Below, one piece after another: positions 1-64,000 of a stretch of 64,000 nucleotides of DNA. Under the pieces are notes generated by a model that did no database searches, was not told where the DNA came from, and saw only the letters and a program-made list of their open reading frames with translations. Position numbers and translations under genes: made by a program. Source of the DNA: Bryum argenteum (lineage: Eukaryota; Streptophyta; Bryopsida; Bryales; Bryaceae); assembly GCA_037043015.1 (NCBI GenBank), contig CM073324.1:25188097-25252096 (forward strand). Direction: 5' to 3'. The first letter of the stretch is position 1. The number at the start of each line of letters is the position of its first letter.

Positions 1-444
1 ACTCACTTAGGAACAAGATGTTGAAGAGCCTCAATTCAAATTTACTCTTAAAATTAGTTTTTTGGACTCACAAAAAACTTATAAACCCATTTGTAACAAA
101 GGAAAAAAACTTATTTGTCAACTCTGAATGTTACGATATCACAACTGGTAAGAAATTCGAAACTAAGTCTTGGTACACACATACATGGACAAGTTGAGTA
201 TAACGGTTACATACTTGAGATTACGTCAAAAGTTGAAAATTTTCATCTTCCACCAAAAGACGGTGGAAAGACGGTGGTTTTGACTTTTGAGGAGTTAAGG
301 TAGTGTCGGGGCTTTCGACTTAGAGGATAAACGGGTGTCAAGATTGACTTCCCTATAAAGATTTAGGAGCAGTTGTTCATATATATTATGGTATTCGTAA
401 AGTCATGGTCATTTTGCTCTAATTTGGAGCCTAGAACTTATTAA
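1..444. other. AT-rich non-coding sequence
   Basis: No convincing gene. The 62-codon open frame at 115-303 has no intron signals and its wording (short phrases such as the confirming of an AATGTTA..ATCACAACTGG stretch) resembles internal sequence of the TTAA-flanked elements found elsewhere in the window, so it is more likely a decayed repeat. Confidence 0.4.
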
Positions 445-684
445 GGGTTGCTTTACACGAGGGGCTAAGCTATTGATAGGTCCAATTCATGGCCAAATCC
501 TCTCTTGTGATTGGTTTAATTCTTGAAATTGCCTAAAGGGCTTTGCATGGAGAGTCAAGTCCAATTTTCTGATATTTTATTGTAACTAGCAATGTACTTG
601 TCGTCTCGACGGGAAGCTCTTTATATGGTCTAGTTTTATACAATTATCCTGTGTTTACCATTTCCTCATATTATGTTTATTATT

Positions 685-764
<80 letters not shown>

Positions 765-1233
765 ATGTTTTGATTATTTTTTTATATAATCCATATAACA
801 TAAAAGAAGGCAGGTAGGTTGGTAAGTTTGTAGGTTGGTAGGAAGGATGGCCGTATAGTATTTTATTTTAGAAGTAGATAATGGGTAGGGGACAAGTTAT
901 GACACAACCCCACTCCAAAAGTTAGAAGATACGAGAATGGAAGGCCAATTCAATTATGACCTAGAGGTCGTTTCTTGATTTCAATACAAGATCATTATTT
1001 CACTAAAATACATTAATGTGAACAAATCAAAAGCATGGAATGTCGCTAGTAATACAAATTGGCCCTGTGACCTTTTTCTTCCTTCTGAAAATCAGCCCCA
1101 AGGGCTTCACACATGGACTCCTTCTTTATTAACTGTTTAATGTGTTCTCAAAGTGGCCCATGGAACCAATTGGGCTCAAAATATGAGTAGATTGGCTTGG
1201 AGAATTGTTGGCGTTCACTCCCTAAAGAGTCCC
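445..1233. mobile_element. PIF/Harbinger-like MITE, copy 1
   Basis: The element starts GGGTTGCTTTACACGAGGGG and ends in a degenerate inverted copy finishing GAGTCCC. It is flanked by TAA on both sides (442-444 and 1234-1236). Three-base TNA target duplications with GG-rich ends are typical of PIF/Harbinger MITEs. The interior shares long stretches with the element at 23,534-24,001, for instance the phrase around AATCAAAAGCATGGAATGT. A long AT dinucleotide run has expanded inside this copy. No transposase is present, so it is non-autonomous. Family assignment is inferred from ends and target site only. Confidence 0.65.
688..762. repeat. (AT)n microsatellite
   Basis: An uninterrupted AT dinucleotide run of about 75 bases inside the MITE at 445-1233; the related copy at 23.5 kb lacks it. 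Confidence 0.95.
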
Positions 1234-1242
1234 TAAGTGAGT

Positions 1243-4000
1243 TGTGGCACGTCTAGACTTTGGAAGACTCCTACAGAAGTTTGCATCCAGCTGATACCCG
1301 ATGACCGTGTCTCTGGTGCATGAATTATTCTCCATGGTTTGGGTCACTGCAACTGTGCAACAGGTTCTGAGTTCTGAGGAGATCTCTGAGCTCTGTCCTG
1401 CTCACTTGACTTCTTCGTACTCAGAGAGATTTGGTGTAAGTCACTGATTATTTTTGAGATGGGGTAACCCTAGGGCCCATTGATTGACATTGGACTGTTC
1501 TTCTCACCTAACTTATTGATGATGCCGTCGTCAAGGATTGGTAATTCCTACTGTACAGGTCATTACGCGTCAAGCAAGTGAGATGTGTAAGAATTGTTGA
1601 TTGGATGCAACAAAGTTAGAATAGCTTTTTTGAGGAAACGTTAGAGTTATCTTCAATTTCGCTGAAATTCGCACCAAAGAACAGTGCGAATTTGGACCAG
1701 GATTAGTTCCACATGCAACTTGCAACCTATTTTTTAACATCGGGAGCTCTGCCGATCACACGGTCGGATTTATTCCTTGCTCCAAGAAAGCATGGTAGGA
1801 TTACCTACCATTTTGCTCGAAATATGCGTCATTCTTGCATGCCTGTAAAACTCGCTTCGATCTGCTCATGAAGTACAACACTGCAAGGACTTCGAACCTG
1901 GGCAGCTGGGAAGCGTTTCACAGTGAGGAAGGCTCTGGAGGAACTGAGTTCAAGAGTCTCCATCTACTTGTTCACCGTTACAAGGTTTTAGAGAAGAGCC
2001 CAAGTCGAGTATACTGGCTCCTGGGTTACTTGTCCATGCAATCTTCTATAGAAGACAGTCGTGCTAGCTGGACCACTGAGAGCCAATGCTTGACGTCCGT
2101 CCCTTCTCTCGACGAGGATGCTAGCTTGTCGGTCCACATCTTGCAGTGGTCGGAGTCCACTTGGAGAAGCCAGGTCATGTCGAAGTATGAGTGTATGCTC
2201 GCAACGATGCACACGGAAAGTAATGAACACAGATGGTGATGGCTTCACACAGCAGATTCGTAGATTATGAGCAGATCACACGGTTGACACCAGGTAGTCT
2301 CCAAAACTTCTGAGTGAACACAGGAATGGAAGGTCTTCCTGGTTGTTTGTCCCAATCTTCTGAAAGTGTACATTTTCACTCGCTTCCGATGTGTAAGTAC
2401 ACTCTAACTCAGGTATTGTCACACCTTGCGTAGCACTCTCTGTAATATCACACCTTTGAAGTGGAATACATTAACATTGGCCAATAAAGTCCATCTTAGG
2501 TCATTTCGTTGAAATATACTCCATATGCAAAATATTGTAAGGTGATATGAACTTTATCAAGGATGTTTCTACATTTACTAGCTCTTGAACCCCTAAATGT
2601 CTCTACTATTTTTTCTTCTCAAGAAATTGAGTTTTTTCTGAAGCTTCGTCGATGGAAATGAAAGTAAGTTATCCAAACCTCAATTGTACAATCTTGTAGT
2701 ACAATTAGTGTAGGTTGTGTGATTCAAAATCTGAAGTCATGAGGCCTTCTAGATTGCGAGATCATAATGTATCTGTACTCAAAAAGGATCATGGAATTTC
2801 AGCATTTTCACTTTGAAGTGCAAATGTTATTAACAAACCAATTCCACCTAAAATGTCACCACTAAGAAGTTATTCACTTTTATCTTAAAAATACTTCCGA
2901 TTACTTTTTATTTTATTTTTAAACATAAAAAACAATGTCTTGGCTCAAATTATTTTATAGCCTTGCAATGTTGAAAGTTGCTTCATATTATGCAAACAAA
3001 GGATAGTCCAAATCTAAACCGCTTGTACGAAAATCCATGCCATTTCTTCAAAACGTATTAAATGCCATTGAGATTTCTTCACCCAAGAACTAGACTTGAA
3101 TTGAATTCCATCTCAAAAAATAAGATTTGGAATTTAACGATGGATATAGGAGATTCAACTCCTCCAAGACCATGTTGGGTATAGGAGATTCAACTCCTCC
3201 AAGACCATGCAGTTTTTGGGTTCACTTTTTGGACCATGAAACGCTTCGGGGTTAACCCCTAAACGCCCAAGGGGGGGTAAAGCTCCTAACAATTGGTAAT
3301 AATGCTGATTTTTTCAAAACTTTGTAAAAACAAATAAAAGATGAAAATGGAAAATCCAACCGTAGGATCTTCTTTGGAGCACGGCAATTAGTGGGACTGC
3401 CAAGTTGCATGCCATTTGGAGGTATGGATTTGAAGATTCATGCAAAAAAGGGTGAAGATCACACCACCAAAACTTTCATGAAAAATCTCTTTCGTCCACT
3501 CTTACAATTTGAGGATCAAGGTTTTTACTATTGATCCAAGGAGGGAGTAGAGTAAACCCACCGAGGAGTTGAGCAAACAAAACGGCGGATGAAAAATCGA
3601 TGGGATGAAAGCGGGGTTGTGCACCAAAGACGGAGCCTCACATCCAGAATGTCGAAAAACGACACTATGGGCGCTTAAGGGTTAAAAGAGATCTTGATGT
3701 CATGGCTCAATGTAATTTAGTTTATGTCACATATCAGAGTATGATTTAACTACTATATGCAAACATATTTAAATTTTTTTAGATGTTAATAATTTTTTAT
3801 ATAACAAACTATAAAGGCATACCAAAGATTTTACTATACAATGTATGCAAGGCATCACCATTCTATTTCATTGTCCTTGCATAAAGCATCTTTCTGAATG
3901 TTTTTTTAATCGACGTCAATAGATCGGGTCAATTAGGAGTTTAATATTTATACTTCGGATTTCAATCACAATCATTTTTCCTTTTTAAAATATGGAAATA
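1243..4000 (+). repeat. Segmental duplication, copy 1
   Basis: This stretch is repeated in direct orientation at about 18.6-21.7 kb. Shared landmarks are the stretch around CTCCTACAGAAG (about 1,270), the 1,840-1,990 block with the frame containing FDLLMKYNTA, the 2,085-2,280 block around GTCCACATCTTGCAGTGGTC, and the ATATCACACCTTTGAA block near 2,450. Similarity seems to resume after the TTAA element at 3,256-3,681. The open frames at 1,835-2,239 (plus) and 1,988-2,248 (minus) lie in it; neither is recognisable and they differ between copies, so I do not call them genes. Confidence 0.75.
3256..3681 (-). mobile_element. TTAA-flanked (piggyBac-like) MITE
   Basis: The body begins CCCCTAAACGCCC and ends GGGCGCTTAAGGG, with TTAA on both sides (3,252-3,255 and 3,682-3,685). 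TTAA target sites and ends starting CCC are the signature of the piggyBac superfamily. Near the right end lies GTCGAAAAACGAC, the small palindrome also found near the left end of the 973-base copies at 6,232 and 58,872, so this copy is a shorter relative in the opposite orientation. It has no coding capacity. Confidence 0.7.
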
Positions 4001-5357
4001 TGATATCTGAAATGACCTAAAAGTAGGGTGTCCAAAATTCCTGAAGCCTAATCCGGATTCTACCGAACTTCAGGAGTTGAGGAAAGACTTCAATGATACT
4101 GAATAAAAGACAGAATGACTGATTTCTTGGGTGAAAATTTAGCCAATTTGTTTAGAAGTCCAATGGAAGTCAACTCCATTCCAACAAAGTGAATTTAATT
4201 ACAAACTATTAATATTTTCATTCTGACTTGAGGTTACAATCCTCTATCCACACATCTGAAGTGAAGTTGCAAATGAGCCTGGGCAAACCTTTATAAGTCG
4301 AATTGACCTAATTATGTGAGTAATCACAAAACTTCAAAGCATTCACATGACTATAAATAGTATAGTTATGATTCTTCTTTATAATTAGAGAAAACCATTT
4401 GGTGAGTTTCTTTTTATTTGTAAATTATGACACTATATTTGGGTTGGTAGAATGTATGTTATAAACCTTGAATGTAAATATAATTGAATAAGATTCTAAG
4501 GCCAACTAATGGACCAATTAGGTGGCAACAATTTTATGAGGTGAGTAGCATGTTGAAGTGCTAACATTTGAAAGTTTTGGACAAGGGTTGGTTGGTCACT
4601 TCTGATCTTATTAGTTGACTCCCATTATTCTTAATCAAAAAAGGTATTGTAACTGCATAGCCATTTCCGTAGGAATCAAGTCTTATAGTTAGGTGCTTGA
4701 AAATTTAGAATTCTTTGATAATATTAAAGGCATATTTGTACTAAAAAGAATCGAAATTGTGACATAAATAGGTTTACAGAAACCAAAATACAAAATTAAC
4801 TAATTAGTTGGCACTACAGTGCAGAAATGGTTGGGCAGGTATGCTATTATGACGACAATGATGTCTTAGACATGGAGTTGAAAGTAGAGATGGGAATCAC
4901 ACATGGTCACTTGTTCGCTTGCAATTAGAGAGAGGTCCCTCGAAGTCACCAATTATTTTGCACTTACCTAAATCACTACAAGTTACATTGGTATCTAGTA
5001 TACATGACATGGTATCCCCCAAAGGGATTTAAAATACCTATACAACTAGGCTCCCATCCGCTCAAATGCATTTTCTTTTGGCCTTTAAGTTTTAGTGTAA
5101 AGCACCCCTAAGAGCCAAGAGTTCGCCTTCCATTCTTTTATCTTCCAAAGTTTTGAAGCACAAGCCGTGTCCTAAGTTTCTACCAAGCATTAACCCTTGA
5201 AATCGTTGAATGTCAAAACTTGACATTTTTGATAACTAGGAGACACTTTGAAGAGCCACAAGTTAAACATTTCATTAAATATATGATTTTGACAAAAATT
5301 GTTGATTATTTGAATCATGAATTAAGTCTACTTTTTGTGGTAAAATTGCAAATCCAT
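3690..5357. other. Non-coding AT-rich sequence
   Basis: I see no gene, RNA or clear element. The start (about 3,694-3,800) still resembles 21,660-21,760 and so belongs to the segmental duplication. Confidence 0.5.
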
Positions 5358-5361
5358 TTAA

Positions 5362-7263
5362 CTCCTAAAAATCCAGGCGTTTCCTCGACCTCGAGAACCA
5401 AAAACTGCCATTTTTCACCTTCGTTGGGAAATGGGGAAATGGAAAAACTTTTTTTTTGGTTTAAGACTTTGAACCGTAAGATCTTGTACCTAACTTGAAT
5501 TCAAAGGACTGGTCAAAATTTCCACCGTTGGATGTTTGTCATTTGTGAGATCGTAACAATTAAAAGTTGACCAACACTTTTTTTGCCACTGCGTGAGAGG
5601 CATTGTCTAAATGGTGCCAAGGGCAACTTGATGATTGTTACTCCAAATATTTTTCCCTCATTTTTTTTCATGTAGGTAATCAAGTTGGGTACCCTCTTGC
5701 AAAATTCTAGAGACCAATTTCACTTTTTGACCTTAATGTAAAATATTTTATGAAAGAAGGTCTAAAAACAACTATATAGTAAAACAAGCACCACATATGA
5801 TATATTTACTTTGAGAAAAATCTAGACGGTGAGTAGGTGCATTTCTGATAATGTGAATTTCGAAAAAAATAATCTTGGGAAAAATCCAAAATCTCGAATT
5901 TTGGCAATTTTTGAAAGAAAAAATTGTAAAATTACTAGAAATTGTGAAGATTGTTTTTGAAAGTTTTGGAGGCTGCCCTTGTAAAATTGGTAAACTTTTT
6001 GATTTCGGAGACTTTGGAATTTGAATAGTAATTTGGTAATGAACATATTTCCAAAAAAAAACAATTAAAAAAATTTATTTTAAACTGCCCGTTTTGGACT
6101 TGAAACCTAAAATTTCTAGGTGAAGGTTATAAAATTAAAATTTTTACTTTGAAAATTTTACCACATACACATTACTGAATGGGGAGCACCCAATAAAAAT
6201 CTTAGGCAAAAATATCAATTCAATTCCTTAACCCTTAAACGCCCACGATGTCGAAAAACGACATTTTGGATGTACATCAGAAACTTTGAAGAGCCATATC
6301 TTCTTCATCCGAGGTCCGTTTTGGATGAAATCACTTGGATTAGGTTCCAAAATTAGTCTAGTTTGTGTTGTAAAATTTTCAAGCCCATAAAATAAAGCAT
6401 GAATTAATGGAATGCACTTTAGTGAAAACAGCTCTTGTTTTTAGTATTCCAAGCATGGGGCATCTATTACCATTGCAAGCCAATTATGTGAAATTAAAAA
6501 TAGTTTTTCATGATTTTTTTTTTCATGGTCATGATCTAAAGGTGATTCTTAACAACTTTGTAGTGAGAAGTTTTTTGATCCAGATGATTTTGCTATTGGA
6601 TTTGCAATGATGTTTTGTCAACAAAAAAAGTGAGAAAATGGATGATATTTGAGGAGCTATATCTCCCTCATCCACCGTTGGATTTCAACTTAATTTTTTG
6701 GGATGGCCTCCAATTAGAGTCTGGTCTAAGTAGTAGAAAACTTAACAAGATCGAAGATGTTTTGAAGATAAGGCATGAAACTGAATGCAAAGGGTCTAGT
6801 TTTGGACTATTTTTCCTTTGTAAAATGTTCGGTAGTTTTTACCATTGCATGGCTTTTATTTGAGCCAAGAAATTTTTTTGATGGATTTTTGTTGGGTAAA
6901 GGACTTATTAAGATGAAGGTGAACATCTTTCTAGTTGGTGATTTTTTCATTGCAATAGGTAAATTGGTAGCATTTCCACCTCAAAGTGAAAATGATGAAA
7001 TTTTGCAGTTTGTTTCTGATATTAATATGTTATGATCTCCCGATCTATAAGGCATCATGACTCAAACTTCGGTCCACATGATCTTCGATAAGTCTATTAC
7101 AAGTTTTTACGGTTGAGATCTTAATAGCTTCTCTTGATTTTCATCTATGACGATTTCTATGGAAATGTGCTTTTTTGCTAAAAATAAGTTCGGGTGTTTA
7201 GGGGTTAAAATGAGCTGCCCAAAATCTCAGAAAACCAAATCGGTTTTCCTGGATTTTTAGGGG
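5362..7263. mobile_element. TTAA-flanked element, host of a nested element
   Basis: Ends are CTCCTAAAAATCCAG and CTGGATTTTTAGGGG, an almost perfect inverted pair, with TTAA at 5,358-5,361 and 7,264-7,267. A second TTAA element (6,232-7,204) is inserted in it; without that it is about 925 bases. Its 5,930-6,060 part is the inverted counterpart of 27,413-27,540, so it belongs to the family of the elements at 27,194 and 57,965. No coding capacity is evident. Confidence 0.65.
6232..7204 (+). mobile_element. TTAA-flanked (piggyBac-like) element, 973 bases
   Basis: Ends are CCCTTAAACGCCC and GTTTAGGGG, with TTAA on both sides (6,228-6,231 and 7,205-7,208). A near-full-length copy in the same orientation lies at 58,872-59,843: both start with a GTCGAAAAACGAC stem and share GAAACTTTGAAGAGCCAT. 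The open frames inside (6,407-7,035) are not conserved in frame between the copies, so this is a non-autonomous element. Confidence 0.75.
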
Positions 7264-7267
7264 TTAA

Positions 7268-9762
7268 GATGGTGAAAAGTCTTGAGCATGCATTTTAGAG
7301 GAGGAAACTTTCGTTTTAGGGCTTCCAAGAGCATGTTTTACAATTGCAACTCAATTATTTTGAAAAAATTACTCTTTCATGAATTCATAAATAGATCACT
7401 ATTTTTAGGACTTTTTAGTTACATAATTTTGGTATTATTTGAAGAAGTAATGTTTGAGGAAGAGTAGAATAGAAAGAGGTTTGATGTTCCCTCCTAATCT
7501 ATGTAGCCATGTCGATCAAGTTCTTGTAATGTTCCCACTATTTCCATCGCCTTCTTGTAAATATGTGGGGCCACGTAGAAAGCATTTCTCCTTGACATAC
7601 TACAACTTCCTCTTTCCTCATTATGCTTCACTTCGACTTTCTTTTCCTCTTTTTTGTTTCACTTTCTCTCTCTTTTTGCTTCCCTATAATTGATGTAATC
7701 TTTGAAACTAGTTTCATATCGTTGTGAATCTATCTTCATTTTTATTTATGAAATCTGATTTAAGTAGCAAATCTTTTGTAAGTGGGACAAGTTTTTGTTG
7801 TTGTTGTTCACACTTTTACTAATCGCCATGGTTGCTTTATTTATTGAAATTTTAAATTTCACGTTGTTGTGAATCTATCTTTACTCTTATTTCTCAGATC
7901 TAATTCAAGTAACAAATCTTTGCTAAGTGGGAAACATTTTTGCTAAACCAATTTCAAGTCTCCATTTGTTGTTGTTCATAGGCTTACTAATCCCCACGCT
8001 AGCTTCAATTAGTTGTTAATTTTGCTATCAGATATTGATAAGTGAATTTGAATTTTTTTTGCACATTTTTCCTTATTTGCGTCAATGTGCTTAATGCAAA
8101 GGTAATCGTTACTCAATGGGTGGTACGCCGTTGTCAGTGACTGGTTCACTTTCCATCATGAAGTTTAAATTGATATTTTTATTGAAATTTGTTGTACTTT
8201 ATAGTTCCATATTTGATGACATTATTTGTTATTTGTAGAGTATGATTTTTCACTTAAGTAATAGTGGTATTAGGTACGAGTTTCCATATAAAGTGTGTAG
8301 AGGAGGTACATATTGAGATTAATGGTAAATCCAATCATGAGTTGTTCGGTGCAAATGGAAAACATGTTACTTTAGTTTGTATACAACTATAGTTATAGAT
8401 ACAATAGGGTAAATGGACTATACATATGGGTTTAAATCTTATAGTTATCATTAAATGTTAATTTTTGTTTGCTGATATTACTTGTGAGCTTAATAATATC
8501 AAATTATAGCCTAGATAGATATAATTTTATAACATCGCACATCCTGAGTACTTTAGGTTGATTTTATAAAATGTTTTCAAATACAAAAATTAATAGTATC
8601 TTAACACGAACATGAATGGTCTATGTCATTGAACTTACACTTCCCTTCTTCCCACCAATGTTGTGGCCTAAAAAATTGAAAAGAAACACATGGTTTTTGA
8701 GGAGCCACATGTCTTTCACTCATCACTAGAATCTAGTATTATACTACTTGGAATGGCTTCAATTTGTAATGTGGTTTTGTAGTAAAATCTTAATGCCATC
8801 CAACATGTCATGAAGATCCCACATTCACTCTAGTGCAAGGGATATATTTAAATAAATTTTGAGGCAGTTTACTGTTGCAAGCCTACAATTGAGCTAAGAT
8901 TTTTTTTTGTAATTTAGGGTTGGGTTTTGAGTTTAGGGTTTGAGCGACACATTAGGATTTGAAAACGAACAACTTTCTAGTTTGAGAATTCTGATTGCAA
9001 TAGGTCCTTTCAACAATAGCAAAATTTCTACCTAAACTATACGTGAGAAAATTTTGTACTCTTTTGAATATATATCATAGCCTCCAAACATCATAACTAA
9101 AAATATAATTTGCTCATTGTATAATAAACTTACACAAGATTGTGCAGTTCAGATCTAGACTGCTTGACTTTCGTGGATATATATGACACTTTTGAGAAGT
9201 TCTGATACTTTACTACAATGGCCCTACTTTACTACAATGGCCCTCGTCAATAGGGTTTGAAAGTTGGTTTTCTACTTGATACTCTATTCTTAACCATCTT
9301 CCACGGTTATAAAGCGTGATATTCAAAGTGACCTAAAAGTAGGCTCTCCGAATTCCTTGAAGTTTGATTCCAATTTTTACAAATTTTAGGAGCCAGTACT
9401 AACTTCAAATTTATTGTGTAAGAGACTATAATTAATTTCTTGTGTGAAATTTGGCAAACTTGTTGTGAACTCAAATAGAAGTTAATTTCATTACAAGATA
9501 TATTTTCATCCATTCTGACCAGAGGTCAGAACACTCTAACCACACTTACAAAGTACAGTTGCACGTTCCCCAATTTCTCCCTTCACTATATCTTGTCTTC
9601 GTGACATAAAAAGTGAATCTTTCTGTTCGATCACTTCAACTTCGACACAGATTGACTGACTCAAAAAGAAAAAAAAGAAAAAAGATTTGTACTGTAACAG
9701 CCGCTGCTTGATACTGACAGGTCTGCTTGTCACTCGCCACTGACACAAGTTGACCGACTCAC
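7268..9762. other. Non-coding AT-rich sequence
   Basis: I see no supportable gene. Weak internal repetition: a phrase around TTGTTGTGAATCTATCTT occurs at about 7,713 and again at about 7,863 (about 150 bases apart). The phrase CCTACTTTACTACAATGG is duplicated in tandem at 9,204-9,245. Confidence 0.5.
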
Positions 9763-9765
9763 TTA

Positions 9766-10269
9766 GGGCCGATTTACACCTAGGGGCCGGGCCAAGTTTT
9801 CTTGGGGCCAATTGCTTGAAATTTCAGCCCATTTTTGGGTTGGGGCCGGCCTCAAGTCCTCATTATAATATGATTAGAATGGGGGCCGATTTTCCTATAT
9901 GTAATGGCCTTCGGGCCAAGAAGCCAGGCCAATTCAATAAAGTCCAAAAAAAATCAGCACTTCTCAAAAAACGGACGGATTTGATTTGGTGAAAAAAAAA
10001 TGTTTTTAAAAAAAAAAGGTTTTTTTAGACAAATCTGACATTGGCCCCCAGGCCAAGAATTGGCCTTCCATTCTCGGTGCACCCAATTCACCGAGCTCGG
10101 GCCATGTCAGAACTTGCATTTCTTGATTAAAAAAATTCTGACACCAAATTGGCCCGGCCTCTAGGTGTAAGGGGGTTGGGCCCGATTTTTGCCTTTCGGC
10201 CAATCACGAGTGAGGATTTCAGCCCTCAAACGGGCTGAATTGGCCCGTCCCCTAGGTGTAAAGCGGCCC
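9766..10269. mobile_element. PIF/Harbinger-like MITE with long inverted ends
   Basis: The left end GGGCCGATTTACACCTAGGG and the inverted right end GGGCCGCTTTACACCTAGGG match over about 30 bases with two or three differences. TTA flanks both sides (9,763-9,765 and 10,270-10,272). Same type as the elements at 445 and 23,534 but with much better ends, suggesting a younger insertion. The interior is rich in GGCC/GGGCC words. Confidence 0.75.
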
Positions 10270-10272
10270 TTA

Positions 10273-11378
10273 GTCCAGCAAACGAACGAGAATCGTACAA
10301 TTGCGAAACAGCTTCACGTCATACACATGATGGTGTAGATCCTCGTCCATGTAACAGCTAGATGTCTTTACTTGCAAAACTAGAAGAGGCAGCTCACAAG
10401 AGGCCGGCCTACATGCTGCGACTGTTGATAAATTCACTCTGATTAGCATAAGAAACGCACTGCATGAAACAAATGACACATAACATTGCATCCAAAGATG
10501 CTAATAAAGCTTTCATTATTAACGACACCATAGTTACATCCTCTGCGAGAGCCAGAGCAAGAAGCTTGAGATTCGGAACAAAAGTAGGATGATGATTATC
10601 ATCCTTTACGGACAACCGACACCTACTTCGCACTACGTGAAACTACACTGAGATGTGGCTGCTTATGAACACAACACGAATTGTACGATATCATGACAGA
10701 AAAGAGTAGGTAAACTTCCTGACAGCCTCTACTGATACTGAGTTTCCCTTGCAACAGTCCAGACTCCAGACTGTTTCCCAAATCCTCAAGAACTCAGGTG
10801 CACACCAACTCTTGCAGAGGTGCTCCGTCAACTGGACGTGTAAACGCATAAACCTCCCATCCTCGCCAACACGCCTTTCAGAGCTCGATCCAGTTCTAAC
10901 TCCTGATTTATTCCGCAACTGCAAAAATCACACAATACCTGTCCACCCAAGCAATAGAGCCACATATTAAACACAACAATTCAAGCAATCTGGTCTATCC
11001 AATGCGAAGTCATTAAAATATAACAGTTTCCATAATAGGACCTAAAATCATAAGCTTCAACCATGCGGCAGCAGATTGAGTAGTGCACGGACTTTCGGCA
11101 TATGACTTGATACTACCATATAGGTTAACCTCATATGACTTAAGGAATGTGCACACATTGCAGTGGCTTCACTTGTAAACCGGAGTCAATCAATCTTCCG
11201 TAGCGACTCTTCAAAATCTAGGCAATTAACATGTTTTTGCGTACGTTCACGACTGTCAAGAGAAGTATAACGTGCTACAATGACACATGAGTGCAACAAT
11301 TATAAGAGATGCAGCTCGAACAACATGGCCTGATAATGGGATTCTCACCTGCAAGATTCCACTCTGTATCACCTGCAT
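10273..11378 (-). other. Probable 3' untranslated and intron sequence of the downstream minus-strand gene
   Basis: It lies just past the stop at 11,379 of the gene at 11.4-12.4 kb. On the minus strand a good splice donor (TTGCAG before GTGAGAAT) occurs near 11,350, so spliced 3' untranslated exons are possible. The short open frames here (10,270-10,633; 10,691-10,924) are not recognisable. Confidence 0.35.
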
Positions 11379-12398
11379 TCATTTGGACTGCCTAGCCACA
11401 TGAAGTTCAAGCGTGGATGTGAGTGTTGGGCCGCTTCCATCATTGTTATCCACCAGCCCCATCGTCGGAACGAGACCTGCCTCGACAGTTGCAGGAATTA
11501 CCGTGTTTAGGGCTTCCCTTTCGATCTGACGCGGAAGGCCAACTGCTGACGCCAAAGCAAAGATCATCCTCAGCCGCTCCTCATCTGTATTTGGAGCACG
11601 GATGCGAGGCGGCGCTACCACAAGAAGCTGATCTGCATCTTCAATAGAAAACACTCCTCCAATATCACATAAACGTGACTGTGTACGCTTCATGCTAATG
11701 CATGGGTGTATCGAAGAACTCAGAAAAGAAACCTGGGAAAACGTTATGCTCACCACGTTGGTCGGCCACTAGGCGCCCCATGATCTCATCGAGATCCTTC
11801 CTCATGTAACCACGCCGATCTGCGATTATACGCATCGTGAAAAACAACCTATCAGTATCCGAAAAGCAAGTAGACACCTCGTCACATGACATCGTGCGAG
11901 AAGAACAAACCTGGGTAAAGCTGATGTTGTTCATGTTCGCCGGCCAGTAGCGGCCTTAGAATCCGGTCAACCTCCTCCTTCGAATTGATACCACGATCCG
12001 CCATGCTACTGAGCTCGTCAATAGCCTGCGGGAAATGCATGATATAGGTTATGCAACCATGCAACGTATCTAGACGGACTCAACGCATTGGAGAGCTAGT
12101 TCAAAAACTTCCATTGCGTACAACAAGGGTCTTAAACGAAACAATCGAAATTTCTCGAGTGAACGATCGAGAGAACACAGACAGGCGGGTTACTGCTAAA
12201 GGCAATTGTAATGCTCAAGCCCAATTCTAGATTTTGAACTGTGGAAATAATCAGTAACTCTAACCCTAATGGGATCGGAAATGTCCTGAGTGGGGAATCA
12301 ATACGAGGCCACAGACCCTCACGCTTCAGAATGATGCGGCAGAACCTTAGAGACTCATGACGATGAGGATTAGGATCAAGCCCACTCATGCCACTCAT
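11379..12398 (-). CDS. Small multi-exon gene with two similar exons, unknown function
   Basis: Three exons on the minus strand fit together. Exon A (12,025-11,911) opens after a CGCAG acceptor and ends CCA-G before GTTTGT. Exon B (11,858-11,733) ends CCA-G before GTTTCT. Exon C (11,638-11,379) opens after TTGAAG and runs to TGA. Exons A and B encode related segments: A has ADRGINSKEEVDRILRPLL, B has ADRRGYMRKDLDEIMGRLV, both ending in an (L/V)(Y/F)P phrase, so the exon was duplicated. Exon C gives DADQLLVVAPPRIRAPNTD and a helix-like tail. A start ATG at 12,398 (MSGMSGLDPNPH) lies in a plausible first exon whose donor I could not fix. At exon B the in-phase acceptor would read TTTTCGG instead of ending AG, so this allele may be damaged or have a base error. 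I do not recognise the family. Confidence 0.5.
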
Positions 12399-12539
12399 CG
12401 GCGATGGTAGATGTAATTAGCGCACCTGAGGCAGGCCGGCTCACACGAACTGATGGAAGACGGCCGGGGCAAAAACGCCGATTCGATATCGCGCTTTTCG
12501 ATTCAGAACCACAAGGGTTTCGAGAGGAAGAGCACAAGG

Positions 12540-12615
12540 AGAATGGAAGGCATCCCCCCGACCCATCCCATCCCGTCCCGTCCGACCCGTCCCATCCCAC
12601 CCGTCCCATCTGACA
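12540..12615. repeat. CCCRT-type short tandem repeat in a gene-start region
   Basis: The plus strand reads repeated CCCATCCCGTCCCGTCCGACC-like words. It lies just upstream (minus strand) of the candidate start at 12,398, in a GC-richer stretch that could be the promoter or 5' leader. Confidence 0.7.
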
Positions 12616-12659
12616 CTGGAGCAGGAAATTCTCTAATGAGAAGATTGTTTACATAGGTC

Positions 12660-13930
12660 ACAAATCTAAGTTAATCCAAATCTAAGGTTCTGATTTGAGT
12701 GATTGTTTATAATATCTGAAAACATAATAAAATATGCTCATAGACACGGTGAGCTCACCACAGTGAGAAGGTTGGGGAGATGACATTACAAAGGGCAGTC
12801 AATACAAAAGAGATGGTTTTATCAAAAAGGCCACATGAATGACATTACAAAGATTTAATGTGTACAAGGGATACAAGATGCATTCTAATTCATTCATCCC
12901 ATGAATTTGATGGATGAATGGATGAAAATTACACAAACGACCCACCTGTCAAAGTTACCTCCAATACAAATGAAAATATTTAAATGAGATAATTCATGGA
13001 ATATTTGAGATTCCTTCAATTGGAAGCTAAATTATAGAAGTTACATCACTTACATGAGATCAACTAAACTACCAATAGTTCTTTGTATCACTTCTCCAAG
13101 TGGGAGATTTTCCTGACTAAACAAATCAGAGAAATCTAATCCCTATTCCCAAGAACAAAACAAGCTCTAGCTTGCAAAGGGCCCTCATACACTAACATGA
13201 GCTAGTACCTAGACCAGGGGGAAGGCCCAAAAGCTTGTTTTAAGTCCACAAACTCCAGTCCAAAGCTAAACCAGATGAGTTTTGTCAAGTCTCTCTGAAC
13301 ACTTACGAACATTAACAGATGAATGACGACCCTACGTTAGCTATCAAATCGTTTCGAAATCAACCTCGACAGCAAAGAGCTTTAGAACATCAAATCGTGT
13401 CAACAGACTCTTACCGTGTAGTCCGAGTATGATATATCATGGATTGATGAACACAAGTTTGAGACATCAATTTCCATACTCGATAATAACGGATGTGAGC
13501 AGGATGCTCTCAGAAACTAAGTTCTTACTTCAAGACATGATAATACCAGCTGTGAGCAAGATGATTACAGAAATTAAGTTCTCACTTCAAGGAACTTGAA
13601 GTCTAACTAGCCAACACTAGATTTTGACGTAGCCAGCACTCCCAAGTGAGGAGTGTGTCATGACTGATACCTCATGACAGTACGAGTCATCTAAAGTTTC
13701 TGAGGTATGCAACCTTCCTCGCGAAGCAGCTGAAACACTCAGTGATCAAGACAAGGCCAGATAGAGTCGGGCCCTTTATTCTGGGTGCCTGAGATGAAGA
13801 GTTCAACTTTGAGCAAGTGGTCGGAGATAGTTGAGACCATGTGAAACCTCCAAGAACTTGTTCAAAGTGAAACACTTCTGCACACCATCTTGAGAATCCA
13901 TACGATATCGAGTGCCTTCAAGCTCCTGCA
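12660..13930. other. Non-coding sequence with a 57-base tandem duplication
   Basis: No gene is supported. At 13,482-13,590 a 57-base unit is present twice, each starting GATAATA and ending CACTTCAA/TACTTCAA with GTGAGCA in the middle. Confidence 0.55.
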
Positions 13931-13933
13931 AAA

Positions 13934-14434
13934 TTGTGTAGCGAAAGTCCTGTTCCTGCAGAAGTGATGCTCAATAGCAGCAAGTACCTAATGAGCGTCC
14001 AAAACAACTTGCGTAGGCTAACGCACGAAAGGTCCGATGATCTGAGTGTCCAACATGAGTGGATATCTATTATTTACTCAATGTACACTGATCGCCCCGC
14101 TCAACTACCAACTTTGCAAAAGCTGACGACAGAAGCGGTGGTGCACATGGCACCGAAAGAAATCCAAAAATCAAGCTTTCAAGAAAAGGAAGAATCTTGC
14201 TATTGGTGGGAGAGATTACAGTGGTTGGACCTTCCGCCCCACAATGACGAGAATATCGTCATATCGTCCAAATGGGCACCGAGGCTATCATATATGCATG
14301 CGTTTTCCCCGGTGCGTCTGCAGATGCCGAGAAGACAAGCTACCTGTCCTAAAATCTGCAAGTCAGAATCCGCCAGTTCTCAGGTGCGCGGCCCCATGCC
14401 AACCCCATTCTCAACTTTGACGTTGGCTGAATTA
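13934..14434 (+). CDS. Hypothetical open frame, possibly a gene fragment
   Basis: An open frame of about 165 residues runs up to a small MITE at 14,435, which supplies its last residues and stop. The composition is protein-like (phrases such as HEWISIIYSMYTDRPAQL and CYWWERLQWLDLPP), with no stop for 550 bases in otherwise stop-rich DNA. I see no known domain, no obvious splice partner and no promoter. It may be an exon or a remnant of a gene cut by the MITE, or chance. Confidence 0.25.
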
Positions 14435-14533
14435 GGTAGATCCCATTATAATTGTCCACTAGGTTCTTTGAGATCTATATCTTGAGATAGATGTCAGAGA
14501 ATCTACTGTACAATTATAATGGGACAGAGAGAG
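14435..14533. mobile_element. Stowaway-like mini-MITE
   Basis: A foldback of about 100 bases: CCCATTATAATTGT on the left, ACAATTATAATGGG on the right, the right end continuing ACAGAGAGAG then TA. The TCTGTCCCATTATAAT-type ends resemble Stowaway (Tc1/mariner) MITEs. The left terminus is eroded. Confidence 0.55.
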
Positions 14534-15044
14534 TATTATTTTCTCATCAACTGTCAAAGTGGTGGGGCTCCGTGTTCTGTCAGTAGCATGTTGAGACGCT
14601 GTTGGCAATGATGCTGTGTAATTGATGCTGTGTAGACCACGGAGCAATGATACTTTGCAAATGCTAGGAAGGGTAAAACTATAAAGAGGAGTTCAGGTTT
14701 CATACGGAATTGACTTCTGCTACTTTGTGGCTTACTCCTAGTCGTGGATCGTGACACGCTTTCCGACTTTTGCGACATGCGTGGGGGAGAAGGCCTCTTT
14801 ATGCAGTGAATTGAGCAGTAAATTGAGCAGGACGATTTGATCAAAGCTGCTCGGCAGGTTGCGCCTATTTCGGTTCATTACAGTATTTTTCTCTATTGAT
14901 TATTACGGAAAAAAAGAAAAAAAAAAAAGTAACTAACTGCTCGGCAGCAAATCTAACGTGAGGGCGATTCTCTCCCACCAAGACTCGGCACTCAGTGATG
15001 CCAGCCTTGTTCCGTGGCCGGCCAGCTACAGGGCCTCAAGATTG

Positions 15045-15480
15045 ATGGCCTGGGCACACCGGCCCTCCAGCAGCCCCAGCAGGGCCAAAACCCCAGCCCT
15101 GCATTTGGGGCGGGGGTAGGGGGCTCCAGATCCCCTGCTGGAACTGCTGGAGCTGCTGGTGGTAAGGCAGGGCGGGAGGCAAGGGGCCTCCCTGCCCGGC
15201 TGGAGCCCCGCCGACAGCGCGGGCACTGGTTTTTTTATTTTTTGTAACTTTTTTTTATTTTTTTCAAAATTTTTTTTATTCGCCATGAGGTACTTATTTT
15301 TATTTTATTTTTTTTAAAAAAAATGAAATTTTTAAAGGGGGCCGGCTGCCCCATGTTATCCCCTCACCCTGCTGGACCGACCTGCTGGACGCAGGGTCAC
15401 ACCGGCCCAGCAGGGGTTCCAGCCCACCAGCAATGTTGGTTGGACTGGCTGGGCTGCACATCCTGGTGTGCCCAGGCCAT
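15045..15480. mobile_element. GC-rich foldback element with 16-base perfect inverted ends
   Basis: ATGGCCTGGGCACACC at 15,045 is exactly inverted at 15,465-15,480. Both arms are GC-rich with CAGCAGG/CCTGCTGG words, while the centre (15,230-15,345) is nearly pure A/T runs. I could not identify a target duplication, so the class is open. Confidence 0.6.
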
Positions 15481-15766
15481 GACTCACCGGCGGCCTGTAT
15501 AATATACGCCCCATGACTTTTGACCACCATTACATTTTTTTCTTTTTTTTTTTACTTTTCCTTAATCAATCAATGTATCATCAATTGAAAAATATATCTG
15601 TTTCGGCACCACAAGTGGCTTGGTGCATATGGCTCATGCCGGTTGAGGGTTCTATTCCACGTGTGGGCGTGGTTGCTATTATCATAGTCCACTCAACTAT
15701 GTTGACTGGGTGAGATATGCCCGGGACATCTCTCAGGCAAATTGCACTGGTTGTTGTTTTACTAAA
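15481..15766. other. Non-coding spacer
   Basis: T-rich sequence between two inverted-repeat elements; no gene seen. Confidence 0.4.
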
Positions 15767-16183
15767 AGCCCGTTCGCACTTGGCCTTTGCAAAGAGTGGC
15801 TAAAAATTTAACACCCTGGGCACAATTTGGGGAGGAATACCGTCTTTTGAGGAAAGGTGTCATCAATGAGGTTCATAAAGGTGTAATCAATACTGAGGGG
15901 ATTACGTAATGGCCCCTCAAGTGGGACAATACATAAGACCACTCTTAAGTGAGGAGAATTTGAGAATCTTTCCAATATTGGTGCTCCTTTAAGTATTGCC
16001 TACTATTGCTCAAAGCTCTTTTGTCCTCCCAAATGTTTGCTAATACCCTACTCTTTAAAGTGTGCCATGTGGACATCCATGTAGGATTGGTAATTACTAA
16101 TGAATGTAGGTGGGAACACACACTTTTTAATAGAGTTAAGACGCCCTCCTAAGACCTCCTCTAAGGCCAAGTGCAAATAGGCC
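15767..16183. mobile_element. MITE-like element with ends containing GCACTTGGCCTT
   Basis: The left end reads AGCCCGTTCGCACTTGGCCT and the inverted right end GGCCTATTTGCACTTGGCCT, matching in most positions. Flanks are TAAA and TTAA, so a three-base target duplication is possible but not exact. The next element (16,188) is inserted at its right border, using the TTAA there. Confidence 0.55.
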
Positions 16184-16187
16184 TTAA

Positions 16188-16420
16188 CCCTTAAACGTCA
16201 GACCCAGCCCGAAGGGTTGAGTTTTTTTTGAGAGAATCTTGCTCATAACTTACACTCCATCATACCAAATGGAATTTTTTGAATTCCAAACTGAGCACCT
16301 TAAAGAGATCTATACTTTCTTAGAATAGAGCTCAAGCAAATTAAATATAGAATAATGCTAAAAATGAAGTTTAAAAGAGATTTTGGGTGTGGTATCAGGA
16401 AAGCATATGACGTTTAAGGG
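16188..16420. mobile_element. TTAA-flanked (piggyBac-like) MITE, 233 bases
   Basis: Ends CCCTTAAACGTC and GACGTTTAAGGG are a perfect 12-base inverted pair, flanked by TTAA at 16,184-16,187 and 16,421-16,424. It is the shortest member of the family in the window. Confidence 0.75.
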
Positions 16421-17103
16421 TTAAGCACAGTCTCTCCCATAGTTCTCAGTTGATTAATACGTCGATTGTTGCAAAAAGAATTCCAAAACAAAACAAATAT
16501 TTGTCCCATAGCATAATCCACCCCTACACTTTTGTCCTTTCAAGATCTCATGCCAAAGACTTTCTTACTGCAGGGTGTCAAGCAATGTTAAGTAAGGGAA
16601 AATAGCTCAAAACTAGACTTCTTGCACGCAAACTTATGTCTTACATTCATTTGATTGGGTCACGATTTCTAAATTTAAAAATAAAAGCTTTCAAGAATAC
16701 AACCCAAAAAATAAAGTTGAAATCTAATGGTGAATGAAGGAGATATAGCTCCTCAAAAATAATTCAATTTTTCACTTTTGTGATTGTAGAAACATCATCG
16801 CAAATATAGCACCAAAGGTATCTAGATCTAAAATCTTTTAACTAGGAAGTTGTTGAAATCATCCTAAAAATTACACTTGTGTACCAAAAATTTGTGCAGA
16901 AGATTATTTTGATTTCAAAAATGGATTAGAATAGTAAAACATGACACATGTTTGAAAAAACAAAAAGGATTGAAACTGCCACAAAAATTCATGCAATGAA
17001 ATTTCTAGAATATGTAATTGGGTTATAGCTTTCACCACATTTAAAGAAATATTTATTTGGAAACCAACCCAATAAGTTTTGTCAAAAACGAAGTCTAGAG
17101 TAA

Positions 17104-17427
17104 CCCTCAAACGCCCAAGCAAGCCTGAAGGGCTTTTCCCCATGTAGCTCTCAGTCAACTCACCTTCTCACTTGTATTTTGATGTCAAAGTGGTCACCTT
17201 CTTCTAATGCATTCAAAAAGTGAAATTTTACAATTTGAATTACAATTTGTAGGACTGATTTTGTGGTTTGAGAGGATTGTTGTAGGTAGGTTGGGATTGG
17301 ACACAACCTTGTAGGAGGGTGCAAGCTCATCCTTGATTGGTTCAATCAATGATGCCCAAGTTCAAAAAGTGCACTATTCGTGATGCCCAAGTCCGAAAGA
17401 TGTTGCGATTCAATTTTGGGCTGCTGG
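17104..17427. mobile_element. TTAA-family MITE, truncated copy
   Basis: Begins CCCTCAAACGCCC and continues like the intact copy at 20,896-21,257 (inverted relative to it), but breaks off after GGGCTGCT, where a second copy (17,432) starts. The two form a head-to-tail tandem. Confidence 0.65.
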
Positions 17428-17431
17428 TTAA

Positions 17432-17791
17432 CCCTTAAAGGCGCCTGTCAACCCCTCAGGCTCTTTTCCAACAAAATCTTGCTTGTAGATCTTTCGATTC
17501 TCAATTTTCACTTATTTTCTTATATAATTATGGTCACCGTTTTGTGATGCATCTTCAAAGTGAAATCTTACATTTCAAATCGCAATTTGTATGAGTGATT
17601 TGTGCTTTGAAAGGATTGTGGTAGGTAGGTTGGGATTGCACAAAGCCTTGTAGGAGGTTGCAAACTCATCATTGATTGGTTCATTTATGCTGCCTAAGTT
17701 CAAAAAGTGCACTATTCATGTTGCCCAAGTCCAAAAGATGCTGAGATCCAATTTTGGGCTGCCCATTGAGGAGTGGAAGGACCTTCAAGGG
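17432..17791. mobile_element. TTAA-family MITE, second tandem copy
   Basis: Starts at CCCTTAAAGGCGCC after TTAA (17,428-17,431) and ends CTTCAAGGG before TTAG. Shares AGGTAGGTTGGGATTG and TTGCCCAAGTCCAAAAGAT-type phrases with its neighbour and with the copy at 20,896. Confidence 0.65.
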
Positions 17792-18119
17792 TTAGAGCAA
17801 GGCCAATGGCCACTGTTTAAGGTCCCTGCAACGGTAGTTAGCGGTTCCGCAGTTCATGGCGCGCCCCAACAGTAAGCTTATCTCTCACTCCATACACGGT
17901 AACTGGGCCCTCAACCCATGCGGGACCCTGCATAGGTTCAGTGCCGGGGGTTGATACAGGCAAGCCACTGGCCTTGCTCTTAAAAAAGCAAATGGCTACA
18001 TGCTACGGGAGACCGGCCTCAGAAGTCACTGCTACTGGCAGCCGAGACGGTTTTGGGGTTTGTGAATTGTGATCCAACTCAGGGTGGTTACAGAGAGGTA
18101 GAGGCGGGAGTGTCTAAAT

Positions 18120-18368
18120 ATCCTCTACGAGCGTGGCTTGGATGCCAGGCTCGGGTGGGGGTGGGGAGGGTGGGGTAAAATCTACCCCTATTTTTAAATT
18201 TGTTTAGGCCCCATTTGAACACGAAGGGGGCTTCCTGGGGTAATTTGGGGCCCCAGGTCCCAAATTTTGCAAAAAAAATTCAAAAAATGGCCCCAAATGG
18301 GGGAAACGGGAAGGGCCAGAAAATTGATCCCCACCGAGCCTGGCATCCGAGCCACGCTCGTAGGGGAG
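18120..18368. mobile_element. Foldback element with arms of about 35 bases
   Basis: The left arm, containing CTACGAGCGTGG and GATGCCAGGCTCGG, is inverted at 18,329-18,368 (CCGAGCCTGGCATC, CCACGCTCGTAG). Between the arms lies a G/C-run and poly-A-run spacer. The target duplication is not clear, so the class is unknown. Confidence 0.55.
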
Positions 18369-18474
18369 AAATAAAGAGACCCGGTAGAGGCCCAAGTCCC
18401 TGGATGAGACCGAAGTCATCTGGTGCCTTGAAGGCTTCTCAAGCTCGCCAATTCACAAGGGTAGCAATGTGTTA

Positions 18475-18579
18475 CTCCCTTTGTCCCACTATAATCATTC
18501 AAGGGTAGGTTCTCTCAAATCTACCTCGCGAGAAAGATTTGAGAGAACCTACTGTACAAATTTAATGTGACAGAGGGAG
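18475..18579. mobile_element. Stowaway-like MITE, 105 bases
   Basis: Left end CTCCCTTTGTCCCACTATAA and right end GTGACAGAGGGAG are inverted. The CTCCCTCYGTCCCA-type terminus is the Stowaway hallmark. TA flanks the left end; the right flank is TC, a one-base decay. The interior is a second inverted repeat (GGTTCTCTCAAATCT against AGATTTGAGAGAACC). Confidence 0.7.
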
Positions 18580-20143
18580 TCATAGAGTCTAGTGCAATAG
18601 GCTGAAAATGAAATGCAGTAGGTTAAAAAAGGCAGCCACTGCGCACCTACCGTATGACACCTCTGAGGACTGAGGCCTCCTACAGAAGATTAGTATCTAG
18701 CTGGTACGCATTGACTGCGTCTCAGATCCAAGAATTATTACGCATGAGATGAGCCACTGCAGCCCTTGATGCAGAAAAGATCTCTCAGTTCTGTCGTGAG
18801 CCCTTGACTCATTCAGTCATGAATAGAGTTATAAATACAAATGGGACGGGGTCACTCTACGTTTCATCGAAAGACCTGGGCCTCATCGTTCAACCGAGTA
18901 TTGATAACTCTAACAGGACTGTGATAGTAGACTAAAGTCTAACCATGTGATCTATCAGACGCTGCAATTTTCAATCAACAGTACAGCTCAGACTAACTTA
19001 TGGTTTTGATGATGCTATCGCCAAGGCTTGTTACTGTAATTCCTAGCTTTAATTACCCGCGTCAGGGAAGAAAGATGTGAAGATAGATAGATAGAAACTC
19101 CGGTCCTTATTAAGGGGCCGGCGTAATGCTAATATCCCGATGGCCACCGGAGAAGGGGGAATTAGAATAATGTGAACATATCAGGGGGAATTAGGAAAGA
19201 TGTGAACATATCGTGTAAGTCTCTCCACCAACCCGGAAGACTTGATTTGATTGGATAAAACCAAAGAAGCTTTTCAGGTGAAGCTTAAAATCTGTGGTCA
19301 ACTTCCGCGGAGATTTTCTTGTCTGCTTACCAGAGCAACAGCAAAATTCGACCAGGAATAGACCCACATGCAACTTGCAGTCTATTTTATAACATCGGGT
19401 ACTCCGCCGATCAGTTCGGATCTACACTGTTCCTCGCTTCAGGAAAGCATGGTAGGAATACCTACCATTATGCTCGAAATACGCGTCATTCTTGTCATTT
19501 CTTGCACGTCTGTAGAACTAGCTTCGATCTGCTCATGAAGTACAACACTGCAACGACTTCGAAGCTGGGTAGCTGGGGAGCTTTTCACAGTGAGGAAGGC
19601 CCTGGAGGAACTGAGTTCAAATGCCTTCAGCTGCTTGTTCACCATTGGACGGTTTCAGAGAAGAACCCACATGAGTATACTGACTCCTGGGTTACTTGTT
19701 AGTTGAGTGGTGGCTCAAGCCCGTGCGATTTACAGTTCTTGGCACATGATTATCGAATACTAGATTTCCTTCTGTGGAAAACAGTCGTGCTTGCCGAGCC
19801 ACTGAGAGCCAATGCTTGACGTCCGTCCCTTCTCTCGACGAGGATGCTAGCTTGTCGGTCCACATCTTGCAGTGGTCGGAGTCCACTTGGAAAGGCCAGG
19901 GTCATGTCTGAAGTATGAGTGCAAGCTCGGAACGATGCACACGGAAAGTAATGAGCACAGATGGTGATGGCTTCACACAGCAGATTCGTAGATTATGAGT
20001 ACATCACACGGTTGACACGAGGTAGTCTTCAGACCTTCTGAGTGGACACATGAGTGGAAGGTCTGAAGTCCTGTTTCTTGATCCCAACCCTCTGAAAGTG
20101 TGGACTTCCATTGGCTAGATCCTCTTCGTGAAGTACACTCTAA

Positions 20144-20536
20144 GGCCTGGTTCAGACTGGGACGTCCAGTGGAGGCGGACGAAATTCTCCGTCCTTCGAT
20201 TGGGTAATGTGGAGGTTTCGTCCGGTGGGGCTTTCACACTCGAAGGACGTCTGGTTTAGGGTTTTGCCACATAGACACATTTCCCTCCAAAAATCCAATG
20301 TATCCTTTTGTCCACCGGACAAGATTTGGGGTCACCTTGGGAGGTGACCTCAAATCTTGTCCAATGGACAAACCAAGGTCTTCTTGCCTCCTCCTCCCCT
20401 CCTTGCATGCACCACCTTTGCGTCATCATCATAGGGTTTTGCCATGTAGACGCCTTTCCCTCTACAATGTAGTGGACAAAATGGTGGACATCCGGTTTTG
20501 TCCGCCTCCACCGGACGTCCCAATCTGAACCGGGCC
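20144..20536. mobile_element. PIF/Harbinger-like MITE, 393 bases
   Basis: Left end GGCCTGGTTCAGACTGGGAC, inverted right end GGCCCGGTTCAGATTGGGAC, with TAA on both sides (20,141-20,143 and 20,537-20,539). The interior has inverted GACAAGATTTGGGGTCACC against GGTGACCTCAAATCTTGTC, giving a long hairpin. The empty site in the other duplication copy supports the insertion. Confidence 0.75.
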
Positions 20537-20895
20537 TAAGTGCCTGTCCTCATGCTTGGGCCGAGCTGTTGTAATTTGGCAGTGAGGGTGGTTCACATTC
20601 AAATTAAAATTAAAGACACCGACTTGTCAACAAAAATTACTTGTCAACAAGAATCACTTGTCAACAAGAATCACTTGTCAACAGAAATCACTTGCTAAAT
20701 AAATCACATTTGGTCAAAAATAAAGGGGTTGTCAAAAAATGATGGTAACCCTCACAAACATCATAATTTACACCTCTTTTACACAATTAGTTATTGAGTG
20801 TGAGCTCCATCCTTTAAGGGGGATAATATGAGATTTTTGTTTAATCTTGTGTACTTTTGTCATGGAGTGTCTATCAAGTGGAAGTGCGTTTTTAA

Positions 20896-21257
20896 CCCTT
20901 AAACGCCCTTGGGGTCTGAAATGGGCAGCCCAAAATTGGATCACAACATCTTTTGGACTTGGGCATCATGAATAATGCACTTTTTGAACTTGGGCATTGT
21001 GAATGAACCAATCAATGATGAGCTTGCAACCTCCTACAAGGTTATGTACCACCCCAACCTACCTACCATAATCCTTTCAAAGCACAAAATTACTCATACA
21101 AATTGTGATTTGAATTGTCAAATCTCACTTTTTCAATGCATCAGAAGAAGGTGACCAGTTTGACATCAAAATATAAGTGAAAAGTTGAGTACAGTGAGAG
21201 CTACAGGGAAGATTCTGTTGGAATCAAGCCCCTCGGGCTTGCTTGGGCGTTTAAGGG
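20896..21257. mobile_element. TTAA-flanked (piggyBac-like) MITE, intact 362-base copy
   Basis: Ends CCCTTAAACGCCC and GGGCGTTTAAGGG are perfect inverses of 13 bases, with TTAA on both sides (20,892-20,895 and 21,258-21,261). It is the reference copy of the family that includes the tandem pair at 17.1-17.8 kb, which lies in opposite orientation. Confidence 0.8.
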
Positions 21258-22204
21258 TTAAGTTTCGAAGACACAAGTACACTAGATTAGAAAAGATATT
21301 TTACAATATCTCCCATAAAGCATGAAGCACATGCTCTATTAGTTAATTATTCAAAAAATGAATAACAGTGCGGCTCTCACATGAGGCTTCTTGGATTTCT
21401 TAATTTGTTTCTAGGTTAGGTTTAGGAAGAATTTGGAACTTAGGGACTCGGTTGGAGCATGGGGACTCGCCGGAAGTCCCCTATCGTCATACTTTGGGTG
21501 GCACGCTCGCTATGATATCACACCTTTGAAATGTGATACATATAAAAGTGTCCATCCTAGCTTTATTGTTTAAAGTATTCCTTGTTTGCAAAATCATGAA
21601 ACCTGACATAAAATTAATTTGTCAAATAATCTTAGTTTTTTCTATCATCACCGAATCTCAAAAGAGATCTTGATTTAAGTGTTGTGTACCAAATTGTGAC
21701 ACATAAGAGTATTTGCATGTTGAAATGTATCTAATACTTTGTAAATTTTTATTGAAGTTAAATTCTTATATATTAAAGGCTACAACGACATGTAAAATCT
21801 ATACAATGTAATGTAACACCATACAAATTTATTGGCCTTACATAATTAGAATTCTAAATATTGTGTAATACTCATGTAAGTCCTCTAAGTTTAAGCATGT
21901 TCATTTGAAAGAACTGTAGATGTTGAAAATTGGGTTCCTAATTCACTATTCATGAAAATTCAACAGCCTAGATTTTTCATGAAATCTTTCCAAAAACATT
22001 ATATGTGTACTTTCAATCAGGATTAGGAATCTTTTTAATAATTTGGAGTCTCAACTATGTATATTTTCCCAAAATCATATTTACTTTCGTACTCATGAAT
22101 TTCTATAATTAAGATATGATAATTGCATTCTAAGTAAGATTCCTAGCACGAATATCTTATATTTTTCCTACACTCTATTAACTATGTGCTATGTTGAAGA
22201 CTTA

Positions 22205-22794
22205 GGGCATTCCCAACGGATTGGCTAAAGGGACAAGGCTGGTTACATTAAATCAAGCATAAATTATCTTCCTTTCTCATTGAACTAGCTTAACGACTTG
22301 CTACCTAGGCCTGCCTGCCAAAAAAACAATCCAAACCTGCCACAACTGCGCTACTGATACCCACCACTCCATATTAGAATCCAAAGTATTTTCTTCATAG
22401 TTGCTATGCTTCATCATTTTTTTGAGCATCTTTCTATTTTTGTATTTTTTTTTCTATTTTGAGCATCTATCTAATGTAATTCTCATCTTTTTGAGAGTCT
22501 ATCTCATCTATTTTTGCTTAGCATCTTTACTGTTATCTTCATTTTTAAAGCGTCTTTCTATTGTCTTCATTTTTTAAAGAGTCTTTCTATTGTCTTTGTT
22601 TTTTTTAGCGTCTTCATATTGACTTCAATTCTTTTAATGTGTTGAGTCAATAGAACGTAGCATGGTCATTTAGCAAGGATCCTTAAGCGAGTCCGTTGGA
22701 AAAAAGGTGTGGATTCAAAGGGGTGCTACATTTAGCAACCCTCCTTCCTTAGCTACATTTAGCGAATCCTTTATGCAAGCCGCTGGGAATGACC
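22205..22794. mobile_element. PIF/Harbinger-like MITE, 590 bases
   Basis: Left end GGGCATTCCCAACGGATTGG, inverted right end GGTCATTCCCAGCGGCTTGC, TTA on both sides (22,202-22,204 and 22,795-22,797). The interior repeats a phrase around AGCATCTTTCTATTGTCTTC several times. A decayed relative lies at about 26.66-27.12 kb. Confidence 0.7.
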
Positions 22795-23533
22795 TTAGAG
22801 GTTAATAGAATTGATTTCTAAAGGAAAGAGAAGTCCCAATCGAGTCAATTTGCATTAAATCAATGGGTTGTTCTTACATAATCTTAAACTTTGACTTAAT
22901 ATATTTCAAGTTTTGTACGGTGAAATTTGATAAAAATTGGTGTCCGAGTAATCTAATTAGATAGGTATAAACAAGATCCCATGGTTGGATTTTCAGAAAA
23001 ATTAATAAAATAAAATTGTTCACTTATTTCAAATATGGCGGTATGGACGGTATGTAGAGCTTCTGCTTCAGGGGCTAACCAAGAAGCTCCAAGTAATTAG
23101 CACCCTAAATTTTCTTAGGTCTAATCCACACCTAAGACAGAAAGACAATGAGTTGTATGAATTGTATTGGTTCAAATGAGCAAATAGTTGCTACATGAGA
23201 GAAAGTATGGGAGTGGCAACAATGACATGGAATTACTGTTTTAGCTTTGGATTTTGCTTTGGATATTGCTTTGGGATCTACATAGCAATAAAGTAACATG
23301 ACATGATACAACAAATGATTTTTTCAAAATTACAGGTCACTAGTGTTTGAAACCCTCATTTAAAAGAGAGAAACAAGGAAAAGGAAGGCAAAGTGCCATG
23401 TTTAAGGAAGTTGTGTAACTTCCCCCTTCTCTCATGTGGTTTGGGCCCTAATTAGCCCACCACTTCCCCCTAAAATCTCTCTTTTTACCCACAAAGACTT
23501 CTGAGACATCTGAGACAGTAATGTGACATCTGA

Positions 23534-24001
23534 GGGCCGCTTTACACTAGGGGCCAAGCCATTGATGGGGCCATTTCATGGCCAAATCCTGTCTTGTGAT
23601 TGGTTCAATTCTGAAAATTGGCCCGAGGGTCTTTACATGGGGAGTCAAGGCCAGTTTTTTGAAATTATATTATAATAGGTGGGGGACAAGTTATGACGCG
23701 GCCCGAGCTCCAAAAGTTGGGAGATACAAGATTGGAAGGCCAATTCATGGTATAAAGGCCGTTGCTTGATTTCAATACATAATCATTATTTTACCAAAAT
23801 ATTTTAATGTGGACAAATCAAAAGCATGGAATGTAGCTAGTAATACGAATTGGCCCCATGGGCTTGTTTTTCCTTTTACAAATCGGTCCCAAAGGGCTTT
23901 ACACATGGGTTAATTATTTAATGTGTTCTCCAATTGGGCTCAAGATGTGAGTGAATTGGCTTGGAGATTTGTTGGCCTTGACTCCCCATGTAAAACGTCC
24001 C
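23534..24001. mobile_element. PIF/Harbinger-like MITE, copy 2
   Basis: Ends GGGCCGCTTTACACTAGGGG and (inverted) GGGACGTTTTACATGGGGAG, with TGA on both sides (23,531-23,533 and 24,002-24,004). It is the full 468-base partner of the element at 445-1,233. It ends about 360 bases before the start codon of the next gene and so lies in or near its promoter. Confidence 0.7.
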
Positions 24002-24360
24002 TGAGACAGTAATGACTCCTATTGGAATTTTTGGCAATGTCTTCCGGAGGCCCTCCGAACCAGCAAACAAAAGCCTTGGAATGGACAGATCAGCGTTATC
24101 CCAGGGAGGCTGGCGGTGCCATTCGTCCAACCGCTTGTTGTTTTGCGGGGGCCATCAATTCAGGGTGTTGCTGTACAGATGTTTCATTGTACGCACGCTT
24201 TTTATTTATAACTCGGCCAAGGTTGTCCTGCAGTCACATTCTCGCTCCCTCTGCATCATCAGTTCATCCGATCGCCTTAAGGGAGTCAATCGCTCTCTTC
24301 CGTTGCAGCAATCTAGAGTAGTTTTCTCGAAAACGGGTGTGTTATTGTCGCGATCGAGCC

Positions 24361-26036
24361 ATGGGGTCGTCTAGCGCCTCGATTTCTCATCAATTGGGGT
24401 GCGCACCTGCTCTCACTCATAAACTTAGGAACCGAGCCATTGAGCGCCCGGCTGACTATGTATTGCTTTGAATTCCGTCGGCCGAGAGTACCGAATCGAA
24501 GTAGCTCTAGATAAATCTCTGAACTCAGTGAAGCTCTGAATTCCTTTTCTGTGACTCGGTGTTCAAGATTCGTACACTTATTGTCTGTCACTTCGAAAAT
24601 TGCTTAGTGATTTTGAATTCCGCTGTTACATTGCGTTGTCGTCTGGACGTTGATAGGTGATTCCGAATACCGCTGTCAATGTCCGATTTTGAACTTTTCC
24701 GCTGTCATTGTCCACTTGGATCCTCGGCGATCACACTGTGGAATCAAGAATTGCATTTTTCAAGCAAGACGATATTTAGCAGTTAGGGTTTGTTAAGTCT
24801 CCTGATTAGTGATAATTAATCTGGTATTAAGTTAATTAAGTTATTAAATTGGAATGTTCCATTTTATAAGACTGCAGTCCTTTCAGAGTTCTTGCCGGGG
24901 TTTTGCTAACACACATGTTCCATACTAGACGGGTCAATTTTACGTTGATGAAGTCTATCATCCTTGTGGTTTGTCTGGGCGGTCAGTATAGGTACTCGTA
25001 ATCGCAATTTGTGTGGTGTGTGGTATACATGTAGTTGAGGATCTGGAAGTGAGTTTGACTGTTTTATGCTCTTGCTTTAGCGATATTCTCTGAGATCGTG
25101 GTTGTTGATAACTGGTGCAATTGTGTTGTTGTACTTTGTTGCCATTAATCGTCAAATAGGGTGAATATATGCAGGGAAACTGCAAACATCGAGGTTCCGT
25201 TTGACGATGATCGTTTCCGAGAAGATTTCGTAAAAATCGACGGAGGGTTGATGAAGAATGCGAACCTGTTGCTCGTGGATGCTATTTCGGACGCGGAAGG
25301 ACAGTATAAGGTGGTCGCAGGTTTGTGACTTCCATGCTCAATTTGCTAGCTGTTGATTGCTCAAACAGGTTTTTATTCTTGATAAGCATTTGTTTACAGA
25401 TTGTAACCGCATCGCATGTGGCTTTGCATAGTAGCATATTAGAACCTGAATGTAGTGATCCACTTCCATATCTCCGCATGACATTCTCTAACATAGAGTA
25501 CTTTCAGGTTTTTGTTGATGCAAGCTTTCTGCAGCTCTTTCTTGTTTTGAGTGAAAGTTTTTTTAATATGGACAAAAAGGGGAGGGAGTTTTCTATCAGC
25601 TTTGGGTGGATCTTGAGGAGGGAGTTCTAGGTAATGACATTAGAAAAGAAGTTTCTTGATTTTCCATCATCTTTATCAACTGATCTGATAGTCATGAATT
25701 CCATCACAATGGGGATCCTTTGTCTCTGCACTTTTCTGTAATTGATCATTGTTGTATCTGATTGCAGATCCTAAATTTCTCCGGAAACGTAAGGCGACGC
25801 CACATTCCTCTGCCTCAACACACAACAACGACGACAAGAAGAAGCTCAGCACGGTGGACATGTTCTTCGCTCAAAGATTCAAAGAGCTTGAGCTTGAGTT
25901 GAAGGCGAAACAAGTTCAAGTGCCAGTGTCTGTAACTGAAGGAAACGTGGCTGGCTTGATTGCGGTCGTGTCAGCTGAAGGTAAGCCGGTCTTCAAACCC
26001 GGCCTGGAGGAGCATGTACGTGAGCAGACGAAGTAA
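24361..26036 (+). CDS. Three-exon gene for a 150-residue protein, unknown function
   Basis: Exons 24,361-24,398, 25,175-25,320 and 25,768-26,036 join in phase (38 + 146 + 269 bases = 151 codons with TAA). The start ATG sits in a strong context (GAGCCATGGGG) and opens MGSSSASISHQLG. Introns are GTGCGC...TATGCAG and GTTTGT...ATTGCAG. Exon 2 encodes an acidic piece with VPFDDDRFREDFVKIDGG and ANLLLVDAISDAEGQYK. Exon 3 starts with a basic patch (RKRKA, possible nuclear signal), then a Lys/Glu-rich helix (MFFAQRFKELELELKAKQ) and a short tail ending in HVREQTK. No signal peptide or membrane segment. Composition and clean phasing indicate a real gene. I do not recognise the family. The 5' leader (about 24.0-24.36 kb) starts just past a MITE. 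Confidence 0.75.
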
Positions 26037-26655
26037 ATGGAAGCAGGGTGATGGGATTGATACATTGCATACTTGTGTTGCTATAGAGAGCCGGCCACCA
26101 TTTTCAGTGAGCTCATGAGCGTATAATAGCTTTTTCGCGGATGAAATTTAGAGAGGTAACCCTATTTTCGGTGTTCCAAATGTTCTTGTAACAAATGACT
26201 TGTAACAAATGACTTGTAACAAAAGACTACTAAATGTCTGTTCGGTTCTCAGCTCAGTTATATGGGATTAACATACTCTTAATATCTTAATCAGAGTGGT
26301 CATGTTGATTCAATGTGCCTCATAAATGGTTTGATGTATGAAGTCTTCTTGCAAGTGTTACAGGGCCTTCGCATTCAAACCTGCAGTAGTCGTGTGTTAT
26401 GTATAATGATCGCATTTAGAATTGGTTATACATGTGAAAATTCAGTCATGCAGTGCTACACTCCTGAGGACACTGCATCGAATCAGGACATAATTCGACC
26501 AGAAAAAGTAACTTTGCCTACATTATCATTCCGCCGGTTCGCAGCGTTTCCAAAATGCCACCAGGAAGAGGTGAAACTGAGAAAGTTTGTTTGCGACGTA
26601 TTCACAGTTTCAGTAATTGTTTGGTGTACTCATCACCACTACAACATATTGAACC
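26037..26655 (+). other. 3' region of the preceding gene
   Basis: Follows the TAA at 26,034-26,036. It holds a triple repeat of AACAAATGACTTGT-like words (26,190-26,230). The open frame at 26,313-26,660 is not recognisable and is probably untranslated. Confidence 0.4.
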
Positions 26656-27120
26656 CCTAAGAGCCTTCCTCGTAAAGGGACAATATTGGCTACATTTAGC
26701 TAAATGACACTTTCCTTTCCGCTACATGTCAATCTCCTTTCCCCAATGGCTAAGGAACTCCTACCTTTAGCAGCCTACCAGATGGGGTGGCCCATCAGAG
26801 CCATGCTATCCACAGCCACCCCTCCATATGAGAACTCAAAGTACTTTCTTAAGTACTTTCTTCATCGTTGTGATGATTCATCATCATTTGAGCATGTTTC
26901 TATTTTCATTATTTTTAGAATTTTTATTTTTTTGAGTGACCGTTTATCTTCTTCATTTTGTTAAGCATCTTTTTATTGTCTTCATCTTTTTGAACGGTGT
27001 CAAGGGACGTCGCCATGGTGTAGTGGAGTTGTATATAGGGTGAGATTATAGAACATAGGCTCAAGGTCATATAGCAACTTGGTCCTTTAGCAAGTTCATT
27101 GGAAAAGGGTGATTGTGGAT
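26656..27120. mobile_element. Decayed relative of the 22.2-kb MITE
   Basis: Shares GGCTACATTTAGC, the TTGAGCAT..TCTATTTT block, a TTTATTGTCTTCATC block and a closing TTTAGCAAG..TTGGAAAA..GTGGAT..CAAAGGGG phrase with 22,205-22,794, but its ends are too eroded to place exactly. Confidence 0.45.
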
Positions 27121-27193
27121 CAAAGGGGTTTGGAGAAAAACTCATATGTATTATAAAATATACAATCCGGAACTATTATAAAGTTTTGCTTAA

Positions 27194-27773
27194 CCCCTAA
27201 CTTTCCTTAAAAACCGAAACGGTCTTTTGATGTTTTGGGCAGCCTTAGTTTCTTAGTAAAAATGAATATTTTTGAGATATTTTTTGATAATGTGTGAGTT
27301 ACATTGCAAAGTAGGAGCGGCAAAAACTGCAAATCAAATTCCAATTTTTGAGTCTTCTAGGACGATCCTTGGGTTGCGAGCCGAGATGGGGCAGCTCAAA
27401 TAAGTAACTTTTTTGAATTTTTTTTTTTTTGGAAACATGTTCATTACTAAATCACTACTCAAATTTCAAAGTGACTCAAGTCAAAAAGTTTACCAATTTT
27501 ACAAGGGCAACCTCCAAAAATTTCAAAACCAATCTTCGCAATGCTCAAAAAAACTTGGGAGTCAAACTTTGAATGTTATAATCTCTCAAATGGTAAACAT
27601 CCAACGGTCAATTTTTTGAACAATAATCAAGCATATTCTTAGGTACAAGATCTTACGGTTGGAAGTCTTAAAAAAGGAGAAGAAATCGGTCCACACCCCC
27701 ACGAGTGCTTAGAGGTGGAGAATCGCAGTTTTGAGTTTTCAAGCTCCCAAAAAACACCAAGGAAATTTAGGGG
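27194..27773. mobile_element. TTAA-flanked (piggyBac-like) element, 580 bases
   Basis: Ends CCCCTAACTTTCC and GGAAATTTAGGGG are inverted with one mismatch; TTAA flanks both sides (27,190-27,193 and 27,774-27,777). Related to the element at 5,362-7,263 (opposite orientation) and at 57,965-58,224. Confidence 0.7.
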
Positions 27774-27777
27774 TTAA

Positions 27778-28887
27778 AAGACAACATGAAGATCACAATG
27801 CTTAAATTAGATCAATATGGTTTAATTTCTTAAAATAGTAATGATTGTTTTTCCAATGAATTAAATAGACTAAAACTTTGAAAATCAATAGAAAATACAC
27901 TTGCTATTATTAGTAGTTGGAAATTAATATGATTGGCCAAAATAACATATTACATATAATATAGAAAAAGGCCAAACATAATCTAATATATACACTATTA
28001 GTTTCCTAGAATAGTAAGCTTTCCAACACTAAAAAAACCTTGCTTTGTTCGTGTTTGATAATTTATTGTGAACAATCTATGAATTCAAATTAGGTTTTGT
28101 AAATTGGATGTGGTTCTAAACAAGGTTGTGTTATTGCAAGTGTTTAGTTCGAATTCAAGACAGGAAGATGTGCGTTCATGCTACGCACTACTCTCGGTAT
28201 GCAGGGAGGAAGCTAATGGTTGTGAGAGAGGGAAGTTGAACATTCTCAAACCAATTCTTGACTAGATTGGCTCTTACGGTTGTGGTTGCTAGTGTAGGGA
28301 TTTATAACAAAGTCTACCTTCCTAGTTCTAAAACAGGTAGGTGGTTACAAATTATGCCGTAGGAGATTACAATGACGGCAAAGGCCACGGGATGTAGCCT
28401 TCGTTGGCAATCGGAAGTGGATAAGTCAAAAAATTGCAAGTCCGGAAAAAATTGCGAGTCCGGGGTTACGATAGTTGGTCACGTATTATATATTATAATT
28501 GTTTGTAATGACATGTGACTACGAACTGTCAAAACATTGTTATAAGATGACTATCGGTAATCATATTTTACTTAGACACTATAACTACCTTGAATCTAAT
28601 GTAGTGGACATTGTGATTGAGAAGCAAGATAAGTGCAACAAAAATCATAGAGGTGGCACCTCCCCATTGGTTGAGGGAAGGATGGTTATTTTCCATACCA
28701 ACACCTTCTCTATGGTTATGGCCTGTCAAGGCCTCCGTAGTTGATTTTTGGAATCATCGGACTTATTGTGTTGTTTTATAAAATAGGAGGAAGTTTTTAT
28801 ACCCAATTTTTTTTCCACCGGTAATTCGTATGGGATAAATGACTATCCACTGAAACTTGCCTGCAGGGACATTAATTTATTAGAGGC
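27778..28887. other. Non-coding sequence
   Basis: I see no supportable gene. The open frame at 28,499-28,744 has no recognisable domain or splice context. Confidence 0.4.
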
Positions 28888-29211
28888 CTACACTATAAGA
28901 AACCTGCGTTTTAATGATGTTGTAAATGATGTTTAAAAAGACATCGTAGACATTAATTCGGATGTTTTATAGACAATAAGACATCCTAGACATGACAGAT
29001 GTCTAAGCAGACGTCTAAAAAGACAGGAAAATGTCTTAAGATCGAAGATGTCTTAAGGTAATTTTGGAAGGGTAAAAAGTGTGCCACGTAGGTGCCACGT
29101 AGATGACACATTAGCTTGAATTCAACGGGCAGTGCCACGTGGGGATGAAATTCATCATGATATGGAATTTTACATGGTCCCATGAAAGATGACATGGCGG
29201 CGCCAGAATCC

Positions 29212-29345
29212 CACGTGAACCCGAGAAAATCCGACGTGGCACTCGGGAAAATCTGACGTGGCATCCGGGAAAATCCGACGTGGCACCCGGGAATATCCGA
29301 CGTGGCACGCGGAAAAAGTTGACGTGGACTTGGGAAAATGACATG
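29212..29345. repeat. Minisatellite of a 22-base unit, about six copies
   Basis: Units of the form GACGTGGCACCCGGGAAAAT plus CC, with small changes, run in tandem near the left end of the CACTA element. Related GACGTGG words recur near its right end (38,822), supporting a shared subterminal origin. Confidence 0.8.
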
Positions 29346-30049
29346 GCATGCCACGTCAGCATATTGCGGAGGTTTTATGCTCCTATCATGATAGTTTTAG
29401 ACATCAGTTAAGACGACTTAAATGTCTTGTAAGACATCTTAGATGTTATACAAGATGTCTTGCAAGACGTATGCAATGTTTTACAAAATATCTTAGAAGA
29501 CAATTTTTATGTCTTATAAGATGTTTCCAGTGCGTTGTAGATAAACAAGTTGGATTTTGCTGTTACAATTTTGGAGTGTTAAATTCAAACAATTTCCAAT
29601 TTTTGCCGGGATTGAGTGTTCAAATGGAGGCTTTTGCATGTGATTTGTGGGATTTTCTTGCAAGTTAGAATTGTCAAATCAGTCAAATAGGATATGCCGA
29701 GTGGGACAAGAAGCCAGAAAGTGATTGGAGAGTCAGTTTGGGGAGTGATAAGCCGAGTTGGAATGGTGAGATTCAGTATGAAGAGAGCAAGTAGTGAAAA
29801 ATTCCAAGTAGGTAATTGAGTGATTAGAGCCCAGTTCTGTCAGCAAGTCCGAATGAGATCAGTACACAGATACCGAGTGGGGAAGAAATCAAGTCGGAGC
29901 TAAGTTCAGATTGAAGTGAGAAAGTAAGAAACCAATTAGTGAGTATGAAGAAGGAGTGAAAACCAATTCGGAGTGTGTGAAACGAACTAGGTATTAGTGA
30001 TATGGAGGAGTACCTAGTGGGAGAACGGTTAAGTAAGTGCCGATTCGGG

Positions 30050-30537
30050 TGAAACGGGACTGAATTCTCTCTTTGGTCACAACTCAAACACTGCTAACCT
30101 AACAAGATCTGAGAAAACCGGACTAAACAAGACCAAATAGACTTGAACAGAACAGAACAAAGCAGAACTAAAGAAGCAAAGTACAAACCAAACTTTACTG
30201 AGAGAGAGGGACTAAGGCGTACCTGACCGAATGCCTCCAAATGGCCCCGGCCAGTTCTATTTATACTCTGCCTAACCGCCCTTGGAACTTTCTAGAATGT
30301 TCCAATGGCGGGCCCCACCATGGAACTTTCCGGAAGGTCCTAGAGGTGGGCCCCACCTAGATAACCGCCCTTCTAGAAGACTCTAGAGGTGGGCCCCACC
30401 TTCTCGAAGCTTCTATGGTGGGTCCCACATAGGCCATCTACCTCAAATTCTAAAATTTTCTAGAAACTCCTAAAATGGTTTCACCTATCTATCTACTTTT
30501 CTAGCAAACACAAAAATCTAGTTCTTGCCCTGTTACA
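30050..30537 (-). repeat. 3' LTR of the chromovirus
   Basis: Begins TGAAACGGGA and ends CCTGTTACA on the plus strand. It matches 35,135-35,623; differences cluster in the first about 200 bases, while 30,251-30,537 shows none that I can see. Confidence 0.92.
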
Positions 30538-30553
30538 ATTAATCCCCTCCGCT
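30538..30553 (-). other. Polypurine tract of the chromovirus
   Basis: On the minus strand GCGGAGGGGATTAAT lies directly before the TG of the 3' LTR, the usual place of the plus-strand primer. Confidence 0.7.
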
Positions 30554-33500
30554 AATGCGGAACGTCCTCGTTTCGCTCCTGATGATATCTCCAAATGGTT
30601 TCTTGACAATGGGTAAGGTTGTGAACGGGCTCCCATGTTGCATCGTGGATGGGATAACCTTTCCATCGGACTTTGTATTGTAGTTGCGGACGTCCATTGC
30701 CACGACGAAGATAGCGATGTTCCAAAATGCAGTCCACTTCATATTCCTCCTGGTCTTCAATCACTACCGGTGGCGGCGGAGGCTGATGTCGGCTGAAAGC
30801 GCTCCGATTGATATGAAATTCTTTGAGCTGCGAGACATGAAAAACTGGATGGATGTGGATATGTGGTGGAAGCTCGACGCGGTATGCAACATCAGATATG
30901 ACCGTAGAGATTCGGAAAGGTCCAATCCACCGGGGTGCAAGTTTACGGACTTGAGTCGATGTAGCTAACGGAAGGTTGGCATTTGAGAGCAGAACCAAGT
31001 CACCTTCTTGAAAGGTCTTATGTTGCCGGTGGTTATCTGCATATTGTTTTTGTCGATTCTGTGCAGTAAGGAGCCGCTGTCGAGCCTCTTGCAACGCCGA
31101 TGTTAGTCGTTGTATAAACTCCTCCGTTGTAGGGTTGTTGGTGTTGATGGGGCGGTGGAGCGTTGCGGCGTGTCGGTCTCTTGACCAGCGTTAAGAAAGA
31201 ATGGTGAATGACCCGTCTTGCTTGAGAACTATCATTATAGGCGAACTCAAAGGGGTCGAATCTCATCCCGTCGTTGTGGTGAATTGCCACAAACGCCCGC
31301 AAAGATATCCTCCAGGGTCCGGTTAGCACGCTCTGTCTCATCCCATCGGTCCGAGGATGAAAGGTCGTGGACATAGCAAGTCGTGTGCCGAGAAGCTTGA
31401 ATAGTGCTTGCGAAAACTCCCCGTGAAGCGCGGATCCCGATCCGAGATAATGACACGAGGCAATCCATGATGACGGAAGACAATGATCGAAGAAGACTCG
31501 TGCAAGTGTTGGGGCATCAATATCGGAGCGCATCGCAGACCAAATGAATTTGCTTCGAAGGCGGTCCACAAAGACAAAGAACCGCAGTGTGATTACGATG
31601 CGTCTGGCAAACAAGTAATGAGATCCATGGTTACTTGTTCCCATCGCATCAGAGTAGGTAGTGGAATCGGCCGCAGCAGCCAAGAGGTGCGATGATTGCG
31701 TGCCTTGTTCCGTTGGCATAGCTCACGCGAACGCACAAAAGCTCGAACATCACGATCCAAGCCCACCCAAAACCATGTTCTAGAAATCCGTTCTAAGGTC
31801 TTCTCACGTCCGAGATGTCCAGAGATAGGAATGTCATGCCCTTCTTGAAGTATGCGGGTTCAAGTTTAGCATCGTTAGGTACATAAACCCGCTTCTTAAA
31901 ATAGAGGAGGCCGTCAACGAGGTTGTAATCTTGATATTATACATCACCTACCTCTACTCGATCGATCACCATTGTGAAGTAAGCATCCCGGTAGGTGGCT
32001 TCCTTCCATTCTCTCCCTCTCGGTTAGATCCGAACAATACTACTAATGGTAGCAATCTCCCTCGTGTCCTCTCCGATTGATTTCGGATCTGGTCTCCGAG
32101 ATAAAGCGTCTGGCACAATATGTTGTCGCCTTTGCTTGCATCTTGAAGTTGAATATCAAACAATTTAATCGTTCTTCCCAATGGTGGTGTCTCGATTTCA
32201 TATTTTCTAAATGCAGATCATGTAGTAAGGGCCGATGATCGATCCGAATTGTCACAGTTTCCCCAATAGATAGTGCCGCCATACTTTGGTAGCATGTACA
32301 ATTGCTAAGTTGTTCCCGATCACGTGCGAGAATAGTTGCGCTCGCCTCTTAAGTTTGCGTGACTCATATGCCACCGGTTGAAGGCCCCTACCGAAGTCTT
32401 GTTGGAGGACCGCGCCTATAGCAAAGTCGGAGGCGTCAATGTCAACCGTCTGCGGAAGGTCAGGATCATATGGTTGCAGAATTGGAGCAGTAGTAAGTGC
32501 TTCCTTCAAATTATTGAAAGCGCCTTGTTGTTGTAGTTTCCACTCAAATGGAGCGCCATTCTCCAATAGATTTGTCGAGAGCAAAGAATGTGCGCAAACC
32601 GCCGAACAAAACGACGATAGTATCCGGCGAGGCCTAAGAAAGAACGAACTTGAAAACATCCTTGGGAGTTGGCCAGTCCTTCACCGCATTCACCTTAGCT
32701 TGTTCCATGTACACACCCTCGAATGATACTACATGCCCCAAAAAGGTGACCTCGGACTTCCAAAGTTCACACTTTGATTGCTTGCAATAGAAGTGACTAT
32801 CCCAGAATCGACGTAGCACCTCCCGTAGATGTTGGTCATGCTCTTCCGGGATTTTACTATAGATCAAAATGTCGTCAATGAAAACAACTACACACTTGTC
32901 CAAAAGGTCCCGGAACAACCTGCTCATGTGACCCATGAAGGAAGTCAAGGGCATTGGTGAGACCAAAAGGCGAACGAGCCACTCAAAATGTCCATAGCGC
33001 GTCGAAATGTTGTCTTTTCAATATCCTCTTTTGCAATTGGTATCCGCCAAGATCCACTTCAAGATCTAGCTTGCTAAAAATGGTTGCGCCTCCGAAGTTG
33101 ATCAAGAAGGTCATCCACACGTGGGAGTGGATAAGCATTTTTGATGGTCCGCTTATTAAGGCCCCGATAATCGATGCATAGCCGCAATCCACCATCCTTT
33201 TGGGTGCAAAAGGACAGTGCTCCCATGGCGATGTGCTTTCTCGAATGAGGCCCTTCTCCAAAAGCTCGTCCAACGTCTTCCTCGCCTCCTCAAGCTCGTT
33301 TGGTGCTAGGCGATAAATTGGCCGATTTGCTTTGGTTTAGCTTCCGCATTAAGTCTATGTGGAAGGGAGCACCTCGATCGGTGGTAAACCACTAGGTAAG
33401 TCGGGCGGGAAAGACATCTCGGAACTCGCCGATAAGTTGCTCAACTCGTTCGCTCCTTCGGCTCTCTTCTCTACCATTGAAGCAATATTTGGAACCACCA

Positions 33501-33989
33501 CATACACCGGCCGCTTTACGTCGATCTCTGTTTCTTCATGAAGGCCATCCCCACTAATATGCCTTTAGTTGTCTGTCGTTTCTTCAATCCACTTGATGTT
33601 GAAGCATGAAGAATTATCTTGCGCCCACCTTCGTTAAAAGAGATGGTTCTTGCCACCACCAATCGCTTATTTCCCGCCTCCAACCACGGCATTCCTGCGA
33701 TAACATCATATCCGAGCTTCGTTACCTTAAATTTTCCTCGTAGTGCATAGGCATCACACAATCTCAAGGTCTCTTCTTCACATGTCTCACTTAAATCATT
33801 TTCCCGATCGTCTGCGAGGTATATAGTCCCTCCGGTGATCACCTTAGTCTTGATCCCAAGTCGGTTGGCAATTGCGGTCGAGATGCAATTCTCCGTAGAA
33901 CCGCAATCCACTAGTACTCGACACGGTTGTCTTCTAAGTCGACCTGTGAGACATATCAGCTGACCTTTTTGAGTGTTGCCCGAGGCCAT
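30552..33989 (-). pseudogene. pol: Chromovirus pol: protease, RT, RNase H, integrase, chromodomain (frameshifted)
   Basis: Pieces in several frames keep family order. Protease (33,989-33,516) shows LVDCGSTENCIS, the active Asp motif with Cys for the usual Ser, and VIAGMPWLEAGN. RT (33,273-32,634) has [10 protein letters not shown], the YxDD-type core VFIDDILIYSK, and CELWKSEVTFLGH. RNase H (32,659-32,040) has DASDFAIGAVLQQ and RIDHRPLL. Integrase (about 32,000-31,100) has HGLPRVIISDRDPRFTG. The C-terminal piece (31,094-30,552) has the GPFRIS integrase end and a chromodomain (YEVDCILEHRYLR, LQYKVRWKGYP, ATWEP), which in this clade guides integration to heterochromatin. At least six frame changes separate these pieces, so it is non-functional as read. 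Confidence 0.88.
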
Positions 33990-33999
33990 GCTGTTTGAC

Positions 34000-34850
34000 T
34001 CTGAGAGACAACAGCTATCCCCAGTATTGGTCCTCGGTGCCCTTCCTGGGGAGCCCCGTTTCCCTGCTCCATTCCTTCATCATCTTGGTCAGCCTCGAGG
34101 TTGTGGATCCGCCTTGGTTTGTTGGCACCGAATTCGACGTTTTGGACACTCTCCAACTGGATGGCCTCGACTCCCGACAAGAGAAGCACAATCCCTTCCG
34201 TGCCAATAATTGTCGTCTCTGCAAGGCGTCAATGGTCCTTGTAGGGCGTCAATCTCCATTGGCGTCGGTTGTTGGGCTACCATAGTAGGTGGTGGCGTAG
34301 GGTTCCATCTTTGCAGTCGTACTCCACGATTTCTCAAGTTTATGGCATCAACTCTTTCTCGCAATCCTAACCGCCTCCTCAAATGTTTGAGGGTCTCTTA
34401 ATTCCACTTCTCGTTGAACGATCGGCTTCAATCCTCGAACAAATCGATCCATCATCTCTCCCTCCGAAACATTGGGTATTTGGAGACATATGGATTTGAA
34501 CCGGGTGACATACTCTTACTCGACCTTAGCCGTGTGTCAAGGTGGCCAAATCGATCGCGCGCTAACTTCTCCGCATTGATGGGCCGAAACGGTTTTGTGA
34601 GCTCGGTCTCAAATTCCTCCCAATTTTGAAATCCGCCTTGAGCTCCATAGTTTTGAGCTCAAGTCGCCACCAAATGGTCACCGCACCCCTCAAATAGTCG
34701 GGTCAGATATATAATTCCGTCGGTTGAGTTCGCCCGGGACGAGTTGGAGATATTGTCGCATCTTTGAAAAGCCATTGAGATACATCATCTTGTCTTGAAG
34801 TTCTGAATATATTTCGAGCTTGCTCAACTTCACCTCAGATTGTCAATTCT
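34000..34850 (-). pseudogene. gag: Chromovirus gag remnant with broken zinc knuckle
   Basis: Minus-strand pieces include EEFETELTKPFRP, RFVRGLKPIVQREVELRDP and EAVRIAR, a retrotransposon gag signature, followed by the QQPTPMEID linker typical before the zinc knuckle. The CCHC knuckle is cut by a frameshift: CFSCRE lies in one frame and GHPVGECPK in the next. A frame change and a stop also lie upstream. Gag would form the particle and bind element RNA. Confidence 0.75.
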
Positions 34851-35122
34851 CTAGCTCTAGAAGTGTCCGCTTGTCCTTGTAATGCAAAGAATCCGGTCTA
34901 GTAGGTGCTTTGAATCAGTCTCCATATGAGTAGGTTCCGCCATTTCTCCCATGATGCAATTCTTTCGACGACCTGCTGCTACGCGACGCCTTCTCTCGTT
35001 CTAGCCAAATCCTTGAAAGTAACTCCAAGTAGATCCAAGAACAAGACTTGATGAAACCACAATGATCGACTCTCAAGTAGACTCTTGCTAATAGCACCTA
35101 ACGTAAGGATAGACCGACACTC

Positions 35123-35134
35123 GCTCGATACCAA
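35123..35134 (-). other. Primer-binding site, tRNA-iMet type
   Basis: Immediately inside the 5' LTR the minus strand reads TTGGTATCGAGC. The usual plant iMet site is TGGTATCAGAGC; here one A is missing. This is the same kind of small change (CAG to CG) seen at several points in this LTR and interior. Confidence 0.75.
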
Positions 35135-35623
35135 TGAAACGGGATCAATTTCTCTTTGGTCACAACTCAAACACTCGCTAACCTAACAAGATCTCGAGAA
35201 ACCGGACTAAACAAGACCAAATAGACTTGAATGCAGTAATGTAACAAAGCGAAACTAAAGAAGCAAAGTACAAACCAAACTTTACCGAGAGAGGGGACTA
35301 AGGCGTGCTGACCGAATGCCTCCAAATGGCCCCGCCCGCCTTCTATTTATACTCTGCCTAACCGCCCTTGGAACTTTCTAGAATGTTCCAATGGCGGGCC
35401 CCACCATGGAACTTTCCGGAAGGTCCTAGAGGTGGGCCCCACCTAGATAACCGCCCTTCTAGAAGACTCTAGAGGTGGGCCCCACCTTCTCGAAGCTTCT
35501 ATGGTGGGTCCCACATAGGCCATCTACCTCAAATTCTAAAATTTTCTAGAAACTCCTAAAATGGTTTCACCTATCTATCTACTTTTCTAGCAAACACAAA
35601 AATCTAGTTCTTGCCCTGTTACA
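35135..35623 (-). repeat. 5' LTR of the chromovirus (promoter copy)
   Basis: Carries the U3 promoter for the element: TATAAATAG (minus strand, 35,343-35,351) with the heat-shock-type repeats described separately upstream of it. Confidence 0.92.
35343..35556 (-). promoter_or_regulatory. LTR promoter: TATA box plus heat-shock-element cluster and GTGGGCCC sites
   Basis: Reading the minus strand, 20-210 bases upstream of TATAAATAG (35,343-35,351) come five GAA/TTC arrays with two-base spacing: four alternating units in GGAACTTTCTAGAATGTTCC (35,370-35,389), GGAACTTTCCGGAAGGTCC (35,408-35,426), TTCTAGAAGACTCTAGA (35,457-35,473), TTCTCGAAGCTTC (35,487-35,499) and TTCTAGAAACTCC near 35,544-35,556. 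TTCnnGAAnnTTC is the binding site of heat-shock factors. Between them, GTGGGCCCCAC-type sites match class I TCP sites (GTGGGNCC). The same set is at 30,257-30,470 in the 3' LTR. Induction by heat is inference. Confidence 0.7.
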
Positions 35624-38600
35624 TCGGGAGCATAAAAGGTCTCTCTTCCGAGTAAGAAAGTACCGACTGTTTGAGAGTAACTCCAGGCGTGTCCCAGCCG
35701 AAGTGTGCTGTGTATTTTTCTTTTGCTTGTTATGAATTGGAGTGTGAGAAAGAAAGTGAAGTTTGAAGTTGAATTGTGTATATGATGAACTATTCGAAAT
35801 AGAAAGTGTTGCAAATTGTGTGAGAATTTGGACTATGTATGTAAATTGTAAATGAAATGAAAGCATATTTTTATCCCAAGTTGTGGGTTGTGTGTTGTCG
35901 TTGTAGTCCAAGTCGGTTCAGTGTCTGATTGTAAGTCAGAGAGTCGAATTGGTCATGCAGTACCGAACTGGAAGAGAGAATATTGCCATGAATTGATGGC
36001 TGATTAAAAGTGAGTCTGAGTTGGTGAGTATTTGAGTGCAGAGTGTCTGCTTTTGAAGATGAATTGAATCTGGATTGGATAATGAAATCTAATTAGGTAT
36101 TTGAGTGTATGTGAGATGCATTCAAATAAGAAAGGAAATTGGAGAATCTGAATAGGGAAAAGGAGAGTATAAAATTAAAAATAAAATAAAATACGAGATG
36201 GAGTTTGAAGTGAAGGCAGAAAGTTAAAGAGAATTGGTAGCAATTCTACAAAAGGAACCAAGTGGGTTGGTGTGCCGACTGGGAAGAAAGCCAGTACAGG
36301 AGCAAATCGGGAAGCGGCCTATAAAAGAAATATAAAAAAAAAACAAACAATTAAATAAAAGGCTGAATTGGAGAAGAGACCTGGAAATTATAAAAGCTGA
36401 TTGGTAAGGATTGGACCTGAGTTGCTGATCTTGCCGAGTTGGAGTAAAGTATAAAATTAATGAAAGCTTGAAGTGAAAGAAGATACCTACTGGGAGAATC
36501 ATCCTATCTTAATAATAATGCAAGGCTATTATTCAATTAGTAATTAGAACAATTTAAGGTTAAACTTGTACCTGTGAGATTCTATAGGACGGAAATTACC
36601 TTCTTAGGGTTTGGTTGCAATGACCTACCTGGATTTGACTTAGAAGTATCCCTATTTAAATATCACCTCCTTGGATCGAACTTTACTATTGATTATATTT
36701 TATTCTTGAAAAGGAACTGAAAATAAATACCACATGCGTAGAATGATGTTTACGTTGATGTCCTTATTAAGTTTGTGATGTTTGCTCGGATGTTTGTAGC
36801 GACATCTCCTAGGACATGATGTTTGCAACAGTGTTACTATTGATGTTTTTTGGGCATATGAAAGGACATCTAGGATGACATTTTTAGATGTTTATATAGT
36901 CATCAGATCTTTAATCCACAGACGTCTCATATAACATCAATTGTAAACACTGTCACATCAAAAAGTATGAATCAAACATATATTGCTTAGGTCATTAAAA
37001 CCTCAGATAACACAAACTAGAATATTTACTAATACGCCTGTCAACATCTACGATATGCTACGCACCCACAATTTGAACTCCGTAAGTCCCTCCACTTCCA
37101 TCGCTTGCTGTCGATACCCGTATGGTCATGTGCATGTCCCGCCGCTACACATATTCAATAAGCCAATATCAACTGCATTTAAAGAAGGGTTTGTAAAGGT
37201 AAAAAATTTCTGGTTTAATTCCATTTAATTGCACTACCTAGGTTGACATGGTTTACTTCCTAACCTCAAGATATCGACACAGTTAGACATTTTTGCAAAC
37301 ATCTGCTTAGACATTTCTTCAGACATCCTTCTAGACATCATTAAAAACAACGTTATAGACATCTATACATACATCTGTTCCACTCACCTACAAGCACGCA
37401 TGTCGCTTCGCGGCCTCAGATCGTGCTCGCTGCCCCGACCCCTTATGTCCCACCTTCCAAAATAGAATTCCATCAACACATTTAGACATCTTCATAAACA
37501 TGCTCTAAGACATCTTGCAGACATCATCATAGACATCTTCTACAACAAATCAAATACTACAAGTACTAGGGTTTCCTTCACAACAAATCAAATTCTACAA
37601 GTCTTAGGGTTTCTTGTACAAGATGCTTTTGAAATCCAGTACCTCTTAAGTAGCAAATCTTAGCCACATGAAGAAGGAAACCTACTCTTGAGAGCTATTG
37701 GATTTCTACAAATACTATTCTCTTATTGTAGTTAACAATCATTCTGAAACTGAATGGAAACAATTTCGAAATCCTCTATACTTTAAACACAAACTCTTTA
37801 GAAAAACTAAGGCAAAAATGAGCTTTGTAATTCCATTTGAAGATCTCATGACCTAACTATGGCGGCGGCAGCAAACCCTAGCCGCCTCTATTCATCCATT
37901 GAAGTCAATGAAAATCATCCCTGTAGATGGTTCTGGATGCTGTCATAGATGTCATCATCGACATCTTCATAGACATCATGTTAGACATTTTCATAAACGT
38001 CATCTTAGACATCCCTGCAGACATTATCATAAACATCTGATGACATCTTCAGGGTTTCAATCACAACATATTAACTATAAAAGGTCTTTTGTTTTCCCTC
38101 ACAACAAATCAAATACCGGATGCTTTAGAGTTCTTTCCACAACAAAGCAAATATTGTAAGTCTTAGAGTTTCTTCCACAACAAATCAAATAAACTTTATT
38201 GATAGAAAAAGTGTGGAATTACAATCATGAGGCTATTTATAGTCTTCCATGGTGATATGCTCTCTTTTAAACTCTCAACTACCTTTTATTTCTACCCTAA
38301 CTAACTTTTCAACTAACTTTCTTAATACTAATTCTATTCTTGAATTGTCTCCTAAACTGTATCAAATAGCTACTTTCATAAATTCATATTTCTTGTAAAT
38401 TTTCTTTAATTTGTATAATATTGGTTGTTAACGATAGAGTAATGTATAGTCTTGTCATTAGACTATAATAATCTAATCTATAAGTAATCAATAATATTTA
38501 ATTCCTTCTTGAAGTAAGCCAAAAAACACTATTTATTGTTTTTATTTTCTTTTTATATTTTCTTTAAGTATTTGAGGATTACCCCAATCAGAGACCCGCG

Positions 38601-39190
38601 CCAATGGAGGACAAGCAGTAAGAGAAAAAGTTGATATTATTCTTTAAAAGACTCTTAAGTACTGCCGCTTTTTAGTAAATGACGTCTAGGAGGATGTCGT
38701 GCAAAACATCTTCATAGACATCCAAGTAGATGTCTATGCGGACATTCATGCCTGACTGTAGTTATGGTAAGTTGGACATCGTGTTAGACATCCGACTAGA
38801 TGTTGAATGACTTGTCAACTGGTCTGACGTGGAGTTTTTGTTGCCATGTAGATAAAGCGCTGTAAATAACTTTATTAATCTATGTCCACGTGTTTTTTGA
38901 GGATTAAATATCCACGAAATTACTTTTACTTTTTTTTTGGCACCATTGTTATCTTATAGATATTATATTTTATATATAATATTTTTTAATATTCAAATAT
39001 TTTTTAATCATAAAAAATTACAGAATTATAATATTCTAATTTATTTGAATATAATAAAAATTTACAAAATATATTTCTTATTGAAATATAATTATATAAT
39101 TTAATATTTTAAAAAAAATAGACCAATGAAAAAATAGTGAGAATAGCCTGAAATTAGTATTTTCAGTATTGCCACGTCACATAATGTTCT

Positions 39191-39196
<6 letters not shown>

Positions 39197-39232
<36 letters not shown>
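39197..39232. repeat. Poly-A run
   Basis: About 36 A residues in a row near the right end of the CACTA element, followed by three copies of AACTAAA. Confidence 0.95.
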
Positions 39233-39244
<12 letters not shown>

Positions 39245-39517
39245 AAACTAAAGTGTGATGTTTTTACCTTGCTGGTCCAAAATCCCTTACCAACGTGGCA
39301 GTTTGATGTCTATCAAGATGTCTTCAAAGACATCCATGTCTTCACCAACATCTTTTTGTTTGGTGATGTCTTCATGCCCCCCCAATCCAAAATGTGCCTG
39401 TTAGACGTACAGACATCCTCCCGTCTTCGAAGACATCTTTTAAGACAGTAAGACATCACAAAATACATTAGACATTACACAAGACATCACAAAAAACAGG
39501 GTTTTCTTATAGTGCTA

Positions 39518-40590
39518 GAGTCCTGGGGTCCTGGGGGAGTTCCAGGGGGGAGCAAGGGGCCTGCACGGCCTGGGGTCCTGGGTCATAGTGATGGTATGGC
39601 ATGGTGATGGTACGAGGGGAATCTGGGGGTCTTCAGTGACGGGAGTCTTGGGGACAGGGTCTTGGAGAGAGAGTCTTGGAGGGATTTATCCCATACTGTT
39701 TGGAGCCGCTTCCTCTCCCTAAAAAGTATAAGAGGGTTGGAGGCAGGGCCGGACATAATGATATTTTAATTTGAAATGCACCCCCGGTCCACGTGGCACC
39801 CCTTCAAGGGGGTCCATGTGGCAAAACATGCCCCCACAAGCTTCATCTTGTTAATTAATTAACTCAAAAATATAGCCAGTGACACTATACACCTTAATTG
39901 CCTATTACATACTATACTATGGGATAGATGACTATCTTTCAATTTTTGGAGAATGATGATTGATTTTTCCGAGCTTTATGCAATTATTTAATTATCTCTT
40001 ATTGAAGAGTAAAAGTTTTTATTTTTGATATTTTACTGAACTTGTTTATTTTGCCGGGAGAAATAAAATAGTTCTTCTTAAAACTGCACTCTACTAGGAA
40101 ACTCAAAGTAAGTCCTTGGCTATGAAAAATATCCAGTGGGGCACCTCCCTCACCGCTCCTCTGGCTCGAGAGGATACTCCATTTGTTATAACCAGGGGCT
40201 CCTTTTGAGTTACCTAGTACTTAACGTGAGAGCGGTAGAAGAACTTTGGACCGGATCACGTAGTGATGCGATTGTGAGGAGATTACATAATGTTCAAATA
40301 AGGGGGTCCAATTTTCTAACATCGAAGAGTTAGATTTATAAATGTTCACTTTGCTCTTACACGCATATCTGTTGATTAGTAATACGAATATAAATCAAGT
40401 TCAGAGAAAGAGTAGACACACATTCTGGAGAATACCTTCTGACATATGAAATATATTTTTCTCATTCTACATTGTCTTTCAACGTTTTCTATGCTTCACA
40501 AATACTTAATGCATACTTAAAAGAATATGAATGGTCGATTTAACTTCCTACTTGATATTACGTCAAAAGGTTAAGATTCGCATCTTGTAT
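39518..40590. other. Non-coding sequence; G-rich short repeats at the start
   Basis: 39,518-39,700 repeats GTCCTGGG and GTCTTGG words. The rest shows no gene. Confidence 0.45.
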
Positions 40591-40599
40591 TGAAAGTTA

Positions 40600-42826
40600 G
40601 AGGATGATTTTGAGGAGTTTTGGCACATTTGGGGGCTTCCTACTTTAGAGGTTAAAAGAAGAACTTGGTGTGATCATGAAGAAAAATCTGCAGTTGGAGG
40701 AGTTTATCACTCTGCAAAGAGGCTATTAAGGTTACTCGATCCAATTGTAGCAAATCAACCTTCAGATGATGAGCCTTCGACCTCTAATCGACAATTGAGA
40801 CAATATTTATGCCGTGTATGCAAGGGAAGTATCATGTCCTCAGAAGCAACCATTAATAGACACATCTGGTACAACATAATAAGAGATAAGTTGATGAACT
40901 TTCACCGTTGATGGAGTCACTATGATTTGAGAATTTCATCGCAACAACCAAGGTTTGAAGCGGAGCCCTTCACTCGCAAGGAGCTCTTAAGTTGCGGATT
41001 ATCAATCTCCAAATTCTCTTGGATAAGTGTCAGATGTCAATAGAGGCACAAGGAGAGATATTCAAGACCTTACTAGGGTCTTTAAGTGAGAAACCTCAAG
41101 AATTAAGAGCAAGATCATTCGATTGAAAAGATCTTTCTTTAGGAAGGTTGCTATCTCTTGGAGGTCTAGATTAGAATAGAGATTTAGATGGGTTACATGC
41201 ACCCACATTAGCTTAAAATTATTTACAAGGTTCTTAGTATGGGAGAAGACTGAAAAGTGGCGGCTTTGTACATGTGACAAGAATGGAGTCGATTCCCTCA
41301 TAGCAATGAAGCCCCATGGTGAAGATCGCATCGACTTAAAGATGGATTGAGTGTGCCTCCCAAGAATAGGAGTTAAGCATAGACGGGATTGCTATCGATG
41401 TGGTCAAAAATGCCAAAGTGTTTCAAGATGACAAAAGATGCTTTATCTTTTGAGTATCTCCCTATAAGTGGTATACTAATTAAAATGTGTTTGAGCGGTT
41501 AATTGTGCCATGAATTTTTAGTCTTGTGGAGAAACGGAGAAGCATGGAGGGGATTGCGAAGAGAATTTGAGCGAGAGCATGTTTTTGTAAAAAGGACACA
41601 TGCAAACATATATATTGAACATTTCCTAAAGCTCCAAAACGTGAAGAATTAAAACATGGATGGATAGAAGACCATGAGTTGTATTCATTTTCATGCTCAA
41701 AATGTGCATTTCTAATCAAGGTACAAGCCAAATGCAAAACGTTAGTTGCGAATTTCAAATTTTGTTTTTTGTGGAAGGTTTATTGCTATTAATTTCTATC
41801 TTCTTCAACCATTTTTTCTTATAAGATTAGAGTTAAAGATCATTTCAATCCCAAAATCAATGAGAATCTAACAAAATTAATTGATTTGTGTGTAGGGGAA
41901 TCCTTGTTACTTTGCTCTTTTGGGCCATTGGGATGGCTTTCAAAGTGCGAGGACAAGACAACAATACAGTTGAAATAGTATTGTTGAGTACTAGCAAGGT
42001 CTCCAAAATGGGTCCAATCCTAGTTCTCTTCATTCCTTCAAGTTCAGATAAGTAGGTTTAGTTTGATGGTACACAAGTTCTATGAGCATTTTTAGAACCA
42101 TTCATTCTAGGATTAGAAGAATCAAAATTGTATCAATGGCTTCCCTCTTTCATACGCTCACTATAGAAATTCTATAAGTAAAGAACTTCCAAGAGAGTAG
42201 GGCTGGTGGATCTGTCGCCCTACAAAATATTATGATGATGTTCACATGGGATTATCCTGCTTAATTCAAGGTGGGGGATTGAAGGATAGGAGATATTCTG
42301 GTTGTAAGCAAAATTTTACAAACTTAGAACAAGAAGAATTAAGTGCTCACAAAGAAGCGTGCCATGCATTACTACTATGAAGTTGTCAGAACTTGCTAGC
42401 TCTAAGCGTGCGGAGAAACTTGGTCACGGCACGGAAAGAGATCACGAGAGAAGAGGAGGAATATCAGGCTATTCTATCCTTTGGCATTTTAACCATTTGT
42501 ATGGCTTTGACTTATCACTAGATCTTGTACGTGACGTGATGCACATCTTGTCTCTAAATATATTGAAGAAATATGTAGTCTTGTTAGTGGCAACTATAAA
42601 GAATACAAATCAAATGCTTGAGCTTGAGAAAGCTTTGGCAAATATAACACAATATAGGCTTAAGGGAATGGGTGGACGATGGCCACAAAAACTCAAGTCT
42701 ATGGGGTACTACAAAGCTGAAGAGTACCATTGGTTAGTAATGTGGTGTTTGCCAAATATCTTGGACGACATTCAAGTCTCTCGGGTACTATCTTTTGAGG
42801 AACTTACCCGTGGTGTTACCATCTAA
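40600..42826 (+). pseudogene. Decayed tnp2-type (CACTA/EnSpm) transposase
   Basis: Plus-strand pieces in different frames follow the order of tnp2 transposases. A zinc-finger-like start (CRVCKGSIMSSEATINRHIW, about 40,810-40,869) is followed by a middle piece near 41,890-42,055 (GHWDGFQ, VSKMGPILVLFIP). The clearest part is an intact frame at 42,359-42,826 with RRGGISGYSILWHF, LVRDVMHILSLNILK (the D-x-MH signature) and RLKGMGGRWPQ..YKAEEYHWLVMWCLPNIL. This cut-and-paste enzyme would bind and move CACTA ends. Frameshifts and stops between the pieces make it inactive. It lies outside the CACTA element at 28.9-39.5 kb, and whether it belonged to the same family is not shown. Confidence 0.6.
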
Positions 42827-42930
42827 GTAAGTTCATTACAAATCAATACCAACACGGCGACAACATCATGGGCGGAATGCAGGACAGTCCGAGCTCGGCA
42901 TCATCATTCTCCACGACTGCAAGCGTGGAT

Positions 42931-42993
42931 GATCTCTGTCAAGAAGCATCTGATCTCTATCAAGAAGCATCTGATCTCCGTGAAGAAGCATCT
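42931..42993 (+). repeat. Three tandem 21-base units
   Basis: GATCTCTGTCAAGAAGCATCT-like units repeat three times and, in the open frame 42,868-43,119, read as repeats of DL(C/Y/R)(Q/E)EAS. The frame is otherwise unrecognised and may be the tail of the transposase relic. Confidence 0.7.
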
Positions 42994-43339
42994 GATCTCA
43001 TCATAGCAGCACACATTACTAGCACGTATAGAGCAAGAACTCAAGAGTATGTAACTCTCTTTTCTCTCTTGCACCTTGTGGCCATATGGGCAAGAAGGCC
43101 GTGTTGTAGATATTGCTAGCTATTCCATGTATACAGTATTCTTGGTAATCGAATCATATGCTCTCTTTCTCTGTTCGCTGGGTACCACTGTTTGTCGTAA
43201 TGTGAGTCATCATGTAGTGTCCTCAAAATTGCTCACTTCACTACAAAGTAGAAGAGTACCATCGGTTAGTAATGTGGTGTTTGCCAAATATTTTGGACCA
43301 CGTGAATCAAGGAAGGTCAACCACCTTGGGGTCTAGGTG

Positions 43340-44470
43340 TGTTATCAATAGTAATCTGTCCATTATTCCACTCACATTCAAAATGTTACAGGTAGAGTAA
43401 AGAGGCCATGGGAGTTGCAAAGAATCTATTAGCTGCTTAGAAAGTGCAAGTGGAAGAGAGCCTTGGTCCAACGAGAGTGCCTCGCTGCATACCACTTCTC
43501 TCATTCATCGTTATTCTTAGCATTCATCCATTTTCCTAGATAGGTCTGAATTGCAGAGGCAGCCAACCACTATTTTTTGTAGAAGGATTGAACTCACTAT
43601 AGAATGACAAAACACTCCACCCTCCCTTTGCAAATCTCTTAATTGGTTGAGATATTTCTCTCATTCTCTCTCCAAATTGAGCTACACTTTTCTTACACAA
43701 AAAACCTAAAGAGTTGTAGATTCTCTAGGCATGTGTATGATGGACCATATGTATTGTTTTCAATCAATGATACATTCATTGTTTAAAAAAGAAAAAAAAG
43801 ATAGCCAAATCGTTGTCGATTTGACTTAGATCAAGCTTTCAATTATAAAATATATTAGAAGGTAACATCTTGCACATCATAGAGATTTCCCATACCTTTC
43901 TGAAAGTCATATAGTGCTTCAAAATTCCTTACACTTTACTGGCAAAGATTGAAAACACTATTTGAAATCTACTCAAAACTGCCCACACAACAGTATATGC
44001 TCACTTCCTCTCCGAAATCCATTAGATCCCAGTGACTTCAAAATCCACTAAAAATTGAGATTTATTTTATTTTTCTTGTTTTTGTTTTCTGTACTTGTAA
44101 ATTAGGTACTTAGACGTGATCTCACTGCTCGGAATTTCATTCCAATAATTCTTGGCAAGCCGTTTTTATAGTCAAAGATTAGCCTTTGTGTTTGCATTCC
44201 AATATACCTCCATGCAAACCATAACACTAAATGTCATCATTGTAGTGTTGCAACACTTATCAACATAACACTAAATGTTAAAGCATGCTAACTTTCTCGC
44301 AAATAGAAGATTTGTTGGAATTGGTGCAATTGATGATTTGAAGAAAATACAAGGAGCATTGATTGCTAAGGCAACCCAAAGTGAACACTTATCTTGCAAA
44401 GAGTAATGGGTAATTTTCGCTAAAGAACGCTAATCTTCACATAACACTAATCACAACTCATGTACACTGA
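43340..44470. other. Non-coding sequence
   Basis: No gene or element that I can support. Confidence 0.4.
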
Positions 44471-44680
44471 ATAGGTAGATTAGTATTAGATTTTTATAAC
44501 ATTTGAAAATGCTATAAGTTTTTACTTCTGGTAAAAAAAATTACCAAGAGTATTGACTCCAATACTCTAGAAGGATCCACATCTCGACGTATGCAGAGGG
44601 TAAAAATTTTGACCAACAGTAAAAACTTATAACCTATTTATATAAATTAGTGTATTTAACACTAATCTACCTAATTAGTG
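44471..44680. mobile_element. Foldback MITE-like repeat
   Basis: AATAGGTAGATTAGT on the left is inverted as ACTAATCTACCTAATT on the right, with further paired blocks inside (CTATAAGTTTTTAC against GTAAAAACTTATA). About 200 bases, AT-rich, no clear target duplication. Confidence 0.5.
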
Positions 44681-45419
44681 TAGTGAAAAAAACATTTTTT
44701 ACAACTCAAAACATTGTGATCTCATTTAGAGGAAGGAATTTGAGTATAAGATTCAAGGTACATATACAGGTTAGCTACTAGATCCTACAGTTACATATCT
44801 GAAAATAAGTCAAAATTACAAGGTCTTCACCTTAGAATGGGTGCAGTTTTGAGGCCTTGAAACATTAGGGGTTAACCGAAGATGTACTTCAAAAAAAGAA
44901 GACTACTCAATCCAATCTACCCAGTTCGATTTATACCATATGGTATGCACACCTATTATCGTGCACTTAAGGAAAATTGAGGGAATCTATATACTTGGAA
45001 AGAGAAATGAGTGGGTTACTATTTTTCAGGGATGAGGAATAGGAAAAGTTTCACTTTCCCTATTTTTGTGGTTTTAAAAAAAACACACATAATTAAATAC
45101 AATTTTTAAAAGCAGTAGCCTAAAGGCGGACACCCTAATTATGTCCGCATGAGGTACGTGCAAGGGAGGTTAGATCTTCATGAAAGAAAGAATCTTGGGT
45201 GTACGCCTTTAGGTAGGTGTCTGCATATAGGTGTGCATACCATAGATCACGTCCATTCCAGTTACATGTTTCTTCACGAATGATCAAAAAGTACATCATT
45301 GAAGAGCGTACGGCTCCTTCTCAGATACCATGCTCTTTAGTTATGTACAGAGCCAGAGGAAAACAAAAATTACACATGTCACAATTCCATACTGAGAAGG
45401 AGAAGCTGAGGTGCACCCT

Positions 45420-46075
45420 TCACTTTGATCCAGAAGCCTCATGCTTCTCAAATTCAGACGTGAGTTTTCCTCCAAAAAGACTTGGCACTAGCACGTTTCC
45501 TTCGGTAAGAAAAGGTGGCGAGTGGCCATCACACTTCCAGACTCCCTCCATATCCACCAAAGCATCCCGAATGTACTCATTGTCCTTCACAGTTTCGGAC
45601 TTCACCTTGAGCTCAAGTGGTAAAGATGGCTTCAGTCCACGTTCTTCACGCAACGCGTCAAGATCCTCGCAGCGAGAAGTATAAACTTCATCTATTGCTT
45701 GTGTGACCTCCTGAAGACCTGAATTCGGACTGAACTTTATAAACTTGAGCTCTGCAAAACAATGAATACATCATCAATTGCCACAAAGTAAGAGGAAGAA
45801 TCACTCAGGCACTGCATACCTCACCCAGATGATAAGTTTGCTACAGCATTGCGTGAATATGAGTACAATAACAATACCAGGTGAAGTTTTATAATTTCTA
45901 GATTGATATAGAGCAAAAATGTCATTGACACGTACCTGGAAAGACCGCGTAAGCCTCGAGCCCTTTAGAGTGACGAGGGATCTGCTCGAGGCACTTCTGG
46001 GTGAAACCAGGACCACGGCCGTCTTTCGGAGTTGTGGAGGTTCCACCACTTTTATTCTGGCTGAACGTTTCATAA
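45420..46075 (-). CDS. C-terminal exons of an unrecognised gene
   Basis: Two minus-strand exons join in phase. The upstream exon (about 46,075-45,936) encodes a Gly/Lys-rich stretch ending RHSKGLEAYAVFP with donor CCAG before GTACGT. The second (45,751-45,420) follows a TTTTGCAG acceptor and reads ELKFIKFSPNSGLQEVTQAI, then DALREERGLKPSLPLELKVK, ending EKHEASGSK and TGA. The junction codon (G plus AG) gives Glu. The exon text is clearly protein-like and GC-richer than its surroundings. I could not place the 5' exons; they may lie in 46.1-47.3 kb. No known domain is visible. Confidence 0.55.
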
Positions 46076-46099
46076 GGAGACACATGTGGTCAGTGGATA

Positions 46100-47800
46100 C
46101 TACAAAATTTGCAACGTCGACAAAGCCTTTTCAACACGTTCACATATAACACATAACGATGGTACAAAATGTATGGATAATACAAGAAAGTTCCATCTAA
46201 CAAGAAACCTGAAAATACCGCATGTGCATGACAAGAGTCCGACCCACTACAAAGATTCAATCAGAGAAACTCCGTACTAAACAATATTATTACCCACTGG
46301 CCTGCAGTCACCAATTGGTGAGACGATTAGTATGCGAAAATGCAACATCCCCATGCAACTGATAACAAAATTCATAACGTCAACGTAGTTATCCATCACC
46401 CAAAACAGCTACTTGTTGTGAAAATAAAGTTGACAGTCAATAATCATTGAATATAGTTTCAAAAGGACTCTCCTTCTTTGAAGATGTGTGAGGCTCTATC
46501 TAACATACTACAGTAGTGGACCAAAGAGAATTGCATCACAACGTCTACATGACTTCCTCTACAAAGTCCAAAACACAACTGTGAAGCTTTATTTCATACA
46601 GAACAAGCACTTTGTTCATGAAGAAGACCAATCTTCTCATACTTCTGAAGCTTTCGTACATATAAAAACTTAGGGATCCTGCTACGGTTCTTATTACAAT
46701 GGTTAATTATACAATATTCGAAGAAAATGATGACAACCTAGAAGTTCAAAGTGTTCAAAGTGCTGGTGCAAAATTTGATACTACCAGTCGAAGAGATGGA
46801 CTCAAATCGAAGGAATAAAACGATACCCTAACAGAACAAAACTTGTTCGTGGCAACTATGCATTTTGGACGGAGACGAATACTGTCAAAGGCGACATGAT
46901 GACAATGGCTAGACGCTCAAAACTCCGACCACGAAGTAGCAGCACTCACACCCCATTAAATACAATAAACCCTAATAAAACAATCCAGGAGGCATCAACT
47001 CAAATTGCAAGACTAATTTTTGATCTCCGGACGAAGACCGATAGGTTCAGAGGCGACGTCGACAATGACAACGGCAAGCCCCGATCAAGACCCCGACACG
47101 AAGAAACAACAAAGGGGATATTCGTTATTTTGAGACAAAATGGACATATTGAGATGTTGAAAAACACACACGCAAGGGGGCTATGGAAAAAGTTGTTGAA
47201 ATATTTCAAATGAAGAAATTTAAATTCACATGCTAAGCGAAAAGAACGATTTGAAGGGTCCAATCATAAAGCAAAAGGCTTGAAAACGAGATCGTACTAT
47301 AAATAGACTGAATTAGACATCGATTTGACAACTTAATATTTCTAAAAATAGACATTGAACAATACACAGTAAAGAATCAAATAGGAACCATGTACACATT
47401 AATTCCCATGAGAAGACACAATTGATTCAAGTGAGATCATAGTTGGATCACATGGTAAAGGCTGTATTGAAGTATGAAGAATACGTACAATTGTATAAGT
47501 ATACACTATATTTTGACATTGGTATATCGTGAAAGAATGAAATAAGAGAATAAATGTAGAGGCATTAAATTTTGTGCCTTTCATAATACTAAAGAAAGAG
47601 TAATTAGAAGAATGTTTATAGAATATACGAGGAATATACGAGGAATATACTAATCACATCAGAGCTATAAATGCATAGTCAAGGAAGGGGAAAATCCTCA
47701 ATAAGCACAACTATGTAAGTGGTGATATCTTAAATGTACTAGGTTCCACCAAGATCCGAAACACTATATGTTGAATATATTCCGCTGATAAAGGATATCA
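46100..47800. other. Probable intron and intergenic sequence
   Basis: AT-rich with a GC-richer patch at 46,900-47,110 that might be a first exon or promoter of the minus-strand gene at 45.4 kb. No exon could be joined with confidence. Confidence 0.35.
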
Positions 47801-47832
47801 GATTGGAGGAGGAAGAACAGAAAGGAGGAACA

Positions 47833-48660
47833 TTAAGGCCGTGCCTCTTTAGACTTAGAGCCATTCAGCTTGGCTTCGGCCTCGTGCTGCTTCATAAGTG
47901 CGCGAATAAGATCATTGCGACGAGAGTTTGGCAGGCAATTTGTATCCAAAGTCTCACTCCGACGGGCAAACCACGTGTCAAAACATTCCCCATCACGCCT
48001 ACGAAGGGAGTCAAGAGAACGCGAAGGACGAGAGGATGAAGGAGCTGCCGATTCCCCACGCGCAGGATACGGCCGGGGTGTGCAAGGAGCTCGCCTTGAT
48101 GGTGGGGGGCGCGATGCTAGTGGCTTCGCAAGAGGCAAGAAATCCGCCTTTGAACGCAGTTGTCGCGGGGCACCGCCGAGGGATCTTGTTGCCCTGCTAC
48201 AGTTGTAATTATTGACTTGGGTCGCGGATTGTGATGTATTCGACGTCCCACCCACATTGATGGTGGAAGGAGGAGCAATAGAATCTCGCATAGGAACGTC
48301 CATAGCACCCACGCTGGAGTAAAGTTGCCTTTGAGGAGTTCTCGAATTAAGGGCATCAGGTGATATAGAGCGCCTCCGCGATGGCGATGTACGAAGCCGC
48401 TTCAGAGGAGACGGAGAGCAAACCGGAGTCCGAATAGGACCACGACTCGGCGGGCTGTCAACAACATTGTCATCAACACTATCTCTTGTAAAATCCATCG
48501 TTGCGGATGCAGCGTCCGTAGCCGTGAACATATTAAAATGCCTCGACGCGAGAGAAGCGCCAACACTTGCAGAGAGTGAAACAGAACATTCCAGGACGGA
48601 GGTCTGGTAAGAGACATCATCATCTTCACCGGACTCATCGACGGTGGAAGGCGCTTTGAC
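47833..48660 (-). CDS. Terminal exon of a Ser/Arg/Pro-rich, probably disordered nuclear protein
   Basis: A 276-codon open stretch (stop included) follows a TTCTACAG acceptor. It starts VKAPSTVDESGEDDD, then has proline-directed phospho-site-like text (SPLKRLRTSPSRRRSISPD), a low-complexity middle, SR-type dipeptides (SSSRPSRSLDSLRRRDGE) and a Lys-rich end (LNGSKSKEARP, TAA). No enzyme motif is seen. Basic clusters suggest a nuclear location, which is inference. Upstream exons are not identified; its intron (48,661-48,830) carries three damaged copies of the locus palindrome, as in the larger gene upstream. It could be the end of the FCP1-like gene or a separate one. Confidence 0.5.
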   Translation of the reverse strand, partial: VKAPSTVDESGEDDDVSYQTSVLECSVSLSASVGASLASRHFNMFTATDAASATMDFTRDSVDDNVVDSPPSRGPIRTPVCSPSPLKRLRTSPSRRRSISPDALNSRTPQRQLYSSVGAMDVPMRDSIAPPSTINVGGTSNTSQSATQVNNYNCSRATRSLGGAPRQLRSKADFLPLAKPLASRPPPSRRAPCTPRPYPARGESAAPSSSRPSRSLDSLRRRDGECFDTWFARRSETLDTNCLPNSRRNDLIRALMKQHEAEAKLNGSKSKEARP

Positions 48661-48726
48661 CTGTAGAACAAAGCCAGAAATGCATGGAGTCGGTCAGGAA
48701 AGATGGACGTAAGAAACATGGAAGCG

Positions 48727-48830
48727 TTATCCACGAAGCGGGGATAACTAAAGCCGGGGGATAACTGATGTCATATTCATGAATGCATTGAAGCTGATAC
48801 TTCCGAAGATTATCCCCGGGCCGGGCAAAA
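48727..48830. repeat. Three degenerate copies of the 21-base palindrome
   Basis: At 48,727-48,747 (left arm altered), 48,752-48,765 (right half only, GCCGGGGGATAAC) and 48,810-48,830 (left arm intact, right arm changed). They mark the outer limit of the repeat in this window. Confidence 0.75.
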
Positions 48831-49067
48831 ATAACGTCATAACTAACAACAAAGAAATACTCATACAGCAGAAACAATCATCACCACCAATCCTAAGTAA
48901 ACAAGCATCCACAAACGTAATAGAAATTGATGACATTGCGATGTGGTACATAAAAGATGATAAAATACTCGGCTTCTTTATTTAATCCAACCTTATTCAT
49001 ACAATAGCAACCCATTTACATATTTATCTACTAGGTCCTCAAAAAGGAATACAGAGCGCACTAACCG

Positions 49068-50083
49068 TCATCTAGACAATGACTTAGGAAATGAAGGAGT
49101 CTCGTAAGTACGTCCTAAGTTCCTATGCGATTGCGCCATACCATCTAAAATAAACCTCCCTAAATTTCTATACTTATTGATAGGCGGAATACCAATCCTA
49201 TGATTGTCTACATAGGACCGAAGATTCCCAGGCCTGCAATTGGCGAGAAGAGCGAGTAGCCATGGAGTAAGAACGGCGGACAGAGTATTGTCCTCTCTGC
49301 TAGATTTTGTCCAAGGCTGGAGGAAAATGGCGTTCCCAGTGTGGTTGCAAATACTCTTCTCAGGACTGTCGTCTATAAGGAGAGTGTTATCCAACCCAAA
49401 CACAACAGCACCGTTACTAAGCGGGAACACCGCAGAGGACAACGTTTTCAAAAATATCCTCTTTTGAGCATTGGTTGGGTACGACAAATAGACACCTCTG
49501 TTAACCTCAACCAATCCACAAGACTCTTGTCCGAGGATCTCAAAAGGCTTAGGAAGTCCACTGAAGAGGTAGTCGATGACGGCCTCAACAGTGGACTTCT
49601 TCATCGAACTCCATATCACAACCCTCGCAACATGGGCGGACATGGTCTCCAAGAATTCCCTCACTCCCGGGCGGCAGAAGACCGCCTTTGGAGGCACCTT
49701 CGCTGGGATGTCCGGCACGTAGAGCCGGTCCCTAGGAGAGCACATGGGAGAATTCTTCCCGAGCGATGGCAGATGCACACACTGACAAAGTATCCCGTTG
49801 ATGTCGAGGACGACATTCAACCATCGAGGCGGCGCCGTCTGCTCGAGTGCAGACCTCGGCCGCGGGACACACTCAAATTGGGAAATCAATTCTACCTGGC
49901 ATCAAAGGAAACGATAATGTTGAGGATACCTGATTGAAAGCAGAGACACTTCGATCTGAGCAAATCCACAATGACGGCATGCATTGCATCCGTGGCATTG
50001 GGGCCAGATCGATCGGATTCTGAAGCATTCTCACGGCCCGTGGGCGCAGAATGAATCCCACAGAGGTGAACTGAGAAAGACAT
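49068..50083 (-). CDS. FCP1/NLI-interacting-factor-type (HAD) phosphatase-like protein
   Basis: The main exon (49,891-49,068, stop TGA) encodes an FCP1-homology domain. Motif I reads LNVVLDINGILCQ, like the plant-specific branch with LDLNGLL where the second catalytic Asp is replaced by Asn. Then come FCRPGVREFLETM, VVIWSSMKKSTVEAV and motif IV with TLLIDDSPEKS. This fold removes phosphate from Ser in RNA polymerase II tails, but loss of the second Asp makes catalysis doubtful. A first exon at 50,083-49,930 (MSFSVHLCGIHSAPTG..) can join in phase, but only by a 38-base intron (GTATCC..GGTAG), very short for a plant; a frameshift is the alternative. A CCTATAAG box lies about 30 bases upstream of the ATG. 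The gene starts only 189 bases after the stop of the next gene upstream. Confidence 0.7.
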
Positions 50084-50271
50084 TGAGGAAAATCAAATCA
50101 CACTCCAACTTATAGGCAAAAGCATTGATATCAAAAATAAATTTATTTACATCAACCATGTACAAGGTATGTGTTTGTCAACTTTGACCGAAACACTACG
50201 CTGTGAACTAATACTACCGAAAATCTAGAATACATGACGCGCCACAGCAAACGTTGACAACTCCAGAAATA

Positions 50272-53200
50272 TCATAACGAGTAAGGGTCGTCGATCTCCT
50301 GCAGGAGAAAATAGACGAATAAGCGAAGTTTAGGCAAGCGAATCGGTTTAGGTCCAGACCAAGACAAACAAAATAATGACGGTTGTGACGACGACGACTA
50401 TATTGCAGTCGTGGGAGGGAGGGTCAAAGAACTTACGTTATCATGTGGCTCTTGCGGTTGTGCAGCGACCGTCGGGCTCGAAGAATAGTCCACCAGCTGC
50501 TGGTCTTCGGCATCGACCTGGGTCCTTGGCGGAGTGGTTGCGATCTCTTGCTCCTCGGACGCTGGAGCTGCAGTTGGATCAGGTATGACCTCTGCGCTCG
50601 CCTCGATAGCACCTGGAGCACCCACGGTGTCCTCCACTTCGCCTGTAGGCTCATCATTATCCCCGGGCCGGGCATAATTAACCAACTGGTCGTACTGCGA
50701 GAGCTCTAGACCTGAGTCAGCAGCTAGAGCAGGTTGGACGTCGGGAGGCGACACCTCAACAGAAGAGTCTGGATTATCCCCGAGCCGGGGATAATCTCCT
50801 GACTTATCAAGCTGATCGGAAGATGCCTGAGAGGCAGCAACGACATCGCGCTGGTCGGCATCACCGAGAGAACCAGTAGCGACAAGCTCAGGATCATTCT
50901 GAGGGGCAGATGGCTGACACTGGGAGTCGGAGCCGATCGCTGCGAGATTATCCCCGGCCCGGGGATAATCAGGAGAGGCAATGCCGGAGGGCAGCGTCAA
51001 AGAATCCACCTCGCTACAATGAACAGCAGCTGTGGTGGTGGCAGCATTATCCCCGGGCAGGGGATAATCTAGAGAAGCAGTGCCCGAGGGGAGGGGTAAG
51101 GGCCCCCCCTCGCTGCTAGGTAGAGCAGCTGTGGTGGTGGCAGGGTTATCCCCGGCCCGGGGATAATTTGCACCAGGCTCGGAACCAGGGGCGTCCGAGG
51201 TAGTTGGAAGATCCGGATGCTCGCCTCTAATTATTGCAACAACGTAGTCCGGCATTGGCGTGTTACTTCTCACCCATTCATACACGACGTTAGCCTCTGC
51301 GATCTTTCTTGCGTCCTCAGCTTCCTTTTTCGCCTTCGCTTCTGCCAGCCTTGCCTCCTCCGCTAACCTCTTTCTAAGCTCCCCGTAGTGCTCTTCAACC
51401 TTCACACCCGGGGCACCTGGAGGAGGCGCCACTCCTGCTGCATTCGCCATTGGGTCAGTAGAGGGGTTGCACACAACCTTCTCTTTCTTTACCTCCGTGT
51501 CAGCAGCAAGAGCAGCCAACTCGGCCTCATCAAGTGGCCGGTGACGACGGGAGCTCGAAGGTGTCGACGATGGGAGAGTGATGGTTTCGGGAGCTGGGAC
51601 ATCGATCACGTAGACTTCATCCGATGGATCGGTGCCTTCCTCGTCACTCAGATCGATGTACACGAGAGTGGGCGCCACGTATGCATAGATCGGCCTCCCC
51701 CGTCTGTTAACGACTTTACTCTGCGGGGTTGTGTCCACCGCAGGTGCAACAGTGGAAGAGGGCATGGCGCAAGATGCCCCATCCAATGGCTGACTTGGAG
51801 TCGTGGTCTCAGCTGCGAGATCGAGCCGACGTTTCAATGGCCTCCGGGACTCGGGGTTGCCCGATGATCCCACGACAACATCCGCAGATGATTGCACAGG
51901 CATTGTCGTTGTCAAGACGAGCCTCGACGGGATCTCTGGCATGGGCTCTTTACCAGGGCGACGGGTCTCGGCATCTTTCCCCTGCGCCTCGTGCTCATCA
52001 CCCATCGGAGTGGACCTAGGAGGAGATGTCTCCATTGGCTCTGGTGATGGTGCTGTTGGCGATGCCCCAGCTGATGGTGCTGCTGGAGATGGCTCCGCTG
52101 ATGGTGCATCAGGTGTTGCTTGGGGTGATTGTGCTACTGGCGTTGCTTGCGGAGATAGCATGACCTCCTGTCCCCGCGCCTGATAACCCGAACGATAGTC
52201 CGAGTCGTCGGAATCGTCACCGTCGGAGTCTGTGGAAGGCTCATCACTTTTCTTCTCCTCCGAGTCGTTTGAAGAAGTATCTGGGGCCTGAGTATGAGGC
52301 GATCGCGTACTTTCAGCTCCCAGGTCGGACTGCGGCTCAGCTGCAGAAGATGATGGTTGGCTTCCCTCAAATGAAGCCCTTGTTACGAGGCTGAGGTCGC
52401 CCATATCATCAGAAGATGAGTTCTTCTTCGTGTCGTAGGGACAGTTATCGTGGAGAAAGTCCCTAAAGTCAACCCTCTCCCTTTTACCCGCAGAGAGCAG
52501 GTAACCCGCGTAGTAGTGCCTGTCAACTAAGCCATAAAAGGCATGTCTCAGGATCTGCATGAGATGAGATGAAAGGATCAGTCACATTCGACATGCAAAA
52601 GTTATCCCCGGCCCGGGGATAACCGATACAAATTGCCATCAGATAAATAATCAAGATTTCAATCCATGAGAAGAGATGACGAGCTTACCAGGGAGGCAAC
52701 CATGAATTTTGAGCCGCAAAAGATTCCAAGGGTTGATTCACCCTTCTTGCAGTACTGGCGGATGAGTCCAATGTAGAACTCCATCCGCAGCTCCGAGTAC
52801 TTAGCAGACCACTTGGCTTCGTTGTAGTGCCCACTATCTATGTAATAAGGCACATTAGCGGCTTTGAATTCCGCGGGGTTGGTGCCGACGAAGGCTTGCC
52901 CTTCTGCTGTCTTCTTGAACAAGAAGACGACGAACACGTCGTTCGAAGCTTTCTCCAGGGATGTGGCGTTGTAGATCCTCTCAGGTGTAGACTTGAGATA
53001 CTTCGACGTGCTCATTGTATAGTTCGGGTGGCTCACCGTAATCATCGCCTTCAGCGTTTCCAGCTTCTTCGTGATGGCGCCGTTCACGATCCATACCCAT
53101 ACAGTAGGGTCTGTGTAAGCCGGATTCGAGATCACCGCAAACTTTGCTACCAAGGCCTTGAAGAACTCCTTTGCAGAATCAGAAGTCTTGCAGAGTGAGA

Positions 53201-55647
53201 ATGCAGTGTCTCGCAAGTCAAACAGCCCAAGAGAAACTGTTCCTGCAGGCGCCGGAGTTGACCATTGGCCACTGATATTCATGGCCTTCGAGTCAAACGT
53301 TCGAAGATAGAATCCCTTGGTGGACTCCCGATGCTTGGTCTTCTCCCGCAAGAAGTTCTTGAAAAAGTCCTCTGCGTTGGGAAACATGGACTTCATCTCC
53401 TCGGCTGTCTTGCACTTCCCTTGATTTTGCAGTCGGGTCGAGTAGAATTTTGCCTCAGGGTGGCTGAGCAGCATGTTCCACGACGCCGTTGAGAAGCCCT
53501 TCCTCGACTTCCATTTCTTCCATTTCACTGGGCAAACGCCTCCACCGTTGGGAAGGAAAAAAGGAAGAGATGGTCTGACCGCCTGGAACTCTTGGTAAAC
53601 GATTGCCTTGCACTTCTGTCGAATTATCCAATCACCACAGGCGTGGCTCAAGCGATGGAAGTATTTTGTCTTGTGAAAGGACAATCTGGGATACTTCATC
53701 GCTCCTTCCGCGGTTTCAACGTGGACTAGGAAGGTGATGACCCTGTCGATGTTGTCATCGGAAAGATTTCCGAACTTCCTGAAGAACTCCCGGCTCACAT
53801 GATGCTGTTTCTTCGTGAAGTAGGCTGGGTTCATGCGATAAGCATCACCTGTGTCCGGATTGATAAGATTTCCAAGCGAATGGAGTTCAAGGAACTCCAC
53901 GAACTTATCGTACATGGTGTCCGGAAACGTAATGATCTGGATCTCGTGCTTGAGGTCCGATGTAGTCAGAATCGACTTCCCTGCCTTGGTGGGGTCGATG
54001 TTTCTGAACCGGATGTTGAGCAGATCCGTGAATTTCTGAGAGACATTAAAATGAAGTGTTAGATAAGATGAGAGCAGTTCAAGTATCTAACAAAGAGCAT
54101 GTCTAAGCGCTAGAGCCAAGTTATCCCCGGGGCGGGGATAACTGTTCCAGTAATACTGCTAATGGCTAATGGCGAAATGAGACTGCAACAGACTTAGAAT
54201 TATCCCCGGCCCGGGGATAATCCTTGGGGACTATGTAGAGTCTTACCTTGAAATTGGTGGGACTGTACACCGAGTCGTTATTGCGTGTCGCGTTCTCGTT
54301 CACGCTTGCGGCTGGCCGGCCACACTCGATCCAAATAGACCTTCCAGGTCTTATCTGGTTGCCCCACGTCGGCTGGGCGTGCTTCAGAGGATTGGTGGTG
54401 TTGTAGAATGCCGAAATCGAAGTGAGGCGCTTCGGGTCGGTCTCGTACAGAATGTATGCATACCACGATAGAAGTTCTTTCTTCCTGTCCTTTGTCAATG
54501 GCTCGTTCTGAAGCTCCCTCGAGGCTTCCACGGAGTGCTGGCCATCAATGATAGCAAATCTTCCATCCTTGATTTCCTCCCATGTTGTAGGTCGTCTGGG
54601 AAGCAGATCTCCATTGGCGTCGATGGGGGTGATGATAATCGTTTGCCTCCGGTCGCCATCGCCCATCATTGAGAGGAACTTCTTGGTATTATCCACGATG
54701 TCCCGTTCAAGACTTCGCACTACCCACGTGTGCTTTCCTCTCACAAGCTGCGAAATGGGCACCAGCTTCTGTTCTTTCTTGAACAGGATTGAGTCCTTGA
54801 AACTGGCGTTGAAGCATGTCTGCTCAGAAGCAAACCTCACATAGTCTGCGACTTCAGCCGAAGGTTTGGAAGAATCCTTCTTCTGACGGGCGGGCACTTC
54901 GACGGTAGAGGTCAATGCCGATCCTTGACTTGTTGTTGCAGCGGGAGCGGTACGCTGTCTCTTCTTCTTGGGGGCGGCTCCGCCAGCTACAATCGCATTA
55001 TTCATCAGCCTCTTTGCAGGAACACGCGGGGGAGCCGGCACAGCACCACTTGAGACCGGGGCTGAAGCCTCTGAATGCACGACAAGTGCAGAGGACGCAG
55101 GTGCCTTCTTTTTCTTCGCAGCTCTACTGCTTGATCCCTCGTGCGTCTGTGACAGTCTGGACAGCATCGTTGTGAGCTTACGAACTGTATCTTCCTGGTT
55201 GATGTTCTCCCAGCTCTTGATGTTGTCCTCCTAGAACTTGAGAAAGCCATGCCGGGTCTTGCGCAGCTCGGCAAGAAAGCCGTGCGGGTCGAATTGTGCT
55301 CCGCAGTTTTCACCCACCTCTACCACAATTCCGAAGTGGTAAGGTTCCTTGTCCTCGTCCACCTGTAGAAGAACACACCTGAGCAGCATGTACTTCTGCC
55401 TGTGTGCTTCGAATGCTGTCACCCTAAGATTCTGGTGCAAGGGAAGGAAGGGGTCCGTCAAGACCAACTTGGTCATGACCAGAACATGGTTCTTGACGAT
55501 CTTCAACGACCAGCTGGCGACCACCTCCTTGAAGAGCCAGAGATCAAGGCTTTCATCATCGTTATCGCTCAGGAATGGGTTGAACCCAAATGGGTGCTGG
55601 ACCTTGTTTAAGGTGTACTCGAGGGGATTTGTGTCGCTGAGAGCCAT
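50272..55647 (-). CDS. ParB-like / DNA-methyltransferase-like fusion protein
   Basis: Exons 55,647-54,247, 54,035-52,689, 52,554-50,437 and 50,298-50,272 all join in phase 0 (1,630 codons before TGA, one of them an internal TAG at 55,233-55,231). Donors are GTAAGA, GTAAGC, GTAAGT; acceptors CTCTCAG, CATGCAG, CCTGCAG. Residues about 1-160 are unrecognised; about 227-232 is KKKRQR (nuclear-signal-like). About 295-380 resembles a ParB/sulfiredoxin-like domain (LVPISQLV, then FAIIDGQHSVEASRELQ, with Ser where ParB has Arg). About 730-960 has the order of a beta-class DNA amino-methyltransferase: LGLFDLRDTA in the DPPY position, then LIRQYCKKGESTLGIFCGSK and FYGLVDRHYYAGYLL like the (D)xFxGSGT..GxD end. 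Both catalytic motifs differ from the norm. The rest is acidic, Pro/Ser-rich and holds five DYPRAGDN-type octapeptides encoded by the palindrome. Function in DNA marking is inference. Confidence 0.7.
50657..51166. repeat. Five copies of the 21-base palindrome inside coding exon 4
   Basis: Copies at 50,657, 50,774, 50,948, 51,047 and 51,146 are all read in the same frame as (N/D)Y(P/A)(R/L)(A/P/L)GDN. Of three frames one would give a TAA stop and another IIPGPG; the frame used is constant. The last three belong to a tandem duplication of about 99 bases (33 residues, with ATTTAA and LPSG(T/I)AS phrases). Confidence 0.9.
52602..54220. repeat. Palindrome copies in introns 2 and 3
   Basis: Copies at 54,121-54,141 and 54,200-54,220 lie in the 211-base intron 54,246-54,036, and one at 52,602-52,622 in the 134-base intron 52,688-52,555. 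So both short introns carry at least one copy. Confidence 0.9.
55231..55317 (-). other. 87-base segment: retained intron or coding with a nonsense codon
   Basis: The segment starts GTGGGTGAAA and ends TTCTAG, so it fits GT-AG rules, has a length divisible by three and ends exactly with the in-frame TAG. Removing it joins VVE to EDNIKSWENINQ. Reading through it gives protein-like text (DPHGFLAELRKTRHGFLKF) before the stop, which favours a once-coding stretch. Confidence 0.6.
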
Positions 55648-55704
55648 CGTTTGGTCTGCAATCGTCAATTTCAACTCATCAGTACTAATGCAAAAAGAAT
55701 TTAA

Positions 55705-56676
55705 TTATCCCCGAGGCGGGGATATTGTTTTCCTAGTCTAGCTGATTTCTACAACTGAGCTGTGGAATTATCCCCGACGCGGGGATAATCTGCTGTTGTC
55801 CTTTCGAGAACCGATAGGCAAGAACAAAATTATCCCCGGGCCGGGGATAACATCCGCATGTAAAGGGCACATAGCCGACCTGTGCAGAAATTATCCCCGG
55901 GTCGGGGATAACTTCCTTATGCAGCGGTCATGAAGCTGACCTGAGCAGGAAGTTATCCCCGGGCCGGGGATAACTTCTGCATACAGAGGTCACAATGCAA
56001 CGCTCAATGCAGAGATTATCCCCGGCCCGGGGATAATTCTGTGCTCAGAGCAGAAAATTATCCCCGGGCCGGGGATAATCTCCGCATATAGATCATCTTT
56101 GTGACCTCTGTGTGCAGAGATTATCCCCGGCCCGGGGATAATTTTTGTAGTGTGTTACTAGTTTATGTTCGTTTTTAGGAATTATCCCCGGCCCGGGGAT
56201 AATATGTTGTTTATCTAACTAGTTTTTTAGGAATTATCCCCGCCCCGGGGATAATCTTTTTTTTTTAAATGATTAGTGACGTTACATATGAAAAAATTAT
56301 CCCCGGCCCGGGGATAATTTTTGTAGTTTGTTACTTGTTTATGTTCGTTTTTAGGAGTTATCCCCGGCCCGGGGATAATTTTTGTAGTTTGTTACTTGTT
56401 TATGTTCGTTTTTAGGAGTTATCCCCGGCCCGGGGATAATTTGTTGTTTATCTAACTAGTTGTTTTAGGAATTATCCCCGGCCCGGGGATAATCTTTTTT
56501 TTTATTGATTAGTGACGTTACACATGACGTAGATTATCCCCGGCCCGGGGATAATTTTTGTACTTTGTTATTACTTTTAGTTCGTTTTTAGGAGTTATCC
56601 CCGGCCCGGGGATAATTCCTTAGCACACATGGCAAATACTGTGCTTGCGCGAGATTTATCCCCGGCCCGGGGATAA
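55705..56676. repeat. Array of 17 palindromes in intron 1
   Basis: Starts at 55,705, 55,768, 55,830, 55,891, 55,953, 56,016, 56,058, 56,121, 56,182, 56,234, 56,297, 56,358, 56,419, 56,472, 56,534, 56,595 and 56,656, mostly 53-63 bases apart. Arms TTATCCCCG and CGGGGATAA hardly vary; the central triplet is GCC, GGC, GGT, ACG, AGG or CCC. Part of the array (56,142-56,600) arose by tandem duplication of a unit of about 61 bases whose spacer contains TTTGTTACTTGTTTATGTTC. Confidence 0.93.
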
Positions 56677-56727
56677 CATTGGGAGCCAGAGCTGGAATAT
56701 CACGCATTGGCATCTTGTGAATCGAAT

Positions 56728-56860
56728 CTAATATCTACATACGACGTAGATTTCAGCATTCAGCAGCAATTCAATGAATGGAAATGACTTAATCTAATAT
56801 CTACACATGTCGTAGATTTCAGCATTCCACAGCAGTTTTAGTGATTGCAATGAGTTAATC
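56728..56860. repeat. Tandem duplication of about 66 bases
   Basis: Two units, each opening AATCTAATATCTACA and containing CGTAGATTTCAGCATTC, lie between the palindrome array and the first exon. Confidence 0.8.
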
Positions 56861-57213
56861 AATTCAGGAAAAACAACTCGGATTGGGAGCTCACCTAATT
56901 AAAAAGCTTAGTGACTGCTGGATGTGTTCCAGCAAATTAAAGCCCAATTCCACGCTGCGTATGATTATAAACTGCAATTCCAAGTGCACATTCAAAACAC
57001 AATGCCAAACACATACCCAATCACAATTCCAAAACAATTGCGAGCATCAGGGTGAGTTCAGCTCAACCCTACTGGACCTGAATGCGATCCTACTGAACCT
57101 GCTGCAAGGAGCTACAGAACTGAAACAAAGATGAATTCGACATTTAAACCGAAAATGCTACCTAAAAGCATGAAATTGATGGGATAAACCGAAGAACTGA
57201 GGTCTTGCCTCAC

Positions 57214-57720
57214 CTGTTCTGCCCTGGTTCACGTCCTGGTGCAGCAGAACCCTCGAGCTGCTCCGCAGCAAAATGCAAACAAAACCAAATAAAACAGAAA
57301 CCCTAGCAGCTCCGAAGCTGCAAACAAAACCCCAATCGGAACCCCGAACAGCTCCGCAACTGAAGCGCAGTAGGATCGACGGCGCAACAAAAGGCAGCGA
57401 CTCTGCGAAGACCTGCGAGGAGGGCGGAAAACACAGGAGAGAAGCTGCGAGCGACGGCGCAAATGCGAGGACGGAGAAAAAGCGAAGTAGCAGAGAGAAG
57501 CGCGTCGAGCGAGGAGAATAAAAGTGCGACGAGCTGCGAGCGACGGCGCAAATGCGAAGCGGAGCGGAAACAAGCAGCGCTGCGAGGAGAAAAGAGGAGC
57601 GCAGTCTGTGAAGGAAAAGACGGCGCAGGGGTCATCATGCCCCTGCCATCATTACTGCGCATGCGCATGGTCATGCGCATGGCTATGTGCATGTGCATGG
57701 CCATGCACATGACCATGTAC
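57214..57720 (-). promoter_or_regulatory. Probable non-coding first exon and promoter of the ParB/methyltransferase gene
   Basis: On the minus strand a strong donor (GAACAG before GTGAGGC) lies at 57,214/57,213, and an acceptor (GATTGCAG) at 55,656 sits 8 bases before the ATG at 55,647 (context AAACGATGG). The intron would be 1,558 bases and hold the whole palindrome array. The exon is GC- and pyrimidine-rich like a 5' leader and includes a duplicated 88-base unit (GCGAGCGACGGCGCAAATGC at about 57,449 and 57,537). Upstream at 57,655-57,722 lies an alternating GCATGCGCATGG sequence with an exact TGCGCATGCGCA palindrome. Confidence 0.55.
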
Positions 57721-57722
57721 AT
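57655..57722. repeat. CATG-rich alternating purine-pyrimidine run
   Basis: Runs of CATGCGCATGG, CATGTGCATGG and CATGCACATG overlap as palindromes; such sequence can adopt Z-DNA. It lies at the likely transcription start of the minus-strand gene. Confidence 0.75.
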
Positions 57723-57964
57723 GTTTGGTACTCATGCCAATGAACGGAAAAAAAAACATAAAAAATTGCTTACTTTTTTCTTTTCACTTCTTTTAATTCA
57801 CTACTTGGGTTTTTAAATAAATTTGGTATGCAAAGAGAATAAAAAAACTTTTCAGTTCCTTATCGAAGTTTAGAATGCGTATTCTTTCTTTGTTTTTTTA
57901 AAAATAATTCGACTTGGTGTTCTATTCAAATGCACTTTGGTTTCCTTGGAAGATCCTTGTATAA

Positions 57965-58224
57965 CCCCTAAGTTTCCTTAAAACCCGAAACGGGTTTTGG
58001 AAATCATCGCAGGGGAAAAAACTCAACCAACTTTGACCATTATAATCTCACAAATGGAAAATAATGAACGGGTTAAATTGAATTTGTGGAAGAATGTCAA
58101 GTTAACTCTGAGATCTTATGGTTGAATCTTCCAAATAATACGTATATTGAAATTTTTTGAACTTAATCTTAAGCAAAGTGAAATTTTGTGACTTAGACCG
58201 TCTTGCAACAAGGAAATCTAGGGG
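57965..58224. mobile_element. TTAA-family MITE, 260 bases
   Basis: Ends CCCCTAAGTTTCC and GGAAATCTAGGGG; right flank TTAA, left flank ATAA (one base decayed). Short relative of the element at 27,194. Confidence 0.6.
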
Positions 58225-58871
58225 TTAAGTTCTAATTGAAGGCTATTTTAGATTCGTTCTTCAAGGAATTTATTAACTTTAGTATGTGAAAGACAATTGT
58301 CTTATAAATATATGCGACAATAAAAATGCAAATTCTTTGTTGTTTTCCAAATTTTGATTTTTCAAAAGTTTTAGTATTAAATTACATACGTTTTTGTTTG
58401 TACATATATTCCTAATTTAGTTGAAGATAAAATTTCAGAAAGTCTAGGTGTTCAAGATAGATTCATTATCAATTATGATCCTATGATTAGGTAGATTATA
58501 AGTTCTAAAAAGTTCTGTCAAAATTTAGTATGTAAAAACATTTGTCTTACACATATTTTGCAGCTAAACAAAATGCATATTGTTTGTTGTCTTTCAAAGT
58601 CCATGTTTTCAAAGTTGATTCATTCACTATTATGAGCCTATTATTAGGTAAATAAGAATTTGCATTAATATAGACTAAGTGACCATGACCATGACCATGG
58701 TTATAGACAACGTAAGGGTGAAGCTTAAATCCTTAATTTGTTTATTCTAAATTGAATTCTACATCTTGCATTCCAAATTTGAATTAGTGTTTTATTATTT
58801 TGTATTCTAAAATCAAACTCAAGTACTCTAAAACTAAACTCAAGTATTCTAAAAATGTATTATAAGATTAA

Positions 58872-59843
58872 CCCCTAAACGTCTCTAGTGTCGAAAAACG
58901 ACATTTTGGATGAAGGGCAGAAACTTTGAAGAGCCATAACTTCTTCATCCAAAATTCGTTTTTGACGAAATCACTTGGGTTAGGTCACAAATCAAGTCTA
59001 GTTTATGTGGTAAAATTTGCACACTCATAAAATAAAGTATGAATAAATGGCATGGATTTTAGTGAAGGCAGCTATTGTTTTTGGGTTTTCAAACATTTGG
59101 CATGTTTTACCATTGCAAGCCAATTATGTGAAATCTAAAATAGTTTTTCATGAGATTTTTTTCATAGGTTTGATATTTAGATGCATCTCAACAACTTTGT
59201 AGTTGGAAGTTTTTTGATCTAGATAACTTTGGTATTGGCTTTGCAATGATGTTTCTACGATGAAGAAAGTGAAAAAATGGATGATTTTTGAAGAGCTAGA
59301 TCTCCTTCATCCACCGTTAGATTTTGACTTTATTTTTTGGGATGGTTTCCAATTATAGTCTATTTTTAGTGGTAGAAACCTTGACCCAATCGAGGAAATA
59401 TTGAAGAAAAGCCATGGATTTGAGTGCGAGGGGTCTAGTTTTGGACTATTTTTCCTTTGTAAAATTTTTGGTAGTTTTCACGAGTACAAGGCTACTATCT
59501 GAGCCAAGATTTTTTTTTGATGAATTTTTTTGGTACAAGAGTGTCTTTGAGATGAAGATGAACAACTTTCTAGTTGCTGATTTTTTGATTGCAAATTTCA
59601 TGCTGGTAGTATTTTCACTTCAAAGTGGAAATGATGGTATTTTGTAGCCTGTTTTGCGCACTAATATGTTATGATCTCGCAATCTATGAGGTCCCATGAG
59701 TCAAAATTTGGTCCACATGATCTACTACAAGTCTATTACAAGTTTGTACGGTTGAGATCTGAATAACTTATCTTTATTTTCATCTATATCACTCTTTTTG
59801 AAAATGAGTTTTTGGCTAAAAATACCCCAAGGACGTTTAGGGG
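58872..59843 (+). mobile_element. TTAA-flanked (piggyBac-like) element, second 972-base copy
   Basis: Ends CCCCTAAACG and CGTTTAGGGG are perfect inverses; TTAA on both sides (58,868-58,871 and 59,844-59,847). Same length and orientation as 6,232-7,204. Its open frame (59,414-59,647) matches part of that copy (LVLDYFSFVK in both) but is broken elsewhere. Confidence 0.78.
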
Positions 59844-60479
59844 TTAAGTTCTTGTATTCAGAAAGTGAATTTTGATTTGTACTTAAATAATCATCAATTT
59901 TTGTCTTAGTTTGCTATGGTTAAAATTGTCCACTTATTTGTACGTTCTAAAGTTGTATTATAAATTTAAATTCATGTATTCTTAGATTGTATTCTAAAAA
60001 TAGTAATTCTTGTATTTGGAAATTTAAAATCACTATTTGAAATGGAAAATCATTTGAAATAGTTTAGAACATTTTATCAAAGTTTAGGATGCCTATTCAT
60101 TTTCAATTTTTTGTAGATATATTCACTTAGTTTTGCACGCAAATGTAGACATCTTTCCTTAGTATATTATGTCTTAATTAAGAACACTAATCTATTCATG
60201 GTCATGGCAATGAAATGAAGGAAAAAAAAAAAAAAAAAAAACATTGTTTACTTTTGTTTTTCTATTTTATTTACTTCAATACTTGGTTTTTAAAATAAAT
60301 TTGGTATGCAAAGAGTTTTTTAAAACTTTTCAGTTCTTAATCCAAGTTTAGAAATCGTAGTCATTCTTTGTTTTTTTTTTTTTAGAATTTCAAAAAGTCA
60401 AAATTTCAAAAAGTCAAAAAGTCAAAATTTCAAAAAGTCTATGTATCCAAGATAGAAACACTGACAATTATGATCCTAT

Positions 60480-61215
60480 GATTAGGTAGATTAGAATTCT
60501 ATGTATTATATGCTAAGTTTAGAAGCTTCTGAAACATTCTAAGTTTTAGTATCAATGTAATTTTTGATAGGAATTACATGAAACCGCCATGGTAGGTAAC
60601 AAAATCCTTGTCAAATAAGTTTGTACAGTTATGTCCATGAAATTTCTTAAACTAATTTCATTTCAAATCTAAGGTTGTATTTTAAAACCTTAGCTATGTG
60701 AGTGTTGATTGTACAATTAGAACATGTTATACTATTGCAATGTAATTATGTAACATAAACTTTGGTCTTTTTCATCTATGGTAGGTAAACATTGATGCAA
60801 TACACATATCGTAAATAATGTATGGAATGATTTATTACCAATTAATTGAAATTTCATCCAATTTATGTATGACAAATATACATTATTACTAATCTCCATT
60901 CGCTCTTTTGGTAGAGAATAAATCTTAAGGAATCAAATAAGAAAATTCCCCAAAGATCTACTATACTATGATGACAGTCACCAAGTATTAAAATAAGTTT
61001 GAAGGAATCATAGATCTTTCAAAGGAAAGTAACATTTGTTTATTGTGTTTGATATTAATGAGCAATAAAACCATAGAGTTCATGTACTTAATAAAAAGTA
61101 AAATAAACTCACACTATTTATGTACCATGAAATGTACTCTTACATAATTGAAGGACTCTATACAAACGGTTATTTTTGTATTCAACTATTATATGTTATA
61201 TATGTATAAGCAAAT
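60480..61215. other. AT-rich non-coding sequence
   Basis: No gene or defined element seen. Confidence 0.45.
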
Positions 61216-61221
61216 AGAGCT

Positions 61222-61510
61222 TTAGTTGTCTGATGATCCGACCACAACAACCGCATGTGATTGAACAGGCACGATTATCGTCGTGACGACCCTCCACGGG
61301 ATCACTAGCATAAGCTCCTTACTAGGGCGTCGTGTCTCGGTATCGGGCCCTTGCTCGTGCTGCTCCTCACTCATCAGAGTGAACCTAGCAAGAGATGTCT
61401 CCATTGCCTCTGCTCATGGTGCTGGTGGTGATGCCTGATAACCCGCACAATACTCTGAGTTATCCGAATCGTCGCCGTCAAAGTCGCTAGAAGCGTCATC
61501 ACATTTCTTC
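61222..61510 (-). pseudogene. Decayed fragment of exon 4 of the ParB/methyltransferase gene
   Basis: The minus-strand frame at 61,404-61,222 starts METSLARFTLMSEEQ and has TETRRPSKE and VVVVGSSDN. Exon 4 of the gene at 50-56 kb has METSPPRSTPMGDEH, AETRRPGKE and DVVVGSSGN (about 52,034-51,850). The plus strand after 61,432 (TGATAACCCG.., then TCGTCGCCGTCAAAGTC) matches 52,181-52,250, with about 110 bases of exon 4 missing between. No palindrome is present. So a related gene copy once existed here, or this is a duplicated piece. Confidence 0.75.
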
Positions 61511-61519
61511 TTCTTTGAT

Positions 61520-62575
61520 ATCATAATAAGATTTTTTTGAACTAAATTTAAATAGCATTTCTATGTGTGAGTCATTCAATCCAAGCCTTCAAAGGCATAA
61601 TTTGAATTCTCTCAAGCTAGTTGTCATTACTATTATGCAAAATAAAGTTTATGTACATAAAATGAATTATAATAATTATAATATAACATAAACTAACATA
61701 TTAAGATATAGTATTATAAAGTATAATATTATACAATATAGTTCAATAGAATATAATAGTATTTATTAAATCTTAGTTAATAGCCTTTAATATGAGATAA
61801 TAAAATATAGTATAATATATTATAATATAACAAACTTCTTCCATTTTTATATTTCAGAGTTAAAGGGAATCGGACTAAATATCAAGTTAGAAATGATTGC
61901 AAATTAAAAAAGGAATAACTTTAAAAACTGTGAGATATGAATTGACAAATTATAATCATATTGTACAATAATTATAATCATATAGTGTAATAATTATAGT
62001 CTAACAATAATAATAACAATAATTATATAGTATATAACCTTAAGATAATGGTATACAATTTAATATTGCATAATAATTATAGTATAGCGTAGTATAATGT
62101 ACTAAAATATAGTATAACATAGTATATTTTATTACAATAGAATATTAAACGATAATATAAATATGTTTGAAAGATAATAATATATATCATATAATACTAC
62201 ATAACATAAAATAATGTAAAACTTTTTCATATACGAAAATACATCATATTAGAATATTATATAATATAAAATAACATTTTCTATATTTTATAAGATATTA
62301 GAAAAACTTCATAATACCATATAATACAATATATTACAAAGATAATACAGAAAATGTTGGAAATTATAGGAAATTATAGTAAATAATAGTATGATATAGT
62401 TTAATAAAGTATCACATAATATTATATAGTAATATATTCTATCGAATAATTAGTATAATATAGTATAATATACTCTAATATATTATAATGTAGTATAACC
62501 TAGAATAATCAAACATAATACAAGTTAATAGAATATAGAATAATAAAAGAATATCATATAGAATTATACTATAGG

Positions 62576-62576
<1 letters not shown>
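61520..62576. other. Extremely AT-rich sequence, no gene
   Basis: Made mostly of ATAGTATAATATA-type words; probably decayed simple repeats. Confidence 0.6.

Positions 62577-62631
<55 letters not shown>
62577..62631. repeat. (AT)n microsatellite
   Basis: About 54 bases of pure AT dinucleotide. Confidence 0.95.
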
Positions 62632-62634
<3 letters not shown>

Positions 62635-62683
62635 CTCAGATGTAAAATTATATAAAATAAAATCTCATAATACAATATAATAT

Positions 62684-63290
62684 AATACAATACAATATAA
62701 TACAATATAATATAATATAATATAATATAATATAATATAATATAATATAATATAATATAATATAATATAATATAATATAATATAATATAATATAATATAA
62801 TATAATATAATATAATATAATATAATATAATATAATATAATATAATATAATATAATATAATATAATATAATATAATATAATATAATATAATATAATATAA
62901 TATAATATAATATAATATAATATAATATAATATAATATAATATAATATAATATAATATAATATAATATAATATAATATAATATAATATAATATAATATAA
63001 TATAATATAATATAATATAATATAATATAATATAATATAATATAATATAATATAATATAATATAATATAATATAATATAATATAATATAATATAATATAC
63101 TAAATATAATATAATATAATATAATATAATATAATATAATATAATATAATATAATATAATATACTAAATATAATATAATATAAAATAATATAATATAATA
63201 TAAAATAATATAATATAATATAATCTAAAATAATCTAATATAATCTAATATAATACAACATACTATAATATACTAAATATAATATATAAC
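62684..63290. repeat. (TATAA)n pentanucleotide array
   Basis: From about 62,706 to 63,096 the five-base unit TATAA repeats without a break that I can see (nearly 80 units), then continues with short interruptions such as ACTAAATATAAT to about 63,290. Confidence 0.95.
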
Positions 63291-63439
63291 TCTAATTTTG
63301 TAGTTATTATAGTTTATTCAATAAATACACTAATACGAATTCGTATTTCTTTTTCCACTTCTCATAGTTATGTATACAATGTTCAATTTTGTAGAGAAAA
63401 GTAGTATACAATATTTTATGTAAAAAATAAAAAACCGAT

Positions 63440-64000
63440 ATTTAGAAATGGGTTTCCCTCCAAAATCAGTTTCCCGCCGAACCATCTTTGCCGCCTAATG
63501 TTTTCAAATTTCAGTTTGAAAAAGTGGAATCGTATTTAGATTCCCAATCAAGACAAAATCCATATTGCGACAAAAACCTGTCCGCTTTTTGCACGAATTC
63601 GGGCATCGAGATACTCTCACGATGTACCCGTTGGGGTCGGGCTCGGGTTGCTTACTCGGTTTCTCAAGTGTCATTTCATTTTCTTCTCACTCTCTATCGT
63701 GCTCTCAAGGTGCGCTTCGTTCATATTTCGTTCCGGTGTATAGATTCAAGGTTCTGTGTGTGTAGAAGGAGTTTCAGTTGGTGCTCAATGCGTCTGATGT
63801 AGTTTCGCATTTATAGGTTTCAGTATTGTTGCATTAGTTTGAGAGTGATTCAAGTTATGACTACTGCTCCTCATGTTTCTTTTCGAATTCTGTATTAAGT
63901 ACTAATTTTTGTGCTTGGTTTTGTTCAGTTGCGAGCCGTTGTTTATCTTTCGAATTCTGCAATTCGCAGGTGAGCGATGTTCGCAAATCGAGTGCAAGGC
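63440..64000 (+). promoter_or_regulatory. Possible promoter and first exon of a plus-strand gene running off the window
   Basis: After 20 AT-rich kilobases the composition turns balanced. An open frame at 63,488-63,802 has a possible donor (CTCAAG before GTGCGC, about 63,708), and C/T-rich text (63,660-63,705) looks like a leader. I do not recognise any product. Confidence 0.3.

Follow-up and report, generated by a model that had tools for sequence, protein, structure and literature searches.

Fused ParB-like and amino-methyltransferase domains within a transposon have been described for Ectocarpus, where the 21.5-kb element Sola1-1_Ec32 carries both in one protein, with the transposase gene on the other strand (PMC12477816). 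Dinatale et al. suggested in 2025 that the Ectocarpus protein methylates its own element, and algal ParB-methyltransferase proteins are treated there as a possible new accessory class whose members bind their own element and modify it; no target is named in the passages on these proteins, and the word stem “palindrom” is absent from the main text (PMC12477816). A Sola1 element of Physcomitrella is listed in a review (PMC9033089). Self-recognition of another kind is represented by VANC of the VANDAL elements of Arabidopsis, which induces a loss of DNA methylation (PMC5735166, PMC10398659), and whose motifs form tandem repeats in non-coding regions of transposable elements and differ between related VANCs (PMC5735166).

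The locus reported here was analyzed in a stretch of 64 kb of the Bryum argenteum genome (258.8 Mb, 25 contigs), namely bases 25188097-25252096 of contig C4, which we call the window. Comparison of the window by blastn with other palindrome-bearing stretches led to a single repeated unit with a sharp left edge at 47112, while its right edge lies at 68625 (extended coordinate, L029:4625), 4.6 kb outside the window. The interval 50272..57720, to which a sequence-only reading had assigned the gene and its sites, is thus too short. The left end is formed by the 27-bp terminal inverted repeat AAGGGGATATTCGTTATTTTGAGACAA (47112..47138, plus strand), and the right terminal repeat is AAGGGGATATTCGTTATTTTGAGACAA with AAG in place of CGT, so that the inverted repeats are imperfect. 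We counted 140 ends like AAGGGGATATTCGTTATTTTGAGACAA in the genome (69 + 71; at most one mismatch) compared to 0 in a reversed control. Target duplications of 4 bp were found in 5 out of 5 copies with both ends read, four of the CC type and one of the GT type (types of palindrome are described below); the CC-type copies have AACA (the window copy), ATAT, ACAC and CTAG. From the sharp common ends, the inverted repeats and the 4-bp duplications it follows that a DNA transposon of 21.5 kb with terminal inverted repeats is present here, in decayed form, occupying 47112..64000 and continuing past the window. A 4-bp target duplication, as found here, is typical of the Sola1 superfamily and shared by other superfamilies.

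On the minus strand the order of genes from the left is a 286-aa frame, a NIF-type phosphatase gene and the ParB/methyltransferase-like gene. The 286-aa open frame (47833..48693), without a Pfam match in a profile search, is common to element copies and was found 82-95% identical, sometimes in part only, in 6 other sampled stretches. The NIF/CTD-phosphatase-like gene (49068..49901, minus strand) matches PF03031 with E 4.4e-15. Near the right end the plus strand carries a DUF7869 gene (PF25273, E 2.5e-23), which is split into several frames in the window element and lies inside 979-aa open frames in three other copies. The location of the gene and the conserved GHTHEDID lead us to read the DUF7869 protein as probably the transposase of the element. 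No paper on DUF7869 came up in our literature search.

This gene order is not confined to the window. We considered 60 of 95 matches to exon 3 of the ParB/methyltransferase-like gene, those of about 300 residues or longer (C2:31264043, eligible, lies outside the count); the exon-3 matches come from 90 scored of 1044 candidates. In 47 out of the 60 the NIF gene lies 3' of exon 3 on the same strand within 12 kb, mostly at 3.7-4.1 kb, with most of the listed NIF rows entered in the count. A DUF7869 gene is located head-to-head upstream within 40 kb in at least 34 out of 60, a lower bound as part of the DUF7869 places entered the count and most low-identity ones were omitted. Among the places listed, 0 out of 60 had either gene otherwise arranged at those distances (12 kb, 40 kb).

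The ParB/methyltransferase-like gene itself is represented by minus-strand open frames at 55704-55231, 55230-54166, 54086-52659 and 52581-50398, with the peptides that the sequence-only reading had given. AG/GT ends chosen by eye are predicted to join 55647-54247, 54035-52689 and 52554-50398 in phase to approximately 1,630 codons. The earlier claim of in-phase exons for a protein of about 1,600 residues therefore holds as a prediction but does not describe the window copy, in which the first coding exon is broken by an in-frame TAG (55231..55233, minus strand). Paralogue L030 (contig C7) has a single 996-aa frame across the interrupted region, and relatives with uninterrupted ParB/methyltransferase-like and DUF7869 genes exist. 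The 5' part of the first coding exon (55234..55647, minus strand) starts with MALSDTNP, and its 3' part, here called exon 2 (54247..55230, minus strand), encodes a linker and the ParB-like domain (IIDGQHS ... FYNTTN). Exon 3 (52689..54035, minus strand) encodes a helical region and a degenerate amino-methyltransferase fold with LFDLRD and FCGSK. The last exon, exon 4 (50398..52554, minus strand), adds the methyltransferase-like strand FYGLVDRHYYAGYLL, followed by a low-complexity tail; the splice sites of exons 3 and 4 are predicted from the sequence.

Structure prediction recovered a ParB N-domain fold and a Rossmann methyltransferase fold in the permuted order of the beta-class DNA amino-methyltransferases, in models of moderate confidence (mean pLDDT 58.5 and 67.5). 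The sequence-only reading had proposed a ParB-like domain followed by a methyltransferase-like one and had itself named the lack of either fold as speaking against it, so that the predicted folds argue in its favor. The profile search it had asked for gave a different result: no HMM library returned ParB or methyltransferase, and for the pieces and alignments given there was no such match in Pfam, NCBIfam, PHROGs or PDB sequences. In the exon-3 model the helical region precedes the methyltransferase fold; the structure-match rows span 242-450 only, and the helical region, which might contact DNA, was left without a match and without an identified HTH.

Bacterial ParB-methyltransferase fusions have ParB first and methyltransferase second. 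The Bryum argenteum gene shares this order with bacterial and phage fusions and differs from them by its introns and degenerate motifs, and its protein probably descends from a fusion of this kind. Exon 3 gave no tblastn match in plasmids and no convincing match in PHROGs (best E 0.0085, 1 out of 17 rows, unnamed family). The best hit of its model among viral models was a “ParB/Sulfiredoxin” protein from a phage, with E 2.5e-4 over 421 columns but a TM of 0.23 and an rmsd of 17.8.

Both domains deviate from their families at the diagnostic motifs. A GERR-type phosphate-binding box is typical of the ParB/Noc CTPase family; its position reads GQHS in paralogue L031 and in all 5 of the 6 aligned rows that reach it, and a GERR-type box was not found. 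The AdoMet motif of the beta-class enzymes is FxGxG. It was not found either: in 26 out of 34 exon-3 rows the last residue of the glycine motif is K, or in one case N, instead of G (xGxK/xGxN, by regular expression; the others are truncated, decayed or missed). The catalytic [DSN]PP[YFW] is present in 0 out of 34 rows, some of them truncated, and 23 out of 34 have D[LVI]R at the motif IV position (regular expression). The divergence that the sequence-only reading had noticed in LFDLRD and FCGSK is shared by most of these rows, and the homologues with an intact DPPY which it wished to see searched for are absent from the 34 rows. As the catalytic motifs are gone, the most plausible role of the methyltransferase fold is to bind DNA or to serve as a scaffold, and we infer from the motifs that the protein would no longer methylate. 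The likeness to the algal giant transposons, by their description, lies in a fused ParB-like/amino-methyltransferase protein within a 21.5-kb DNA transposon, with its gene and that of the transposase (here the probable one) on different strands (PMC12477816); 4mC or 6mA is the predicted product of the Ectocarpus methyltransferase (PMC12477816), whereas the one from Bryum argenteum is without catalytic motifs.

The palindromes of the element follow the general form TTATC-NN-CG-nnn-CG-NN-GATAA, which occurs at 1544 genome sites compared to 1 in the control. The window lineage has the CC type, TTATCCCCGnnnCGGGGATAA, and this exact 21-mer occurs 661 times in the genome and 0 times for the reversed control. 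The window has 22 exact sites, or 23 if the centre is left free, and they all fall within 50774 to 56676. If up to 4 errors are allowed the window contains 27 matches, in agreement with the roughly 27 copies reported by the sequence-only reading; 25 of them are inside the interval 50272..57720 to which that number had been applied, and weak ones lie at 48727 and 48809. Array 1 (55705..56676) consists of 17 sites (at most 3 mismatches) with a spacing of mostly 61-63 bp and starts 58 bp upstream of the ATG. Array 2, located 5' of the DUF7869 gene at 64044-65090 outside the window, consists of 23 sites (at most 3 mismatches) spaced by 46 bp. The intron that separates exons 2 and 3 holds two further palindromes (54121..54220) and the one that separates exons 3 and 4 holds one (52602..52622). 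Five more, one of them imperfect, are located in the last exon (50655..51166), where in-frame translation gives YPRxGDN three times and YPLPGDN and YARPGDN once each. Both main arrays lie well inside the element, at distances of 8.6-9.6 kb and 3.5-4.6 kb from its nearer end. Mean pairwise identity of the arms is 0.99 and 0.93 in the two arrays of the window element and 0.97 in a third array, compared to 0.32-0.38 for the flanks (0.32-0.37 in the window element), which indicates that sites are kept while their neighbours drift. Helical phasing of array 1 (61-63, 52-53 and 42 bp) is not claimed because of the 46-bp spacing of array 2.

The palindrome changes symmetrically with the lineage, and the rule is not a clean one. 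Paralogue L031, also on contig C4, is 32% identical in exon 3 and belongs to a 19.8-kb element with related ends, AAGGCCATATTCGTTAAAATGAGACAA, a 4-bp target duplication (ACTA), and a phosphatase gene (PF03031, E 1.6e-9) and DUF7869 gene arranged as in the window element. Its 12 strict sites comprise 10 of the form TTATCGTCGnnnCGACGATAA and 2 with AT in one half; in the 10, both halves changed together. Genome-wide we counted 965 CC/CC sites, 173 whose two halves both have T as the second variable base and 1 GT/CC hybrid, and the fixed bases TTATC and CG are kept in both sampled lineages. Two members of a second GT subfamily, L039 and L040, have a symmetric change at the outer bases, GTATCGTCG...CGACGATAC. 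Proteins from other sources that are read through intron palindromes spell both half-sites, as judged from back-translations rather than DNA: CC half-sites as YPRxGDN (P0008, P0012, P0021), AC half-sites as YHRxGD (P0004, P0011), and CT half-sites as YPRxED (P0015, P0016) or LSSSRG at the frame end (P0006).

We built a tree of 34 exon-3 rows and rooted it at the midpoint. Its deepest split (100/100) lies between the rows labelled CC or AC and those labelled CT or GT; the labels were assigned by hand, and unlabelled rows are found on both sides. Nine rows (L033-L038, L041-L043) owe their CC label to 1-3 strict sites per row together with some decayed sites. An old subclade on the CC side (L034, L035, L037, L041, L042) has CT half-sites among its few, decayed sites, and the sole strict site of L034 is CT/CT. 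On contig C1 up to 10.8 Mb, with one fragment per listed gene locus and a thinned list of the first 100 T-type places, a strict T-type site lies within 12 kb at 7 out of 8 places of the L031-like subfamily and at 1 out of 9 places of the GT subfamily that is 46-60% identical; a T-type site was found at 1 out of 10 CC-clade exon-3 places, 3 kb away.

The two-fold symmetry of the sites, their conservation, their crowding at 5' ends and their symmetric change with lineage are an argument for a self-encoded dimeric DNA-binding regulator. On balance we lean towards a dimeric factor that reads the palindrome of its own lineage and de-represses promoters, by VANC-like anti-silencing or by autoregulation. 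ParB proteins are dimers that bind DNA. The ParB/methyltransferase-like protein could be such a dimeric, sequence-specific factor, directed at the 21-bp palindrome that its lineage carries, and it is our candidate for the reader of the sites. Since the palindromes are concentrated upstream of two divergently oriented genes, that of the protein itself and the DUF7869 gene, the bound protein might mark the promoters of the element and de-repress them in cis and in trans. The NIF-type phosphatase of the same element may assist transcription at the bound promoters. By analogy to VANC, binding would activate rather than repress, and the role would be one of anti-silencing. The likeness to VANC consists of a transposon-encoded protein and a short lineage-specific motif repeated in non-coding parts (PMC5735166). 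Such a lineage-specific motif in non-coding repeats was found here, with some lineages mixed. Unlike VANC, the Bryum argenteum protein is predicted to have ParB and methyltransferase folds, and its candidate site is palindromic and 21 bp long; the two are likened in mechanism. The selfish-element system that the sequence-only reading had considered, next to self-targeting DNA modification, thus gains support, as a 21.5-kb terminal-inverted-repeat transposon carries the gene together with lineage-bound palindromes.

A more specific version, which we regard as tentative, is a nucleotide-gated clamp that would load at parS-like palindromes of its own lineage, spread and prevent silencing, while the two symmetric bases insulate sister lineages. 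If so, sister lineages would run parallel, insulated self-recognition systems within one genome. A ParB-like domain and clustered palindromic sites are shared with ParB/parS and Noc; unlike these, the protein reads GQHS in place of the GERR-type box and has no identified HTH.

It is unlikely that the protein is instead an accessory of transposition that assembles the transposition complex or joins the ends via its sites. TnpA of Spm has reportedly been proposed to bring element ends together. One of the arrays lies 3.5-4.6 kb from the DUF7869 end, and the CC-type terminal repeats hold GGGGATA, which resembles the half-site CGGGGATAA; the GT-type terminal repeat is AAGGCCATATT and does not follow the GT half-site, and a terminal repeat was for this reason rejected as a half-site. 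Furthermore, the internal position of both main arrays, 5' of two genes, speaks against a role at the ends.

Active self-methylation, in which the protein binds the palindromes and places N6-methyladenine or N4-methylcytosine on its own element, is quite improbable. It was proposed for the similar Ectocarpus protein by Dinatale et al. (PMC12477816) and would agree with the predicted methyltransferase fold, but the motif counts oppose it (0, 23 and 26 out of 34 rows for [DSN]PP[YFW], D[LVI]R and xGxK/xGxN), and a rotifer enzyme of the same fold loses its activity when SPPY is changed to APPA (PMC8885841). N4CMT of bdelloid rotifers belongs to the host, is active, contains SPPY and marks transposons, whereas the Bryum argenteum protein is transposon-borne and without the motif.

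We give equally little credence to the idea that another protein of the element, DUF7869 or the phosphatase, reads the sites and the ParB/methyltransferase-like protein has some other role. The genes of one element share a single lineage, so that co-variation cannot tell them apart; with site, protein and whole-element lineages confounded, either protein could be the reader. A check of C1:1-2.86 Mb, among the matches listed, found a strict site within 3 kb of 5 out of 6 exon-3 places; the sixth (C1:1940299) lies 182 kb from a strict T-type site. The phosphatase places have a strict site within 5 kb in 5 out of 6 cases. For DUF7869, 3 out of 5 places are without a nearby strict site or exon-3 match, 1 out of 5 is near sites, and C1:1962408 has at a distance of 21 kb the exon-3 match C1:1940299, the one that lacks sites. 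This check leans to the ParB/methyltransferase-like module, which a dimer-type palindrome also fits, and with its small numbers does not settle the reader.

Two further explanations are very improbable. Every palindrome could fold into a GC-rich hairpin, symmetric changes preserve pairing and some sites are intronic, yet a function as RNA hairpins for splicing, processing or small-RNA precursors is disfavored: on the sense strand the arm mismatches of 313 sites comprise 62 G-U, 60 A-C and 104 other pairs, therefore without excess of pairs tolerated in RNA, and TTATC and CG are fixed in both sampled lineages. Amplification of a functionless palindromic repeat would explain the unit-like array spacing (46 and 61-63 bp) but neither the identity of arms (93-99%) over flanks (32-38%) nor the recurrence of this architecture, with other bases, in a deep lineage and in genes of other sources.

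Iyer (2011) and Petroll (2025) are said to give green and red algal examples of ParB-methyltransferases, and they may describe sites; a co-varying palindrome was not found by us in print. The kind of accessory protein is already known from algal transposons (PMC12477816). Apparently new, as far as our searches reach, are the putative target palindrome with its lineage-bound change, the absence of methyltransferase motifs and the association with a phosphatase and with DUF7869. A candidate target can thereby be proposed, a 21-bp palindrome with two lineage-variable positions, beside a predicted methyltransferase fold without catalytic motif. The natural swaps CC, GT, AC and CT make self-recognition directly testable by binding. 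Lineage-specific self-recognition of this kind would be a second, independent case like VANC, and would supply a palindrome-specific binding module for plant epigenome work.

Rfam and tRNA scans of the 64-kb window returned no match. The long exon-3 matches are unevenly distributed over the genome: 41 out of the 60 lie on contig C1 compared to 10.2 expected by its length (binomial p ~2e-18).

Two copies of the ParB/methyltransferase-like gene in the Bryum argenteum genome possess an open frame of 996 amino acids (G000:C7:9690986-9692368 and G000:C6:689279-690661). In the copy on contig C7, the paralogue stretch L030, this frame spans exon 3 together with the first coding exon and the intron between them. 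L030 also has, near its positions 880-930, a sequence resembling the row of overlapping inverted repeats of the CATGCGCATG/CATGCACATG type that is found at 57644-57739 in the window, past the 5' side of the gene.

Contig C1 (44 Mb) carries 41 of the 60 long copies of the element's gene, counted as exon-3 matches, and among the matches listed nearly all those resembling L031, the GT-type paralogue on C4, are also located there. C1 could represent a sex chromosome, or else some other chromosome rich in transposable elements.

The DUF7869 gene near the right end of the element, the putative transposase, belongs to a large transposase-like family with at least 151 matches in the genome, several of which are situated in open frames of approximately 1000 amino acids. 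A literature search for DUF7869 found no paper. In the window, a 229-aa open frame on the minus strand (31033-31722) contains the peptide STTFHPRTDG, which resembles a Ty3-type integrase motif; a Pfam search with this frame gave no match.

Inside the element lies a very AT-rich, satellite-like block (61650-63320; G+C 0.10 in 62001-63000), for which the DNA comparison gave multiple repeated matches to other copies of the element. The stretch 61225-61435, in the element's non-coding central portion and distant from the last exon of the ParB/methyltransferase-like gene, resembles part of that exon, with 43% in the protein-level comparison to residues 107-242 of the last-exon frame. This last-exon-like stretch is present in further element copies as well, and its DNA identity to the last exon across copies is 74-82%.
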